This document shows, piece by piece, positions 1 to 44,671 of a stretch of 44,671 nt of DNA (position 1 is the first letter of the stretch; every line of letters starts with the position of its first letter). The DNA is taken from positions 1 through 44,671 of the forward strand of contig JABDIN010000040.1 of assembly GCA_013003715.1 (NCBI GenBank), in the 5' to 3' direction. The notes below the pieces were generated by a model. The model had not been told where the DNA came from and did not search any database. It saw only the letters and a program-made list of their open reading frames with translations. The position numbers were made by a program, and so were the translations under genes. This stretch comes from Desulfobacteraceae bacterium (GTDB lineage Bacteria > Desulfobacterota > Desulfobacteria > Desulfobacterales > Desulfosarcinaceae).

Positions 1-1045
1 CCCACCATCCGTTCAGATATTGCATCAACTCCTTCATCACCTGAGAGAGACTATGCCCCCGATTTCGAGATGTAATCTCTCTTATCCGTTTCCTGAAACG
101 CTTGATGGTTTTCCAATGGATTCGAATCATCGGTCTTTTGCGCGTATTGGTCATACAAAAGCCTAAGTACTTCCGATCCCAGGGTCGTCCCACCGCACTC
201 TTGTCGCGGTTCACTTTCAACCGCATCCTCTTTTCCAGGAAACGACTGACACTTCCCATCACTCGCTGAGCGGCCTGTCTGCTTTTAACGTATATAACAC
301 AGTCATCAGCATACCTCACAAACCGCAAGCCGCGCTTTTCAAGCTCTTTATCCAGCTCGTCAAGCACGACGTTCGACATCAAAGGCGAAAGTGGCCCTCC
401 TTGAGGAGTTCCTTCATACGTGGGCTCTTCCAGCCCGCCGATCATTACTCCAGCTGTTAAAAACGATCGTATGAGTTTGAGCACCCGCTTGTCGTGGATC
501 CGTGTTGCCAGTCGGCTCATCAGCCGATCATGATGAACCCGGTCGAAGAACTTTGACAGGTCCAGGTCAACTACATACCTGTACCCATTGGCAACATACT
601 CACGAGCGGATCTGATGGCCTGCTGCGGCCCTCGCTCCGGCCGGAATCCATAGCTGGATTCGGAGAACACCGGGTCCCAGATACGCTGCAGGATTTGTCC
701 CACCGCCTGCTGGATCAATCGGTCCAACACCGTGGGGATACCCAACAATCGGATGCCACCGGTATCCTTTGGTATTTCTTTCCTCAGGACCGGAAGTGGA
801 TCATAGGTTCCTTCAAGCAGAGCCTGTTTGATCTTAGGCCAATGACGTTTTAGATACGCCGGAAGTCTGTTAACGCACATTCCATCGACTCCGGGCGCAC
901 CTTTGTTCGCTCGGACCCTTTGCAAGGCCTTTCGCATGTTCCCCCGCTCACAGATCGTCTCCATAAGCCGGTCTTTACCTGCCGGGTGTTCGGTAAGATA
1001 CGACGCTATAGCCATTTCAGAACCCTGAATATGCGATGTCTCCAT
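1..1045 (-). CDS. ltrA: Group II intron reverse transcriptase/maturase, incomplete at both ends
   Basis: Multidomain intron-encoded protein that splices and mobilises a group II intron. Reading leftward from an ATG at 1045, the frame is open to the window edge. It shows the RT fingers (NKGAPGVDG, then IPTVLDRLIQQAV and YGFRPERGPQQA), the VVDLDLSKFFDRV block, EGTPQGGPLSPL and the catalytic YADD near residue 245. The frame ends in the LNGWW stretch typical of the start of the maturase region. The 3' part and intron domains V/VI lie outside the window. The frame continues upstream through residues resembling a normal RT N-terminus (KPLTQQKLYLEPEMETS) straight into the IS66 terminal repeat at 1074, so the native start is lost. 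A GTG inside the IS end, preceded by an AGGGGG run, could serve as a substitute start. Identity is clear; functionality is doubtful. Confidence 0.9.
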   Translation of the reverse strand, partial: METSHIQGSEMAIASYLTEHPAGKDRLMETICERGNMRKALQRVRANKGAPGVDGMCVNRLPAYLKRHWPKIKQALLEGTYDPLPVLRKEIPKDTGGIRLLGIPTVLDRLIQQAVGQILQRIWDPVFSESSYGFRPERGPQQAIRSAREYVANGYRYVVDLDLSKFFDRVHHDRLMSRLATRIHDKRVLKLIRSFLTAGVMIGGLEEPTYEGTPQGGPLSPLMSNVVLDELDKELEKRGLRFVRYADDCVIYVKSRQAAQRVMGSVSRFLEKRMRLKVNRDKSAVGRPWDRKYLGFCMTNTRKRPMIRIHWKTIKRFRKRIREITSRNRGHSLSQVMKELMQYLNGWW

Positions 1046-1073
1046 CTCAGGTTCAAGGTACAGCTTTTGCTGT

Positions 1074-1091
1074 GTAAGCGGTTTATAAACC
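1074..1091 (+). repeat. IS66 terminal inverted repeat (tnpC side)
   Basis: Starts GTAAGCGG and contains the palindrome GTTTATAAAC. It pairs imperfectly with the end at 3502 and lies 11 bp beyond the tnpC stop codon. Confidence 0.8.
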
Positions 1092-1101
1092 ACCCCCCTG
1101 C

Positions 1102-2652
1102 TCAGTCCGCACTCAAAACACTCGGATCCATAAAGCACGGCAGCAGCTTTTTGTAATCGTCTTCTGTTTCACAATGAGGCAGCCGATCAAACATATACCG
1201 CAGGTAAGCATAGGGTTTCAAACCATTTGCCTTGGCGCTTTCAATAAGTGAGTACAAGGCGGCACTGGCATGAGCGCCATTGGGATGACCGCTGAACAGC
1301 CAGTTCTTTCTGCCCACAACAAAGGGGCGGATGGCATTTTCAGCCAGGTTGTTGTCCGGTCTCAAATGACCGTCTTCGATATAGACAATCAATCGGTCCC
1401 AGAACTTAAGCGTGTATTTGATGGCTTTTCCAAGTAGCCCCTTGGGAGGGGTTGTGGGCGCCTTGGCGTCAAGCCACTTTTTAAACTCTTCTAATACCGG
1501 CTTTGCGTGAACCTGGCGGTATTCTCTTAATTGGTAAACATCGAGGTTTTCTTTTCTTGCCTGTTTTTCAATGCCGTACAATCGGCCGATATAGCCCATG
1601 GCCTCATCGGCCAGGCTCTGTTTTTGCGGGTTGGCCTTGGCCTTGATCACCTTGTCAAAATTTCTGCGGGCATGGGCCCAACAAGCAAGAAGGTAGATGC
1701 CCGGCTGTCGCCCCAGAGCCTCATAACCGCTATAGCCATCGGTCTGAACATAGCCTTTGTAGTTTTCCAAAAAAGTCTTCGGTACATCCCCTGCCCGAGT
1801 GGGATGATACTGATAATACAATACCGGATGGGCCGGATCACCACCACGGTACACCCACATATAAGACTTGGTGGTGTTCTTTCGACCCGGTTCGTTCAAT
1901 ACCTGCAAAGGGGTCTCGTCGATATTGACCAGGGGACCGGAAGAAACCTGCTTTTTCAAAAGCGTTAACAGCGGCCCGGCCCTTTCGACTGCCTTGATCA
2001 TCCAGGTTGCCATGGTTGATCGGGGAAGATCGATGCCCAGACGGGCAAAGATTTTCTCTTGCCGGTACAGCGGCAGGGCGTCTTCAAACTTTGATACGAC
2101 AATGTGGGCAATCAGACCGGCGGTGGCCATGCTTTTGGGGATAAGCTGCACCGGGGGCGGGGCGATCTTGACCGTAGCACCCTCATCTTCAACGCCTTGG
2201 CAATTGGGACAGGCGTATTTGGGACGAATGTGGCGTTCGACGGTCAACTGTGCCGGTACATAATCGAGTTTTTCGCAAGTCTCTTCACCGATTCGCTTTA
2301 ACTGACACCCGCAAGCACAGGTCTTATCCTTTTCATCGATGTCATGAACGATATCAACTCTGGCAAGATCGGCCGGAAGCGGTTTTCGACCTCGTTTTTT
2401 ACGACTGTGGGCCGGAACCTGCGTGGTCGCAGGTTCCAATTGGGGTTGGCTGTCGGCCTCGTCAAACAAAAGAAGCTGTTGCCCATCGGGTGCCGGGCGT
2501 TTTTCACTCTTTTTGCCGAAGATCTCGTTTTTTAACAGCCGGATGATTTGCTCAAGATGATCTATACGCTCCTGATAACGCTTTTCATTTTCAAAGATAA
2601 TGGCTTTGAGTTTTTCAGGGTCATCGCAGAGTATTTTATCGGCTAAAGTCAT
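1102..2652 (-). CDS. tnpC: IS66 transposase TnpC (DDE)
   Basis: Transposase of the IS66 element, 516 residues, the usual length. Visible parts in order are an N-terminal coiled leucine-rich segment (about residues 20-45) followed by the GKKSEKR motif; a zinc-binding segment (DKTCACGCQLKRI, then a CPNC pair near residue 150); the DDE core with NIDETPLQVL and QTDGYSGYEAL; and the C-terminal RPDNNLAENAIRPFVVGRKN block with its catalytic Glu. The C-terminus has the YLRYMFDRLPH stretch typical of IS66. The ATG at 2652 is well placed about 70 bp after tnpB. No frameshift is seen, so the enzyme is probably intact. Confidence 0.96.
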   Translation of the reverse strand: MTLADKILCDDPEKLKAIIFENEKRYQERIDHLEQIIRLLKNEIFGKKSEKRPAPDGQQLLLFDEADSQPQLEPATTQVPAHSRKKRGRKPLPADLARVDIVHDIDEKDKTCACGCQLKRIGEETCEKLDYVPAQLTVERHIRPKYACPNCQGVEDEGATVKIAPPPVQLIPKSMATAGLIAHIVVSKFEDALPLYRQEKIFARLGIDLPRSTMATWMIKAVERAGPLLTLLKKQVSSGPLVNIDETPLQVLNEPGRKNTTKSYMWVYRGGDPAHPVLYYQYHPTRAGDVPKTFLENYKGYVQTDGYSGYEALGRQPGIYLLACWAHARRNFDKVIKAKANPQKQSLADEAMGYIGRLYGIEKQARKENLDVYQLREYRQVHAKPVLEEFKKWLDAKAPTTPPKGLLGKAIKYTLKFWDRLIVYIEDGHLRPDNNLAENAIRPFVVGRKNWLFSGHPNGAHASAALYSLIESAKANGLKPYAYLRYMFDRLPHCETEDDYKKLLPCFMDPSVLSAD

Positions 2653-2719
2653 GGCAAAACCTATAGCATTTTACCATGGTTAAATCAAGTAATATTTATT
2701 AATATCAAATGTTTATTAT

Positions 2720-3070
2720 CTAAATTACCGTCTCGTAAAAAAGCCTTTCATGCCCCTTTACATGTCCGATATCAAGACCGTCTAAAAGAAAGGTCAACTC
2801 GCACGGATCGACACTTATAACCTGCTCGGCACTCTCGGGCCAGAAGAACACATCTTTTTCCAGCCGTTTGTGCCACAGGCAAAAGCCGTTGCGGTCCCAG
2901 TAAAGAATTTTCACCATATTGCGTCGCCGGTTACAAAAGACGAACAGATGACCGGAGAAAGGGTCCAGTTCCAATTGATGTTCCACCAGAATCGATAGCC
3001 CATTGATGGCCTTTCGCATGTCCGTTGCCCCGGTGGCAAGATAGATGCGGGTGGCGATCGGCAAAAACAT
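2720..3070 (-). CDS. tnpB: IS66 accessory protein TnpB
   Basis: A 116-residue IS66 Orf2 protein required with TnpC for transposition; its biochemical role is not settled. The family signature is clear: an N-terminal IYLATGATDMRKAINGLS block, then DPFSGHLFVFCNRRRNMVKIL, YWDRNGFCLWHKRLE and a C-terminal LLDGLDI. Its start codon shares a base with the tnpA stop at 3070, indicating translational coupling. It is full length and lacks obvious lesions. Confidence 0.95.
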   Translation of the reverse strand: MFLPIATRIYLATGATDMRKAINGLSILVEHQLELDPFSGHLFVFCNRRRNMVKILYWDRNGFCLWHKRLEKDVFFWPESAEQVISVDPCELTFLLDGLDIGHVKGHERLFYETVI

Positions 3071-3414
3071 TACAAAGCCCCCAGGGTAACAATGAGCTGT
3101 TTTAAGGTGGTAGGATCAAAGCCGGGGTTGACTTCGACTTTGTATCGATGACCGAGATCAACTTTCAAGGTGGCTGCACTATCGGGTTTAGGTAGCTGGA
3201 ATAACCGGGGTAGAGGGACTTCTACTATAGAGACGGCAGATGACGGCTCGGGTTTAAAGAACTTTTTCTTCCAGTAAACGAATTGATGAAATTTAAGTTG
3301 ATGTTTTCGGCAGTATTGGGTTTGATTCAGATCGCAGGCATTAAAGCTGTCGATGTGTGCTTTCCAGAAGCGGTGCTTTTCAATCTGTTGGGCTGATGGT
3401 GTTTTCTTTGGCAT
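3070..3414 (-). CDS. tnpA: IS66 accessory protein TnpA
   Basis: A 114-residue IS66 Orf1 protein, first gene of the element. The N-terminal half has the family pattern of a helix-turn-helix-like segment (FWKAHIDSFNACDLNQTQYC then FHQFVYWKKKF). The C-terminal half ends in the PTTLKQLIVTLGAL stretch seen in this family. A Shine-Dalgarno-like GGGAGGAA lies just upstream of the ATG at 3414. About 85 bp separate the start from the element's end at 3502, room for the transposon promoter. The gene looks intact. Confidence 0.9.
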   Translation of the reverse strand: MPKKTPSAQQIEKHRFWKAHIDSFNACDLNQTQYCRKHQLKFHQFVYWKKKFFKPEPSSAVSIVEVPLPRLFQLPKPDSAATLKVDLGHRYKVEVNPGFDPTTLKQLIVTLGAL

Positions 3415-3484
3415 GGGTTCCTCCCTTAGGGGTGATTGTTTTCGGGATATACCATGCCATAGCTTTTCGTACCTGTGAAGATGG

Positions 3485-3502
3485 GGTTCGCTGAACGCTT
3501 AC
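3485..3502 (-). repeat. IS66 terminal inverted repeat (tnpA side)
   Basis: Reads GTAAGCGTTCAGCGAACC from 3502 on the minus strand, sharing GTAAGCG and the AACC end with the opposite terminus. Confidence 0.8.
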
Positions 3503-3559
3503 CAATCCCCAACCTTGCACCTGTAATTAAGGGGAGTAATAAGCATAATTTACCTGTTT

Positions 3560-3604
3560 TTATAACCAAACTTCTAAACTATTTCCATTTCTATCGACAG
3601 TCAT
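3560..3604 (-). pseudogene. Start of a cassette gene, cut short near the IS66 end
   Basis: Directly downstream (minus strand) of the attC at 3615-3687, where the next cassette gene should begin, there is an ATG frame of only 14 codons (MTVDRNGNSLEVWL) before a stop. Fifty-seven bases further the IS66 element begins. This may be the 5' remnant of a cassette whose remainder was lost next to the IS, or merely non-coding cassette sequence. No function can be assigned. Confidence 0.3.
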
Positions 3605-3614
3605 AGAATCTTCC

Positions 3615-3687
3615 AGCGAACGCCTGTCTAATCCGCGTTTTTCAGAGCGTAGCGGCGAAATACGTCGGTTTGAAACAAATGTTATGA
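3615..3687 (-). other. attC site A (integron cassette recombination site)
   Basis: Minus-strand reading: R'' TCATAAC, L'' TTTCAAACCGACG, a spacer, L' CGGATTAGAC and R' GTTCGCT. The L arms pair imperfectly (GTTTCAAACCG with CGGATTAGAC), with one extra base on the gene side, which is the orientation rule for attC. It lies 3 bp past the stop codon of the gene at 3691-4332. Confidence 0.7.
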
Positions 3688-3690
3688 AAA

Positions 3691-4332
3691 TCATGGTTTA
3701 TCAAGTTGCCAACCTGCATCTTCCCATGCTTTTGCCATAACTGGATTCCGTTTCAAGTATGCATTGACCTTATTGATCGGTACACGGTTAAAAACACAAG
3801 AAAAATTGACACACTTTGTACACTTGAATTTGAACAACCCTCCAAAGAAGATAAGCAATCCAAGAAGTGATAAAAATAAAAGTAGGTACTGTTGGCCAAA
3901 ATTCATGAAAATGAACGGATATCCACTCATGATGATAAAACCAATAACCAATTGGATTTTTTTGGATTTGCTTATTGGCCCCGGTTGATATTGGAAAAAC
4001 TGTGGACATCCGAAGTTGGCAATACACACTATAAGACCGTTGTTCAGTGCATAATATGGGCAGTGACTGCATAGTATGTAAATCTCCCAAAATCCAAAAA
4101 AAACCATTGCCATTAATGCCCAACCCCAGAGATAAGACGAGTATCCACTTTGCTCGACACCAATAATTGCCGGAATGGCAAAAGGTAAAAAAAGGCAATA
4201 GAACTGAAAAAGCTTTGTAAAACTAAACCGGCAATTTAAATCCTCTTTTTCATTACATTCCTTACAATTGGCTTCTGGTTTACAACTACAAATATTATGT
4301 GGATTGGACTCGTTAAGTTGTGAATCATTCAT
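3691..4332 (-). CDS. Cysteine-rich multi-pass membrane protein, unknown function
   Basis: A 213-residue protein with about four hydrophobic segments (roughly residues 40-60, 68-88, 128-145 and 147-167). Cysteine pairs flank them: CSCKPEANCKEC near the N-terminus, CSHCPYYAL after the second segment, and CTKCVNFSCVFNRVP near the C-terminus. The C-terminal RNPVMAKAWEDAGW stretch looks conserved-type. The pattern suggests a membrane protein with paired cysteines for metal or redox chemistry on one face, but I cannot name the family or function. It is followed by attC site A, so it is a cassette gene. Base composition is AT-rich relative to the right side of the window. Confidence 0.75.
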   Translation of the reverse strand: MNDSQLNESNPHNICSCKPEANCKECNEKEDLNCRFSFTKLFQFYCLFLPFAIPAIIGVEQSGYSSYLWGWALMAMVFFGFWEIYILCSHCPYYALNNGLIVCIANFGCPQFFQYQPGPISKSKKIQLVIGFIIMSGYPFIFMNFGQQYLLLFLSLLGLLIFFGGLFKFKCTKCVNFSCVFNRVPINKVNAYLKRNPVMAKAWEDAGWQLDKP

Positions 4333-4382
4333 AGAAATGCTTTAAAGATTTATCACAGTTTGGTTGGATTGTTGCTTCGTTT

Positions 4383-4408
4383 TCATAACAATCAATTCAA
4401 GCGACGCC
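4383..4408 (+). other. attC half-site B
   Basis: Plus-strand TCATAAC, a 6-base spacer, then TTCAAGCGACGCC closely matches the R''-L'' half of classical aadA-type attC sites. The matching right half is not found; the sequence runs into the 3' end of the gene at 4408-4707. It is probably a truncated or recombined attC. Confidence 0.5.
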
Positions 4409-4707
4409 TAAGGTGGGATAGGACCTAAATCCTTCTTCAGGTAATCGAAAAGGCCATGGAAATAATTTTCTAATTTTCTTGCTTGCGTTGCACAATGTAA
4501 AACAAGTTCAGCTTTCTCGTCATCTTTTAGCAACCAAGGATGTTCACTACCAGATCTGGAAATACAATGAATATCGATTTTTTCCCATAAAAGCGCTTCA
4601 ATGATTCCGAATTCAAAATGATGTTCAGAATCCGACAATTTAGAATAGCCTGAGCTATTCCATTTTTCATTTAGATCTGACATTTTTCTATTAACAACTA
4701 ACGCCAT
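4408..4707 (-). CDS. Small cassette-type protein, unknown
   Basis: A 99-residue ORF whose stop codon lies at the edge of attC half-site B. The protein is acidic and soluble-looking, with no signal peptide or membrane segment and a predicted helical C-terminal half (EKAELVLHCATQARKLENYF). I recognise no family. The C-terminal residues (KKDLGPIPP) read into the region where the attC half-site breaks off, so the native C-terminus may have been altered by recombination. Small orphan proteins of this size are typical of integron cassettes, the main argument that it is real. Confidence 0.55.
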   Translation of the reverse strand: MALVVNRKMSDLNEKWNSSGYSKLSDSEHHFEFGIIEALLWEKIDIHCISRSGSEHPWLLKDDEKAELVLHCATQARKLENYFHGLFDYLKKDLGPIPP

Positions 4708-4734
4708 ATAGATGTTAGCATCTCATTAATCTAC

Positions 4735-5395
4735 TTATAACTTCTGTCCAAGAACGGCTAGAAATGGAACTTCACGTTGTTCTGATGTATACCAAACCAT
4801 GAATTTTACCTCTTTAATTTTATCAAAACCACAGTATTGTAAAAGATTCTCTATGTATTCATCATCATGCATAAACTCGGGGATACCTTCATTCGTAGGT
4901 TCAGTAAATACACCTTTTATGTTAGTTGGATTAGAATTCTGACTTGACACATTGTCTCTTATTGTAAAGCCAAATATGCCATTTTTTATCATCACTCGTG
5001 ATATTTCCTGAAACATTACTTTTAGGTCACAAAAGAAATTAAATACACCAACTGATATCGCATGATTAAATGATTTATCTGAATAAGGATAAGGACTTGA
5101 TTGAATATCAAATTGTTTTAGATCTACAGCAATGTTCTTTGATTCGCAAATATTAAGCATATTCTTTGATCCATCGAGTCCATAAATATTTAATCCTGTT
5201 TTGTTAAAAGGTTGAGAGCTCAAACCAGTTCCGATGCCTAAATCAAAAAGATCTTCATTCGATTTAACATAGTTGAAGCTTAGTCCAAAAATTATCTCTG
5301 GCCCGCTCCAATTTATATCGCTTGATTGTTGATCGTATAAATCAGCTTCCATATCATGGGCAGTAATACTATCAATAATCTTCATTTGGAGTACT
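4735..5395 (-). CDS. Class I SAM-dependent methyltransferase
   Basis: A Rossmann-fold methyltransferase of about 219 residues. Motif I is DLGIGTGLSSQPF, followed by an acidic end of strand 2 (IYGLDGSKNML), then FDIQSSPYPYSDKSFNHAISVGVFNF as motifs II/III and an IKNGIFGFTI strand 5. A longer frame reaches 5520, but an AAGGAG Shine-Dalgarno just upstream of the ATG at 5395 and the homology-like start MKIIDSITAHDMEADLYD favour this start. The acceptor substrate cannot be told; the fold resembles the broad UbiE/tetratricopeptide-associated small-molecule class. No attC is visible at its 3' end, so its status as a cassette gene is unclear. Confidence 0.85.
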
Positions 5396-5631
5396 CCTTC
5401 ACTATAGATGCAAACGCATTTCTCAGCGGCGATAGAACCGAGTCCGTTGATTTTCAGGTTAACCTTTTGAGTATTCTTTTTAGAAGGAAAAGCCGATAAA
5501 GATACTTGTAATTTGTACAAAACTCAGTCGGCTTTTCTATTTCATCCAGTTTATCCTTGGCTATGCCCATCCGTTCTATAGCAAATTACTGATTCTAAAT
5601 CACGTTAATCGTCTGTCCCCTTTGTCTTTTC

Positions 5632-6480
5632 CTATCGAAAGGTATCGGCAAACTGTTCCGCTTCGGCAAAAGCTTTTAAAAGCATCTCTTCCATAATTTT
5701 CATGCCGATACCGAAATCTTTTTCCGCGGTTTTGAGCAGACGTTCGGTGCCGTCATCTTCGTCAAAATACCGTACCAGCGAAACCAGCCGCACAGCAGGC
5801 TCTGCCGTTGACTGCTCCGAAAGATCATGATGACCGGCAATGGCATGAATTAGATATGCCGGCAGCCCCCAGCCTTCAGCAACCAAGGCGCCGATTGTTG
5901 GATGATCGTAACCGAGAAGCTCTTGTTCCATAACATTGATATCCGCTTCCATATTTGCATGCCATTTGTTCAAAAGCGCTTTGTAAGGCTGAAGCTTTCC
6001 TTCGGAAATAAGTGGAATGGCCAGATCCTGCAGTAACGCCGCAGTGAAACTTTCTGCCTGGGTTGCAGCGTGCAGATGAAGGGCTATATGCTTGGCAAGA
6101 CACGCCCGCCGGGCCGCGGCAAGCCAGAAACGGGAGACATCCATGCAGTCTAGTTTGGGAGGAATGGTGGTAGCGACGGCATAGGTGAGAAGTATGGATT
6201 CCAGGCGGGAGCGACCAAGAAGGGTGACAGCATGATGGAAATTTGAAACCTCAGTGGCCAGACCGGAGCCTGCAGAATTTACCAGCCTCAGTATCTTGAT
6301 GTTCATCCCTGGATCCATCTGGATCTGGTCAGCGATATCCTTAACCTCGGAATGAGGATCTCGTAGCATGCCAAGAACATTCATCACTGCCACCGGGAAA
6401 CTTTGCAGTTCATAACCACCAAGTAAGGCTTTCAATGCTTCTTTTGGGTCCTTCTGTTTTCGTTTCAAAAAATTAAACAT
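5632..6480 (-). CDS. HDOD-domain protein
   Basis: A 282-residue HDOD protein, a non-catalytic relative of HD phosphohydrolases found in bacterial signalling. The HDOD core spans roughly residues 20-220: LQSFPVAVMNVLGMLRDP, DIADQIQMDPGMNIKILRLVNSA, the AVTLLGRSRLESILL helix and the LLQDLAIPLIS and DHPTIGALVAEGWGLP segments. The HD pair is partly degenerate, as usual. No partner domain (EAL, GGDEF or receiver) is fused. It starts 6 bp after the stop of the pentapeptide/ion-channel gene, so the two are probably one operon and may work together in sensing membrane state. Confidence 0.9.
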   Translation of the reverse strand: MFNFLKRKQKDPKEALKALLGGYELQSFPVAVMNVLGMLRDPHSEVKDIADQIQMDPGMNIKILRLVNSAGSGLATEVSNFHHAVTLLGRSRLESILLTYAVATTIPPKLDCMDVSRFWLAAARRACLAKHIALHLHAATQAESFTAALLQDLAIPLISEGKLQPYKALLNKWHANMEADINVMEQELLGYDHPTIGALVAEGWGLPAYLIHAIAGHHDLSEQSTAEPAVRLVSLVRYFDEDDGTERLLKTAEKDFGIGMKIMEEMLLKAFAEAEQFADTFR

Positions 6481-6486
6481 AGTGAA

Positions 6487-7509
6487 TCAATCCCCACGCC
6501 TGGCCATTTTATTTGTAAAGATGGATAAAAGTCCTCCGAGCATAATGTATCCGATACACACCTCACAGATGGTAATAACACGGGCAACAGGCGTTGCCGG
6601 AACAATATCACCATAGCCGAGGGTGGTGATAGTTACCACCGAGTAATAAAATGGGCCAATCCAGTTGTCATACTTACCGTAATCGATCCCGCAAAAAGAA
6701 TAGAACACACTGAATATTATTATGATTCCCAAAACCCACAGGCACCAGCGATTAAGGCTCCTGCCGCAGTCACTGGTTATTGACCAGACGTTATAAACCA
6801 TGTGGTTAAATTCACTTTCATCCCTGAATTCCTTGAGATAATTTTCGTCCATGATAAAACGTCGCAGCCGATAGGCCCCGGCAAAGTTGATATCACGGAT
6901 ATCCACTCCGTACCATTTAGCCTCTTCGTAGCCTTTGACCAGGCGCAGCCGTGCATCCCGCATGTCGGCGTTAATCATTGTAGCGCCGGTAAATTTTGAG
7001 AGCGACATATCAGCCCCCCGAAAATCAGCTCCGGTACAATCCGCCTTATGAAGTACTGCGTCCCTCAATCTCACCCGGTTGAGTTTGGCATGCCGCAAAT
7101 CCGCCTCCGTCAAATCTGCTTTCGTAAGGGTCGCATCGGTTAGTACCGCATTGAACAACCTTGTTTTTGTCATTGTCGCCATCCCGAGGCCAGCCCTTTC
7201 GGCACGGGCATCTTCCAGATTGGCTTCCGATAGATTGGCTCCAGTCAATTCGATATCATTAAGTATTGCATTGACCAGACTTGCCTTGCTGAAATCAGCC
7301 TTAAAAAGATGGGCTCCGCTTAGATCAGCACCGGACAGATCGGCTTCGACAAAACAGGCACCCACAAGATTCAGCCCCTTTAGATCTTCACCACGCAGCG
7401 ATACACCCTTGAAATTAAGTTCAGTCGGCGGGATGCTTGCCTTAGGGTTGTCACGAAGGCGCTGGATAATCTTAAGTGCATCTTCTTTTGGAACAAAGTC
7501 TATAGTCAT
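6487..7509 (-). CDS. Pentapeptide-repeat protein with C-terminal two-TM potassium channel domain
   Basis: A 340-residue protein with two parts. Residues about 30-185 are tandem pentapeptide repeats of A(D/N)LXX type (for example LSGADLSGAHLFKADFSKA), predicted to form a right-handed beta-helix. Residues about 256-330 form an ion channel pore module: TM helix WCLWVLGIIIIFSVFYSF, a pore loop with the potassium selectivity filter TTLGYGDI near residues 295-302, then a second TM helix (IGYIMLGGLLSIF). Linking a solenoid to a minimal K+ channel suggests a cytoplasmic sensing or assembly domain gating a channel. It is the first gene of a pair with the HDOD gene. The ATG at 7509 starts the hydrophilic N-terminus; no signal peptide precedes the repeats. 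Confidence 0.92.
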   Translation of the reverse strand: MTIDFVPKEDALKIIQRLRDNPKASIPPTELNFKGVSLRGEDLKGLNLVGACFVEADLSGADLSGAHLFKADFSKASLVNAILNDIELTGANLSEANLEDARAERAGLGMATMTKTRLFNAVLTDATLTKADLTEADLRHAKLNRVRLRDAVLHKADCTGADFRGADMSLSKFTGATMINADMRDARLRLVKGYEEAKWYGVDIRDINFAGAYRLRRFIMDENYLKEFRDESEFNHMVYNVWSITSDCGRSLNRWCLWVLGIIIIFSVFYSFCGIDYGKYDNWIGPFYYSVVTITTLGYGDIVPATPVARVITICEVCIGYIMLGGLLSIFTNKMARRGD

Positions 7510-7685
7510 ATATTTGCTCTTTTCTGAACATTGCGGATCACATTCGGGGGGTATAGCAAACCGAATACCACTGCCCCATACGATAAACCCGCCATATTTT
7601 TCCGGTTAGATGCACTCGCCTTTGAGCACACACCGAATCGTCTGAAACCCGTGGCAGGAAAAAAAGTGGAGCTACAGTTCCTTTA

Positions 7686-8333
7686 TCATAATATCCCCTT
7701 GTGTAGGATGGCGATAAAAAGATGCATCAGGTTAATGTTTGAACATAGTATTGGTGCGTTGAACACTCGTTGATATTCGTTCATATCGGCCGGATCACTT
7801 GGCGCGGCGTGTGTGAAGCAAACCTTTATAAGTGTCAGTTCGCCTTGGCTGAGAAAGTTCAAAATAGAGTAATATGTACACAAAAGGGCTTCTGATAAGT
7901 GTGATCGGTTGTGAATCTTAGGTGTTGATATTTCCCATGATAAGTGAGTCAATTCCCTTGTTTTTTGAAATTGCGGTTGGATGATGTCCGCCATGATACG
8001 ATGGTAGCGAACAAAGACTTGAAGAGCATTTTCAATGGTAGCACAGTTCATCATCATGGTAAAAAGGATGCTTCCACCAGGATAGTGTTTTGCCATCTGA
8101 CGTCCGAAATTTAACCCAGGATAAGGATCTTTGCTTAAAAATACAATCCGCAGCCACATTGACTCAAAAAATGTGCTTGAAACCCTGGCTTCACCGTTAT
8201 TGAGGATTCCAATATCAAAATCACAGAACCTTGCGACTTTTTTAAAATCAATGCCCCGTCTGTTGGCATAGGCATTTAAAATCTTAACTAATCCAACCGA
8301 AACAGTAGGATTTTTTTGATAGTTAACCATCAA
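7686..8333 (-). pseudogene. Truncated AraC-family regulator: sensor domain without DNA-binding domain
   Basis: 215 residues matching the N-terminal effector domain of OruR/arabinose-binding-type AraC regulators: VSSTFFESMWLRI, FGRQMAKHYPGGSILFTMMMNCATIENALQVFVRYHR, LSWEIS, and the THAAPSDPADMNEYQRVFNAPI block that normally precedes a linker and two helix-turn-helix motifs. After FNAPILC the frame continues about 18 unrelated residues and stops, so the roughly 100-residue HTH part is missing. The remaining sequence downstream shows no HTH in another frame. It sits divergent to the membrane protein/thioesterase pair, the position expected for their regulator. Probably non-functional as a DNA-binding protein, or retained as a decoy. 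Confidence 0.8.
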
Positions 8334-8402
8334 GAATCTCCAAGAAAAATGATTGGATTAAAAATAACCTGAGTTCGCACAAAAGATCAACTTATTTGTA
8401 TG

Positions 8403-8491
8403 AACGATCAAGACTTTAACACGGAAAGGCGTGTATTCTTATTACAAAGTCAAACTATACAATACATGAAATTTTTATATTTATGATCGTT
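8403..8491. promoter_or_regulatory. Divergent promoter region with inverted AACGATC/GATCGTT pair
   Basis: The 179-bp gap between the truncated AraC-type gene and the divergent membrane protein gene contains AACGATC at 8403-8409 and its inverse GATCGTT at 8485-8491, in AT-rich DNA. It is a candidate operator pair; the evidence is only the symmetry and position. Confidence 0.25.
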
Positions 8492-8512
8492 ACACAAATT
8501 TAACAAAAAAAA

Positions 8513-8950
8513 ATGAGAAGAACAATGACATCAAAAAAAAAGATACAGATTATAAAAACAATATGCTGGTTTGGTGTTGCTGCGGATGCACTATGGACAA
8601 TCGCGTTGGTTTTCCCTCAATTGTATGTCATCCTGGCCGGCAAGCCTGACCTGCAAGTTGATCTTTCCCTGCGAATGGGTCTGGGTATTGCGGGTGCGCT
8701 AATGGCAGGCTGGACAATGCTTTTGGCCTGGACAGCAAATAATCCTGTTGAACGTAGAGTGGTTATGGCTTTAACGACAATACCGGTAATCGCAGGATTG
8801 CTTGCCGTAGCTTTAGTCGGCGTTGTCAATGGGAGTACGTCAACAGCATGGATACTTGTTAAATTATGTTTTTTAGGCAATGCAATGCTTTGGGGATATC
8901 ATTCGGCCAATTCAATTGCAAAGGAGAATATCTATGAAATCAACCACTAA
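8513..8950 (+). CDS. Four-TM membrane protein, unknown
   Basis: A 145-residue protein with four hydrophobic segments at about residues 17-37, 53-73, 83-103 and 110-130, a basic N-terminus (KKKIQIIK) and a short hydrophilic tail. No catalytic motif is visible. An alternative ATG lies at 8525. Its 3' end overlaps the thioesterase start by 17 bp, so the two are co-translated. The divergent truncated AraC-type regulator suggests a small inducible unit. DoxX/DUF4345-like small membrane proteins have this topology, but I cannot assign it to one of them. Confidence 0.75.
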   Translation: MRRTMTSKKKIQIIKTICWFGVAADALWTIALVFPQLYVILAGKPDLQVDLSLRMGLGIAGALMAGWTMLLAWTANNPVERRVVMALTTIPVIAGLLAVALVGVVNGSTSTAWILVKLCFLGNAMLWGYHSANSIAKENIYEINH

Positions 8951-9350
8951 AATTACGGTTCGAAGCTATCATATTGATCATTTTGGTCATGTAAATCATG
9001 CCCGGTTTGTGGAGTTGCTTGAGGAAGCTCGCTGGCGCTACCTTGAAGAAAATCAATTGCTTGACCCTATTCATCGCGTTGGGGCTTTTCACGTTGTCGC
9101 CAATGTCATGATTCAGTATAAACAACCCGCACATATCGGTGACATTCTGCGTTTTGAAACACAGATTGACCAGCGCTCCGCTCATAGCTTTCAGATGGAT
9201 CAAAAAGTATATCTGAAAAAATCTGAAAAGATGATACTTCAAGCCAATATCACCAATGTTTTCATTAACCCAAAGGGCCAACCACGGTTGATTGACCAGA
9301 ATATCTTGGGAATTTGGCCAGATCTTGCCAAAGCTGATAAGATTGAATAA
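8934..9350 (+). CDS. Hotdog-fold acyl-CoA thioesterase (4HBT/YbgC type)
   Basis: A 138-residue hotdog protein predicted to hydrolyse acyl-CoA or acyl-ACP thioesters in the cytoplasm. The family signature HIDHFGHVNHARFVELLEEARW contains the D-x-x-G-H-V-N-N/H-x-x-F motif, with His in place of the second Asn and the catalytic Asp present. The QYKQPAHIGDILRFET strand segment follows. A GGAG Shine-Dalgarno precedes the ATG at 8934, which overlaps the end of the membrane protein gene. Its stop codon TAA lies inside the R' box of attC site C, although the gene points against that cassette's orientation. Confidence 0.9.
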   Translation: MKSTTKITVRSYHIDHFGHVNHARFVELLEEARWRYLEENQLLDPIHRVGAFHVVANVMIQYKQPAHIGDILRFETQIDQRSAHSFQMDQKVYLKKSEKMILQANITNVFINPKGQPRLIDQNILGIWPDLAKADKIE

Positions 9351-9408
9351 CGCCGCGGTTCACAGGCCGCGAGGTACGAGCGGTCCTCTGTGAAACCGCA
9401 TGTTATGC
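9345..9408 (-). other. attC site C
   Basis: Minus-strand reading: R'' GCATAAC, arm GCGGTTTCACAG, inner arm AGGACCGC, a loop, inner arm GCGGCCT, arm CTGTGAACCGC and R' GTTATTC. The outer and inner arms pair fully except for two single extra bases, both on the GNAT-RidA side. That fixes the orientation as minus. It is the best-formed short attC in the window. Confidence 0.85.
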
Positions 9409-10440
9409 ACAAGCATACGCTTCAATTTCAACAAGCCATTTCTCATCAAAGATACCAGTAATTATGACTGTGAGCGCAGGTCTATGATCGCCAAGGATTT
9501 CCCGCCGAATACTACTATTTTTTTCGGCGAACTCTCGGGATGACAAAAAAATGGTAACCTTTATGAGGTTCAAAATTCCCATATTCGCAGCGTGAAGTTG
9601 CGATTCGATATTCTTCCATACTAAACGGCATTGCGATTCAAATTCAACAGGTGTATCTCCCTCAAGTGTCTCTGGAATTTGACCACTGATAAACAGAGTT
9701 CTATTGGCATTTTCAACAAGAGTGGCCTGACTGTAACCACCAAGCGCTGATGGTGCACGATCTGAATTAATCGATGAAAAAGTCAAATTAGCCCCACTTA
9801 TCTGGTGTATAACGCCCGGCCCTGCGGCTGGTAAAAGTGGAGGCAAAGCCGGAGCTGTTACCAGTCCGACAGCAGACGCTTGTTCGGTATTTCTGATCCA
9901 TTGTTCCCTAATAATGCCATAGAGTTCAAGATCCTCGAACCTACCCCATCTCTTCTCGTGCTGTCGTGCGCATCCTTCGTGTTCCATCCCCAGCTTCTGC
10001 ATCACCCTGCCAGAGGCAGGGTTGCGTGTGAGGTGTGATGCATGAATCCGATTGAGTTTTAAGACAGAGAATCCGTATTGAAGCACGGCGCGACCTGCTT
10101 CCGTGCAGTAGCCGTTTTTCCAGTACTGCCTTCCGACCCAATAGCCAAGTTCTGCTCGCTCGAAAGATGGAACGATTATCAACCCGATAGCTCCAATTAG
10201 ATTGCCTGAAGGTTTTAGGACAATGGCAAAATTCAAAAGTTCTCCTGCATCAAACTTCGGCTGGTGTGTGGAGATCCATTCTTCCGCCATGCCATCATCG
10301 TATGGGTGCGGAATGTTTAGTGTGGTGTCTGCGATGGCTTTATCTCCTGCCAGACGCTGAACATCGTTCGCGTCAGACAATCGGAATGGTCTGAGCCGCA
10401 GCCTTTCTGTTTCGATTGTGGGACGTTTTTTCATTCTCAT
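9403..10440 (-). CDS. GNAT acetyltransferase fused to a RidA/YjgF-like domain
   Basis: 345 residues in two domains. Residues about 8-175 are a RimJ/RimL-type GNAT N-acetyltransferase (TERLRLRPFRLSDANDVQRL, AELGYWVGRQYWKNGYCTEA acetyl-CoA region, RNPASGRVMQKLGM, EDLELYGI). After a Pro/Ala-rich linker, residues about 220-345 are a RidA/YjgF-like domain (GGYSQATLV, LFISGQIP, LVWKNIESQLHAA, IKVTIFLSS, VEIEAYA). The arginine of the RidA PAR motif, needed for imine deamination, is replaced (HRPALTVI), so classical RidA activity is unlikely. It is a cassette gene: its TAA is within attC site C and attC site D lies upstream. The fusion may couple acetylation with binding of a small reactive substrate; that is inference. 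Confidence 0.88.
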   Translation of the reverse strand: MRMKKRPTIETERLRLRPFRLSDANDVQRLAGDKAIADTTLNIPHPYDDGMAEEWISTHQPKFDAGELLNFAIVLKPSGNLIGAIGLIIVPSFERAELGYWVGRQYWKNGYCTEAGRAVLQYGFSVLKLNRIHASHLTRNPASGRVMQKLGMEHEGCARQHEKRWGRFEDLELYGIIREQWIRNTEQASAVGLVTAPALPPLLPAAGPGVIHQISGANLTFSSINSDRAPSALGGYSQATLVENANRTLFISGQIPETLEGDTPVEFESQCRLVWKNIESQLHAANMGILNLIKVTIFLSSREFAEKNSSIRREILGDHRPALTVIITGIFDEKWLVEIEAYACA

Positions 10441-10444
10441 CTAC

Positions 10445-10521
10445 ACCGAACGCCCACCTAAGCGGCCGAGCGGTAGAGAGGTCCGGCGATCGCAGGGAGC
10501 GAATTGTTGTGATTGTTGGGT
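10445..10521 (-). other. attC site D, diverged
   Basis: Minus-strand reading: R'' ACCCAAC is a perfect RYYYAAC, followed by AATTCG and a GC-rich pair of imperfect arms, then R' GTTCGGT. Pairing of the arms is weak. It lies between the DUF4386-type gene and the GNAT-RidA gene, where an attC is expected. Confidence 0.5.
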
Positions 10522-10567
10522 TTTTTCATAAAAATTCGGTTACAGCCATTTACAATTTGTAATTTCA

Positions 10568-11200
10568 CTAAATACTAATTTGAGGCAGCCTGTTTCTTTT
10601 CACCATAAGCCAGACACATAGCGATAACTCTGCAATTGCCATTGTACACATAATAATCACCTCATGTATTTCAGATAAATGGAGATCTACAAAAAATACG
10701 ATATATGTGAAAGATGCAAATATCAGCAATACACCAAAGCTTTTCGGGATATATCCTGACTTAAAGATCGAATAACCAAGTACAAAGATATGCAAGGCAA
10801 AAAAAATGTATCCAAATAGTTTTATTTTTTCATAACCGTAAATATCGATAGTTTGAAATACCAGAGCAAACAATCCACTTACCAAAATACCTACGTATAA
10901 AAGCCTGAGAACTGCCACAAGCAACGCAAGGCTCATATTAGCTGGCTTAAGCACAACATAAAGTGCGAGACCAATAATCGAATCAAGTGCAAGTACGAGT
11001 AGATAGCCAACAACAGCAATACCAAATAGCTTCCCATTAGCCTCAATATCTTTAGCCAAAGCTGCGGTATCTCCCGGCACTACAAAATTTGCTAAAATAA
11101 TATCATCAATTAAGGTTACGATGATAACCGATGTTATAAACGCAATCCCTATAACCATTGCAGCTTTGCTTGTCGATATTTCATCGATTATATTTTTCAT
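10568..11200 (-). CDS. DUF4386-type multi-pass membrane protein
   Basis: A 210-residue integral membrane protein with about six hydrophobic helices: residues roughly 13-35, 58-80, 88-112, 124-145, 150-170 and 180-200. The order of motifs resembles DUF4386 proteins: an N-terminal SKAAMVIGIAFI, LYVVLKPANMSLALLVAVLRLLY in the middle, then a FLLG-like YSIFKSGYIPKSFGVLLIFAS segment. Function is unknown; the family occurs near resistance and regulatory genes. As a cassette gene it is bounded by the large attC at 11250-11335 on its 5' side and site D on its 3' side. The ATG at 11200 has only a weak Shine-Dalgarno. Confidence 0.8.
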   Translation of the reverse strand: MKNIIDEISTSKAAMVIGIAFITSVIIVTLIDDIILANFVVPGDTAALAKDIEANGKLFGIAVVGYLLVLALDSIIGLALYVVLKPANMSLALLVAVLRLLYVGILVSGLFALVFQTIDIYGYEKIKLFGYIFFALHIFVLGYSIFKSGYIPKSFGVLLIFASFTYIVFFVDLHLSEIHEVIIMCTMAIAELSLCVWLMVKRNRLPQISI

Positions 11201-11249
11201 TTCAATTCCGTATACAATGATTTTCGGGGGATGCCACTATATAAATTAC

Positions 11250-11335
11250 TATTAACGCCAAGCATGAGGGGCTGGAAAAAACGGAGCAAACAAAGGGCGC
11301 ACAGTTTTTTCCAGTCCCTCTCAATGATTTTGGCC
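11250..11335 (-). other. attC site X with a long perfect-type stem
   Basis: Arms 11266-11282 and 11304-11320 pair over 17 bp with one G-T-compatible mismatch (GAGGGGCTGGAAAAAAC against its inverse). The stem extends outward through GCCAA/TTGGC. The minus-strand right end is GTTAATA, close to GTTRRRY; the other end lacks a clear RYYYAAC. It sits between two minus-strand cassette genes and contains the stop codon of the gene at 11321. It resembles VCR-type attC sites. It could alternatively be a terminator, but no U-tract follows. Confidence 0.55.
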
Positions 11336-11737
11336 ATCCCTATATTTCTGCCAGGAATTGGCAAGTACTTTCTCAATCTGCGCGAGTGTCGAATCATCTG
11401 GTACAAAGCCGAGCGCGTTCCAAACGGCATGTGCTGCGGCACACTGGACAATGCCAGGATCGGTATCAGTAATCATCCCAGTGATTCGGATAATTTGAAC
11501 GTGTTTTGACGTCTTCGCGACCTCAAGAGCCCATTCGATACCTTTTTTTGCTCCCGCCTTCCAGTCGTCGTATCCCTTTTCCGTGACATCCTCGAGGTGG
11601 CCGTGGGCAATCCATCCATCACCGCCATATCGCTCAGAAATGGCGGTCTTGTTGCTGTCGAGATCAACATCGACTTCAACCACTGCCATGTGAGGAAGAC
11701 CGCCGATGTATGTTCCGATTTTTCCTAATGCGATCAT
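11321..11737 (-). CDS. Cassette-borne protein of unknown function
   Basis: A 138-residue soluble protein with no signal peptide or membrane segment. It has an alternating hydrophobic N-terminal strand (MAVVEVDVDLDSN), a Gly-rich region (RYGGDGWIAHGH), an amphipathic helix (KKGIEWALEVA) and a HVQIIRITGMITDTDPGIV strand followed by a helix (AAAHAVWNALGF). It looks like a compact alpha/beta fold. I recognise no family. Its TGA lies at the edge of the stem of attC site X, and attC site E lies 10 bp upstream of its start, so it forms a well-bounded single-gene cassette. Confidence 0.7.
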   Translation of the reverse strand: MIALGKIGTYIGGLPHMAVVEVDVDLDSNKTAISERYGGDGWIAHGHLEDVTEKGYDDWKAGAKKGIEWALEVAKTSKHVQIIRITGMITDTDPGIVQCAAAHAVWNALGFVPDDSTLAQIEKVLANSWQKYRDGQNH

Positions 11738-11747
11738 TGTTTATAGT

Positions 11748-11818
11748 GGCCAACTTTATCCATCATTGGTTTTGTGGAGCCCTAGCGGAACAAAATCCAG
11801 TGAATGGCATTGTTAGCT
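11748..11818 (-). other. attC site E
   Basis: Minus-strand reading: R'' AGCTAAC, AATG, arm CCATTCACTGGATTTTGT, loop, arm ACAAAACCAATGATGG and R' GTTGGCC. The arms pair with two extra bases on the gene side, the usual number of extrahelical bases in functional attC sites. It follows the gene at 11835-12311. Confidence 0.75.
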
Positions 11819-11834
11819 GTAGAGTAGCGATTCA

Positions 11835-12311
11835 TTATTTATTTTGATTCTGAATTGCCAAAATTAATTCCTCAGCGATCTCTTCACCCCCGGCAAGCGG
11901 CTTTGCCATTCTATGTATTGAAATTGTACCATATGGATTTCTAAGTAAATTTAATAGTTTTTCCTGTGGGCATAATTGAAAACTATATTTATAGATTTCT
12001 CCTTTATACCGCTCCATAATTAATCTCTTTTCATCGTGATTTATCTTGTGGATCATGTTTGCTGGCTGAAACGGATTGAAACTTGTGTTCCAAATCGAAT
12101 CTTTAGCGTAAGTAATTATAATAAGTGCTTGAAGACGTAAAAAATCATCGTTGCTGTATTGATGATCTTTCATTTTCTTTAACTTTCTAAAGTTGATGTA
12201 CTCAATGGGACCATTAGTGATTAATAATGGTACATATTCTTCCTGCCCATCTTCCTTTATCAACCAGTAGGCATGATAATAGCCCAATTTTTTATCTTTA
12301 GATATTAACAA
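11835..12311 (-). CDS. Cassette-borne protein of unknown function
   Basis: 158 residues, lysine- and tyrosine-rich, soluble. No recognised domain; the segment EEYVPLLITNGPIEYINFRKLK and the later LCPQEKLLNLLRNPYG suggest a mixed alpha/beta protein. The only available start in this frame near the 5' end is TTG at 12311, and the frame stays open upstream without an ATG, so the true start is uncertain. The very AT-rich coding sequence is unlike the right half of the window. It is followed within 20 bp by attC site E. Confidence 0.6.
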   Translation of the reverse strand: MLISKDKKLGYYHAYWLIKEDGQEEYVPLLITNGPIEYINFRKLKKMKDHQYSNDDFLRLQALIIITYAKDSIWNTSFNPFQPANMIHKINHDEKRLIMERYKGEIYKYSFQLCPQEKLLNLLRNPYGTISIHRMAKPLAGGEEIAEELILAIQNQNK

Positions 12312-12346
12312 GCGATCCTCTTCTTTTCTATTATTTTTTATACAGA

Positions 12347-12422
12347 TGCTATAATCGAAAAGGAAAAAACTATTTTCAATATCGGCATAGTGTTAGCAGT
12401 CCTGTGCAATGCAGTGTTATGA
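12347..12422 (-). other. attC-like site F, degenerate
   Basis: The methyltransferase stop codon is embedded in TCATAAC, an R''-like box. Downstream on the minus strand, CTAT, CGA and AAAA segments pair across a short loop with TTTTCGATTATAG. No GTTRRRY is seen at the far end. Probably a decayed attC. Confidence 0.35.
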
Positions 12423-13178
12423 CTTCTTTTGTCCACCAATCATACTCCATAAGTGGTGCTTCACATACAAATCCACATTAGTATAACCGATTTTTCTTAG
12501 CCATTTTATCTGCTCCATAAACGATTCGTGAAGGTCGTCGCCCTTTTTCTTGGGTAGATGAACTTCGTCAATATTGCGTTGCTTCCACTTTGCAAAGTGC
12601 CCTTGCCAGTCTTCATACAGCTCATGCATATCTTCAGGGATATCATCCTTCGCCTCAATGACATGATTAACCCAATAAAGCATACTTGCGATGTACGAGT
12701 CTTGATGTATGGTTATCATCTCGTCCGTATTTAGAAACCAGCCCATTGGCCTTAGCAGATCAAAACATCGTTTGTACAAGTCCCTTTTCTCGCCAGATTC
12801 CAGGTGGTGGATTGCGGACATTGAGAACACGGCGTCAACTGGCTGTTCGATCTTCTGTTCCCATCTTTCTTCAAGGGGCGAGGAAATAAAAGTCACTTGC
12901 TCTCCAAAAGAAGCAAGCCGCTTCTTTGCGACAGATAAGAAATCTTCTGAAGAATCCACCCAATAGGCAGTAACAGTTGGATTGAGTGTGAGCAATTTTT
13001 CCAGAAAACGACCGCTGCCTCCACCAAGATCCATTACAATCGGTTTTTCTGCGGATGCCATCCCGGATATCTTGATCATTTCATCTTGAAAATCGCCGTA
13101 CTTCGGCAATAAATAGCAAACCATTGCATCATAGTCTTCCGCCATATTCGAAAAACGATGCCTGTCGATGTAAGTCAT
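12417..13178 (-). CDS. Class I SAM-dependent methyltransferase
   Basis: A 253-residue Rossmann methyltransferase. Motif I is VMDLGGGSGRFLEKLL (about residues 49-64); strand 2 ends in AYWVDSSEDFL. Then PVDAVFSMSAIHHLESGEKRD is the motif II/III region with the IHHL signature of small-molecule O- or N-methyltransferases, followed by LLRPMGWFLNTDEM. The C-terminal half (SFMEQIKWLRKIGYTNVDLYVKHHLWSMIGGQK) matches the cap region of the UbiE-like group. The substrate is unknown. Its TAA overlaps attC-like site F, indicating a cassette gene; such methyltransferases are often cassette-borne resistance candidates, but nothing here shows this directly. Confidence 0.88.
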   Translation of the reverse strand: MTYIDRHRFSNMAEDYDAMVCYLLPKYGDFQDEMIKISGMASAEKPIVMDLGGGSGRFLEKLLTLNPTVTAYWVDSSEDFLSVAKKRLASFGEQVTFISSPLEERWEQKIEQPVDAVFSMSAIHHLESGEKRDLYKRCFDLLRPMGWFLNTDEMITIHQDSYIASMLYWVNHVIEAKDDIPEDMHELYEDWQGHFAKWKQRNIDEVHLPKKKGDDLHESFMEQIKWLRKIGYTNVDLYVKHHLWSMIGGQKKS

Positions 13179-13675
13179 TAAGCATTCCTCATTTCTATAT
13201 AATATAGTATAGGTGGCCTAAACGCCGCATTATAATACGTCTTTTTTGCAGACGAATGGAAACTAGGCTGCGTATGCGCCGCATAGTTTTCCCATTTTCT
13301 GGTAAAAACCGGCGAATTGGCGGCTATTTATTTGATTCTTAGGTTGATATACCATGCGATGTGAACAAATAGTCGTATAAAATAATTATACGCTAATAAA
13401 TGAAACCGGGAGAACAGGGGACAGGGAAAATATGTCGATTTACCTGTCCCTTTTGGTACTTTTGGTAATCCTTTTGGTAATTAAAATATTTCCGATATTA
13501 TCGGCGATGGATATCTATGCAAAAAAGGGGGTGTTCTTACCTTAAAAAACCTGTTTCAGACATGAAATAGACGATCAAAACTGAAATAATTCAAATCATC
13601 GGTCATCCGACGACGCAGTTGCCTAAATCAGACAGTCTTCCCCAAAAGATATTTTCTATACGATGGATCGGGCCT
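13179..13675. other. Non-coding stretch with inverted repeats
   Basis: No credible gene. It holds an imperfect palindrome at 13260-13289 (AAACTAGGCTGCG against CGCCGCATAGTTT, 4-base loop); an 8-bp repeat pair GGGACAGG/CCTGTCCC at 13418-13425 and 13443-13450, similar to hairpins left by REP-type elements; and three direct copies of TTTTGGTA at 13451-13477. It may be the decayed body of a cassette, given attC site G at its right end. Confidence 0.5.
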
Positions 13676-13739
13676 GTCCAACAAATGGTTCAGATCGTGG
13701 TTCGCTTCGCTCTCACGATCTAACCTTATTCGTTATGTT
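13676..13739 (+). other. attC site G, orientation opposite to its neighbours
   Basis: Plus-strand reading: R'' GTCCAAC (perfect RYYYAAC), AAATGG, arm TTCAGATCGTG, loop, arm CACGATCTAACC, TTATTC and R' GTTATGT. The arms GGTTCAGATCGTG and CACGATCTAACC pair with one extra C on the left arm. Box spacing and the extra base both indicate plus orientation. Confidence 0.85.
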
Positions 13740-13742
13740 TAG

Positions 13743-14123
13743 TCATGCAATTTCTTCATGCCAATTCCACGCAGACCACATAATATATAATATACAAACA
13801 ACCTCTATTGTGGCGAAAAAGATATAAGAAAGATAAGTATCGCCACCACCTATTATAAATATAATTGTTATCAAGCCAGCGATAATATTTGCCCACCGGT
13901 TTGCTTTATATTTCAATATGCGGGACAGAGGGATCATAGCAATTGGAATTTCTAGCAGAATTGAAAATACCAACAATAGTTTTTGCGTGATTTGAACCCC
14001 TACATTGCCAGTAATAATATCTTCAAGTGCACCAGGATTCATAAATCCGACGATATCTGCAAAAATCATATTAAACATTACAAATATCCATAATGTTGAT
14101 AACTTTACTTTCATATCATCCAT
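13743..14123 (-). CDS. DUF6326-type four-TM membrane protein
   Basis: A 126-residue protein with four hydrophobic helices at about residues 10-30, 45-68, 75-95 and 98-118. The N-terminal LSTLWIFVMFNMIFADIVGFMNPG stretch and the IPIAMIPLSRILKYKANRWANI segment resemble proteins annotated DUF6326, which have no known function. The gene lies between the right-hand boxes of attC sites G and H, which point toward each other, an unusual arrangement. Its TGA is 3 bp from site G. AT-rich composition matches the other cassettes. Confidence 0.75.
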   Translation of the reverse strand: MDDMKVKLSTLWIFVMFNMIFADIVGFMNPGALEDIITGNVGVQITQKLLLVFSILLEIPIAMIPLSRILKYKANRWANIIAGLITIIFIIGGGDTYLSYIFFATIEVVCILYIMWSAWNWHEEIA

Positions 14124-14182
14124 ATGAGCAGCTTTCTTTGTTGTTTTAATTTATTGCATTGATTCGATATAATGTTACTTAA

Positions 14183-14300
14183 ACATAACGATGGGTTCAG
14201 TTGCCGCTGCGCTGATGGTATGTCATTGATGAATTTGCCAAGTGCGCTGCACTTGCCCTCACTGAGGGCGATTGCGGTCAACTGAATGCACTCGTTAAGT
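14183..14300 (-). other. attC site H (long, 118 bp)
   Basis: Minus-strand reading: R'' ACTTAAC (perfect RYYYAAC), GAGTGCA, arm TTCAGTTGACCGC, a long structured middle, arm GCGGCAACTGAACC and R' GTTATGT. The arms pair with one extra base on the gene side. The site begins directly at the stop codon of the oxidoreductase gene. Confidence 0.85.
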
Positions 14301-15245
14301 TCAAGGATGTTCCACTGTTATTACCACATTTCCTTTCTTACGTCCTGTATCAACATATTTGTGTGCTTCAACAATTTGTTCTATGGGATATTTCCTATCG
14401 ATGACTGCCTTAAATTTTCCTTGCTCGAATAGTGTGTTGAGTTGATTGAGATATTCAGCTTTCAGTTTTGGAGATCCCTCATTAATGGATGCATATTTCC
14501 CGTTCGGAGAGAGCACCTTTTTACACTGAGTTTTTAGGCTTTTCTTGTCAATCTTGCCGTGAGGAACCGCATCCAAAATAAAATCATAACGCTCTTCACT
14601 ACCGGACAAATCCTCTTTCCTATAATCAATCACCTTATCAGCTCCAATCGATTTTACTAATTCTACATTCCTTGTACTACATACACCTGTAACTTCTGCA
14701 CCCAGATTTTTAGCAAGTTGCACCGAAGTTGTCCCAAATGCTCCTGAAGCACCATAAATTAGAACCTTTTGTCTCTTTTGAATTTTACCTTTTTCCAGAT
14801 AATAGGGTGCCAAAACACCCCCATAGGCAACGGCAGCAGCCTCCTCATAGCTCATATTATAAGGCTTAATTACAAAACAGCTTTCTTTGGACTCTTTTTC
14901 AGAAATACACAGATAGCCTGCATAAGCTCCGAAACTGGAACCATTGAACCCATAAACCTGATCTCCCTTTTTGAATCGTTTCACATTTTTACCAACTGAT
15001 TCAATTTCCCCTGCGAAAACGAGTCCAAGAATTGGTTTTCGCGGCTTGGTAAATCCTATCACAACTCGAAACATCAGCCCCAAGAGAAGAGGAAAATTGG
15101 CACTACGGATTAACACATCACTTCCCGTTACTGCTGATGCATAATTTTTTATAATTACTTCATTGTCCTTAGGCACTGGCTTGGGCAACTCGATGAGCTG
15201 CAATACCGACGGTGGGCCATATTTTTTACAGACAACTGCTTTCAT
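14301..15245 (-). CDS. MDR-family NAD(P)-dependent oxidoreductase (zinc-independent quinone reductase type)
   Basis: A 314-residue medium-chain dehydrogenase/reductase. The N-terminal GroES-like domain (MKAVVCKKYGPPSVLQLIELPKP start; GLVFAGEIESVGKNVKRFKKGDQVYGF) lacks the catalytic and structural zinc cysteine clusters, pointing to the quinone oxidoreductase/enoyl reductase branch. The Rossmann domain carries YGASGAFGTTSVQLAKNLGAEVTGV, and the RNVELVKSIGADKVIDYRKEDL segment is typical. It predicts NADPH-dependent reduction of a quinone or activated double bond in the cytoplasm. It is the cassette nearest the CRISPR end and abuts attC site H. The ATG at 15245 matches the family's start. Confidence 0.9.
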   Translation of the reverse strand: MKAVVCKKYGPPSVLQLIELPKPVPKDNEVIIKNYASAVTGSDVLIRSANFPLLLGLMFRVVIGFTKPRKPILGLVFAGEIESVGKNVKRFKKGDQVYGFNGSSFGAYAGYLCISEKESKESCFVIKPYNMSYEEAAAVAYGGVLAPYYLEKGKIQKRQKVLIYGASGAFGTTSVQLAKNLGAEVTGVCSTRNVELVKSIGADKVIDYRKEDLSGSEERYDFILDAVPHGKIDKKSLKTQCKKVLSPNGKYASINEGSPKLKAEYLNQLNTLFEQGKFKAVIDRKYPIEQIVEAHKYVDTGRKKGNVVITVEHP

Positions 15246-15421
15246 GCGATTTCTCGTCTTTAATATTTTGCAATAGTACTGACTGTATGTATCTACTGTT
15301 CTTAAATGTTCATTTTATTACCTGAATCTTGTACGAAAAAAAAAGAATAGTTGAAAAACCATCTGGAATACCATCAATAAAGGGTTTGAACCAGAAACCT
15401 TAAAAAAGATGAGGTACCCAA

Positions 15422-15634
15422 ATGGTAAAACAACGCAAAGATAATACCAAGAAAAATCGCACAGGTAAAGGGTCCGGAAGGAATAGAGATAACGCCAGGA
15501 AAATCAACGCTCGAACTCCTTTTGAAACGTGCAGCGAGCAATTAAGCCCGTTTGGTGGGCTTTTGGCGGTAATCAAGTTTTTTAATTTAGTAGAATTTAG
15601 ACAGATTTTTTCCTCAACCTATATTAAATGGGCC
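15422..15634 (+). pseudogene. N-terminal fragment of a DDE transposase
   Basis: An ATG with a GATGAGG ribosome site opens a frame whose residues about 30-68 (ARTPFETCSEQLSPFGGLL and VIKFFNLVEFRQIF) resemble the start of IS4/IS1380-like transposases, where the target normally continues for 350 or more residues. Here the frame runs directly into the first CRISPR repeat and is lost. No other part of such an element is present. It marks a junction between mobile DNA and the leader-distal end of the CRISPR array. Confidence 0.55.
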
Positions 15635-18600
15635 TGGTTCATCCCCACGGGTGTGGGGAACACGTAGTATACTTGTACTGAAGCATTGTCCGGAACGGTT
15701 CATCCCCACGGGTGTGGGGAACACTGATGAAATCATCACCGTTACCGCTGTTAAAGCGGTTCATCCCCACGGGTGTGGGGAACAGGTGTTGGTCCTCGAT
15801 CTCTTTTCTTTTGTCGTCGGTTCATCCCCACGGGTGTGGGGAACACAGATTGAACGTATGCAAGAAAGAATTGAATACCGGTTCATCCCCACGGGTGTGG
15901 GGAACACACTATGCCAAGTGATTTGTCTACCTTGAGAATCGGTTCATCCCCACGGGTGTGGGGAACACTCCTGCCAGGGATTCATGACCAGCACATAATG
16001 CGGTTCATCCCCACGGGTGTGGGGAACACCCTAATTTACTCATCTTTTATTACATTATTTACGGTTCATCCCCACGGGTGTGGGGAACACTCGTTGATTC
16101 GGATGATTAGTAATTTCAATGGCGGTTCATCCCCACGGGTGTGGGGAACACCACATCGTTGGCCGCCTGAGTTATTCCACGATCGGTTCATCCCCACGGG
16201 TGTGGGGAACACCTGCGGTTCACCAAAAATAAAACCTTGCTTCCCGGTTCATCCCCACGGGTGTGGGGAACACAGCAACATAAAACGAAAAGGAGTAAGG
16301 AATGGCGGTTCATCCCCACGGGTGTGGGGAACACTATGGATCAACAGTAATCGTCCCGGAAACCCGCGGTTCATCCCCACGGGTGTGGGGAACACTCTTG
16401 GGTTGTTAAGATCTTTCCCACATCAACCGGTTCATCCCCACGGGTGTGGGGAACACCCTTTTTCGCTTCCACTTCTTTAGCTATCCGGCGGTTCATCCCC
16501 ACGGGTGTGGGGAACACTTCAATCCCCATAACGATTTTTATGGTTGAACCGGTTCATCCCCACGGGTGTGGGGAACACAGGAAATAGTAGACACGTGGAA
16601 GGGAAAAAAACGGTTCATCCCCACGGGTGTGGGGAACACGCACATACCCAACAATTTCAAAAACCACATACCGGTTCATCCCCACGGGTGTGGGGAACAC
16701 AACTTTATGTTAGTCGCAAAAACACCATGGTACGGTTCATCCCCACGGGTGTGGGGAACACATAATGTGGTATAACTCCGTATCTAATATTTGCGGTTCA
16801 TCCCCACGGGTGTGGGGAACACAGATACCGGAGATAACCCCGAAGAGTAGGACACGGTTCATCCCCACGGGTGTGGGGAACACATGTCCACCCAGGTCCG
16901 GGATATCAACGTGCCCGGTTCATCCCCACGGGTGTGGGGAACACCGGAGTGGACGGAGGGAACATTGACCAAAGAACGGTTCATCCCCACGGGTGTGGGG
17001 AACACCAGACGTGTGGGAATATATAGAGACGTTTAAACGGTTCATCCCCACGGGTGTGGGGAACACCAATGAAACATCATGATTCGAATTTGAAAGGACG
17101 GTTCATCCCCACGGGTGTGGGGAACACAATATTCAATAGCCGATGCAAAACTCGCCGGCCGGTTCATCCCCACGGGTGTGGGGAACACCATTCAACGAAT
17201 GGATAGCATCAAATCAAAAACGGTTCATCCCCACGGGTGTGGGGAACACAGTCTTACGGCTTCCGTGTCGCAGCCGCCGGACGGTTCATCCCCACGGGTG
17301 TGGGGAACACCAACCACCGAGACTACTCCGCCACCGAAAACGCGGTTCATCCCCACGGGTGTGGGGAACACATCGCTTTTAGGCCGTCCGGGTAGAGGGA
17401 AGACGGTTCATCCCCACGGGTGTGGGGAACACGCGTGACCGGCTTTGTTGACGTCCTCTAAGTACGGTTCATCCCCACGGGTGTGGGGAACACCTACGTG
17501 ATAAAAGCAAATCATAATACTATTCCGGTTCATCCCCACGGGTGTGGGGAACACCTGGGTCAGTCATAATGTTGTTAAAGCACACTCGGTTCATCCCCAC
17601 GGGTGTGGGGAACACTTGATTTAAACAGATACGAAGTAATAAACTTGCGGTTCATCCCCACGGGTGTGGGGAACACCACCCATCACCCAGACATGCGAAC
17701 TCAGACGGCGGTTCATCCCCACGGGTGTGGGGAACACCTGATGAATTCGAGCGAACTCTTATCCAGGTACGGTTCATCCCCACGGGTGTGGGGAACACCG
17801 TCGAGGGATTCGACGATGATCCGGATATCACCGGTTCATCCCCACGGGTGTGGGGAACACTACGGGGACGCCGACCAGGGCGCCGTAAAAGGCGGTTCAT
17901 CCCCACGGGTGTGGGGAACACCAATGGAAATTTTACACAACCGACGCCTACCCGCGGTTCATCCCCACGGGTGTGGGGAACACATGTCAACGGTAGTGGT
18001 GATATTTCCGAAAACCGGTTCATCCCCACGGGTGTGGGGAACACTCGGCTTTAGGGCCGGGCTTGGGAACTGCAATCGGTTCATCCCCACGGGTGTGGGG
18101 AACACTATCGTTGGTTGAACACCACCCAGCTCCACAAGCGGTTCATCCCCACGGGTGTGGGGAACACGGGTATTGGGAAAACGTCAAGAATCAGGCCGTC
18201 GGTTCATCCCCACGGGTGTGGGGAACACACCATCAATGTTGGTATATTTCTGCCTAACGTCGGTTCATCCCCACGGGTGTGGGGAACACGCTTCAACACC
18301 GCATATTTTGAAGAAAAAGAGCGGTTCATCCCCACGGGTGTGGGGAACACTGTTCCGCGGCAGTCCATGATTGCCCCGTGGCCGGTTCATCCCCACGGGT
18401 GTGGGGAACACAGATATTTGGGGAATGAAATTACATCAGAAAGCGGTTCATCCCCACGGGTGTGGGGAACACAGACATTGGTCTGTTAGGACCTATTGGG
18501 GGGCCGGTTCATCCCCACGGGTGTGGGGAACACAAGAAAAATCAACCCCGCACACCTCAAAAACACGGTTCATCCCCACGGGTGTGGGGAACACCGGAAC

Positions 18601-19508
18601 AATTTAGTATTATCAATAACCATTACCGGTTCATCCCCACGGGTGTGGGGAACACATAGTACGCATTGTGAGTATGACTGTACGATGGGTTCATCCCCAC
18701 GGGTGTGGGGAACACTAAAGGGCAGGGCATATAATGGCCGACTCCAAAGGTTCATCCCCACGGGTGTGGGGAACACGGGAGCGGCTGATGCTGCACACGA
18801 CCATGATACGGTTCATCCCCACGGGTGTGGGGAACACCGTAATTTACACCCCTTTTTATCTCCATAAAGCAGTTCATCCCCACGGGTGTGGGGAACACAA
18901 GTTTTTATTAAAGGGCGGGTGAAAATACGACGGTTCATCCCCACGGGTGTGGGGAACACCGTGTCTCTCGACTATCCAGTTGTTGGTCCTGCGGTTCATC
19001 CCCACGGGTGTGGGGAACACACCGAGGCGTTTTGTGCGGCCTGGGAGAAGGCCGGTTCATCCCCACGGGTGTGGGGAACACATGATGTTACCTCCTGTAT
19101 ATCGTTTTAATTACGGTTCATCCCCACGGGTGTGGGGAACACACTCAGATGGTTGCGGGGATACTCAATTCCTACGGTTCATCCCCACGGGTGTGGGGAA
19201 CACGAGAACGGGCTCGAATTTAGAATCAAAGTATTCGGTTCATCCCCACGGGTGTGGGGAACACCGACAGCCTTAAGGGGCGGTATGTTAAAAACCCGGT
19301 TCATCCCCACGGGTGTGGGGAACACAGGGTTGTTGCGCCGTAGGGTAGGAGGGATACCGGTTCATCCCCACGGGTGTGGGGAACACGCATATGTGTATTT
19401 TTTATTCATGTCACACTCCGGTTCATCCCCACGGGTGTGGGGAACACAGACCCGTGATAACGACAACATAGTTGTTATCAGGTTCATCCCCACGGGTGTG
19501 GGGAACAC
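15635..19508 (-). CRISPR. Type I-E CRISPR array, 64 repeats / 63 spacers
   Basis: 29-bp repeats (plus strand: CGGTTCATCCCC, then ACGGGTGTGGGGAACAC) recur every 61 bp, leaving 32-bp spacers; three intervals are 62 and one is 60. On the minus strand the repeat reads GTGTTCCCCACACC then CGTGGGGATGAACCG, the type I-E form with an ATGAACCG 5' handle, so transcription is leftward from the leader at the right end. CCCCAC/GTGGGG forms the 6-bp stem cut by Cas6e. Variants: the repeat starting at 15635 has T for the first C; those at 18687, 18748 and 19480 have G, A and A there; the one at 18870 reads CAGTTC; the third (15757-15785) ends in G not C. I saw no identical spacers by eye. Confidence 0.99.
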
Positions 19509-20856
<1,348 letters not shown>

Positions 20857-20979
20857 TGCAAGAATTACACTTATGATAACAGAGTGTTAGAATACAAAGT
20901 ATCCAATTGGTAGCCAATTATTGGATCAGTATCCAATTCCCTTAGGGCGGAGCTATTAGCTACATGATTTCGTGTCCTG

Positions 20980-21711
20980 CTATCTTTTAGCCTCACATAT
21001 TTTTACCCTCCTATGACTCCGCTCACGTTTGTCGACGGCATAGTCAATGGGATTGTCCATTAAAGTATCAGTGCCTTGCTCAAAATCCTTAACCTCGTGT
21101 TGGCAGGTAAATTTGTCCAATGCTTTACCTTGGAGCAGCTCGTTGCTTACCGCATCAATATTTTGAAAAATACCTGCAAAAATCGGCGCACTGGGGATGC
21201 AGCTTTTTCGGCCAAGCCAGATACCCCAGTCCGGATCTGAAAGTTTGTCTTTAAGATCATCGGCAACCTTGGCATCCATTTCTATCACTACTAAAAAATC
21301 AGAATCGCAGAGATATTGGCGGTAAGTAACATCACATTGCAAAACCTTTGAACCATTAGCCCTCACCTGTTGTCTTCCATCTATTTTTAGGACTTGCTGT
21401 TTTCCCTTTGCGTTAAGGGCACCCTGGACTGTATGAAAATCCTCAATACGCCTGACATTGACCGACCAATTCTTCTCACCTACCGTCCGTGTGCGAGGCA
21501 AAGCTACCGCTGTCATGGGACATCCGGCAACGGCTTCCAAAAACTCGTGCTCTTCATCTGAGCCGCGATTCAATCCTTTAGCGGCACAGCATAGGCCAAG
21601 GACAGCACTTTTAGTGGGAAACAGACCGGTATTCCGGTAGGTGTATTCACTGTTATAGCCCCATGACTGCAGTACGCCGCTAAGCCGCAAGACTACCAGT
21701 TTAGTCGACAT
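20980..21711 (-). CDS. cas5e: Cas5e (CasD), Cascade subunit
   Basis: 243-residue Cas5 family protein that holds the 5' handle of the crRNA in Cascade. N-terminal VVLRLSGVLQSWGYNSEYTYRNT is the Cas5 ferredoxin-like start, with PTKSAVLGLCCAAKGLNR following. The middle has QYLCDSDFLVVIEMD and the later WGIWLGRKSCIPSAPIFAGI segment is the conserved glycine-rich core. It overlaps the cas7 end by 11 bp, indicating coupled translation. About 120 bp separate it from cas1. Confidence 0.96.
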   Translation of the reverse strand: MSTKLVVLRLSGVLQSWGYNSEYTYRNTGLFPTKSAVLGLCCAAKGLNRGSDEEHEFLEAVAGCPMTAVALPRTRTVGEKNWSVNVRRIEDFHTVQGALNAKGKQQVLKIDGRQQVRANGSKVLQCDVTYRQYLCDSDFLVVIEMDAKVADDLKDKLSDPDWGIWLGRKSCIPSAPIFAGIFQNIDAVSNELLQGKALDKFTCQHEVKDFEQGTDTLMDNPIDYAVDKRERSHRRVKICEAKR

Positions 21712-22897
21712 GTGTCACCATCTCCTTGATAAAGGCATCAATATTTTGTTCAGGCATTACGGCTCTGCCCGTTTCATACTTCTTTAACATCCAGGTTTTA
21801 TTCTGTTGCTCTTCTTCTTTTTGGAGTTTTTCAATGGATGTTTTCATAATACCTCTTCCGGCCCCCGACCATACAGGCTCTTCAAACGCATTAATAAATT
21901 GGATGGGATGGCCTTTGCTACGAACAATACCTAATACGTAGGAAGGTCGCGTATACCCGTTCATGGAGTTTTTTCGGCCCGAATTTGATGATGTCATCCC
22001 AGGCACCGCTTCCAGTGTTGCTTGCACAAAGGCAGATACGACCTCTTTCCGTTCTTCGGTTGTCATGCATGCAAGATGCTCCTTGTCTGCCAGCATATCC
22101 AGGTTCAGTGCGGCAAATCGATAATAAACGGATGAATTGAATTCAAGCGTACCCGTCATACCTGCACCAGAATCCCCTTCTTTTTGCCAATCATCTACAG
22201 TGGCAAAAAAATCCAATTCGTTGTCTACTTTATGGGTTGAAATCGGATGATTAAACATGGCTGCGCCATCGATGGTCAATGAATGATCATTGGCAACCAT
22301 ACGGCCAAAAAGTGCTAAATCTGCAACATCTTTAAGCACACTCACACCGATGGCCTTAACCGCTTTTTGCCCCACTGATGCTATTTTTTTTTCAAGTGCA
22401 TTTATTTCTTTCACAATTTTTTTCTTTTGATCATCATTTGCCCTGTCTGCCTCGTTTTGCTTACTCACTTTTTGGGATAATGGGTCATCATCTAATTCAC
22501 CAAGATACTGAGTAAACAAATTGGCTATAGCCTCGAGCTCAGATTTGCTTGTGTAGTGAACAGTTTTTACCCTGTATAGTTCCTTTTTTTCAGCATCTGA
22601 ATCCATTTTTCCTATAACTGATGCGATGCTTTTAGCGCCCTCCAAAGATTCCTCTTCGCTCTTCCCCAATTTTTTCAGCTCATTCTTTAGGGGGTCAATG
22701 ATCAACCGGCTGCGTTTCCCCTCAAAATACGGACTGATTTCATGGGCGTATTCACGTATCGCCCGCTTCCAACTTTGGCTTGACACGCGAGCGCGTTGAA
22801 CACCACCGAAGAAAGCTGTTTTTGGTGAACCCAAATCATCACGATTCAAGCAGGTTACGGGTACGGATTGTAAAATGTGCAGTTCCAAGTGTTTCAT
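21701..22897 (-). CDS. cas7e: Cas7e (CasC), Cascade backbone
   Basis: 398-residue Cas7 family protein that forms the helical backbone along the crRNA spacer. The LELHILQSVPVTCLNRDDLGSPKTAFFGGVQRARVSSQSWKRAIRE N-terminal region (residues about 3-48) is highly characteristic. Mid-protein VADLALFGRMVANDHSLTIDGAAMFNHPISTH and the NGYTRPSYVLGIVRSKG segment also fit. It is longer than the roughly 363-residue E. coli protein, with a Lys/Glu-rich insertion near residues 140-170. It begins 26 bp after cas6e. Confidence 0.97.
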   Translation of the reverse strand: MKHLELHILQSVPVTCLNRDDLGSPKTAFFGGVQRARVSSQSWKRAIREYAHEISPYFEGKRSRLIIDPLKNELKKLGKSEEESLEGAKSIASVIGKMDSDAEKKELYRVKTVHYTSKSELEAIANLFTQYLGELDDDPLSQKVSKQNEADRANDDQKKKIVKEINALEKKIASVGQKAVKAIGVSVLKDVADLALFGRMVANDHSLTIDGAAMFNHPISTHKVDNELDFFATVDDWQKEGDSGAGMTGTLEFNSSVYYRFAALNLDMLADKEHLACMTTEERKEVVSAFVQATLEAVPGMTSSNSGRKNSMNGYTRPSYVLGIVRSKGHPIQFINAFEEPVWSGAGRGIMKTSIEKLQKEEEQQNKTWMLKKYETGRAVMPEQNIDAFIKEMVTHVD

Positions 22898-22923
22898 GCT
22901 AATCTCCTATCAAAAATTATGTA

Positions 22924-23589
22924 TTAAATTTGAGCGGGTTTGATCATTATCAGGCCAAAGCCGAATCCTTTGGCGGAACCGATACCTTCTTGAATAACTT
23001 TTTCAAAAGCTGATCTATCGGTGACGTGCAGTGCGCCTTGAAACCGCACCCCGATATGCAAGCCCTTTTTGCCATTACGGTAAAAACGATGGTTAACAGG
23101 TTTTCTTATTTGCAATGGGATTTCATCCGCCGGTTGAAACCCGTGGCTTTTACCTTTTCTCGATAACCACTCCCTTTGAGATAAATCATTCATCAAGGTT
23201 AAGCGCCTGCCGTTTTTGGTATAGCCGCCATTACCGTCCGTTTTTTTTACCGACTTGGTTGGGTTGGCATATAAATCAAAAAAGTAGCTGGGTTGGGAGA
23301 GATAGTTTTTATCAATTCTGATAAGCTGCCATTGATCATCCCCGCACCAGTCCGGCTTCAGAGGCTCAAAGACTGATAATATCAGCAACTCGGCGCGGCT
23401 TGATTTTAGGGTGTAGCGACTCAAAAAGGGAGTAGGCCCTTTATCTTTCTGAGGGCTATTGTTTCTTTCTTTTAATTCCGGATGATGTTCAAACAGGGTC
23501 CAGGCTTTTTTATGCCATGCATAGTTATCGTGGATTCTTTCTTTGGCAAGCTGCTCATAGCCGAATGATAATTTCATAAGATTAATCAT
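22924..23589 (-). CDS. cas6e: Cas6e (CasE), pre-crRNA endonuclease
   Basis: Endoribonuclease that cuts the repeat hairpin and stays bound to the crRNA 3' end. About 221 residues from the ATG at 23589, which overlaps the cse2 stop. Features are an N-terminal YAWHKKAWTLFEHHPE segment, DLYANPTKSVKK and a C-terminal GIGSAKGFGFGLIMI glycine-rich loop. The His in the N-terminal block (YAWHKKAW) corresponds to the usual catalytic region. The gene sits between cse2 and cas7 rather than after cas5 as in E. coli. A longer frame back to 23622 is possible but would bury it within cse2. Confidence 0.93.
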   Translation of the reverse strand: MINLMKLSFGYEQLAKERIHDNYAWHKKAWTLFEHHPELKERNNSPQKDKGPTPFLSRYTLKSSRAELLILSVFEPLKPDWCGDDQWQLIRIDKNYLSQPSYFFDLYANPTKSVKKTDGNGGYTKNGRRLTLMNDLSQREWLSRKGKSHGFQPADEIPLQIRKPVNHRFYRNGKKGLHIGVRFQGALHVTDRSAFEKVIQEGIGSAKGFGFGLIMIKPAQI

Positions 23590-24130
23590 TGTCGTCTGCC
23601 TCGCTTTCCGGTTTTTCATCATCCTTACTATCGTCGACTATCCAAAACGCTTTGCCCCATGCCAGCTTTATCCTGTTTTTTTTGTAATCCGCATGCCAGC
23701 CGATCAAGTCTTTTAACAATTGGATGTAGTTGACTGGTATGTTGTCTCTTCTGGCGCGTAATACCAAGCGCCGGACGCGAGCAAATATTTCCTCTCCGTT
23801 TGCTGCCAGCGCGTATTGAAAGTGTCTGGAAATCGGTCCGGATTCGCCTTGAGCTATTTTCTGTTTTTCATCCGAGTCCAGTAGTTGTCGGCATAAACTT
23901 CCAAAATTTCCCTTGATAGTATGGTTCGAGTGGTGTGCGAATAATCCTGCTACCGTTTGCAAGGCTTTCATTTGATGAGGTCTATCAAAATTCATAAACC
24001 TGCTTAGCTGAGGCCAAGTTGCCTGGGCCTGGGTGTCAATCAAACCCTTACGCAGGATTGCCAATTTGCCTCTGTCGCCATCCATTCCTTGTAAATACTG
24101 TACGAAACCTTCTGCAAATGTTTGGCTCAT
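23582..24130 (-). CDS. cse2: Cse2 (CasB), Cascade small subunit
   Basis: 182-residue helical small subunit, two copies of which form the belly of Cascade and stabilise target DNA. The ATG at 24130 overlaps the cse1 stop as ATGA, a typical coupled arrangement. Features match the family: GKLAILRKGL near residue 20, FMNFDRPHQMKALQTVAGLFAHH, LCRQLLDSD, FQYALAANGEEIFARVRRLVL and the PVNYIQLLKDLIGWH segment. An acidic tail (DDSKDDEKPESEADDND) ends it. Confidence 0.94.
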   Translation of the reverse strand: MSQTFAEGFVQYLQGMDGDRGKLAILRKGLIDTQAQATWPQLSRFMNFDRPHQMKALQTVAGLFAHHSNHTIKGNFGSLCRQLLDSDEKQKIAQGESGPISRHFQYALAANGEEIFARVRRLVLRARRDNIPVNYIQLLKDLIGWHADYKKNRIKLAWGKAFWIVDDSKDDEKPESEADDND

Positions 24131-25704
24131 GCTTCCTCCTTTTGATAAGATCGCGTCGGGTGCAGTAGCAGCCACCCTGCAACATAGGCTTTTATTTGAC
24201 GCGGGCTTTCCTGTGCGCAAAGAGTTTTGTAGGTCTCTTCTGCAGCATTATTGATTGCACTCTGCCACGCTTGTTTGGCTTTTTCCCGCTCTTGGTCCTG
24301 ATCTGTACCTATCAGGGAAACATAGTGCATTAGCACGTGCCGCTGTTTTTCGATAAGAGTCCAATAATGAAACAGATATTTAGTTTTAACTTTATTTTTG
24401 AGTGAACGGTATTTTTCACTTTCATTTTTTTTTAATCTTTCCCCTGTAAAGCTTTTATTTACAATTCTGCCCATATCGGGAAGTAAAAGTGAAAGATATC
24501 GTTGAATTGATCTGTCTAACTTGGAGGCTTTTATTTCTGATTTTTTTACTTCGTTACTATAAGACGATCTACATCCCTCAGATATGGAATAATAATCCGG
24601 CACATGGAGGATAGACTCTACCGAATCAAGAATTGATGCCTTCTCCCGCTTCAAACCCAAAATATGTAAATCATAACTTTCAGATTGAGATTGTTTCTCT
24701 ATTGCTGCCGGTCCTCCGATATCATTTTTATCTGAAATACGCTTCGTTGTAATAGCATTGAGCTCACGCCATGGTGTTGTTGTTTTACAACCAATAATTT
24801 TATATTCTTGTTTTTCTTTTATTGTTGAAACGACTTCGACTGATGTCGTTTCTTTAAATTCCGGATAGGCGGGGTAAACGAAGCCATCTCCCATTAGCAT
24901 TGTTTTTTTATCTGGTAATATCTTTAGCCACCTACTCATTGGAACAAGACGGCCAATATAAGTTAATGTGGCATTTTTAATTGCCTTTTCGTCGAAAGGT
25001 GAAGATGGAAAACATTCCCAGATCGGGACGCCAATATTCTCTCCGTATCTATCCGCAAGTTGCTCTTGTGTGAGTATGTTTGCATGGAGTGTTTTAATAA
25101 GTGTATTCTTTCTTACAAAACAGTGGATCATAGATTGGGGCGCGCAAGGAGCATCTTTAACCCCGGACTTAGATGTTGATGTTTTGCCCCACGTTGCTTG
25201 TGGACATAGACCGCCCAGGGAAAAATTATTGAAACTCAACATCGAGATGATTAGGCTCGACTCATCTATCAATCGGCTTGGCGCATCCTTCGTCGTTCCA
25301 ATACCACCATGGTCAAATAATGTTGTGTTGTTACCGGTTGCCAGAGCAAAGTTTAATTTTGTAATTGGTGTCGGCTCTTTGTTAAATGGCTTCAACTCAG
25401 CGATCTGTAAAAATGGCTTTTTTTCATCAAATAGATTGAAGCTACCATTCCATTTTTTTAAATAGCCTAAAGCTGTTTGTGGAAATTCGTCTATGCAAGC
25501 ATCCCATTCATCTTCAACAGGTCCACCAGTTAGAGCGGCTTGCACAATGCAAAGAAGCAAACGCATGACACTAACCCGCTCATGTGGCTTTAGCACTAAA
25601 TCCAACCATTCATTCGGTTGCTCAAATAGATGATTCAGGCTGATGTAGCGCAGCCTGTTTTTTGTGTCGGTTACGGGCAACCAGGGGTCAGTCACAAGAT
25701 TCAT
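24127..25704 (-). CDS. cse1: Cse1 (CasA/Cas8e), Cascade large subunit
   Basis: 525-residue large subunit that recognises the PAM and recruits Cas3. The MNLVTDPWLPV N-terminus is the family signature. LSFNNFSLGGLCPQATWGKTS is near residue 165, and the C-terminal helical bundle contains LSLLLPDMGRIVNKSF. The frame could begin at a GTG at 25710 or ATG at 25707; I chose the ATG at 25704 because AGGAGG lies 5 bp upstream and the product then starts like other Cse1 proteins. It overlaps the end of cas3 by 17 bp. Confidence 0.96.
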   Translation of the reverse strand: MNLVTDPWLPVTDTKNRLRYISLNHLFEQPNEWLDLVLKPHERVSVMRLLLCIVQAALTGGPVEDEWDACIDEFPQTALGYLKKWNGSFNLFDEKKPFLQIAELKPFNKEPTPITKLNFALATGNNTTLFDHGGIGTTKDAPSRLIDESSLIISMLSFNNFSLGGLCPQATWGKTSTSKSGVKDAPCAPQSMIHCFVRKNTLIKTLHANILTQEQLADRYGENIGVPIWECFPSSPFDEKAIKNATLTYIGRLVPMSRWLKILPDKKTMLMGDGFVYPAYPEFKETTSVEVVSTIKEKQEYKIIGCKTTTPWRELNAITTKRISDKNDIGGPAAIEKQSQSESYDLHILGLKREKASILDSVESILHVPDYYSISEGCRSSYSNEVKKSEIKASKLDRSIQRYLSLLLPDMGRIVNKSFTGERLKKNESEKYRSLKNKVKTKYLFHYWTLIEKQRHVLMHYVSLIGTDQDQEREKAKQAWQSAINNAAEETYKTLCAQESPRQIKAYVAGWLLLHPTRSYQKEEA

Positions 25705-28294
25705 CATCACCTCCTTTTTTGTAGGTTTGCACTATACCCAACGTTTCACTCCATTGAATTGTTATACCGGACTTTAGCCCATTGATTTTTAATCCATTGT
25801 TTTCACCCAAAACAGCCAGGCAGTGATTTCCTTTTAAATAAAACGACACCGCAGGGGCTGATTCCACTGTTTCAAAGGACCATGCATGAACTCGTGTGAT
25901 GTTTTTATGGATCGTTCTGGCATGGTTAATATCAAACTTTTCAGGGGTCTTCGCTATGCACTCGCCATTGAGGAAAAATATTTCGGTTTCCTCAATACGG
26001 GTTGCAATTAAAAGGGGAATCGTTTCGATGTTGATGAGGCGGGTTTGTTTCCCTTCCTCATCATTCAAGGCGGCTTTGGCAAACAGGTGAGTATTTGCTA
26101 TGGCTAACTGTTTTTCAGCGAATTTAGTTCCTTTCACATCTCCGTGCAGCGTATTCCAGGAATCGGAATCGCTTTCATTGTATCGGTAGGTTAACTTTAA
26201 TAGCTCACGGATATCAGAGTTGCCGTCCTGGTCAGCAATATTGATAGAATCAAATTTGTCCATATGCAGTGTCTCATAGGTCTTCAGCAGTACATAAGGC
26301 TGATAGACCTTGGCTTTTGTTCCCAGAACCTTTTTTAATTGTTCGCTGGTGGATTGTTTCATTTCAGGAAGATCTATTTGTTCTTTGACTATCCATATTT
26401 CGGGAGCGTCAACAGGTCGCTGCGTTGCCGGTCTTGTTTCAAGATGTCGCCATAATCGTCCCATGCGCTGTAGCAGCATATCCATGGGCGCCAATTCGCT
26501 GATCAGGATGTCGGAATCGATATCAACGCTTTGCTCTACGATTTGCGTAGATACCAGAATACAGCCGCCTTCATGATTGTCTTTCTTGCCCAGCCGTTCC
26601 ATCCAGTATTCTTCTTGTCGCTGCCGGATAAAGTGGGGAAAGCGTGAGTGCAGTAGTCCTACTTTAAATTTGTTTTCACGTTGTATCAGTTCACGGTATA
26701 TTTCTTGGGCTGCGTTTACCGTATTACATACCCAAAGCACCCTTGCGCCTCGAAAGGCTGCGTTGCTTGCATCTGTGATTATCTGTTCCACACTCTTAAA
26801 AATACGCTTGACGGCCGGGCGAGGTTTGGGTTTCCCGCCTTGCAGGACAACCGGGACCCCTTTAATGCTTTTTCCAGTGATGAGTGGATAACTGTCGTTA
26901 CGTATTTCTTCTTCGTGAAAATCAAGTAATTCATTGCGAACATTCGGCAGCAGGGTGGCCGAAAGAATGATGATGGTGCAGCCGAGTTTTTGTAACTCTT
27001 GACATAGGCATCGGACGAGGGTGCCGGTAAAGTGATCATAGCTGTGAACTTCGTCGATGATAACGACCTTGCCGGATAACGCAAACCGTCGGACAAAAAA
27101 ATGTTTTACTGCAACCACAGCCATTAATGCTTGATCAATGGTGCCCACACCAAAATTAGCCAGCAGGGCTCTTTTGGCTGAGGCAAACCAATCCCGGCTG
27201 GCAGTGGCATCGCCATGAGGGCGTTTTATCAGGGTTTGTACCGGGCGCGGCTGATAGTAACCGTCCTCAAGCCATGCATTGGCGTGAGCCAAACGAGTTT
27301 TATCCGAGGTATGGGTTATTTTTTTTACAAAACCGCTTACCCTTAAATGAATACGGTTGGAAGTAAGTTGCGTGGGCAGCGCAAAATACAGACCGGATGC
27401 TTGACCGGATTGTAAAAGCTCGTAGGCACATGCTAATGCTGCTTCCGTTTTCCCTAAGCCCATAGGAGCTTCAATGATATAAATACCGGGTTTGGTGATT
27501 ACCGATTGGGCTTTGAGCTGCATTTCATTGGCATTAAAACCAAAGATATCCTCGAACCAAAGATCTTTCTTTATCCATGGTTTGCACAGACCGATGCTTT
27601 CAATGGCCAATCGTGCTGATTTTTTGCCATCTTTTTCACATAAGCCATGTTTTACCGGAAAATGATTCTCGTCTGATCCGATCCAGTCCGCCACACTGGT
27701 TAACCCCATTAACCAGGGCACAATGGGATCATCTTTTTTAAGAGATATAGATTGTATTTTACCGCCGAATTGCGCTTCAATGGTGTTGATAACCTGAAGA
27801 CGTTGGCTGTGCCAGATATCTGCTAATAAAAATTCTATATCTTTAGGTTTGTTGTGGTCCTGTCGATGCATCTTGCCATGATGAGCTCCCGCGATGATTG
27901 CCCAGGCAGTGGCTTCCGATTGCCTGAAACCTCGACTTTGGAGCAGGAGTTGAATTGAATCCTGACTGTGTTTTTCGTGACGGGTCCCTGCTTGCGCTTC
28001 CCATGCATTGCGCGCCGAAATGATTTTTAAGCCTTCCCGCTCTAACCAAACCGGGCACATCTGTAGAAATCCAGGAGACCACTTGCCAATATCATGGCAT
28101 GCGGCAATGATTGCTGCAAGCATGTGATTGATTTTCGTGTGAGGTATTTCCATACCCTGCTTCATCAACTCAAGTACCACCCAGCCAACATGGCGGCAGT
28201 GCTCGAATACAGACAATCCGGGATTTCCTTCGGTGTCGGTTTTTGACCACCCGCTTTTTTCGGGATCAAACTGATAATGCATAAACACATTCAT
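25688..28294 (-). CDS. cas3: Cas3 helicase-nuclease (type I-E)
   Basis: 868-residue effector that degrades target DNA after Cascade binding. The N-terminal HD nuclease (about residues 20-225) has HCRHVGWVV, AACHDIGKWSPGF and a GAHHGKMH histidine pair. The SF2 helicase follows: Walker A PMGLGKTEAALAC (near residue 278), DEVHSYD as motif II, LSATLLP as motif III, TQIVEQSVDIDSDI as motif V and QRMGRLWRH as motif VI. A C-terminal accessory domain completes it. All metal and ATP motifs are present, so it should be active. First gene of the cas operon, 93 bp downstream of the regulator's stop. Confidence 0.98.
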   Translation of the reverse strand: MNVFMHYQFDPEKSGWSKTDTEGNPGLSVFEHCRHVGWVVLELMKQGMEIPHTKINHMLAAIIAACHDIGKWSPGFLQMCPVWLEREGLKIISARNAWEAQAGTRHEKHSQDSIQLLLQSRGFRQSEATAWAIIAGAHHGKMHRQDHNKPKDIEFLLADIWHSQRLQVINTIEAQFGGKIQSISLKKDDPIVPWLMGLTSVADWIGSDENHFPVKHGLCEKDGKKSARLAIESIGLCKPWIKKDLWFEDIFGFNANEMQLKAQSVITKPGIYIIEAPMGLGKTEAALACAYELLQSGQASGLYFALPTQLTSNRIHLRVSGFVKKITHTSDKTRLAHANAWLEDGYYQPRPVQTLIKRPHGDATASRDWFASAKRALLANFGVGTIDQALMAVVAVKHFFVRRFALSGKVVIIDEVHSYDHFTGTLVRCLCQELQKLGCTIIILSATLLPNVRNELLDFHEEEIRNDSYPLITGKSIKGVPVVLQGGKPKPRPAVKRIFKSVEQIITDASNAAFRGARVLWVCNTVNAAQEIYRELIQRENKFKVGLLHSRFPHFIRQRQEEYWMERLGKKDNHEGGCILVSTQIVEQSVDIDSDILISELAPMDMLLQRMGRLWRHLETRPATQRPVDAPEIWIVKEQIDLPEMKQSTSEQLKKVLGTKAKVYQPYVLLKTYETLHMDKFDSINIADQDGNSDIRELLKLTYRYNESDSDSWNTLHGDVKGTKFAEKQLAIANTHLFAKAALNDEEGKQTRLINIETIPLLIATRIEETEIFFLNGECIAKTPEKFDINHARTIHKNITRVHAWSFETVESAPAVSFYLKGNHCLAVLGENNGLKINGLKSGITIQWSETLGIVQTYKKGGDDESCD

Positions 28295-28339
28295 TTTTTG
28301 CGTTTCCTGCTCTTGACTCGCTAATTGAGGTTTGCTTCA

Positions 28340-28358
28340 CCCTACCATACCTGGTGGG
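28340..28358. promoter_or_regulatory. Inverted repeat upstream of cas3
   Basis: CCCTACCA, TACC, TGGTGGG: a near-perfect inverted repeat in the 93-bp gap between the WYL-type regulator and cas3. It is a plausible operator; nothing else supports it. Confidence 0.3.
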
Positions 28359-28387
28359 ACATCCGGGTTCCTATGTCATATGATTTT

Positions 28388-29359
28388 TTATGTTTGCTTG
28401 TATATTTTTGTCATTTTTTCAATTTCAGACCTGATTTCGTTTCGAAGTTCTTCGGGTGCGATCACTTCACAGTCCGCACCGAATTGCAGGATCTTCATTT
28501 TAATTTCGCGGAAGTCGCATACGGGCAGGGTCAGCTCAAGGCTACCGTCGGCGTTTTCACTGATCTCCTGCCGGGAATGCCAGTGCTGTTGGCGGATCCA
28601 GCGGGACCGAAACGGTGTGAATCGCAGAGTGACCGGTATCGCCCGGTTTCCCTGGAACAGGCCGAAGGCGTCTTCCACAAGGGGATGCCATTGTTCAACA
28701 GGTCTGGGGATGAAGTGCTGTTCCATGGTTTTCAGGTTGTGCATCCGGGCCAGGTAAAATTTTCGCCAGGCCTTGCGGCTCCGACACCAGGCGGTGAGTA
28801 CCCACGAGGCCATATAGTGCTGGAGGTGGTGGGGTTCCGTGATGCGCTGGGTGACGGCATCGGTCTGCGGGGAGTGGTAATCAAAGGCAACCCGGCGATG
28901 ATGAAGCAGGGCCCAAGCGATCTGACGGAATGTCATCTCCTGGGTGGCGCTGTAACCGCTCCACGTGGCGGAAAAGGCCTCGTTGATAATTTCGGGATCG
29001 ACTCGCGGTTTACATGCCCCTGAAAAAATCTTGTCCGTAAGTAGCTTCAATTCACGGCTGATAAAACCGCTGGCTGTCTGATCCAGCAGCCGCCGGGCCA
29101 GAAGCAGGCAAAGGATTTCCTGTTGACCAGCAGGCAGGCAGGGCAGTTCAAAGATTTCATCTGTGTAATAGTATCCTTTGCGGCATGGATCATACTCCAA
29201 AGGAGCCTGAAACCGGTCCCGCAGGCAGGTGATGTCGCGTTGTGCGGTCTTGGTGGATACTTCGAAGCGGTCTGCCAGGCGCGACGCATTGGGTCGGCAC
29301 TCGGATTTTGCCTGATCATGGAACCAGACCAATCGCTCCAATTGCGGCAGAACCTGCAT
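28388..29359 (-). CDS. HTH-WYL transcriptional regulator next to the cas operon
   Basis: 323-residue regulator. Residues about 5-70 form a DeoR-like winged helix (RLADRFEVSTKTAQRDITCLRDRF). Residues about 150-240 resemble a WYL domain, an SH3-like fold that binds small ligands or nucleic acid in many CRISPR and defence regulators (RVAFDYHSPQTDAVTQRI, HLQHYMASWVLTAWC, WRKFYLARM); the WYL tripeptide itself is replaced by WVL. A C-terminal WCX-like extension follows. It is co-directional with cas3, and palindromes lie both upstream of it and between it and cas3. It probably represses or tunes cas expression. The ligand is unknown. Confidence 0.88.
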   Translation of the reverse strand: MQVLPQLERLVWFHDQAKSECRPNASRLADRFEVSTKTAQRDITCLRDRFQAPLEYDPCRKGYYYTDEIFELPCLPAGQQEILCLLLARRLLDQTASGFISRELKLLTDKIFSGACKPRVDPEIINEAFSATWSGYSATQEMTFRQIAWALLHHRRVAFDYHSPQTDAVTQRITEPHHLQHYMASWVLTAWCRSRKAWRKFYLARMHNLKTMEQHFIPRPVEQWHPLVEDAFGLFQGNRAIPVTLRFTPFRSRWIRQQHWHSRQEISENADGSLELTLPVCDFREIKMKILQFGADCEVIAPEELRNEIRSEIEKMTKIYKQT

Positions 29360-29442
29360 GATAGTTTCCTTCTGCTTTAGGGAACATCATAAACTTATCT
29401 GACGTCTCAGGATCACTTTGCCACATTTTCCGGGTTTTGTCT

Positions 29443-29456
29443 GTGAACTGGTTCAC
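29443..29456. promoter_or_regulatory. Perfect 14-bp palindrome upstream of the WYL-type regulator
   Basis: GTGAACTGGTTCAC, a perfect dyad 84 bp upstream of the regulator's start, in the divergent region shared with the plus-strand Fe-S gene. It is a candidate autoregulatory operator. The rest of 29360-29670 holds no gene. Confidence 0.35.
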
Positions 29457-29670
29457 GTTTTAATGATTATTGTCATCTTTTTTCTATTAATGGTGAACAT
29501 AGAATCGGATCGGTATTCAACCGAATTTGAAATGGCAAAGGCATTCGATTGGATCTCTTTCAAATGATCAGACCTGGAGCTCCGGTCCCGTCTTCTTTAT
29601 GCAATTTGTAAATCTTTTTGACAATCTACATAATAAACAACAAACTGGAGTCTTGATAAAGGAGCCTAAA

Positions 29671-30531
29671 ATGGACAAATCGGCATGGCTGGTATCGATG
29701 ATTACGAATTTTGTCGCGGACTCAGAGGTTAATTCCCTGAATCCGCCCGGTGGTGAACCGGCGTTCGATGCGCCGCTGGTGGGGTTTTCCAGTGGGGCCG
29801 ATCCCTTGTACGGGGAATATGTCTCACACATCGGCGATTTCTACCTGACGCCGTTGAGAATATTCCAACTGGCTTTTCCGGAGGAGCCGCCGGTTTCACC
29901 GGGGGATCTGACGATGATCAGTTGGGTGCTGCCGTCCACGGACGCCACTCGGCAGGACCATGCGGCGGAGAAGAAACAGCCGTCGGAAAGATGGGTGCGG
30001 GTGCGCCATTTCGGTGAGAAGTTCAATGAGACGTTACGACGCCATGTGACGGACCGATTGTCCGATGCGGGGATACTTGCGGTGCCCCCGTTTCTCGCCC
30101 CGTTCTGGGCGCGGTCCGGCGAAGGCCCATACGCGCCCTGTTCCAACTGGTCGGAACGCCATGCGGCTTATGCCGCCGGATTGGGCACGTTCGGGCTCTG
30201 CGACGGGTTGATCACGCCGGTGGGGAAAGCCATGCGCACGGGTTCGGTGGTGGCCCGGATGTCCGTTGCGCCGACCCAAAGGCCATACACGGACCATCAT
30301 GCATACTGTCTTTTTTATTCCCACGGCACCTGCGGCAAGTGCATCCCCCGGTGCCCGGTGAATGCCATCGGCAAATCGGGTCATGACAAGAAAAAATGCA
30401 TGGATTACACCGAGCATGCCATGAATGCCCATGTCCGCAAGACCTATGGCATCGACACCTATGCCTGCGGACTCTGCCAGGCCGGCGTACCCTGCATGGC
30501 ACACATACCGGCTCCCGAGGAAGGAGAATAG
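29671..30531 (+). CDS. QueG/RdhA-like 4Fe-4S protein
   Basis: 286-residue cytoplasmic Fe-S protein. The middle contains SERHAAYAAGLGTFGLCDGLITPVG (from residue about 165), the signature shared by epoxyqueuosine reductase and reductive dehalogenases. The C-terminus holds a ferredoxin-type cluster motif CGKCIPRCPVNAI and a second Cys group (CGLCQAGVPC), so two 4Fe-4S clusters are likely. The N-terminal part is not the canonical B12-binding domain of QueG, so true queuosine synthesis is not assured. The ATG at 29671 has AAAGGAG 8 bp upstream; a longer frame back to 29527 is less likely. It stands alone, divergent from the CRISPR regulator. Confidence 0.82.
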   Translation: MDKSAWLVSMITNFVADSEVNSLNPPGGEPAFDAPLVGFSSGADPLYGEYVSHIGDFYLTPLRIFQLAFPEEPPVSPGDLTMISWVLPSTDATRQDHAAEKKQPSERWVRVRHFGEKFNETLRRHVTDRLSDAGILAVPPFLAPFWARSGEGPYAPCSNWSERHAAYAAGLGTFGLCDGLITPVGKAMRTGSVVARMSVAPTQRPYTDHHAYCLFYSHGTCGKCIPRCPVNAIGKSGHDKKKCMDYTEHAMNAHVRKTYGIDTYACGLCQAGVPCMAHIPAPEEGE

Positions 30532-30983
30532 GATGTAAACAGCTCAGATACAGACCTGTTGCATGTCCATTCTCGTAATGTCAAATGTCAAAGCTCAAAT
30601 TCCAAATGGCAGTATGCTGTCCATGTTTAAGGATCGCTTTGTAATGGAGTGATAATCAATCGGCAGAATACCTTCATTTGACATTTGGATTTTGTCATTT
30701 GACATTACCTCCCTACCCCTGCACCTTGTATCAACGCATACCACTATTTTAATGTATCTGATACCATTCCGAAGCCACATGCGATCACCCTGCCGAATAC
30801 TTTATTACCCTTTGACATTATTATATTTTTGTGACATTCAAACAGGACTGTCGCACCTGTTTTTACCATTCCGGCCCATACCCGGTGGTGCCACTTTGTG
30901 GAAACCGCTGAATGAAATTTCATAGACTGACGGCGACTTGAGAAACACCAGCCCGGCGGCCGGTTTCTTTTAGGATCCATTCC
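30532..30983. other. Non-coding gap with TTTGACATTTG-type short repeats
   Basis: No convincing gene. It contains recurring TGTCAAATG/CATTTGACA words at about 30577-30592, 30677-30710 and near 30810, partly in inverted orientation, as in degenerate intergenic repeats. It also carries an AGGA box shortly before the cyclase start at 30984. Confidence 0.5.
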
Positions 30984-33230
30984 ATGCCTGATTGGACCAA
31001 GGCTTTCATATTGGGAGTTCTACTCAGTGTGCTGGGGGTCGCGTTGTGTTTTTCGCCGCCCGGGCACCAACTTGAGGAGTCGTTCGGCCTTGGACTGCTC
31101 TTTAAGATCAGGGGTCCGCGGAAACCACCTGAAGAGGTTGTTGTCATCGGCATCGATCAGGCATCGGCAAGGGCCTTGAACCTGTCGGAGAAACCGGAAA
31201 GATGGCCCAGAATCCTTCATGCCCGGTTGCTCCGGGCGCTCTCGGAAGTCGGTGCCGGGGTTGTCGCTTTTGATATCATTTTTGAGGAACCTCGTGATCC
31301 AGCGCATGACAATGCCCTGGCAGAGGCCATGCAAATGGCCGGGAATGTCGTACTTGTTGAGGTTCTGCGCAAAGAAAAACTACCCTTTGATTCCACCACA
31401 TCTCCGTCTTCAGGGCAGATAAAAATCGAAAAACTCATCCAACCCATCGATCTGTTCAAGGAAGTCAGCGTGGGACTTGCGCCCTTCCCTATCCCGAAGG
31501 TTCCGGTGAGGGTAAGTCAATACTGGGCGTTCAAAACAGGCGCTGGAAACCTGCCGTCGCTTCCAGTGGTAGCATTTCAGGTTTTTGCCCGGAACGCTTA
31601 CGAGGATTTTCTGGATCTGATGGCCACCGGGGATGCCCTCATCGCGGAGGGTTTGCCGTCGGACCGGGAGCGGCTTTTATCTGCCGGCAATGTACACAAA
31701 ACGGTGCGGACCATCCGTGACCAGTTCGAGGCGAATCCGGCGCTGGCGTCGACCATGCGTGCGGAGTTATCCATCTCCGGCGCTAAGCACCCGCCGCTGC
31801 TGATCCCGCTTATCCGCATGTATGAGGGCCGGGACAGCCGATACCTGAATTTCTACGGCCCTCCGGGCACCATCAGGACCATCCGGTATCATGAGTTGGT
31901 GGATGTCGGGAACGGCGCAATTAACCGGGAGTTGCTGTCGGAACTTAAAGGGAAAGCCTTGTTTATCGGGCTTTCGGAAAGAGAGATGCCCATCAAAACG
32001 GACGGTTTTTATACGGTTTATTCTCAACCGGACGGTGTGGACCTGAATGGTGTGGAGATCGCGGCCACCGCATTCGGGAATCTGCTGGAAAACAAACCGG
32101 TCCGCACCCTTTCGCCTTTCCTGCTGATCCTGGTGATTGCGATGTCGGGGGTGATCCTGGCCTTCATCTGCCGGATGATGAGCTATACCCCGGCCGGTCT
32201 TGTCTCGATTGTTTATTGCGCAATCTTCATCTGGGTCGTCGGGCTGGGTTTCGCTGCCGAAGGCTGGTTTTTTCCATTGGTCACGGTGGTTTTTTTTCAG
32301 GGGCCGCTGGCATTCACTACCGGGGTCATCTGGCGGTATGTGGACGTCAATAAGGAACGCAAGGCGATCCGTCACGCATTCAATTTTTACCTCCCACCGT
32401 CGGTGGTGGATCAGATCGCCTCCGGTAAAAAAGCGATAACCGCGGACGGGCGGGTTCGCCATGGCGCTTTTTTATGCACGGATATGCAACACTACACGAC
32501 CTTATCGGAAAAAACCGATCCGGAAAAACTCTATCGGTTCATGCATGGCTATTTCGAAACCCTGCTGGCGCCGGTGCGACTCAACGGGGGACTGATTTCG
32601 GATATTGTGGGGGACTCGATGATGGCCATCTGGGAAGATAAGACACCGGGTGCATCGTCCGGCCGAAATGCCTGTGAGTCGGCCCTTCAAATTCAGCGGG
32701 CGCTGGTGGATTTCTGGGCGGCGAATCCCCTGAACGCGACGTTTCCCACTCGAATCGGCATTCACTGCGGCCCGGTTCACATCGGTAATGTCGGCGCCGG
32801 TGACCACTATGAATATCAGGCAACCGGCGATACGGTAAATACCGTGTCTCGTATCGAAAATCTCAATAAACACCTGGGAACGCAAATCTTAGTCTCCGAA
32901 GAGGCGCTCGAAGGCGCAGCGGGTTTTCTGGTTCGACGCATGGGATCGTTCATCCTGAGCGGCAAATCCAACCCGGTGCCCGTCTATGAACTGATCACCT
33001 GGCAGGCGCTTGCCGACTCATCACAGCAGGAATTGTGCCTGCTATTCGATCAGGCCTTGGCCGTCTATCATGAACAGAATTGGAACGAGTCGGCTGAACG
33101 CTTCGATGCGATACTCAACCGGTATCCATCAGACGGCCCTTCCATGTTCTACAGGGATACCTGCAGGCATTATGCTGCAAACCCACCGGAACGTGACTGG
33201 GATGGTGTGATGAATGTGATGAAAAAATAG
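30984..33230 (+). CDS. CHASE2-domain adenylate/guanylate cyclase
   Basis: 748-residue inner-membrane receptor cyclase. An N-terminal TM helix (residues about 7-24) precedes a large extracytoplasmic CHASE2 sensor (about 30-370; VVVIGIDQASARAL, GVVAFDIIFEEPRDP, FIGLSEREMPIKTDGFYT). Three TM helices follow at about 375-460, then a class III cyclase domain (about 490-650). The domain has CTDMQHYTTLS with a metal-binding Asp, ISDIVGDSMMAIW with the second Asp region, GIHCGPVHIGNVG and GDTVNTVSRIENLNK carrying the transition-state Asn and Arg. It predicts synthesis of cAMP or cGMP in response to an envelope signal. The next gene (FecR-TPR-barrel) starts 150 bp downstream, suggesting a functional pair. 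Confidence 0.93.
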   Translation: MPDWTKAFILGVLLSVLGVALCFSPPGHQLEESFGLGLLFKIRGPRKPPEEVVVIGIDQASARALNLSEKPERWPRILHARLLRALSEVGAGVVAFDIIFEEPRDPAHDNALAEAMQMAGNVVLVEVLRKEKLPFDSTTSPSSGQIKIEKLIQPIDLFKEVSVGLAPFPIPKVPVRVSQYWAFKTGAGNLPSLPVVAFQVFARNAYEDFLDLMATGDALIAEGLPSDRERLLSAGNVHKTVRTIRDQFEANPALASTMRAELSISGAKHPPLLIPLIRMYEGRDSRYLNFYGPPGTIRTIRYHELVDVGNGAINRELLSELKGKALFIGLSEREMPIKTDGFYTVYSQPDGVDLNGVEIAATAFGNLLENKPVRTLSPFLLILVIAMSGVILAFICRMMSYTPAGLVSIVYCAIFIWVVGLGFAAEGWFFPLVTVVFFQGPLAFTTGVIWRYVDVNKERKAIRHAFNFYLPPSVVDQIASGKKAITADGRVRHGAFLCTDMQHYTTLSEKTDPEKLYRFMHGYFETLLAPVRLNGGLISDIVGDSMMAIWEDKTPGASSGRNACESALQIQRALVDFWAANPLNATFPTRIGIHCGPVHIGNVGAGDHYEYQATGDTVNTVSRIENLNKHLGTQILVSEEALEGAAGFLVRRMGSFILSGKSNPVPVYELITWQALADSSQQELCLLFDQALAVYHEQNWNESAERFDAILNRYPSDGPSMFYRDTCRHYAANPPERDWDGVMNVMKK

Positions 33231-33380
33231 GTTGATAGCTGATATATTTTTGAATAGGTTAAGGATATCCACATCGCATGAACATATCCAATGTGACAAA
33301 CACACCCACCGGCATTATCTGAATCGCTACAAAAGCGCGAACTGGCCTGGTTACAAATTGGACGGACAAGGAGATCACAG

Positions 33381-36300
33381 GTGCAAAAAGGACGACTTTT
33401 AGCAGGACTATCTATTTTGGTATGGATGTTATTGCTGCCGGGGCACCCCTCTGCCTCTGCTTCGGAATGTGACAATTGGATGGCTGAAGCCGTATCCGTG
33501 CAGGGGACCGCCCAGATGAAAAAAGACGGCGGCACCACATGGCAAAACATTTCCGCCGGTGATCGATTTTGCGCCGGCGACATGATACGCATCCTGGAGG
33601 ACAGCCGTGCCGCCATAGTACTGCAAAACGAAGCGGTGATCCGGCTTGATGAAAAAACCACCATTACCCTGCAACCGGAGCCGGAAACGACATCCACCTT
33701 ACTGAGAATCATCAGGGGTGCGGCGCATTTTTTCAGCCGTATCCCCAGAAGTCTTCAAGTGGCCACGCCGTTTGTGAACGGGTCGGTTGAAGGCACTGAA
33801 TTTTTCGTTCGCGTGGACGACCGGCAGACCTATTTTTCCGTTTTTAAAGGCAGGGTCAGGACGTTCAATGAAGCGGGCGAACTGCTGTTGGCCGCCGGAG
33901 ATACCGCCGTTGCAACACAGGGCGGACGGCCGGAGCTGAAAATGGTGATCCACCCGCGAGATGCTGTGGCCTGGACACTCTATTATCCGAAAATAAGTGG
34001 TTCGGACACACGGACGGCGGAAGCGTTGGAACAGGCCGGTACCTATCTCGATGTGGGCCGTGTGGACAAGGCAAATGTTATTCTGGACCGTCTGTTGGCG
34101 GAAGACCCGACGAACGGTGACGCACTTGCGTACAAAACGGTCGTCGAACTGGCACGGAACCGAAAAGCAGCGGCAAAAACACTTTCCGAAAAGGCCCTTG
34201 CCGCCGACCCGCAATCCGTGACGGTGAAAATGGCGGTTGCGTATGTCCTGCAGGCGGATTTCGAGATCGAAAAGGCGCGCGACACCTTGATTGCCGCCGC
34301 CGTGGATGATCCCGGCAACGCGCCACTCCATGCCCGAATATCCGAGCTTTGGTTGGCCTCCGGACATTTGGACAAGGCATCGGCCGCGGCCGGAAAAGCC
34401 GCCGCCTTGTCGGCCGATCAAAGCAGACCCCACACCATTATGGGGTTTGCCCATCTGTCACGGTCCGACATCGATGCGGCTGTGGTCGCCTTTGAAAGGG
34501 GAGCATCCCTTGATCCGGCCGATCCCCTGCCCCGTCTGGGACTCGGTATTGCATGGATCAGATCCGGCGACCTGAAGGCCGGCAGGGGACAAATCGAAAT
34601 CGCCGCATCGCTTGACCCGGGGAATTCTCTCGTGCGCAGCTATCTCGGCAAGGCTTTCTATGAAGAACGGCAGACCCGCCTGGCCGGCCGGCAGTATGAG
34701 GTGGCCAAGGAACTGGACCCCAACGACCCCACCCCCTATTTTTATGATGCCCTGTTGAAACAAAGCGAAAACCGGCCGGTTGAGGCCCTTCACCAATTGC
34801 TGCAATCCATTGCACTCAATGACAACCGGGCCGTCTATCGATCACGGCTGCTGTTGGATGAAGATCTGGCGGCCCGGAGTGCGGGTCTGGGGGAAATATA
34901 TGCCGATCTCGGCTTTCAGCAACTGGCGATGGTTCAAGGATGGAAATCCATAAACACAGATCCATCCAATTACTCCGCGCACCGGCTGCTTTCCAATGTT
35001 TACGCCGCCCGGCCCCGAAACGAAATCGGCAGGGTCAGTGAAATGCTCCAATCAATGTTGTTGCAGCCATTGAATACGGCCCCGATTCAACCCCGGCTGG
35101 CGGAAACGGATCTTCTCATCACCGACGGATTGGGGCCGGCATCCCCTTCCCTCAATGAATACAACGCCTTGTTTTTAAGAAATCAATTCCGCCTGCAGGC
35201 TTCCGGCATAGCGGGCAGCAATGACACCTTCGGAGATGAAATATCTCACAGCGGGTTGTGGAACCGGTTTTCATACAGCCTGGGGCAATTGCATTATGAA
35301 ACCGATGGATTCAGAAGCAATAACGAATTAAACGAGGATCTTTATACTGCCTTTGCCCAGGTGACCCCGACACCCTGGATCAGCGTTCAGGGAGAGTACC
35401 GGCGGCAGGAAGTCGAACATGGCGACCTTGCCTTCAATTTTGACCTGGAAACCTTTGATGATACGTTGGAAAAAGAAAAGGCATCCGATACCATGCGGCT
35501 CGGATTGCACTTGCAGCCCTCACCAGCGTCGAATCTTATCGCATCGGTCATACACCAGAATACCACCAACAAGGAGGAGTCGATATTCATCGGCCTGTTT
35601 CCATACGAATTGACGCTGGACACCACCGGCTATCTTTCGGAAATCCAATACCTGTATAAACACGGGTATTGGAATCTGACATTGGGCGCCGGCCATTACA
35701 ATGTGGAGTCAACCATCCGGAGCACCTTTTCCGAAGAAGCCGAATTTGATACGACGCATGACAATGGATACGCCTACCTGAATTTCAGTTATCCGAAAGC
35801 CTTCGACTGGACCCTCGGGGTCAGTGCGAATGCGCTGGACGACAGCCCCATCGGTGATACGGACAAGGTGAATCCGAAATTCGGCCTGACCGCCGATCTG
35901 ATTCCCGGCACGACCCTCCGGCTGGCCGGCTTCACGGTGCTCACCCGTGACCTGGTCAACGACCAGACCATCGAGCCCACCCAGATAGCCGGTTTCAATC
36001 AATTTTACGACGATTTCAACGGCACCGAATCCGCACAGGTCGGCGTCGCCCTGGACCAGATGTTCACGGCGAACGTCCACGGCGGGGTTGAGTATTTCAG
36101 GCGGATGCTGGAAGTGCCCACCATCGGCCTCACCGGCACCATCACCGAGGACTGGGAGGAAGATGCATACCGGGCATATCTCTATCTCACCCCGTCCCGT
36201 GAAATCGCCATCAGCGCCGAATATCAATTCGAAGTGTTTGACCGTGACGTGAAGGATGAATTCGGCATTACGCCCATCGGGATGAAAACCCATTTGCTGC

Positions 36301-36602
36301 CGGTGGCCTTCAAGTACTACCACCCGTCGGGTTTTTTCGGTAATTGCGGTGCCACCTATGTCAATCAGGTCGTGGAACCGGCCGGGGGCGGAGACGACCT
36401 GGAAGACGACTTTACGCTGGTGGATGTCGGCGTCGGATACCGGCTGCCGAACCGCCGGGGGGTGTTCAGCATCGGCGTTAAAAACCTGTTCGATCGGGAA
36501 TTCGATTACATGGGTCTGGACACGCGGACATCCCAGGATCCCAACAATCCGCCCTTTTTACCGGAAAGAACCTTTTTCGCCCGGATTTCACTGGCGTTTT
36601 GA
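33381..36602 (+). CDS. FecR-TPR-outer-membrane barrel fusion protein
   Basis: 1073 residues in three parts. A signal peptide (about 1-27, ending in SASA) is followed by a FecR domain (about 35-180: GDRFCAGDMIRILEDSRAAIVL, GSVEGTEFFVRV, FKGRVRT). Next are about eight TPR-like repeats (about 215-500; for example AGTYLDVGRVDKANVILDRLLAEDP). The C-terminal half (about 590-1073) is rich in alternating beta strands and ends in GVKNLFDREFDYMG and a terminal Phe, like the end of a TonB-dependent receptor barrel; no plug domain is seen. The start is GTG at 33381 with AAGGAG upstream. It probably sits in the outer membrane with FecR and TPR parts in the periplasm, facing the CHASE2 cyclase encoded just before it. 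The combined architecture is unusual. Confidence 0.85.
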   Translation: MQKGRLLAGLSILVWMLLLPGHPSASASECDNWMAEAVSVQGTAQMKKDGGTTWQNISAGDRFCAGDMIRILEDSRAAIVLQNEAVIRLDEKTTITLQPEPETTSTLLRIIRGAAHFFSRIPRSLQVATPFVNGSVEGTEFFVRVDDRQTYFSVFKGRVRTFNEAGELLLAAGDTAVATQGGRPELKMVIHPRDAVAWTLYYPKISGSDTRTAEALEQAGTYLDVGRVDKANVILDRLLAEDPTNGDALAYKTVVELARNRKAAAKTLSEKALAADPQSVTVKMAVAYVLQADFEIEKARDTLIAAAVDDPGNAPLHARISELWLASGHLDKASAAAGKAAALSADQSRPHTIMGFAHLSRSDIDAAVVAFERGASLDPADPLPRLGLGIAWIRSGDLKAGRGQIEIAASLDPGNSLVRSYLGKAFYEERQTRLAGRQYEVAKELDPNDPTPYFYDALLKQSENRPVEALHQLLQSIALNDNRAVYRSRLLLDEDLAARSAGLGEIYADLGFQQLAMVQGWKSINTDPSNYSAHRLLSNVYAARPRNEIGRVSEMLQSMLLQPLNTAPIQPRLAETDLLITDGLGPASPSLNEYNALFLRNQFRLQASGIAGSNDTFGDEISHSGLWNRFSYSLGQLHYETDGFRSNNELNEDLYTAFAQVTPTPWISVQGEYRRQEVEHGDLAFNFDLETFDDTLEKEKASDTMRLGLHLQPSPASNLIASVIHQNTTNKEESIFIGLFPYELTLDTTGYLSEIQYLYKHGYWNLTLGAGHYNVESTIRSTFSEEAEFDTTHDNGYAYLNFSYPKAFDWTLGVSANALDDSPIGDTDKVNPKFGLTADLIPGTTLRLAGFTVLTRDLVNDQTIEPTQIAGFNQFYDDFNGTESAQVGVALDQMFTANVHGGVEYFRRMLEVPTIGLTGTITEDWEEDAYRAYLYLTPSREIAISAEYQFEVFDRDVKDEFGITPIGMKTHLLPVAFKYYHPSGFFGNCGATYVNQVVEPAGGGDDLEDDFTLVDVGVGYRLPNRRGVFSIGVKNLFDREFDYMGLDTRTSQDPNNPPFLPERTFFARISLAF

Positions 36603-36714
36603 AATGCAATGGTATTCCGGCTTTCCGATGCCGTTTTTCCATAAATAAATGTATGCATATGCGGGATTTTGGTGAGTTCAACCCCACAACCCACAACCCG
36701 AAGGGAGGAAAAGG

Positions 36715-37179
36715 ATGAACAGAAATCATGGTAGTGCGCTTGTTAGAATTTTTATCTGCTGTGTTTCAGTGACAATGGTTTTATTGTTTTTCGGGTGTCA
36801 GCACCTTGTCGGCACCAAACCGGATCCGGTTGGACAACTGCCACCCGATGATTCGCTCAAACGGCCAGTTTACACAGGATGGGAGCATGCGCCGGTGTCA
36901 AAGGCCCTCACAGACTGGGCGGTAAAAAACGACACACGCATGTTTGTTTTCGTCACCATGCAGGGGGAAGTCAGAATCTCGGACATCAATGGCAATGAGA
37001 TCAAGCCCTGCGGTATTATCGACGGCACCGAGATCAAGCCATATGAAAACAATCGATGCAAGGAGTTGTCCGGCGTCACCATCACCAACATCAATGACGA
37101 GGTGACCTTGACCACCACCGGCAGTCCGCACTGTGTGACCAAAAAAATAGATGGGTACCTGATTCAGGTGTGTAATTGA
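36715..37179 (+). CDS. Small lipoprotein, unknown
   Basis: 154-residue secreted lipoprotein. The N-terminal signal (basic NRNHGSALVR, then hydrophobic IFICCVSVTMVLLFF) ends in a lipobox FFGC, predicting lipidation at that Cys (about residue 28). The mature part has four further cysteines near the C-terminus (CGIIDG, RCKELSG, HCVTKK, VCN), suggesting two disulphides. No family recognised. GGGAGG lies just upstream of the ATG. It follows the FecR-TPR-barrel gene by 112 bp in the same direction and may be an accessory of that envelope system. Confidence 0.78.
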   Translation: MNRNHGSALVRIFICCVSVTMVLLFFGCQHLVGTKPDPVGQLPPDDSLKRPVYTGWEHAPVSKALTDWAVKNDTRMFVFVTMQGEVRISDINGNEIKPCGIIDGTEIKPYENNRCKELSGVTITNINDEVTLTTTGSPHCVTKKIDGYLIQVCN

Positions 37180-37308
37180 CAAATCAACCCAATAGTTGCC
37201 GTGCGTCGTCTTCTTCCTCATATTGATCCGGAACCACTCTTGCGCGCTCTTCTGGAATTCAATGTTCAAGCGGTGTTAAAATCGCGGACAGGTTACACCA
37301 CGTAGAAC

Positions 37309-37341
37309 CGATCCCGCTCTTTACCAAAAGGAGCGGGATCG
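37309..37341 (+). terminator. Hairpin between lipoprotein and dehydrogenase genes
   Basis: CGATCCCGCTC and GAGCGGGATCG form an 11-bp perfect stem with an 11-base loop. No U-tract follows, so it may be a Rho-independent-like stem without T-run, an RNA-stabilising hairpin or a protein site. The rest of 37180-37542 is non-coding. Confidence 0.4.
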
Positions 37342-37432
37342 CCCCTATGCACCTCCTGTCACCCCCCGGCTTCAGCAAAAAAAATCATGGCCGGCCGCAA
37401 CGGAAAAGTCTCCTCCCGTCATGAAAAAAACA

Positions 37433-37461
37433 TTGACAGCTACATTACAGCTATATATAAA
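37433..37461 (+). promoter_or_regulatory. Sigma-70-like promoter of the dehydrogenase gene
   Basis: TTGACA at 37433-37438, 17-bp spacer, TATAAA at 37456-37461; 81 bp upstream of the start codon. Spacing and boxes are near consensus. Confidence 0.65.
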
Positions 37462-37542
37462 TCACAATATAATCAAAAACTTGTAAACCGATACGATTCC
37501 CGTTTCGACTTTTATTGACAATCATCGAAAAGGAGCAGTCCG

Positions 37543-38526
37543 ATGACAATTTCAACCCTACTGCTTGAGGCCAGACCATTTTGCGTATTTGATGATACCG
37601 CGATGAAGATCCTGAAAGATAGGGGCTTTCAGTTAATCGACATGCGTGGCTCGGGCATGCAGGATCTCGCCTTTGTGGAAGCATTGGGCAAGACGGATAT
37701 CATCGTCTGCGGAAACGATCTGCTCGTCAATGACGCCGTGCTGGACAAGGCGCCGGACCTGAAGGCCGTGGCCAAACTGGGGGCCGGTCTTGACACCGTG
37801 GACATCAATGCAATGACGGCCCGAAAAATCCCCGTGTTTCATACCCCCGGTGTGAACAATCACGCCGTGGCCGATCATACCTTTGCGCTGATTCTCTGTC
37901 TGGCCAGGAAACTGCTCTTTTGTGACCGGAGTATGCGGGCAAACCAATGGGAACATACCAAAATCATGGGCCTTGAGATCTGGCAGAAAACCATCGGTAT
38001 CCTGGGATTGGGCGCCATTGGACAGAATGTGGCACGGCGGGCAAAGGGTTTCGACATGAAAGTGGTGGCCTATGATCCGTTCTGGCCCGAGGAATTCGCC
38101 GAAAAATACGATATTGAACGGATGGGGATTGAAGAGGTGCTTAAGGTATCGGATATCGTCAGCCTGCACCTGCCGCTGCTTCCGGAAACCACAAGCCTGA
38201 TCGATAAACATTCATTAGATTTGATGAAGCCCTCGGCCCTGGTGATCAATTGCGCGCGGGGTGGCGTGGTGAATGAAAAAGACCTGTATGATGCCCTGAA
38301 AAACGGTACCATTGCCGGTGCGGGCATCGATGTGTTTGAAAATGAACCCCCCACGGACACCCCGTTTGCAGCGTTGGACAATGTCGTGTTGACCCCCCAT
38401 ACCGCGGCATTCACCACCGAAGCCATGAACAAAATGAATGACCATATTGCCGAGCAGATTATTGAAATGGCCGACGGCAAACGCGCACGGCATACGGTAA
38501 ACCCATCGGTCTATGAATATATGTAA
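37543..38526 (+). CDS. D-2-hydroxyacid dehydrogenase (PGDH-like)
   Basis: 327-residue NAD-dependent dehydrogenase acting on D-2-hydroxy acids such as 3-phosphoglycerate, glyoxylate or hydroxypyruvate. The catalytic domain halves flank a Rossmann domain with GILGLGAIGQNVARRAKGF. The catalytic triad is visible: Arg in NCARGGVVNEKDL, Glu in FENEPP and His in LTPHTAA. No C-terminal ACT domain follows, so it is the short form. The exact substrate cannot be told; position ahead of the PPDK-like and GAPDH genes suggests a role in central three-carbon metabolism. GGAG lies 8 bp before the ATG, and a near-consensus promoter lies upstream. Confidence 0.92.
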   Translation: MTISTLLLEARPFCVFDDTAMKILKDRGFQLIDMRGSGMQDLAFVEALGKTDIIVCGNDLLVNDAVLDKAPDLKAVAKLGAGLDTVDINAMTARKIPVFHTPGVNNHAVADHTFALILCLARKLLFCDRSMRANQWEHTKIMGLEIWQKTIGILGLGAIGQNVARRAKGFDMKVVAYDPFWPEEFAEKYDIERMGIEEVLKVSDIVSLHLPLLPETTSLIDKHSLDLMKPSALVINCARGGVVNEKDLYDALKNGTIAGAGIDVFENEPPTDTPFAALDNVVLTPHTAAFTTEAMNKMNDHIAEQIIEMADGKRARHTVNPSVYEYM

Positions 38527-39048
38527 TGCGATGGCGTTCACCGGCGGCCGTCCGGACGGATGCTCCTCATGCGGGAAGCATCCGCTGGCATCCGTCACAC
38601 TCCAGGCAAATGGAACCCCCATATTCCATCACTGTTTTTATACTGCAGGTTAACCCTCCGAAATCACAACACTCTGACCGGTATGACATCGGCCTGCCGG
38701 TGGAAACACCTTGAAAACCCCCGAAACCTTTGTTAATTTTAATCTTATTGACAATTAAACCCGAAGATTGATGACATCCGGGCAACTGAATCCGGTTGTT
38801 CATCGATTATTGCTCCGGCGGACAAATACGCAAAAACCGTATTTCCGGGTTATGGGAGACGGCGGCTACACGAAGGATATCCCCAGTGCATTCCGCCGGA
38901 AACTCCCGGTGCAATCCGGACATACGCCACTTTGCCTGTTGAGTTGCCGGGTGAATAATATCATGATACCACCGCTCACCTCGATTTGCCGACGCGGCAT
39001 ATCATCGGATACCGGGAGGTGAGCGGGAAACACCTTTTGTGAAGCCGG
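38527..39048. other. Non-coding gap with a hairpin
   Basis: No credible gene; the ATG frame at 38768-39022 has no ribosome site or protein-like composition. An 8-bp stem CGGATGCT/AGCATCCG at 38557-38584 lies just after the dehydrogenase stop and may act as a terminator, although no T-run follows. Confidence 0.5.
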
Positions 39049-39076
39049 GGTCCCCCCGCGGGACCGTCAGGGGTCC
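39049..39076 (+). promoter_or_regulatory. Overlapping alternative hairpins before the PPDK-like gene
   Basis: GGTCCC (39049-39054) can pair with GGGACC (39060-39065), while the same GGACC can instead pair with GGTCC (39072-39076), next to the ATG at 39079. The two structures exclude each other, and the second would cover the ribosome-binding region. Confidence 0.3.
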
Positions 39077-39078
39077 GG

Positions 39079-42000
39079 ATGATTCGTTCAAAAGCACTCG
39101 AAGTGAACATCGCAAGCTATCATGTGGATGTATCCATCGATGAAAAATACGCGGTATTCCAGGAGGTCATGTCCCCGTATTACGGGTTGACGGACGGGGT
39201 GAACACCTTTTTGAAGGAATTGTCACATCCGTATAAAAACTGGCGATTCATCATCAATGAAGCCCGTGGGTATACCCTGGATTATTTCCACCTGCTCAAA
39301 AAACATCCGAAGGGACCGGAAGCGGCAAGGATACTCATCGGGACCTTCACCGAAGCCCTGGACTCGGACGCGGACATCCCGGTGAAAAGCGATGCGGTGG
39401 ATCACCTGCTGCGGTACCTTCAGAAAATTATTGTCGAATCGGAACCCGGCATGGAGAAGTTCACAGCGGTTGTTTTCGATGTATTCGAAGAGATCCGCAG
39501 CTTTCCGGATGATTATTTCCATTTATTTGTAAAAAGCTACTATCAACTCAAGCGTCTGGCAGAGAATTTCAGGGACAGGTCGAGTGATCCGCAGACGGAC
39601 ATCACCCCATTGATTTCCCTGCTACTGCGCTATTACCATACCGCTTATGACTACTGGTTGAGTGAGAAAAACCCCCTGGAATGGTTCGAAGAAGAAGCAG
39701 AGGATATTGAAAACCGATCGTCGTATACCGGCTTTTTCATCCCTATTTCGCATAAAACCATTGCGGCGCACAAGCGGCAGTTGGACGACATCGCGAACGA
39801 AAAGCGTTCGGTGGGCCTGGAAAAGCTTGACCGGCTGCTGGAATTGCCCAGCTACAATGAAATTGTGGAGATCTACCGCAGCATACCCGGAGCCTTGTTC
39901 GAAGCGGCGAGGACAACCTCACAGGCCAACCGGTGGAAGGTTATCTTTTTATTCCATAGCATGAATGTATCCGGACTTTCGGTGATCCATGAGGACACTC
40001 TGCGGGATATCAATCGAACCGTCAGCTGGCTGATTCAGAATGAAAGCCACATTTTCATCCGCAATCTCCTCGAACAAACTTTCTCCATATTGAAAGAGGG
40101 AACGCTTCAATACCCGGCCACGGCACTGAATTGCATCCTGAACATGGGGGAAGGGGTTTATAAAACCGACGAGAGCGAACTGGTCGACTATTTTATCGAT
40201 TGCATCATCGATCTGGGTTTTCAGTCACCCCGGTTTGACGGCGTGGGTAATGACTGGCAAATCCGCGTCAACAGCGCTCATATTCAAAATATCAGGATTT
40301 GGCTGAAGCTGATCGAACTCAAACCCAAGTGGTCCCGCCGGTTGCTGTCCAACCTGATCATCCATCTGGCTATAAGCGGTGTGTTTATTAAAGACACGGA
40401 CCTTTTTCCCCGTGATATCACCCAACTCCTCAACAGCGATATCGGCCCCACCTATAACCTCATCAAACAACTGGTTCAATTGCTGCCGGTATTCTTCAAT
40501 GATATCGGCGCCGAGGGAAAGCTTCGGGATATTTCAACGGAGATCGACGAACTCACCAACCGCAGGGATGTGCTCATTCATTTCCTGCGCAAACAGAGTC
40601 ATGTCGAAAGCAGCAACCGGATTCCGGGATTTATGGAAGCAACCATTCGCTTTTGGGAAACCAGGGACAAATCGGAATTGAAAGAATATGTGCCTCCGGC
40701 CATTTATGACAGGATCGAGACCAATGGTCCGTATATCGAAGGTGTTCACCTGGTCATTTCTCAACTCAAGAAGCGGGGCGTATCCATACCCAAAGGCTTG
40801 TTGACCTTACCCGAAAAAGAGCTATCTCACCTGCTCGAGTATGTTACCGGTGTATCACCGGCAGATCTGGACCGCGTTGAATTACTCGTCACCTACTATA
40901 AACTCCTGAACCAGAAATACAATCTGGATTCCGTTGAAATCCTGCACTATATTCAACAACTCAACGCCGAAGCGTTTCCGGATCTGGGAAAAATAAAGGC
41001 CGCTCTGAATGAGACCGATCTGCACCGGAAACTGTTTGCGCTGCTGGAATACCTGGAACTTCTGAAATCCATAGTACTGTCCCCACAATCTTTTGAGATA
41101 AAAGAGGACATCTATAAAAAAAGACATTTTACGGTGGACATCCCGTCCATGTACGGCAGCTACCATGAAATGAAATTCAATGCCATGGGGCTGACGCTTC
41201 GGCTGGAGTCCCTGGTGAACATGCTGTTCGAGGAGTTGATTTCCAAGATCGATTTGAACCTGATCACCCGCGCCACCTTCAATCAAATTTTCGATCGTCT
41301 CATGCTCTATGACAAAGCCTTAAAACTGAACGGCATCACATCGGTGGAACTTGAGACCCAGTTGGATCTTCTGGCCCACTCACTGGAGATAAGGGGATTC
41401 ACCTACACGCAGTACCTGGATATTTTCAAAGGTTTTGCCCAGGCGGTGAAAAACATCATCAACGATTATTTTAACAATATTCACAGTAAAAATCTCACCC
41501 GGATCATCTCAACCATACCCAATAAACAGCTACTGAGTAAATACTTACCCCCGGCTTCCGCCACGGAAACGGAGAAACTGGCTGATCGGGTTTCGGAGAT
41601 TTTCCTGAGGGACCGGCTGGCCGGATCCCTGGGTTTACAGCAACTCGATGTCTTCCTGAGCCGCATCCTGAACACCCTGTTCCATCAATCCAGCAAACTG
41701 CCCTCCCAGGAACTGCGGCTTCTGCTCAATTATGATCCCCAGGCGGTGATGATACCATTAATAAAATCCAACAGCCGGTCCACCGGTATCATTCAGATGG
41801 GCAAAAAGGGCTTGAACATGATGAAGTTGAAAAACTTCGGGATGCCCGTCCCGCCCGGTTTCATCATTTCCACCGAAGCGTACCGGTGCCGGCAGATCAT
41901 CGAAGGCTTCCTGCCGGCCGCTCATAATTTCAGGGAACAGGTGGCCCGTCAGATCGCCCTGGTTGAGAAAGCGAGCGGCAAAGAGTTCGGATCCGCCACC

Positions 42001-43257
42001 AACCCGCTGCTTTTTTCAGTGCGAAGCGGATCTTCAATTTCTCAGCCCGGAATGATGGATACGTTCCTGAACGTGGGTATCAACGAATCCATCGCCGAAG
42101 GCCTCGCGGCCCGAACCGGCAACAAGTGGTTTGCATGGGATTCTTATCGGCGATTCCTCCAGTGTGCCGGTATGGCCTTCGGTTTGGAACGGGATGATTT
42201 CGATGCCATCATCGACGAATTCAAGGAAGAGATGGGTACGCCATTGAAGGCGGGGTTCACCGGTGAGCAGATGAAACAGGTTGCCCTTGCCTATAGACAG
42301 CGCATTCAGGACGATGGACATACCATTCCGGAACAACCCATCGAACAGGTTCACTTGACCATCAATAATGTATTGTCGTCATGGGAATCGGAAAAGGCCC
42401 GAACGTACCGAACCATTATGGGCATATCCGATGACTGGGGCACCGCGGTGACAGTTCAGGAGATGGTATACGGCAATCTGTCCCAACACTCAGGTTCCGG
42501 TGTCATATTTACCCACAATCCCAGATGGGCCGGTGAGACCCTGTGCCTGTGGGGAGATTTTTCACTCGCCAACCAGGGTGAAGATGTGGTGTCCGGACTG
42601 GTGAACACCCTTCCCATTTCCATCCAGCAACAGGATCTTGAAATGAGGAACACGGACATTACCCTGGAAAGCCACTTTCCTGAAATCTACAGAACCATGA
42701 AGGACTTTGCAAAGCTGCTGGTATATGAGAAGGGCTGGAGCCCGCAGGAGATAGAATTCACCTTTGAAGGCCCTTCGGCAAAAAACCTGTGGTTGCTCCA
42801 GACACGCGGCATGGCTATCCGTGAACGTAAAAAGGCATTCACCTTTGACTACCGGGAAATACAACAGGCGGAACTGCTGGGCAGCGGCATCGGCGTCAGC
42901 GGCGGTGCAATGAGCGGCCGTGTGGTCTTTGGGCTGGATGATATCGAACATTACCGGAAAACCGAACCCGCTACGCATCTCATTCTGGCCAGAAGCGACA
43001 CCGTGCCGGATGATATCAAACAGATCCATGCGGCCGACGGGCTGCTGACGGCCCGTGGCGGTGTAACGTCCCATGCCGCCGTAGTGGTTCACCGGCTGGG
43101 AAAAACCTGTGTTGTGGGTTGCGGATCACTCATCTGCAATGAGAAGGACAAACACCTGAAGTTCACCGACGTCACGATCGAGTCCGGCGACTATATCAGC
43201 ATTGACGGACGGGAGGGCACGGTATATCAGGGTAGAATGCAAATCAATGAAACCTAG
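39079..43257 (+). CDS. PPDK-like protein with a large unassigned N-terminal region
   Basis: 1392 residues. Residues 1 to about 890 match no domain I recognise; they are mostly helical with scattered aromatic residues. From about 895 a pyruvate-phosphate dikinase ATP-grasp domain begins (MGKKGLNMMKLKNFGMPVPPGF, SVRSGSSISQPGMMDTFLNVG near 980, VTVQEMVYGNLSQHSGSGVIFTHNP, LWLLQTRG). Then comes the phosphohistidine swivel domain with TARGGVTSHAAVV, whose His (near residue 1330) would be phosphorylated. The C-terminal PEP/pyruvate-binding TIM barrel of PPDK and PEP synthase is absent; the protein ends soon after. It may transfer phosphate to a partner or another acceptor. GAPDH follows 27 bp downstream. 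Confidence 0.88.
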   Translation: MIRSKALEVNIASYHVDVSIDEKYAVFQEVMSPYYGLTDGVNTFLKELSHPYKNWRFIINEARGYTLDYFHLLKKHPKGPEAARILIGTFTEALDSDADIPVKSDAVDHLLRYLQKIIVESEPGMEKFTAVVFDVFEEIRSFPDDYFHLFVKSYYQLKRLAENFRDRSSDPQTDITPLISLLLRYYHTAYDYWLSEKNPLEWFEEEAEDIENRSSYTGFFIPISHKTIAAHKRQLDDIANEKRSVGLEKLDRLLELPSYNEIVEIYRSIPGALFEAARTTSQANRWKVIFLFHSMNVSGLSVIHEDTLRDINRTVSWLIQNESHIFIRNLLEQTFSILKEGTLQYPATALNCILNMGEGVYKTDESELVDYFIDCIIDLGFQSPRFDGVGNDWQIRVNSAHIQNIRIWLKLIELKPKWSRRLLSNLIIHLAISGVFIKDTDLFPRDITQLLNSDIGPTYNLIKQLVQLLPVFFNDIGAEGKLRDISTEIDELTNRRDVLIHFLRKQSHVESSNRIPGFMEATIRFWETRDKSELKEYVPPAIYDRIETNGPYIEGVHLVISQLKKRGVSIPKGLLTLPEKELSHLLEYVTGVSPADLDRVELLVTYYKLLNQKYNLDSVEILHYIQQLNAEAFPDLGKIKAALNETDLHRKLFALLEYLELLKSIVLSPQSFEIKEDIYKKRHFTVDIPSMYGSYHEMKFNAMGLTLRLESLVNMLFEELISKIDLNLITRATFNQIFDRLMLYDKALKLNGITSVELETQLDLLAHSLEIRGFTYTQYLDIFKGFAQAVKNIINDYFNNIHSKNLTRIISTIPNKQLLSKYLPPASATETEKLADRVSEIFLRDRLAGSLGLQQLDVFLSRILNTLFHQSSKLPSQELRLLLNYDPQAVMIPLIKSNSRSTGIIQMGKKGLNMMKLKNFGMPVPPGFIISTEAYRCRQIIEGFLPAAHNFREQVARQIALVEKASGKEFGSATNPLLFSVRSGSSISQPGMMDTFLNVGINESIAEGLAARTGNKWFAWDSYRRFLQCAGMAFGLERDDFDAIIDEFKEEMGTPLKAGFTGEQMKQVALAYRQRIQDDGHTIPEQPIEQVHLTINNVLSSWESEKARTYRTIMGISDDWGTAVTVQEMVYGNLSQHSGSGVIFTHNPRWAGETLCLWGDFSLANQGEDVVSGLVNTLPISIQQQDLEMRNTDITLESHFPEIYRTMKDFAKLLVYEKGWSPQEIEFTFEGPSAKNLWLLQTRGMAIRERKKAFTFDYREIQQAELLGSGIGVSGGAMSGRVVFGLDDIEHYRKTEPATHLILARSDTVPDDIKQIHAADGLLTARGGVTSHAAVVVHRLGKTCVVGCGSLICNEKDKHLKFTDVTIESGDYISIDGREGTVYQGRMQINET

Positions 43258-43284
43258 TTTTTGATCATATATAAAGGAGTCACT

Positions 43285-44550
43285 ATGCACAGTGTCGGAA
43301 AGAGCGGCAGACAATTGAAAATCGGCATTAACGGGTATGGCCGGATCGGGAAACTGAGTGTCTGGCATCATGTCGCCAGAAAGTTTTTTGATGAAATTGT
43401 GGTGAACATCGGCCGCAATGCCGGTGGCGGTATGGCCGATATCGCCCACTATACCGAAAGAGACTCCAACTACGGCCTGCTTCACGGTTTCCTCAAAGGA
43501 TACAATGCGGAACCGGTGATCAGCGATGTGGATGAAAAAACCGGCACCATGCTGATCGACGGGGTGAAGGTGACGTTTCTGCGATCCGACCGAAATCCCG
43601 CGCATATCAATTGGAGAGAAAACGGCATCAACCTCGTGGTGGATACAACCGGCCAGTTCCTGGATCCGACCCTGGCCCCACGGGATGATATGGGTGCCAT
43701 CCGCGGCCATCTGGAAGCCGGCGCGGATAAGGTCATTCTGTCGGCGCCATTCAAGATCAAGGATCAAGGCATCGCCATGCCCGAAGATGCCGTCACCACC
43801 GTGATGGGCATAAATGGAAATGATTATGACCCACGGCGCCATAGAATCGTATCGAATGCATCATGCACGACGACCTGCCTGGCGCACATGATGAAACCCC
43901 TGATCAACGGATTTGGGGCCAAACGCGTACTCTCCGCCTCCATGGCGACCATTCACGCGGCCACGGGGTCTCAACAAGTGCTGGACCGGCTGCCAAAATC
44001 AGGAAAAACCGACCTCCGGAAAAACAGAAGCATCCTGAACAACATCATCCTTACCAGCACCGGCGCTGCCAAAGCCCTGGAACTGGTCATCCCGGAGATG
44101 TCGGAGATCGGTTTCATCGCCGAATCCGTCAGGGTCCCCACCGGTTCGGGATCTCTAATCATCCTGGTCATCAATTTACAGGAAGACCTTTCCGGCCAAA
44201 CCATCACCCGGCACCGGATCAATGACATTTACCGCCAGACCGCCGACCTGGATCCCAATAAATACCTGATTTATACGGATCATCAAAACGTGTCCGGCGA
44301 TATCATCGGACTGCCCCGGGCGGCGGCCATCATTGAAGGCCATGAAACCCATACCCGAACGGCCGAGTTGACCATAGACCTGGACAAGGTGCCGGCCATC
44401 CCGGACGACATTAAAGCCGCCCTGGATGATTCGATCATCCGCACACCGGTCACCCAGGCGGTGATATACGGGTGGTACGACAACGAAATGGGCAGCTACG
44501 TAAACATGCTGGGAGACAGGACGGTATCCATAGCGGAGAGCATGAACTGA
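43285..44550 (+). CDS. gap: Glyceraldehyde-3-phosphate dehydrogenase, long form
   Basis: 421-residue GAPDH, about 85 longer than the usual 335. N-terminal IGINGYGRIGKLSVWHHV is the NAD-binding start, followed by VVDTTGQFLDP and the catalytic loop SNASCTTTCLAHMMKPL with Cys at residue 194. Then MATIHAATGSQQVLDRL carries the active-site His region, VRVPTGSGSLIILV follows, and GWYDNEMGSYVNM is the conserved C-terminal block. Extra length comes from insertions near 35-60, 90-130 and in the C-terminal half. The frame is open from a TTG at 43261, but AAAGGAGT upstream of the ATG at 43285 makes the latter the better start. Closely coupled to the PPDK-like gene, suggesting shared glycolytic or gluconeogenic control. 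Confidence 0.93.
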   Translation: MHSVGKSGRQLKIGINGYGRIGKLSVWHHVARKFFDEIVVNIGRNAGGGMADIAHYTERDSNYGLLHGFLKGYNAEPVISDVDEKTGTMLIDGVKVTFLRSDRNPAHINWRENGINLVVDTTGQFLDPTLAPRDDMGAIRGHLEAGADKVILSAPFKIKDQGIAMPEDAVTTVMGINGNDYDPRRHRIVSNASCTTTCLAHMMKPLINGFGAKRVLSASMATIHAATGSQQVLDRLPKSGKTDLRKNRSILNNIILTSTGAAKALELVIPEMSEIGFIAESVRVPTGSGSLIILVINLQEDLSGQTITRHRINDIYRQTADLDPNKYLIYTDHQNVSGDIIGLPRAAAIIEGHETHTRTAELTIDLDKVPAIPDDIKAALDDSIIRTPVTQAVIYGWYDNEMGSYVNMLGDRTVSIAESMN

Positions 44551-44671
44551 GGAATTGGTGTTGAATTTTAAATTATAAATGAGAAATTTTAAATGAAATT
44601 ATAATGATAAATTTTAAAACAATGCCCCAGGGAGATTAATACCAAATTAAAAATGACAAATGCGGTTACCC
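44551..44671. other. AT-rich tail with ATTTTAAA-type short repeats
   Basis: Repeats of AATTTTAAAT/AAATTTTAAA words run through the last 120 bp, with no gene. They resemble degenerate intergenic repeats rather than a known element. Confidence 0.5.

Follow-up and report, generated by a model that had tools for sequence, protein, structure and literature searches.

Control of an inner-membrane nucleotide cyclase by an outer-membrane protein has, in the literature that we found, been shown solely for the symbiont Sinorhizobium meliloti, whose published genetics, in the accounts available to us, place the protein NsrA upstream of CyaK in cAMP signalling, within a system that also includes CyaD1/CyaD2 and Clr. 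According to those accounts, NsrA acts in signal perception and is needed for the cyclase to respond to an outside signal, the protein uL2 is reported to act through it, and its authors count 57 acidic residues in its outer loops. Two further arrangements resemble this one in part, as far as their available descriptions go. A Campylobacterota cluster also combines a CHASE2 adenylate cyclase with a FecR outer-membrane protein (PMC9239204), but its TPR protein has a gene of its own and a phosphodiesterase is present; the cluster is set apart here by its description alone. A Burkholderia/Pseudomonas operon (PMC5192318) likewise pairs a FecR protein with a CHASE2 sensor, in this case a histidine kinase, but its output is two-component and its FecR protein carries LysM, with neither TPR nor barrel mentioned in the portion of the description available. 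Like the locus described here, the FecA-FecR-FecI system has a FecR-type domain and a TonB-receptor-like barrel of 22 strands (predicted in our case), but here barrel and FecR are joined in one chain that lacks a plug or STN domain. In classical cell-surface signalling FecR itself acts as the anti-sigma factor, which corrects the initial annotation of our locus, where FecR domains were described as usually relaying outer-membrane signals to anti-sigma factors.

The locus lies in a 44,671-nucleotide stretch of a Desulfobacteraceae bacterium (the window) and comprises three ORFs, all on the plus strand and where the initial annotation had placed them: a putative cyclase (CYA), a FecR-TPR-barrel protein (FTB) and a small third gene. 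The intergenic gaps measure 150 bp between CYA and FTB and 112 bp between FTB and the small gene, each with a Shine-Dalgarno-like sequence. Promoter- and terminator-like sites did not exceed the count in shuffled sequence, an Rfam search of the window gave no match, and no sigma-factor domain turned up in a scan of seven genes between 28388 and 43254. The same genome carries a second CYA-FTB-small gene set. The features are as follows.

30984..33230, + strand: CYA, 748 aa, putative class III nucleotide cyclase of the inner membrane with CHASE2 (Pfam, AlphaFold model, structure matches)
31032..32153, + strand: CHASE2 sensor domain of CYA, aa 17-390 (Pfam)
32448..33008, + strand: cyclase catalytic domain, about aa 489-675 (alignment, model, structure superposition)
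33381..36602, + strand: FTB, FecR-TPR-beta-barrel protein, 1073 aa, GTG start, NsrA-like (ORF, Pfam, AlphaFold2, hhalign)
33381..33461, + strand: FTB signal peptide, about aa 1-27, end placed by eye (sequence; model helix 3-18)
33585..33860, + strand: FTB FecR domain, aa 69-160 by Pfam (Pfam, model)
34017..34817, + strand: FTB TPR array, helices aa 213-479 (Pfam, model)
34818..35102, + strand: FTB linker helices, aa 480-574 (model)
35184..36599, + strand: FTB predicted plugless 22-strand outer-membrane barrel, aa 602-1073 (model, Foldseek, VIA-align)
35943-36026, + strand: FTB conserved loop after strand 13, aa 855-882 (conservation, model)
36715..37179, + strand: small third gene, its 154-aa product with a lipoprotein-like N-terminus (ORF, profile searches)

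We read this locus, with a probability of roughly 0.72, as encoding an NsrA-CyaK-type trans-envelope signalling system in which outer-membrane FTB controls CYA via CHASE2. The plugless 22-strand barrel would anchor FTB in the outer membrane while the FecR and TPR parts are predicted to lie in the periplasm, and a surface ligand would rearrange barrel, TPR and FecR. This rearrangement would then alter the presumed physical contact between FecR/TPR and CYA's periplasmic CHASE2 domain, changing in turn the activity of the cytoplasmic class III cyclase, control presumably running in that direction. The cyclic nucleotide so formed (cAMP or, in view of the unusual base-recognition pair, a different one) would act on CRP-type regulators, whose genes often neighbour such loci; both the product and the ligand of this relay are ones that we infer. 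The small third protein probably has an accessory role at FTB, as its ligand, lid or modulator.

FTB had been proposed to combine a signal peptide, a FecR domain, TPRs and a plugless TonB-receptor-like barrel in one chain, and Pfam and AlphaFold2 confirm this composition. A Pfam scan (E 0.1) identified the FecR domain (E 9.8e-14) and TPR models whose best stretches fall between aa 213 and 450, leaving the last ~480 residues without a match and finding no plug, STN or barrel model. The AlphaFold2 prediction (73 sequences, single chain; mean pLDDT 87, pTM 0.86) is beta-rich over about aa 35-187 and places 22 strands within residues 602-1072, preceded by helices and not by a plug fold, such that the C-terminal half is confidently predicted to form a barrel. 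All 50 Foldseek matches listed were TonB-dependent receptors (E 5.7e-15 to 8e-13, probability 1.00). In VIA-align the top rows were TPR proteins (Z 19.9), and TonB-dependent receptors scored Z 17.6-19.2 with an rmsd of 3.1-4.1 over 410-479 residues. The VIA-align list has no Slam or BcsC row, by which neither is excluded, and it barely covers the FecR part. Among the FTB parts compared, the linker helices (aa 480-574) are the most conserved.

The FecR-TPR-barrel protein encoded beside CyaK, which we took to be NsrA, aligns end-to-end with FTB (hhalign probability 100, E 3.1e-41, 1002 columns). In both loci a single secreted protein unites FecR, TPR and barrel and is encoded next to a CHASE2 cyclase. 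The NsrA-CyaK arrangement, in which the gene for a CHASE2 class III cyclase immediately adjoins that of a ~1200-aa FecR-TPR protein whose C-terminal half contains a barrel, is recognizable here. Extracellular loops are acidic in FTB and NsrA alike; the loops of the window FTB have a net charge of -36, the median across 73 aligned rows being -20 (range -42 to +2). By contrast, gene order is reversed, with the cyclase first in the FTB locus, identity over the aligned FecR-TPR part is 22%, the base-recognition pair of CyaK is K plus S where that of CYA is D/Q, and in three rhizobial loci the nsrA-type gene has a neighbour of the PycTM family. Because FTB aligns with the presumed NsrA over its full length and NsrA-CyaK genetics are already published, the earlier proposal of a new type of system does not hold; the locus instead appears to represent a branch of the NsrA-CyaK relay that is distinct, widespread and equipped with an extra small partner gene. 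New here are the non-canonical base-recognition pair, the small-protein family, the clustering of cNMP-binding genes and the co-divergence of FecR/TPR with CHASE2.

That CYA is a CHASE2 nucleotide cyclase, as initially annotated, is confirmed by Pfam matches to CHASE2 (E 9.8e-27, aa 17-390) and Guanylate_cyc (E 2e-12, aa 497-663). The AlphaFold model (pLDDT 88.5, pTM 0.69, single chain) has helices at 378-398, 401-426 and 432-466 that overlap or come after the CHASE2 end and may represent transmembrane segments and a signalling helix, and the catalytic domain resembles the CyaB, OaPAC and Cya2 structures. CYA has the metal-binding aspartates D500 and D544 and the transition-state residues N619 and R623, yet in alignment with the CyaB and Cya2 structures its base-recognition pair, D540/Q612, is non-canonical. 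It departs from the Lys plus Asp/Thr of class III adenylate cyclases as well as from the Glu plus Cys/Gly of guanylate cyclases, the latter rule being taken from the available part of its source (PMC4215837). CYA is therefore a putative cyclase whose pair matches neither class, and, since that pair departs from adenylate cyclases despite the kept catalytic residues, its product is uncertain.

It is possible, though we consider it unlikely, that this branch makes neither cAMP nor cGMP, being instead an other-base cyclase (e.g. cCMP, cUMP) or a silent scaffold that would signal through another messenger or none. Such a reading is favoured by the base-recognition pair of the FTB-locus cyclases, which is mostly D/R or N/R and contains K in 1 of 61, compared to K/T in all 13 control CHASE2 cyclases, and by a midpoint-rooted tree in which the FTB-locus cyclases, with the exceptions of L092, L119, L122 and L125, appear to group in a single clade that excludes the controls and CyaK. 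It is opposed by conservation of the metal and transition-state residues (D500 and D544 in 61/61 each, N619 in 59/61, R623 in 61/61) and by the linked CRP-like proteins, which mostly have the R-S-A sequence usual in cAMP receptors. Nor do PADLOC PycC matches, which fall within the general class III domain, support pyrimidine use; a Pycsar pyrimidine cyclase, suggested by these matches (E 1.1e-14), was not accepted, as a CyaK-type rhizobial cyclase scores better on the same model (E 3.7e-28).

Genes for cNMP-binding (CRP-type) proteins cluster at FTB loci, an association new here: 89 loci (1.48 Mb) contain 27, of which 20 lie no more than 1.2 kb from a gene for FTB or a cyclase, and the GE...R[S/T]A binding signature is kept in 19 of the 23 that were inspected. 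The window itself has no cNMP-binding match, and the nearest such gene in its genome lies 1.85 kb from the second CYA-FTB copy.

The third gene had been described as encoding a Cys-rich lipoprotein. The 154-aa protein matched no Pfam or NCBIfam family, and it belongs to an unnamed, diverse family, new here, of small proteins encoded behind FTB genes that have in common a C-terminal Cys/aromatic tail. BLASTP missed these relatives, and a small-protein HMM gave significant genome-wide matches exclusively behind FTB genes; the family rules out a gene unique to the window. The lipoprotein label is plausible at most for the window protein, because neither of two candidate lipid sites at its hydrophobic N-terminus, FICC at residue 16 (pattern script) and LLFFGC at residue 28 (by eye), makes a clean lipobox; judged from the motifs, LLFFGC appears the likelier. 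As a family-wide trait it was rejected, an N-terminal hydrophobic stretch being missing in 22 of 31 small proteins and the start of L062, one of the nine with such a stretch, being doubtful. Also rejected were ORFs of 110 and 389 aa, frequent in some Nitrospirota loci, as partners (the HMM matched nearer ORFs instead) and an electrostatic fit to the acidic loops (net charge of the last 80 residues -3 to +8; window -3). A more speculative proposal, which we regard as doubtful, is that this dedicated, self-encoded protein, which would have a C-terminal Cys/aromatic hairpin, acts as the barrel's cognate ligand or plug and that the cyclase, with D/N plus R in the base-recognition pair, makes a non-cAMP messenger. 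Together these would make a three-part system mechanistically distinct from NsrA-CyaK, with a self-reporting or cell-cell signal and a new cyclase specificity class.

A quite improbable alternative makes FTB an export channel of the Slam or BcsC kind, with the small protein as cargo, FecR reporting transit and the cyclase monitoring secretion. The TPR-plus-barrel arrangement, weak matches to BcsC (E 0.00054) and PrsT models confined to the TPR region, and the small diverse gene behind many FTBs, with its significant genome-wide matches found only there, would all fit such a channel. However, the predicted 22-strand barrel looks like those of ligand receptors, Pfam/NCBIfam profile scans of FTB matched neither the Slam (SlipAM) nor the BcsC C-terminal barrel model, and most of the small proteins lack the hydrophobic N-terminus noted above; NsrA, as far as its published description goes, serves signal perception, and a search of three rhizobial NsrA-type loci gave no small-protein match.

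Under the signalling reading FTB and the cyclase are partners, as originally thought likely, and this pairing recurs elsewhere and is kept far above chance. In 51 of 81 FTBs a same-strand cyclase-domain gene ends no more than 600 bp upstream, a further 14 have a CHASE2 gene within 6 kb, 11 have none inside that distance and five could not be judged. Across 60 genomes, 34 of 101 FecR matches lie within 6 kb of a CHASE2 match, where ~0.9 would be expected for an assumed genome size of 4.6 Mb. The FTB architecture occurs in Desulfobacterota, Nitrospirota, Gamma- and Betaproteobacteria and others, and being shared this widely would make it a general envelope-signalling class.

Periplasmic contact, also part of the initial proposal, is favoured by co-divergence among pairs with the cyclase upstream. 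In 49 such pairs CHASE2 correlates with TPR at r 0.708 and with FecR at 0.661, compared to 0.427 and 0.459, respectively, for the catalytic domain, in correlations that ignore kinship (no species-tree control) and are inflated by shared descent. The bootstrap difference, CHASE2 minus catalytic, is 0.202 [0.077, 0.339] for FecR and 0.278 [0.113, 0.438] for TPR. FecR and TPR thus track CHASE2 more than the catalytic domain, which fits the predicted contact. Adding seven pairs whose cyclase is not upstream (56 in total) lowers the FecR-CHASE2 correlation to 0.356, or to 0.117 as a partial correlation controlling for the catalytic part. The 49 paired sequences should be useful for mapping the FecR/TPR-CHASE2 contact. 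That FTB and CYA are merely co-regulated neighbours without contact, the barrel serving uptake or adhesion and CHASE2 sensing its own ligand, is very improbable: although 11 of 81 FTBs stand alone and FecR is absent near most CHASE2 loci (34 of 134 merged loci are the nearest partner of a FecR match within 6 kb), the pairing spans many phyla, co-divergence is domain-specific, the NsrA-CyaK work speaks for a functional link, and the FecR-CHASE2 association extends to other FecR types and to other CHASE2 outputs.

The CHASE2 outputs associated with FecR comprise HD domain, hybrid histidine kinase, cyclase, CHAT and SpoIIE, and the data suggest that CHASE2 domains may often read FecR proteins rather than small molecules. 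The genome's own sigma/FecR pair sits elsewhere, at L008.

The three genes of the unit lie at the positions that the initial annotation had given them:

30984-33230, CYA, a 748-aa cyclase with a CHASE2 domain (Pfam, E 9.8e-27) and a class III cyclase domain (E 2e-12)
33381-36602, FTB, a 1073-aa protein with a FecR domain (Pfam, E 9.8e-14) and TPR repeats
36715-37179, forward strand, a small 154-aa ORF that matches no family in Pfam or NCBIfam

A Pfam scan of FTB found no plug, STN or TonB-receptor model, and at E 0.1 no Pfam family covers its C-terminal ~480 residues. An AlphaFold2 model built from a 73-sequence alignment (mean pLDDT 87, pTM 0.86) predicts a beta-rich FecR part at residues ~35-187, TPR helices at 213-479, further helices at 496-561 and then 22 strands at 602-1072. 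TonB-dependent receptors made up 50 of the 50 Foldseek matches listed against the PDB. In the VIA list, which barely probes the FecR part, the TPR part draws the highest scores, from TPR proteins (Z 19.9); TonB-dependent receptors reach Z 17.6-19.2 with rmsd 3.1-4.1 over 410-479 residues. The C-terminal half had been proposed to fold as a barrel, and the predicted strands and receptor matches bear this out at the level of the model. Conservation within the barrel, taken in 12-residue windows, peaks in the loop after strand 13 (aa 855-882, window 35943-36026, DQTIEPTQIAGFNQF), which strand parity would place outside the cell and which has a recognisable counterpart in the NsrA-type alignment.

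A tblastn search of plasmids with CYA reached cyaK of Sinorhizobium meliloti, and the gene directly upstream encodes a 1190-aa 'FecR domain-containing protein' (FecR E 3.1e-15, plus TPR repeats). In S. meliloti nsrA lies upstream of cyaK, and from its position and size we take this gene to be nsrA, a name that is absent from the record. BLASTP aligned FTB with the presumed NsrA over FecR-TPR (E 2e-11, 22% identity) and gave a weak collinear match over the barrel (E 0.006), and profile-profile comparison extended the homology to nearly full length (probability 100, E 3.1e-41, 1002 columns). NsrA is described in passages of PMC7529298 as an outer-membrane receptor that is needed together with CyaK for the response to uL2 protein, and whose barrel spans residues 600-1200 and bears acidic outer loops; a passage of PMC13001267 restates the NsrA-CyaK link. 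Because FTB is a full-length homologue of the presumed NsrA, this published work supports in kind the proposed mechanism, in which an outer-membrane sensor sets cyclase activity through periplasmic contact, but it also means that the mechanism is already in print for S. meliloti and is not the new type of system that had been envisaged. By all computed evidence, the window holds a conserved outer-membrane-to-cyclase signalling unit that belongs to the NsrA-CyaK kind as a divergent branch and has two or more features of its own.

The window's own genome has three CHASE2 and three FecR regions, two of each forming CYA-FTB pairs (in the window and at C29, L007), and its third FecR gene sits after an ECF sigma-factor gene (L008). 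Across 60 genomes (this one and relatives; 134 merged CHASE2 loci), 34 of 101 FecR matches lie within 6 kb of a CHASE2 locus, 29 of them on the same strand, against ~0.9 expected if genomes are taken to be 4.6 Mb in size. FTB loci were sampled from GTDB contigs as the best 80 of 438 relatives (79 loci), a sample biased to close relatives. A cyclase-domain gene ends at most 600 bp upstream on the same strand for 51 of their 81 FTB ORFs, so that the two architectures do recur together elsewhere. A further 14 have a CHASE2 gene within 6 kb, including two with a cyclase directly upstream and overlapping ORF calls (L067, L077); 11 have no CHASE2 gene within 6 kb and 5 are at contig ends. Record titles among these best 80 include Desulfobacterales, Nitrospirota, Gammaproteobacteria, Burkholderiales, Nitrosomonas, Brocadia, Methylomirabilota, Poribacteria and Rokubacteria. 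Within the phylum the FTB-type barrel is rare (5 of 198 genomes at E 1e-15, this one counted).

At one locus the cyclase is replaced by a CHASE2-SpoIIE phosphatase gene 1 kb behind FTB (L081:4974-7187), and where CHASE2 genes next to FecR genes of other types were scanned, the output domain was HD_5, hybrid histidine kinase, cyclase or CHAT, with no additional Pfam domain in that of L055. This variety suggests that CHASE2-FecR is a general interface whose outputs can be exchanged. Co-divergence was measured over 49 pairs with the cyclase upstream (by 0.8 kb in L112), in correlations that include shared descent. CHASE2 distances correlated with those of TPR at 0.708 and of FecR at 0.661, against 0.427 and 0.459 for the catalytic domain, and bootstrap differences were 0.278 [0.113, 0.438] for TPR and 0.202 [0.077, 0.339] for FecR. 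The barrel had no clear preference (0.505 for CHASE2 versus 0.457; difference 0.048 [-0.100, 0.191]), and the FecR-CHASE2 correlation fell to 0.356 when all 56 pairs were taken, seven of which have the cyclase elsewhere. In regular pairs this pattern, with shared descent included in the statistic, fits direct periplasmic contact between FecR/TPR and CHASE2. As a separate observation, short FecR genes (~150-250 aa) stand upstream of CHASE2 genes at L135, L136, L137, L139, L142 and L143; the CHASE2 proteins scanned behind them (all but that of L137) have HD_5 or hybrid histidine-kinase outputs.

Across CYA and 60 cyclases from FTB loci (61 in all), the two Asp residues that bind metal and the transition-state Arg never vary, and 59 retain the Asn. 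The adenylate-cyclase Lys position holds Lys in one, Asp in 34, Asn in 15 and other residues in 11; the commonest base-recognition pairs are D/R (26/61) and N/R (11/61), and the window CYA has D/Q, at positions confirmed by alignment with CyaB (3r5g) and Cya2 (2w01). According to a passage of PMC4215837, adenylate cyclases use the pair K-D and guanylate cyclases E-C or E-G, and some members of either kind have T at the second position. As controls, 13 CHASE2 cyclases of related genomes that lie at a distance from FTB genes (every cyclase-type one among 20 CHASE2 regions, plus L055) all have K/T, and three rhizobial NsrA partner cyclases have K/S. In a midpoint-rooted FastTree of catalytic domains, read for topology alone, the FTB-locus cyclases group apart from controls and CyaK, except those of L092, L119, L122 and L125. 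On chemical grounds, guanine could be the base that a D plus R pair recognises.

A small gene is often present behind FTB, encoding a variable N-terminus and an extreme C-terminal tail like NPxCxWxxxxGxWYxxC. An iterated HMM from 24 members hand-picked from behind FTBs gave 31 matches at E<0.05 among 11,233 ORFs, in 30 of 91 loci, of which 29 start within 1 kb behind FTB, one overlaps the FTB end (L062) and one is 3.6 kb away (L125); L185 and L186 had no match at E 0.05. Because the seed members were chosen for this position, a fair test of it lies outside the training set. In a six-frame search of the 60 genomes, seven matches reached E 5e-6 or better; every one stands immediately behind an FTB, and those of G005 and G013 are new. 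The G013 DNA is ~80% identical to training loci and is therefore not fully independent. A match at E 0.016 inside a 1288-aa frame was taken as chance. The 198 phylum genomes added one match, in the order CYA-FTB-small (G212), for which megablast found no match to the training loci. Synonymous codon differences exceed nonsynonymous ones in the reading frame, and the reverse holds in the other two frames, in 6 of 6 comparisons among four close members. No Pfam or NCBIfam model describes the members, which have scattered weak matches only, the best being Choline_bind_1 (3/31, E 0.0007). Since a hydrophobic N-terminus is present in nine of the 31 (one with a doubtful start) and absent from 22, the members are unlikely to share a single location, barring unconventional export. 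In some loci the small ORF is replaced by a bigger one of 232-331 aa whose N-terminus looks, by eye, like a signal peptide:

L042:4560-5555, larger ORF behind FTB
L070:6444-7403, larger ORF behind FTB
L081:4020-4892, larger ORF behind FTB
L095:3662-4360, larger ORF behind FTB

In all three rhizobial loci examined, the NsrA-type gene has a divergent neighbour of the PycTM family (PF18967, Pycsar effector; DUF5706 in the S. meliloti annotation); an HMM built from the first two genes below had no match in FTB loci.

L182:3192-3737, PycTM-family gene (Pfam)
L179:5184-5723, PycTM-family gene (Pfam)
L180:5184-5741, PycTM-family homologue (the same HMM)

Genes for cNMP-binding proteins, sought with an HMM built from 10 of 17 own-genome matches (the remaining seven, as excised, contained stop codons), number 27 in 89 loci (1.48 Mb, duplicates dropped), and 20 of them have an FTB or cyclase gene no more than 1.2 kb away. 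The own-genome rate (17 Pfam matches in 5.5 Mb) predicts ~5, in a comparison where Pfam and HMM sensitivities differ. The binding signature is kept in 19 of 23 inspected proteins, and most CRP-like proteins linked to FTB loci carry R-S-A, which is usual for cAMP. In L040 (by Pfam) and L041 (by HMM match and two signatures), two cNMP-binding domains are encoded by the gene that diverges from FTB; in L040 they form a fusion with an oxidoreductase 20-kDa-subunit domain, and a NiFe-hydrogenase gene comes next (L040:2922-6106 for this arrangement), possibly a cyclic-nucleotide-controlled hydrogenase.
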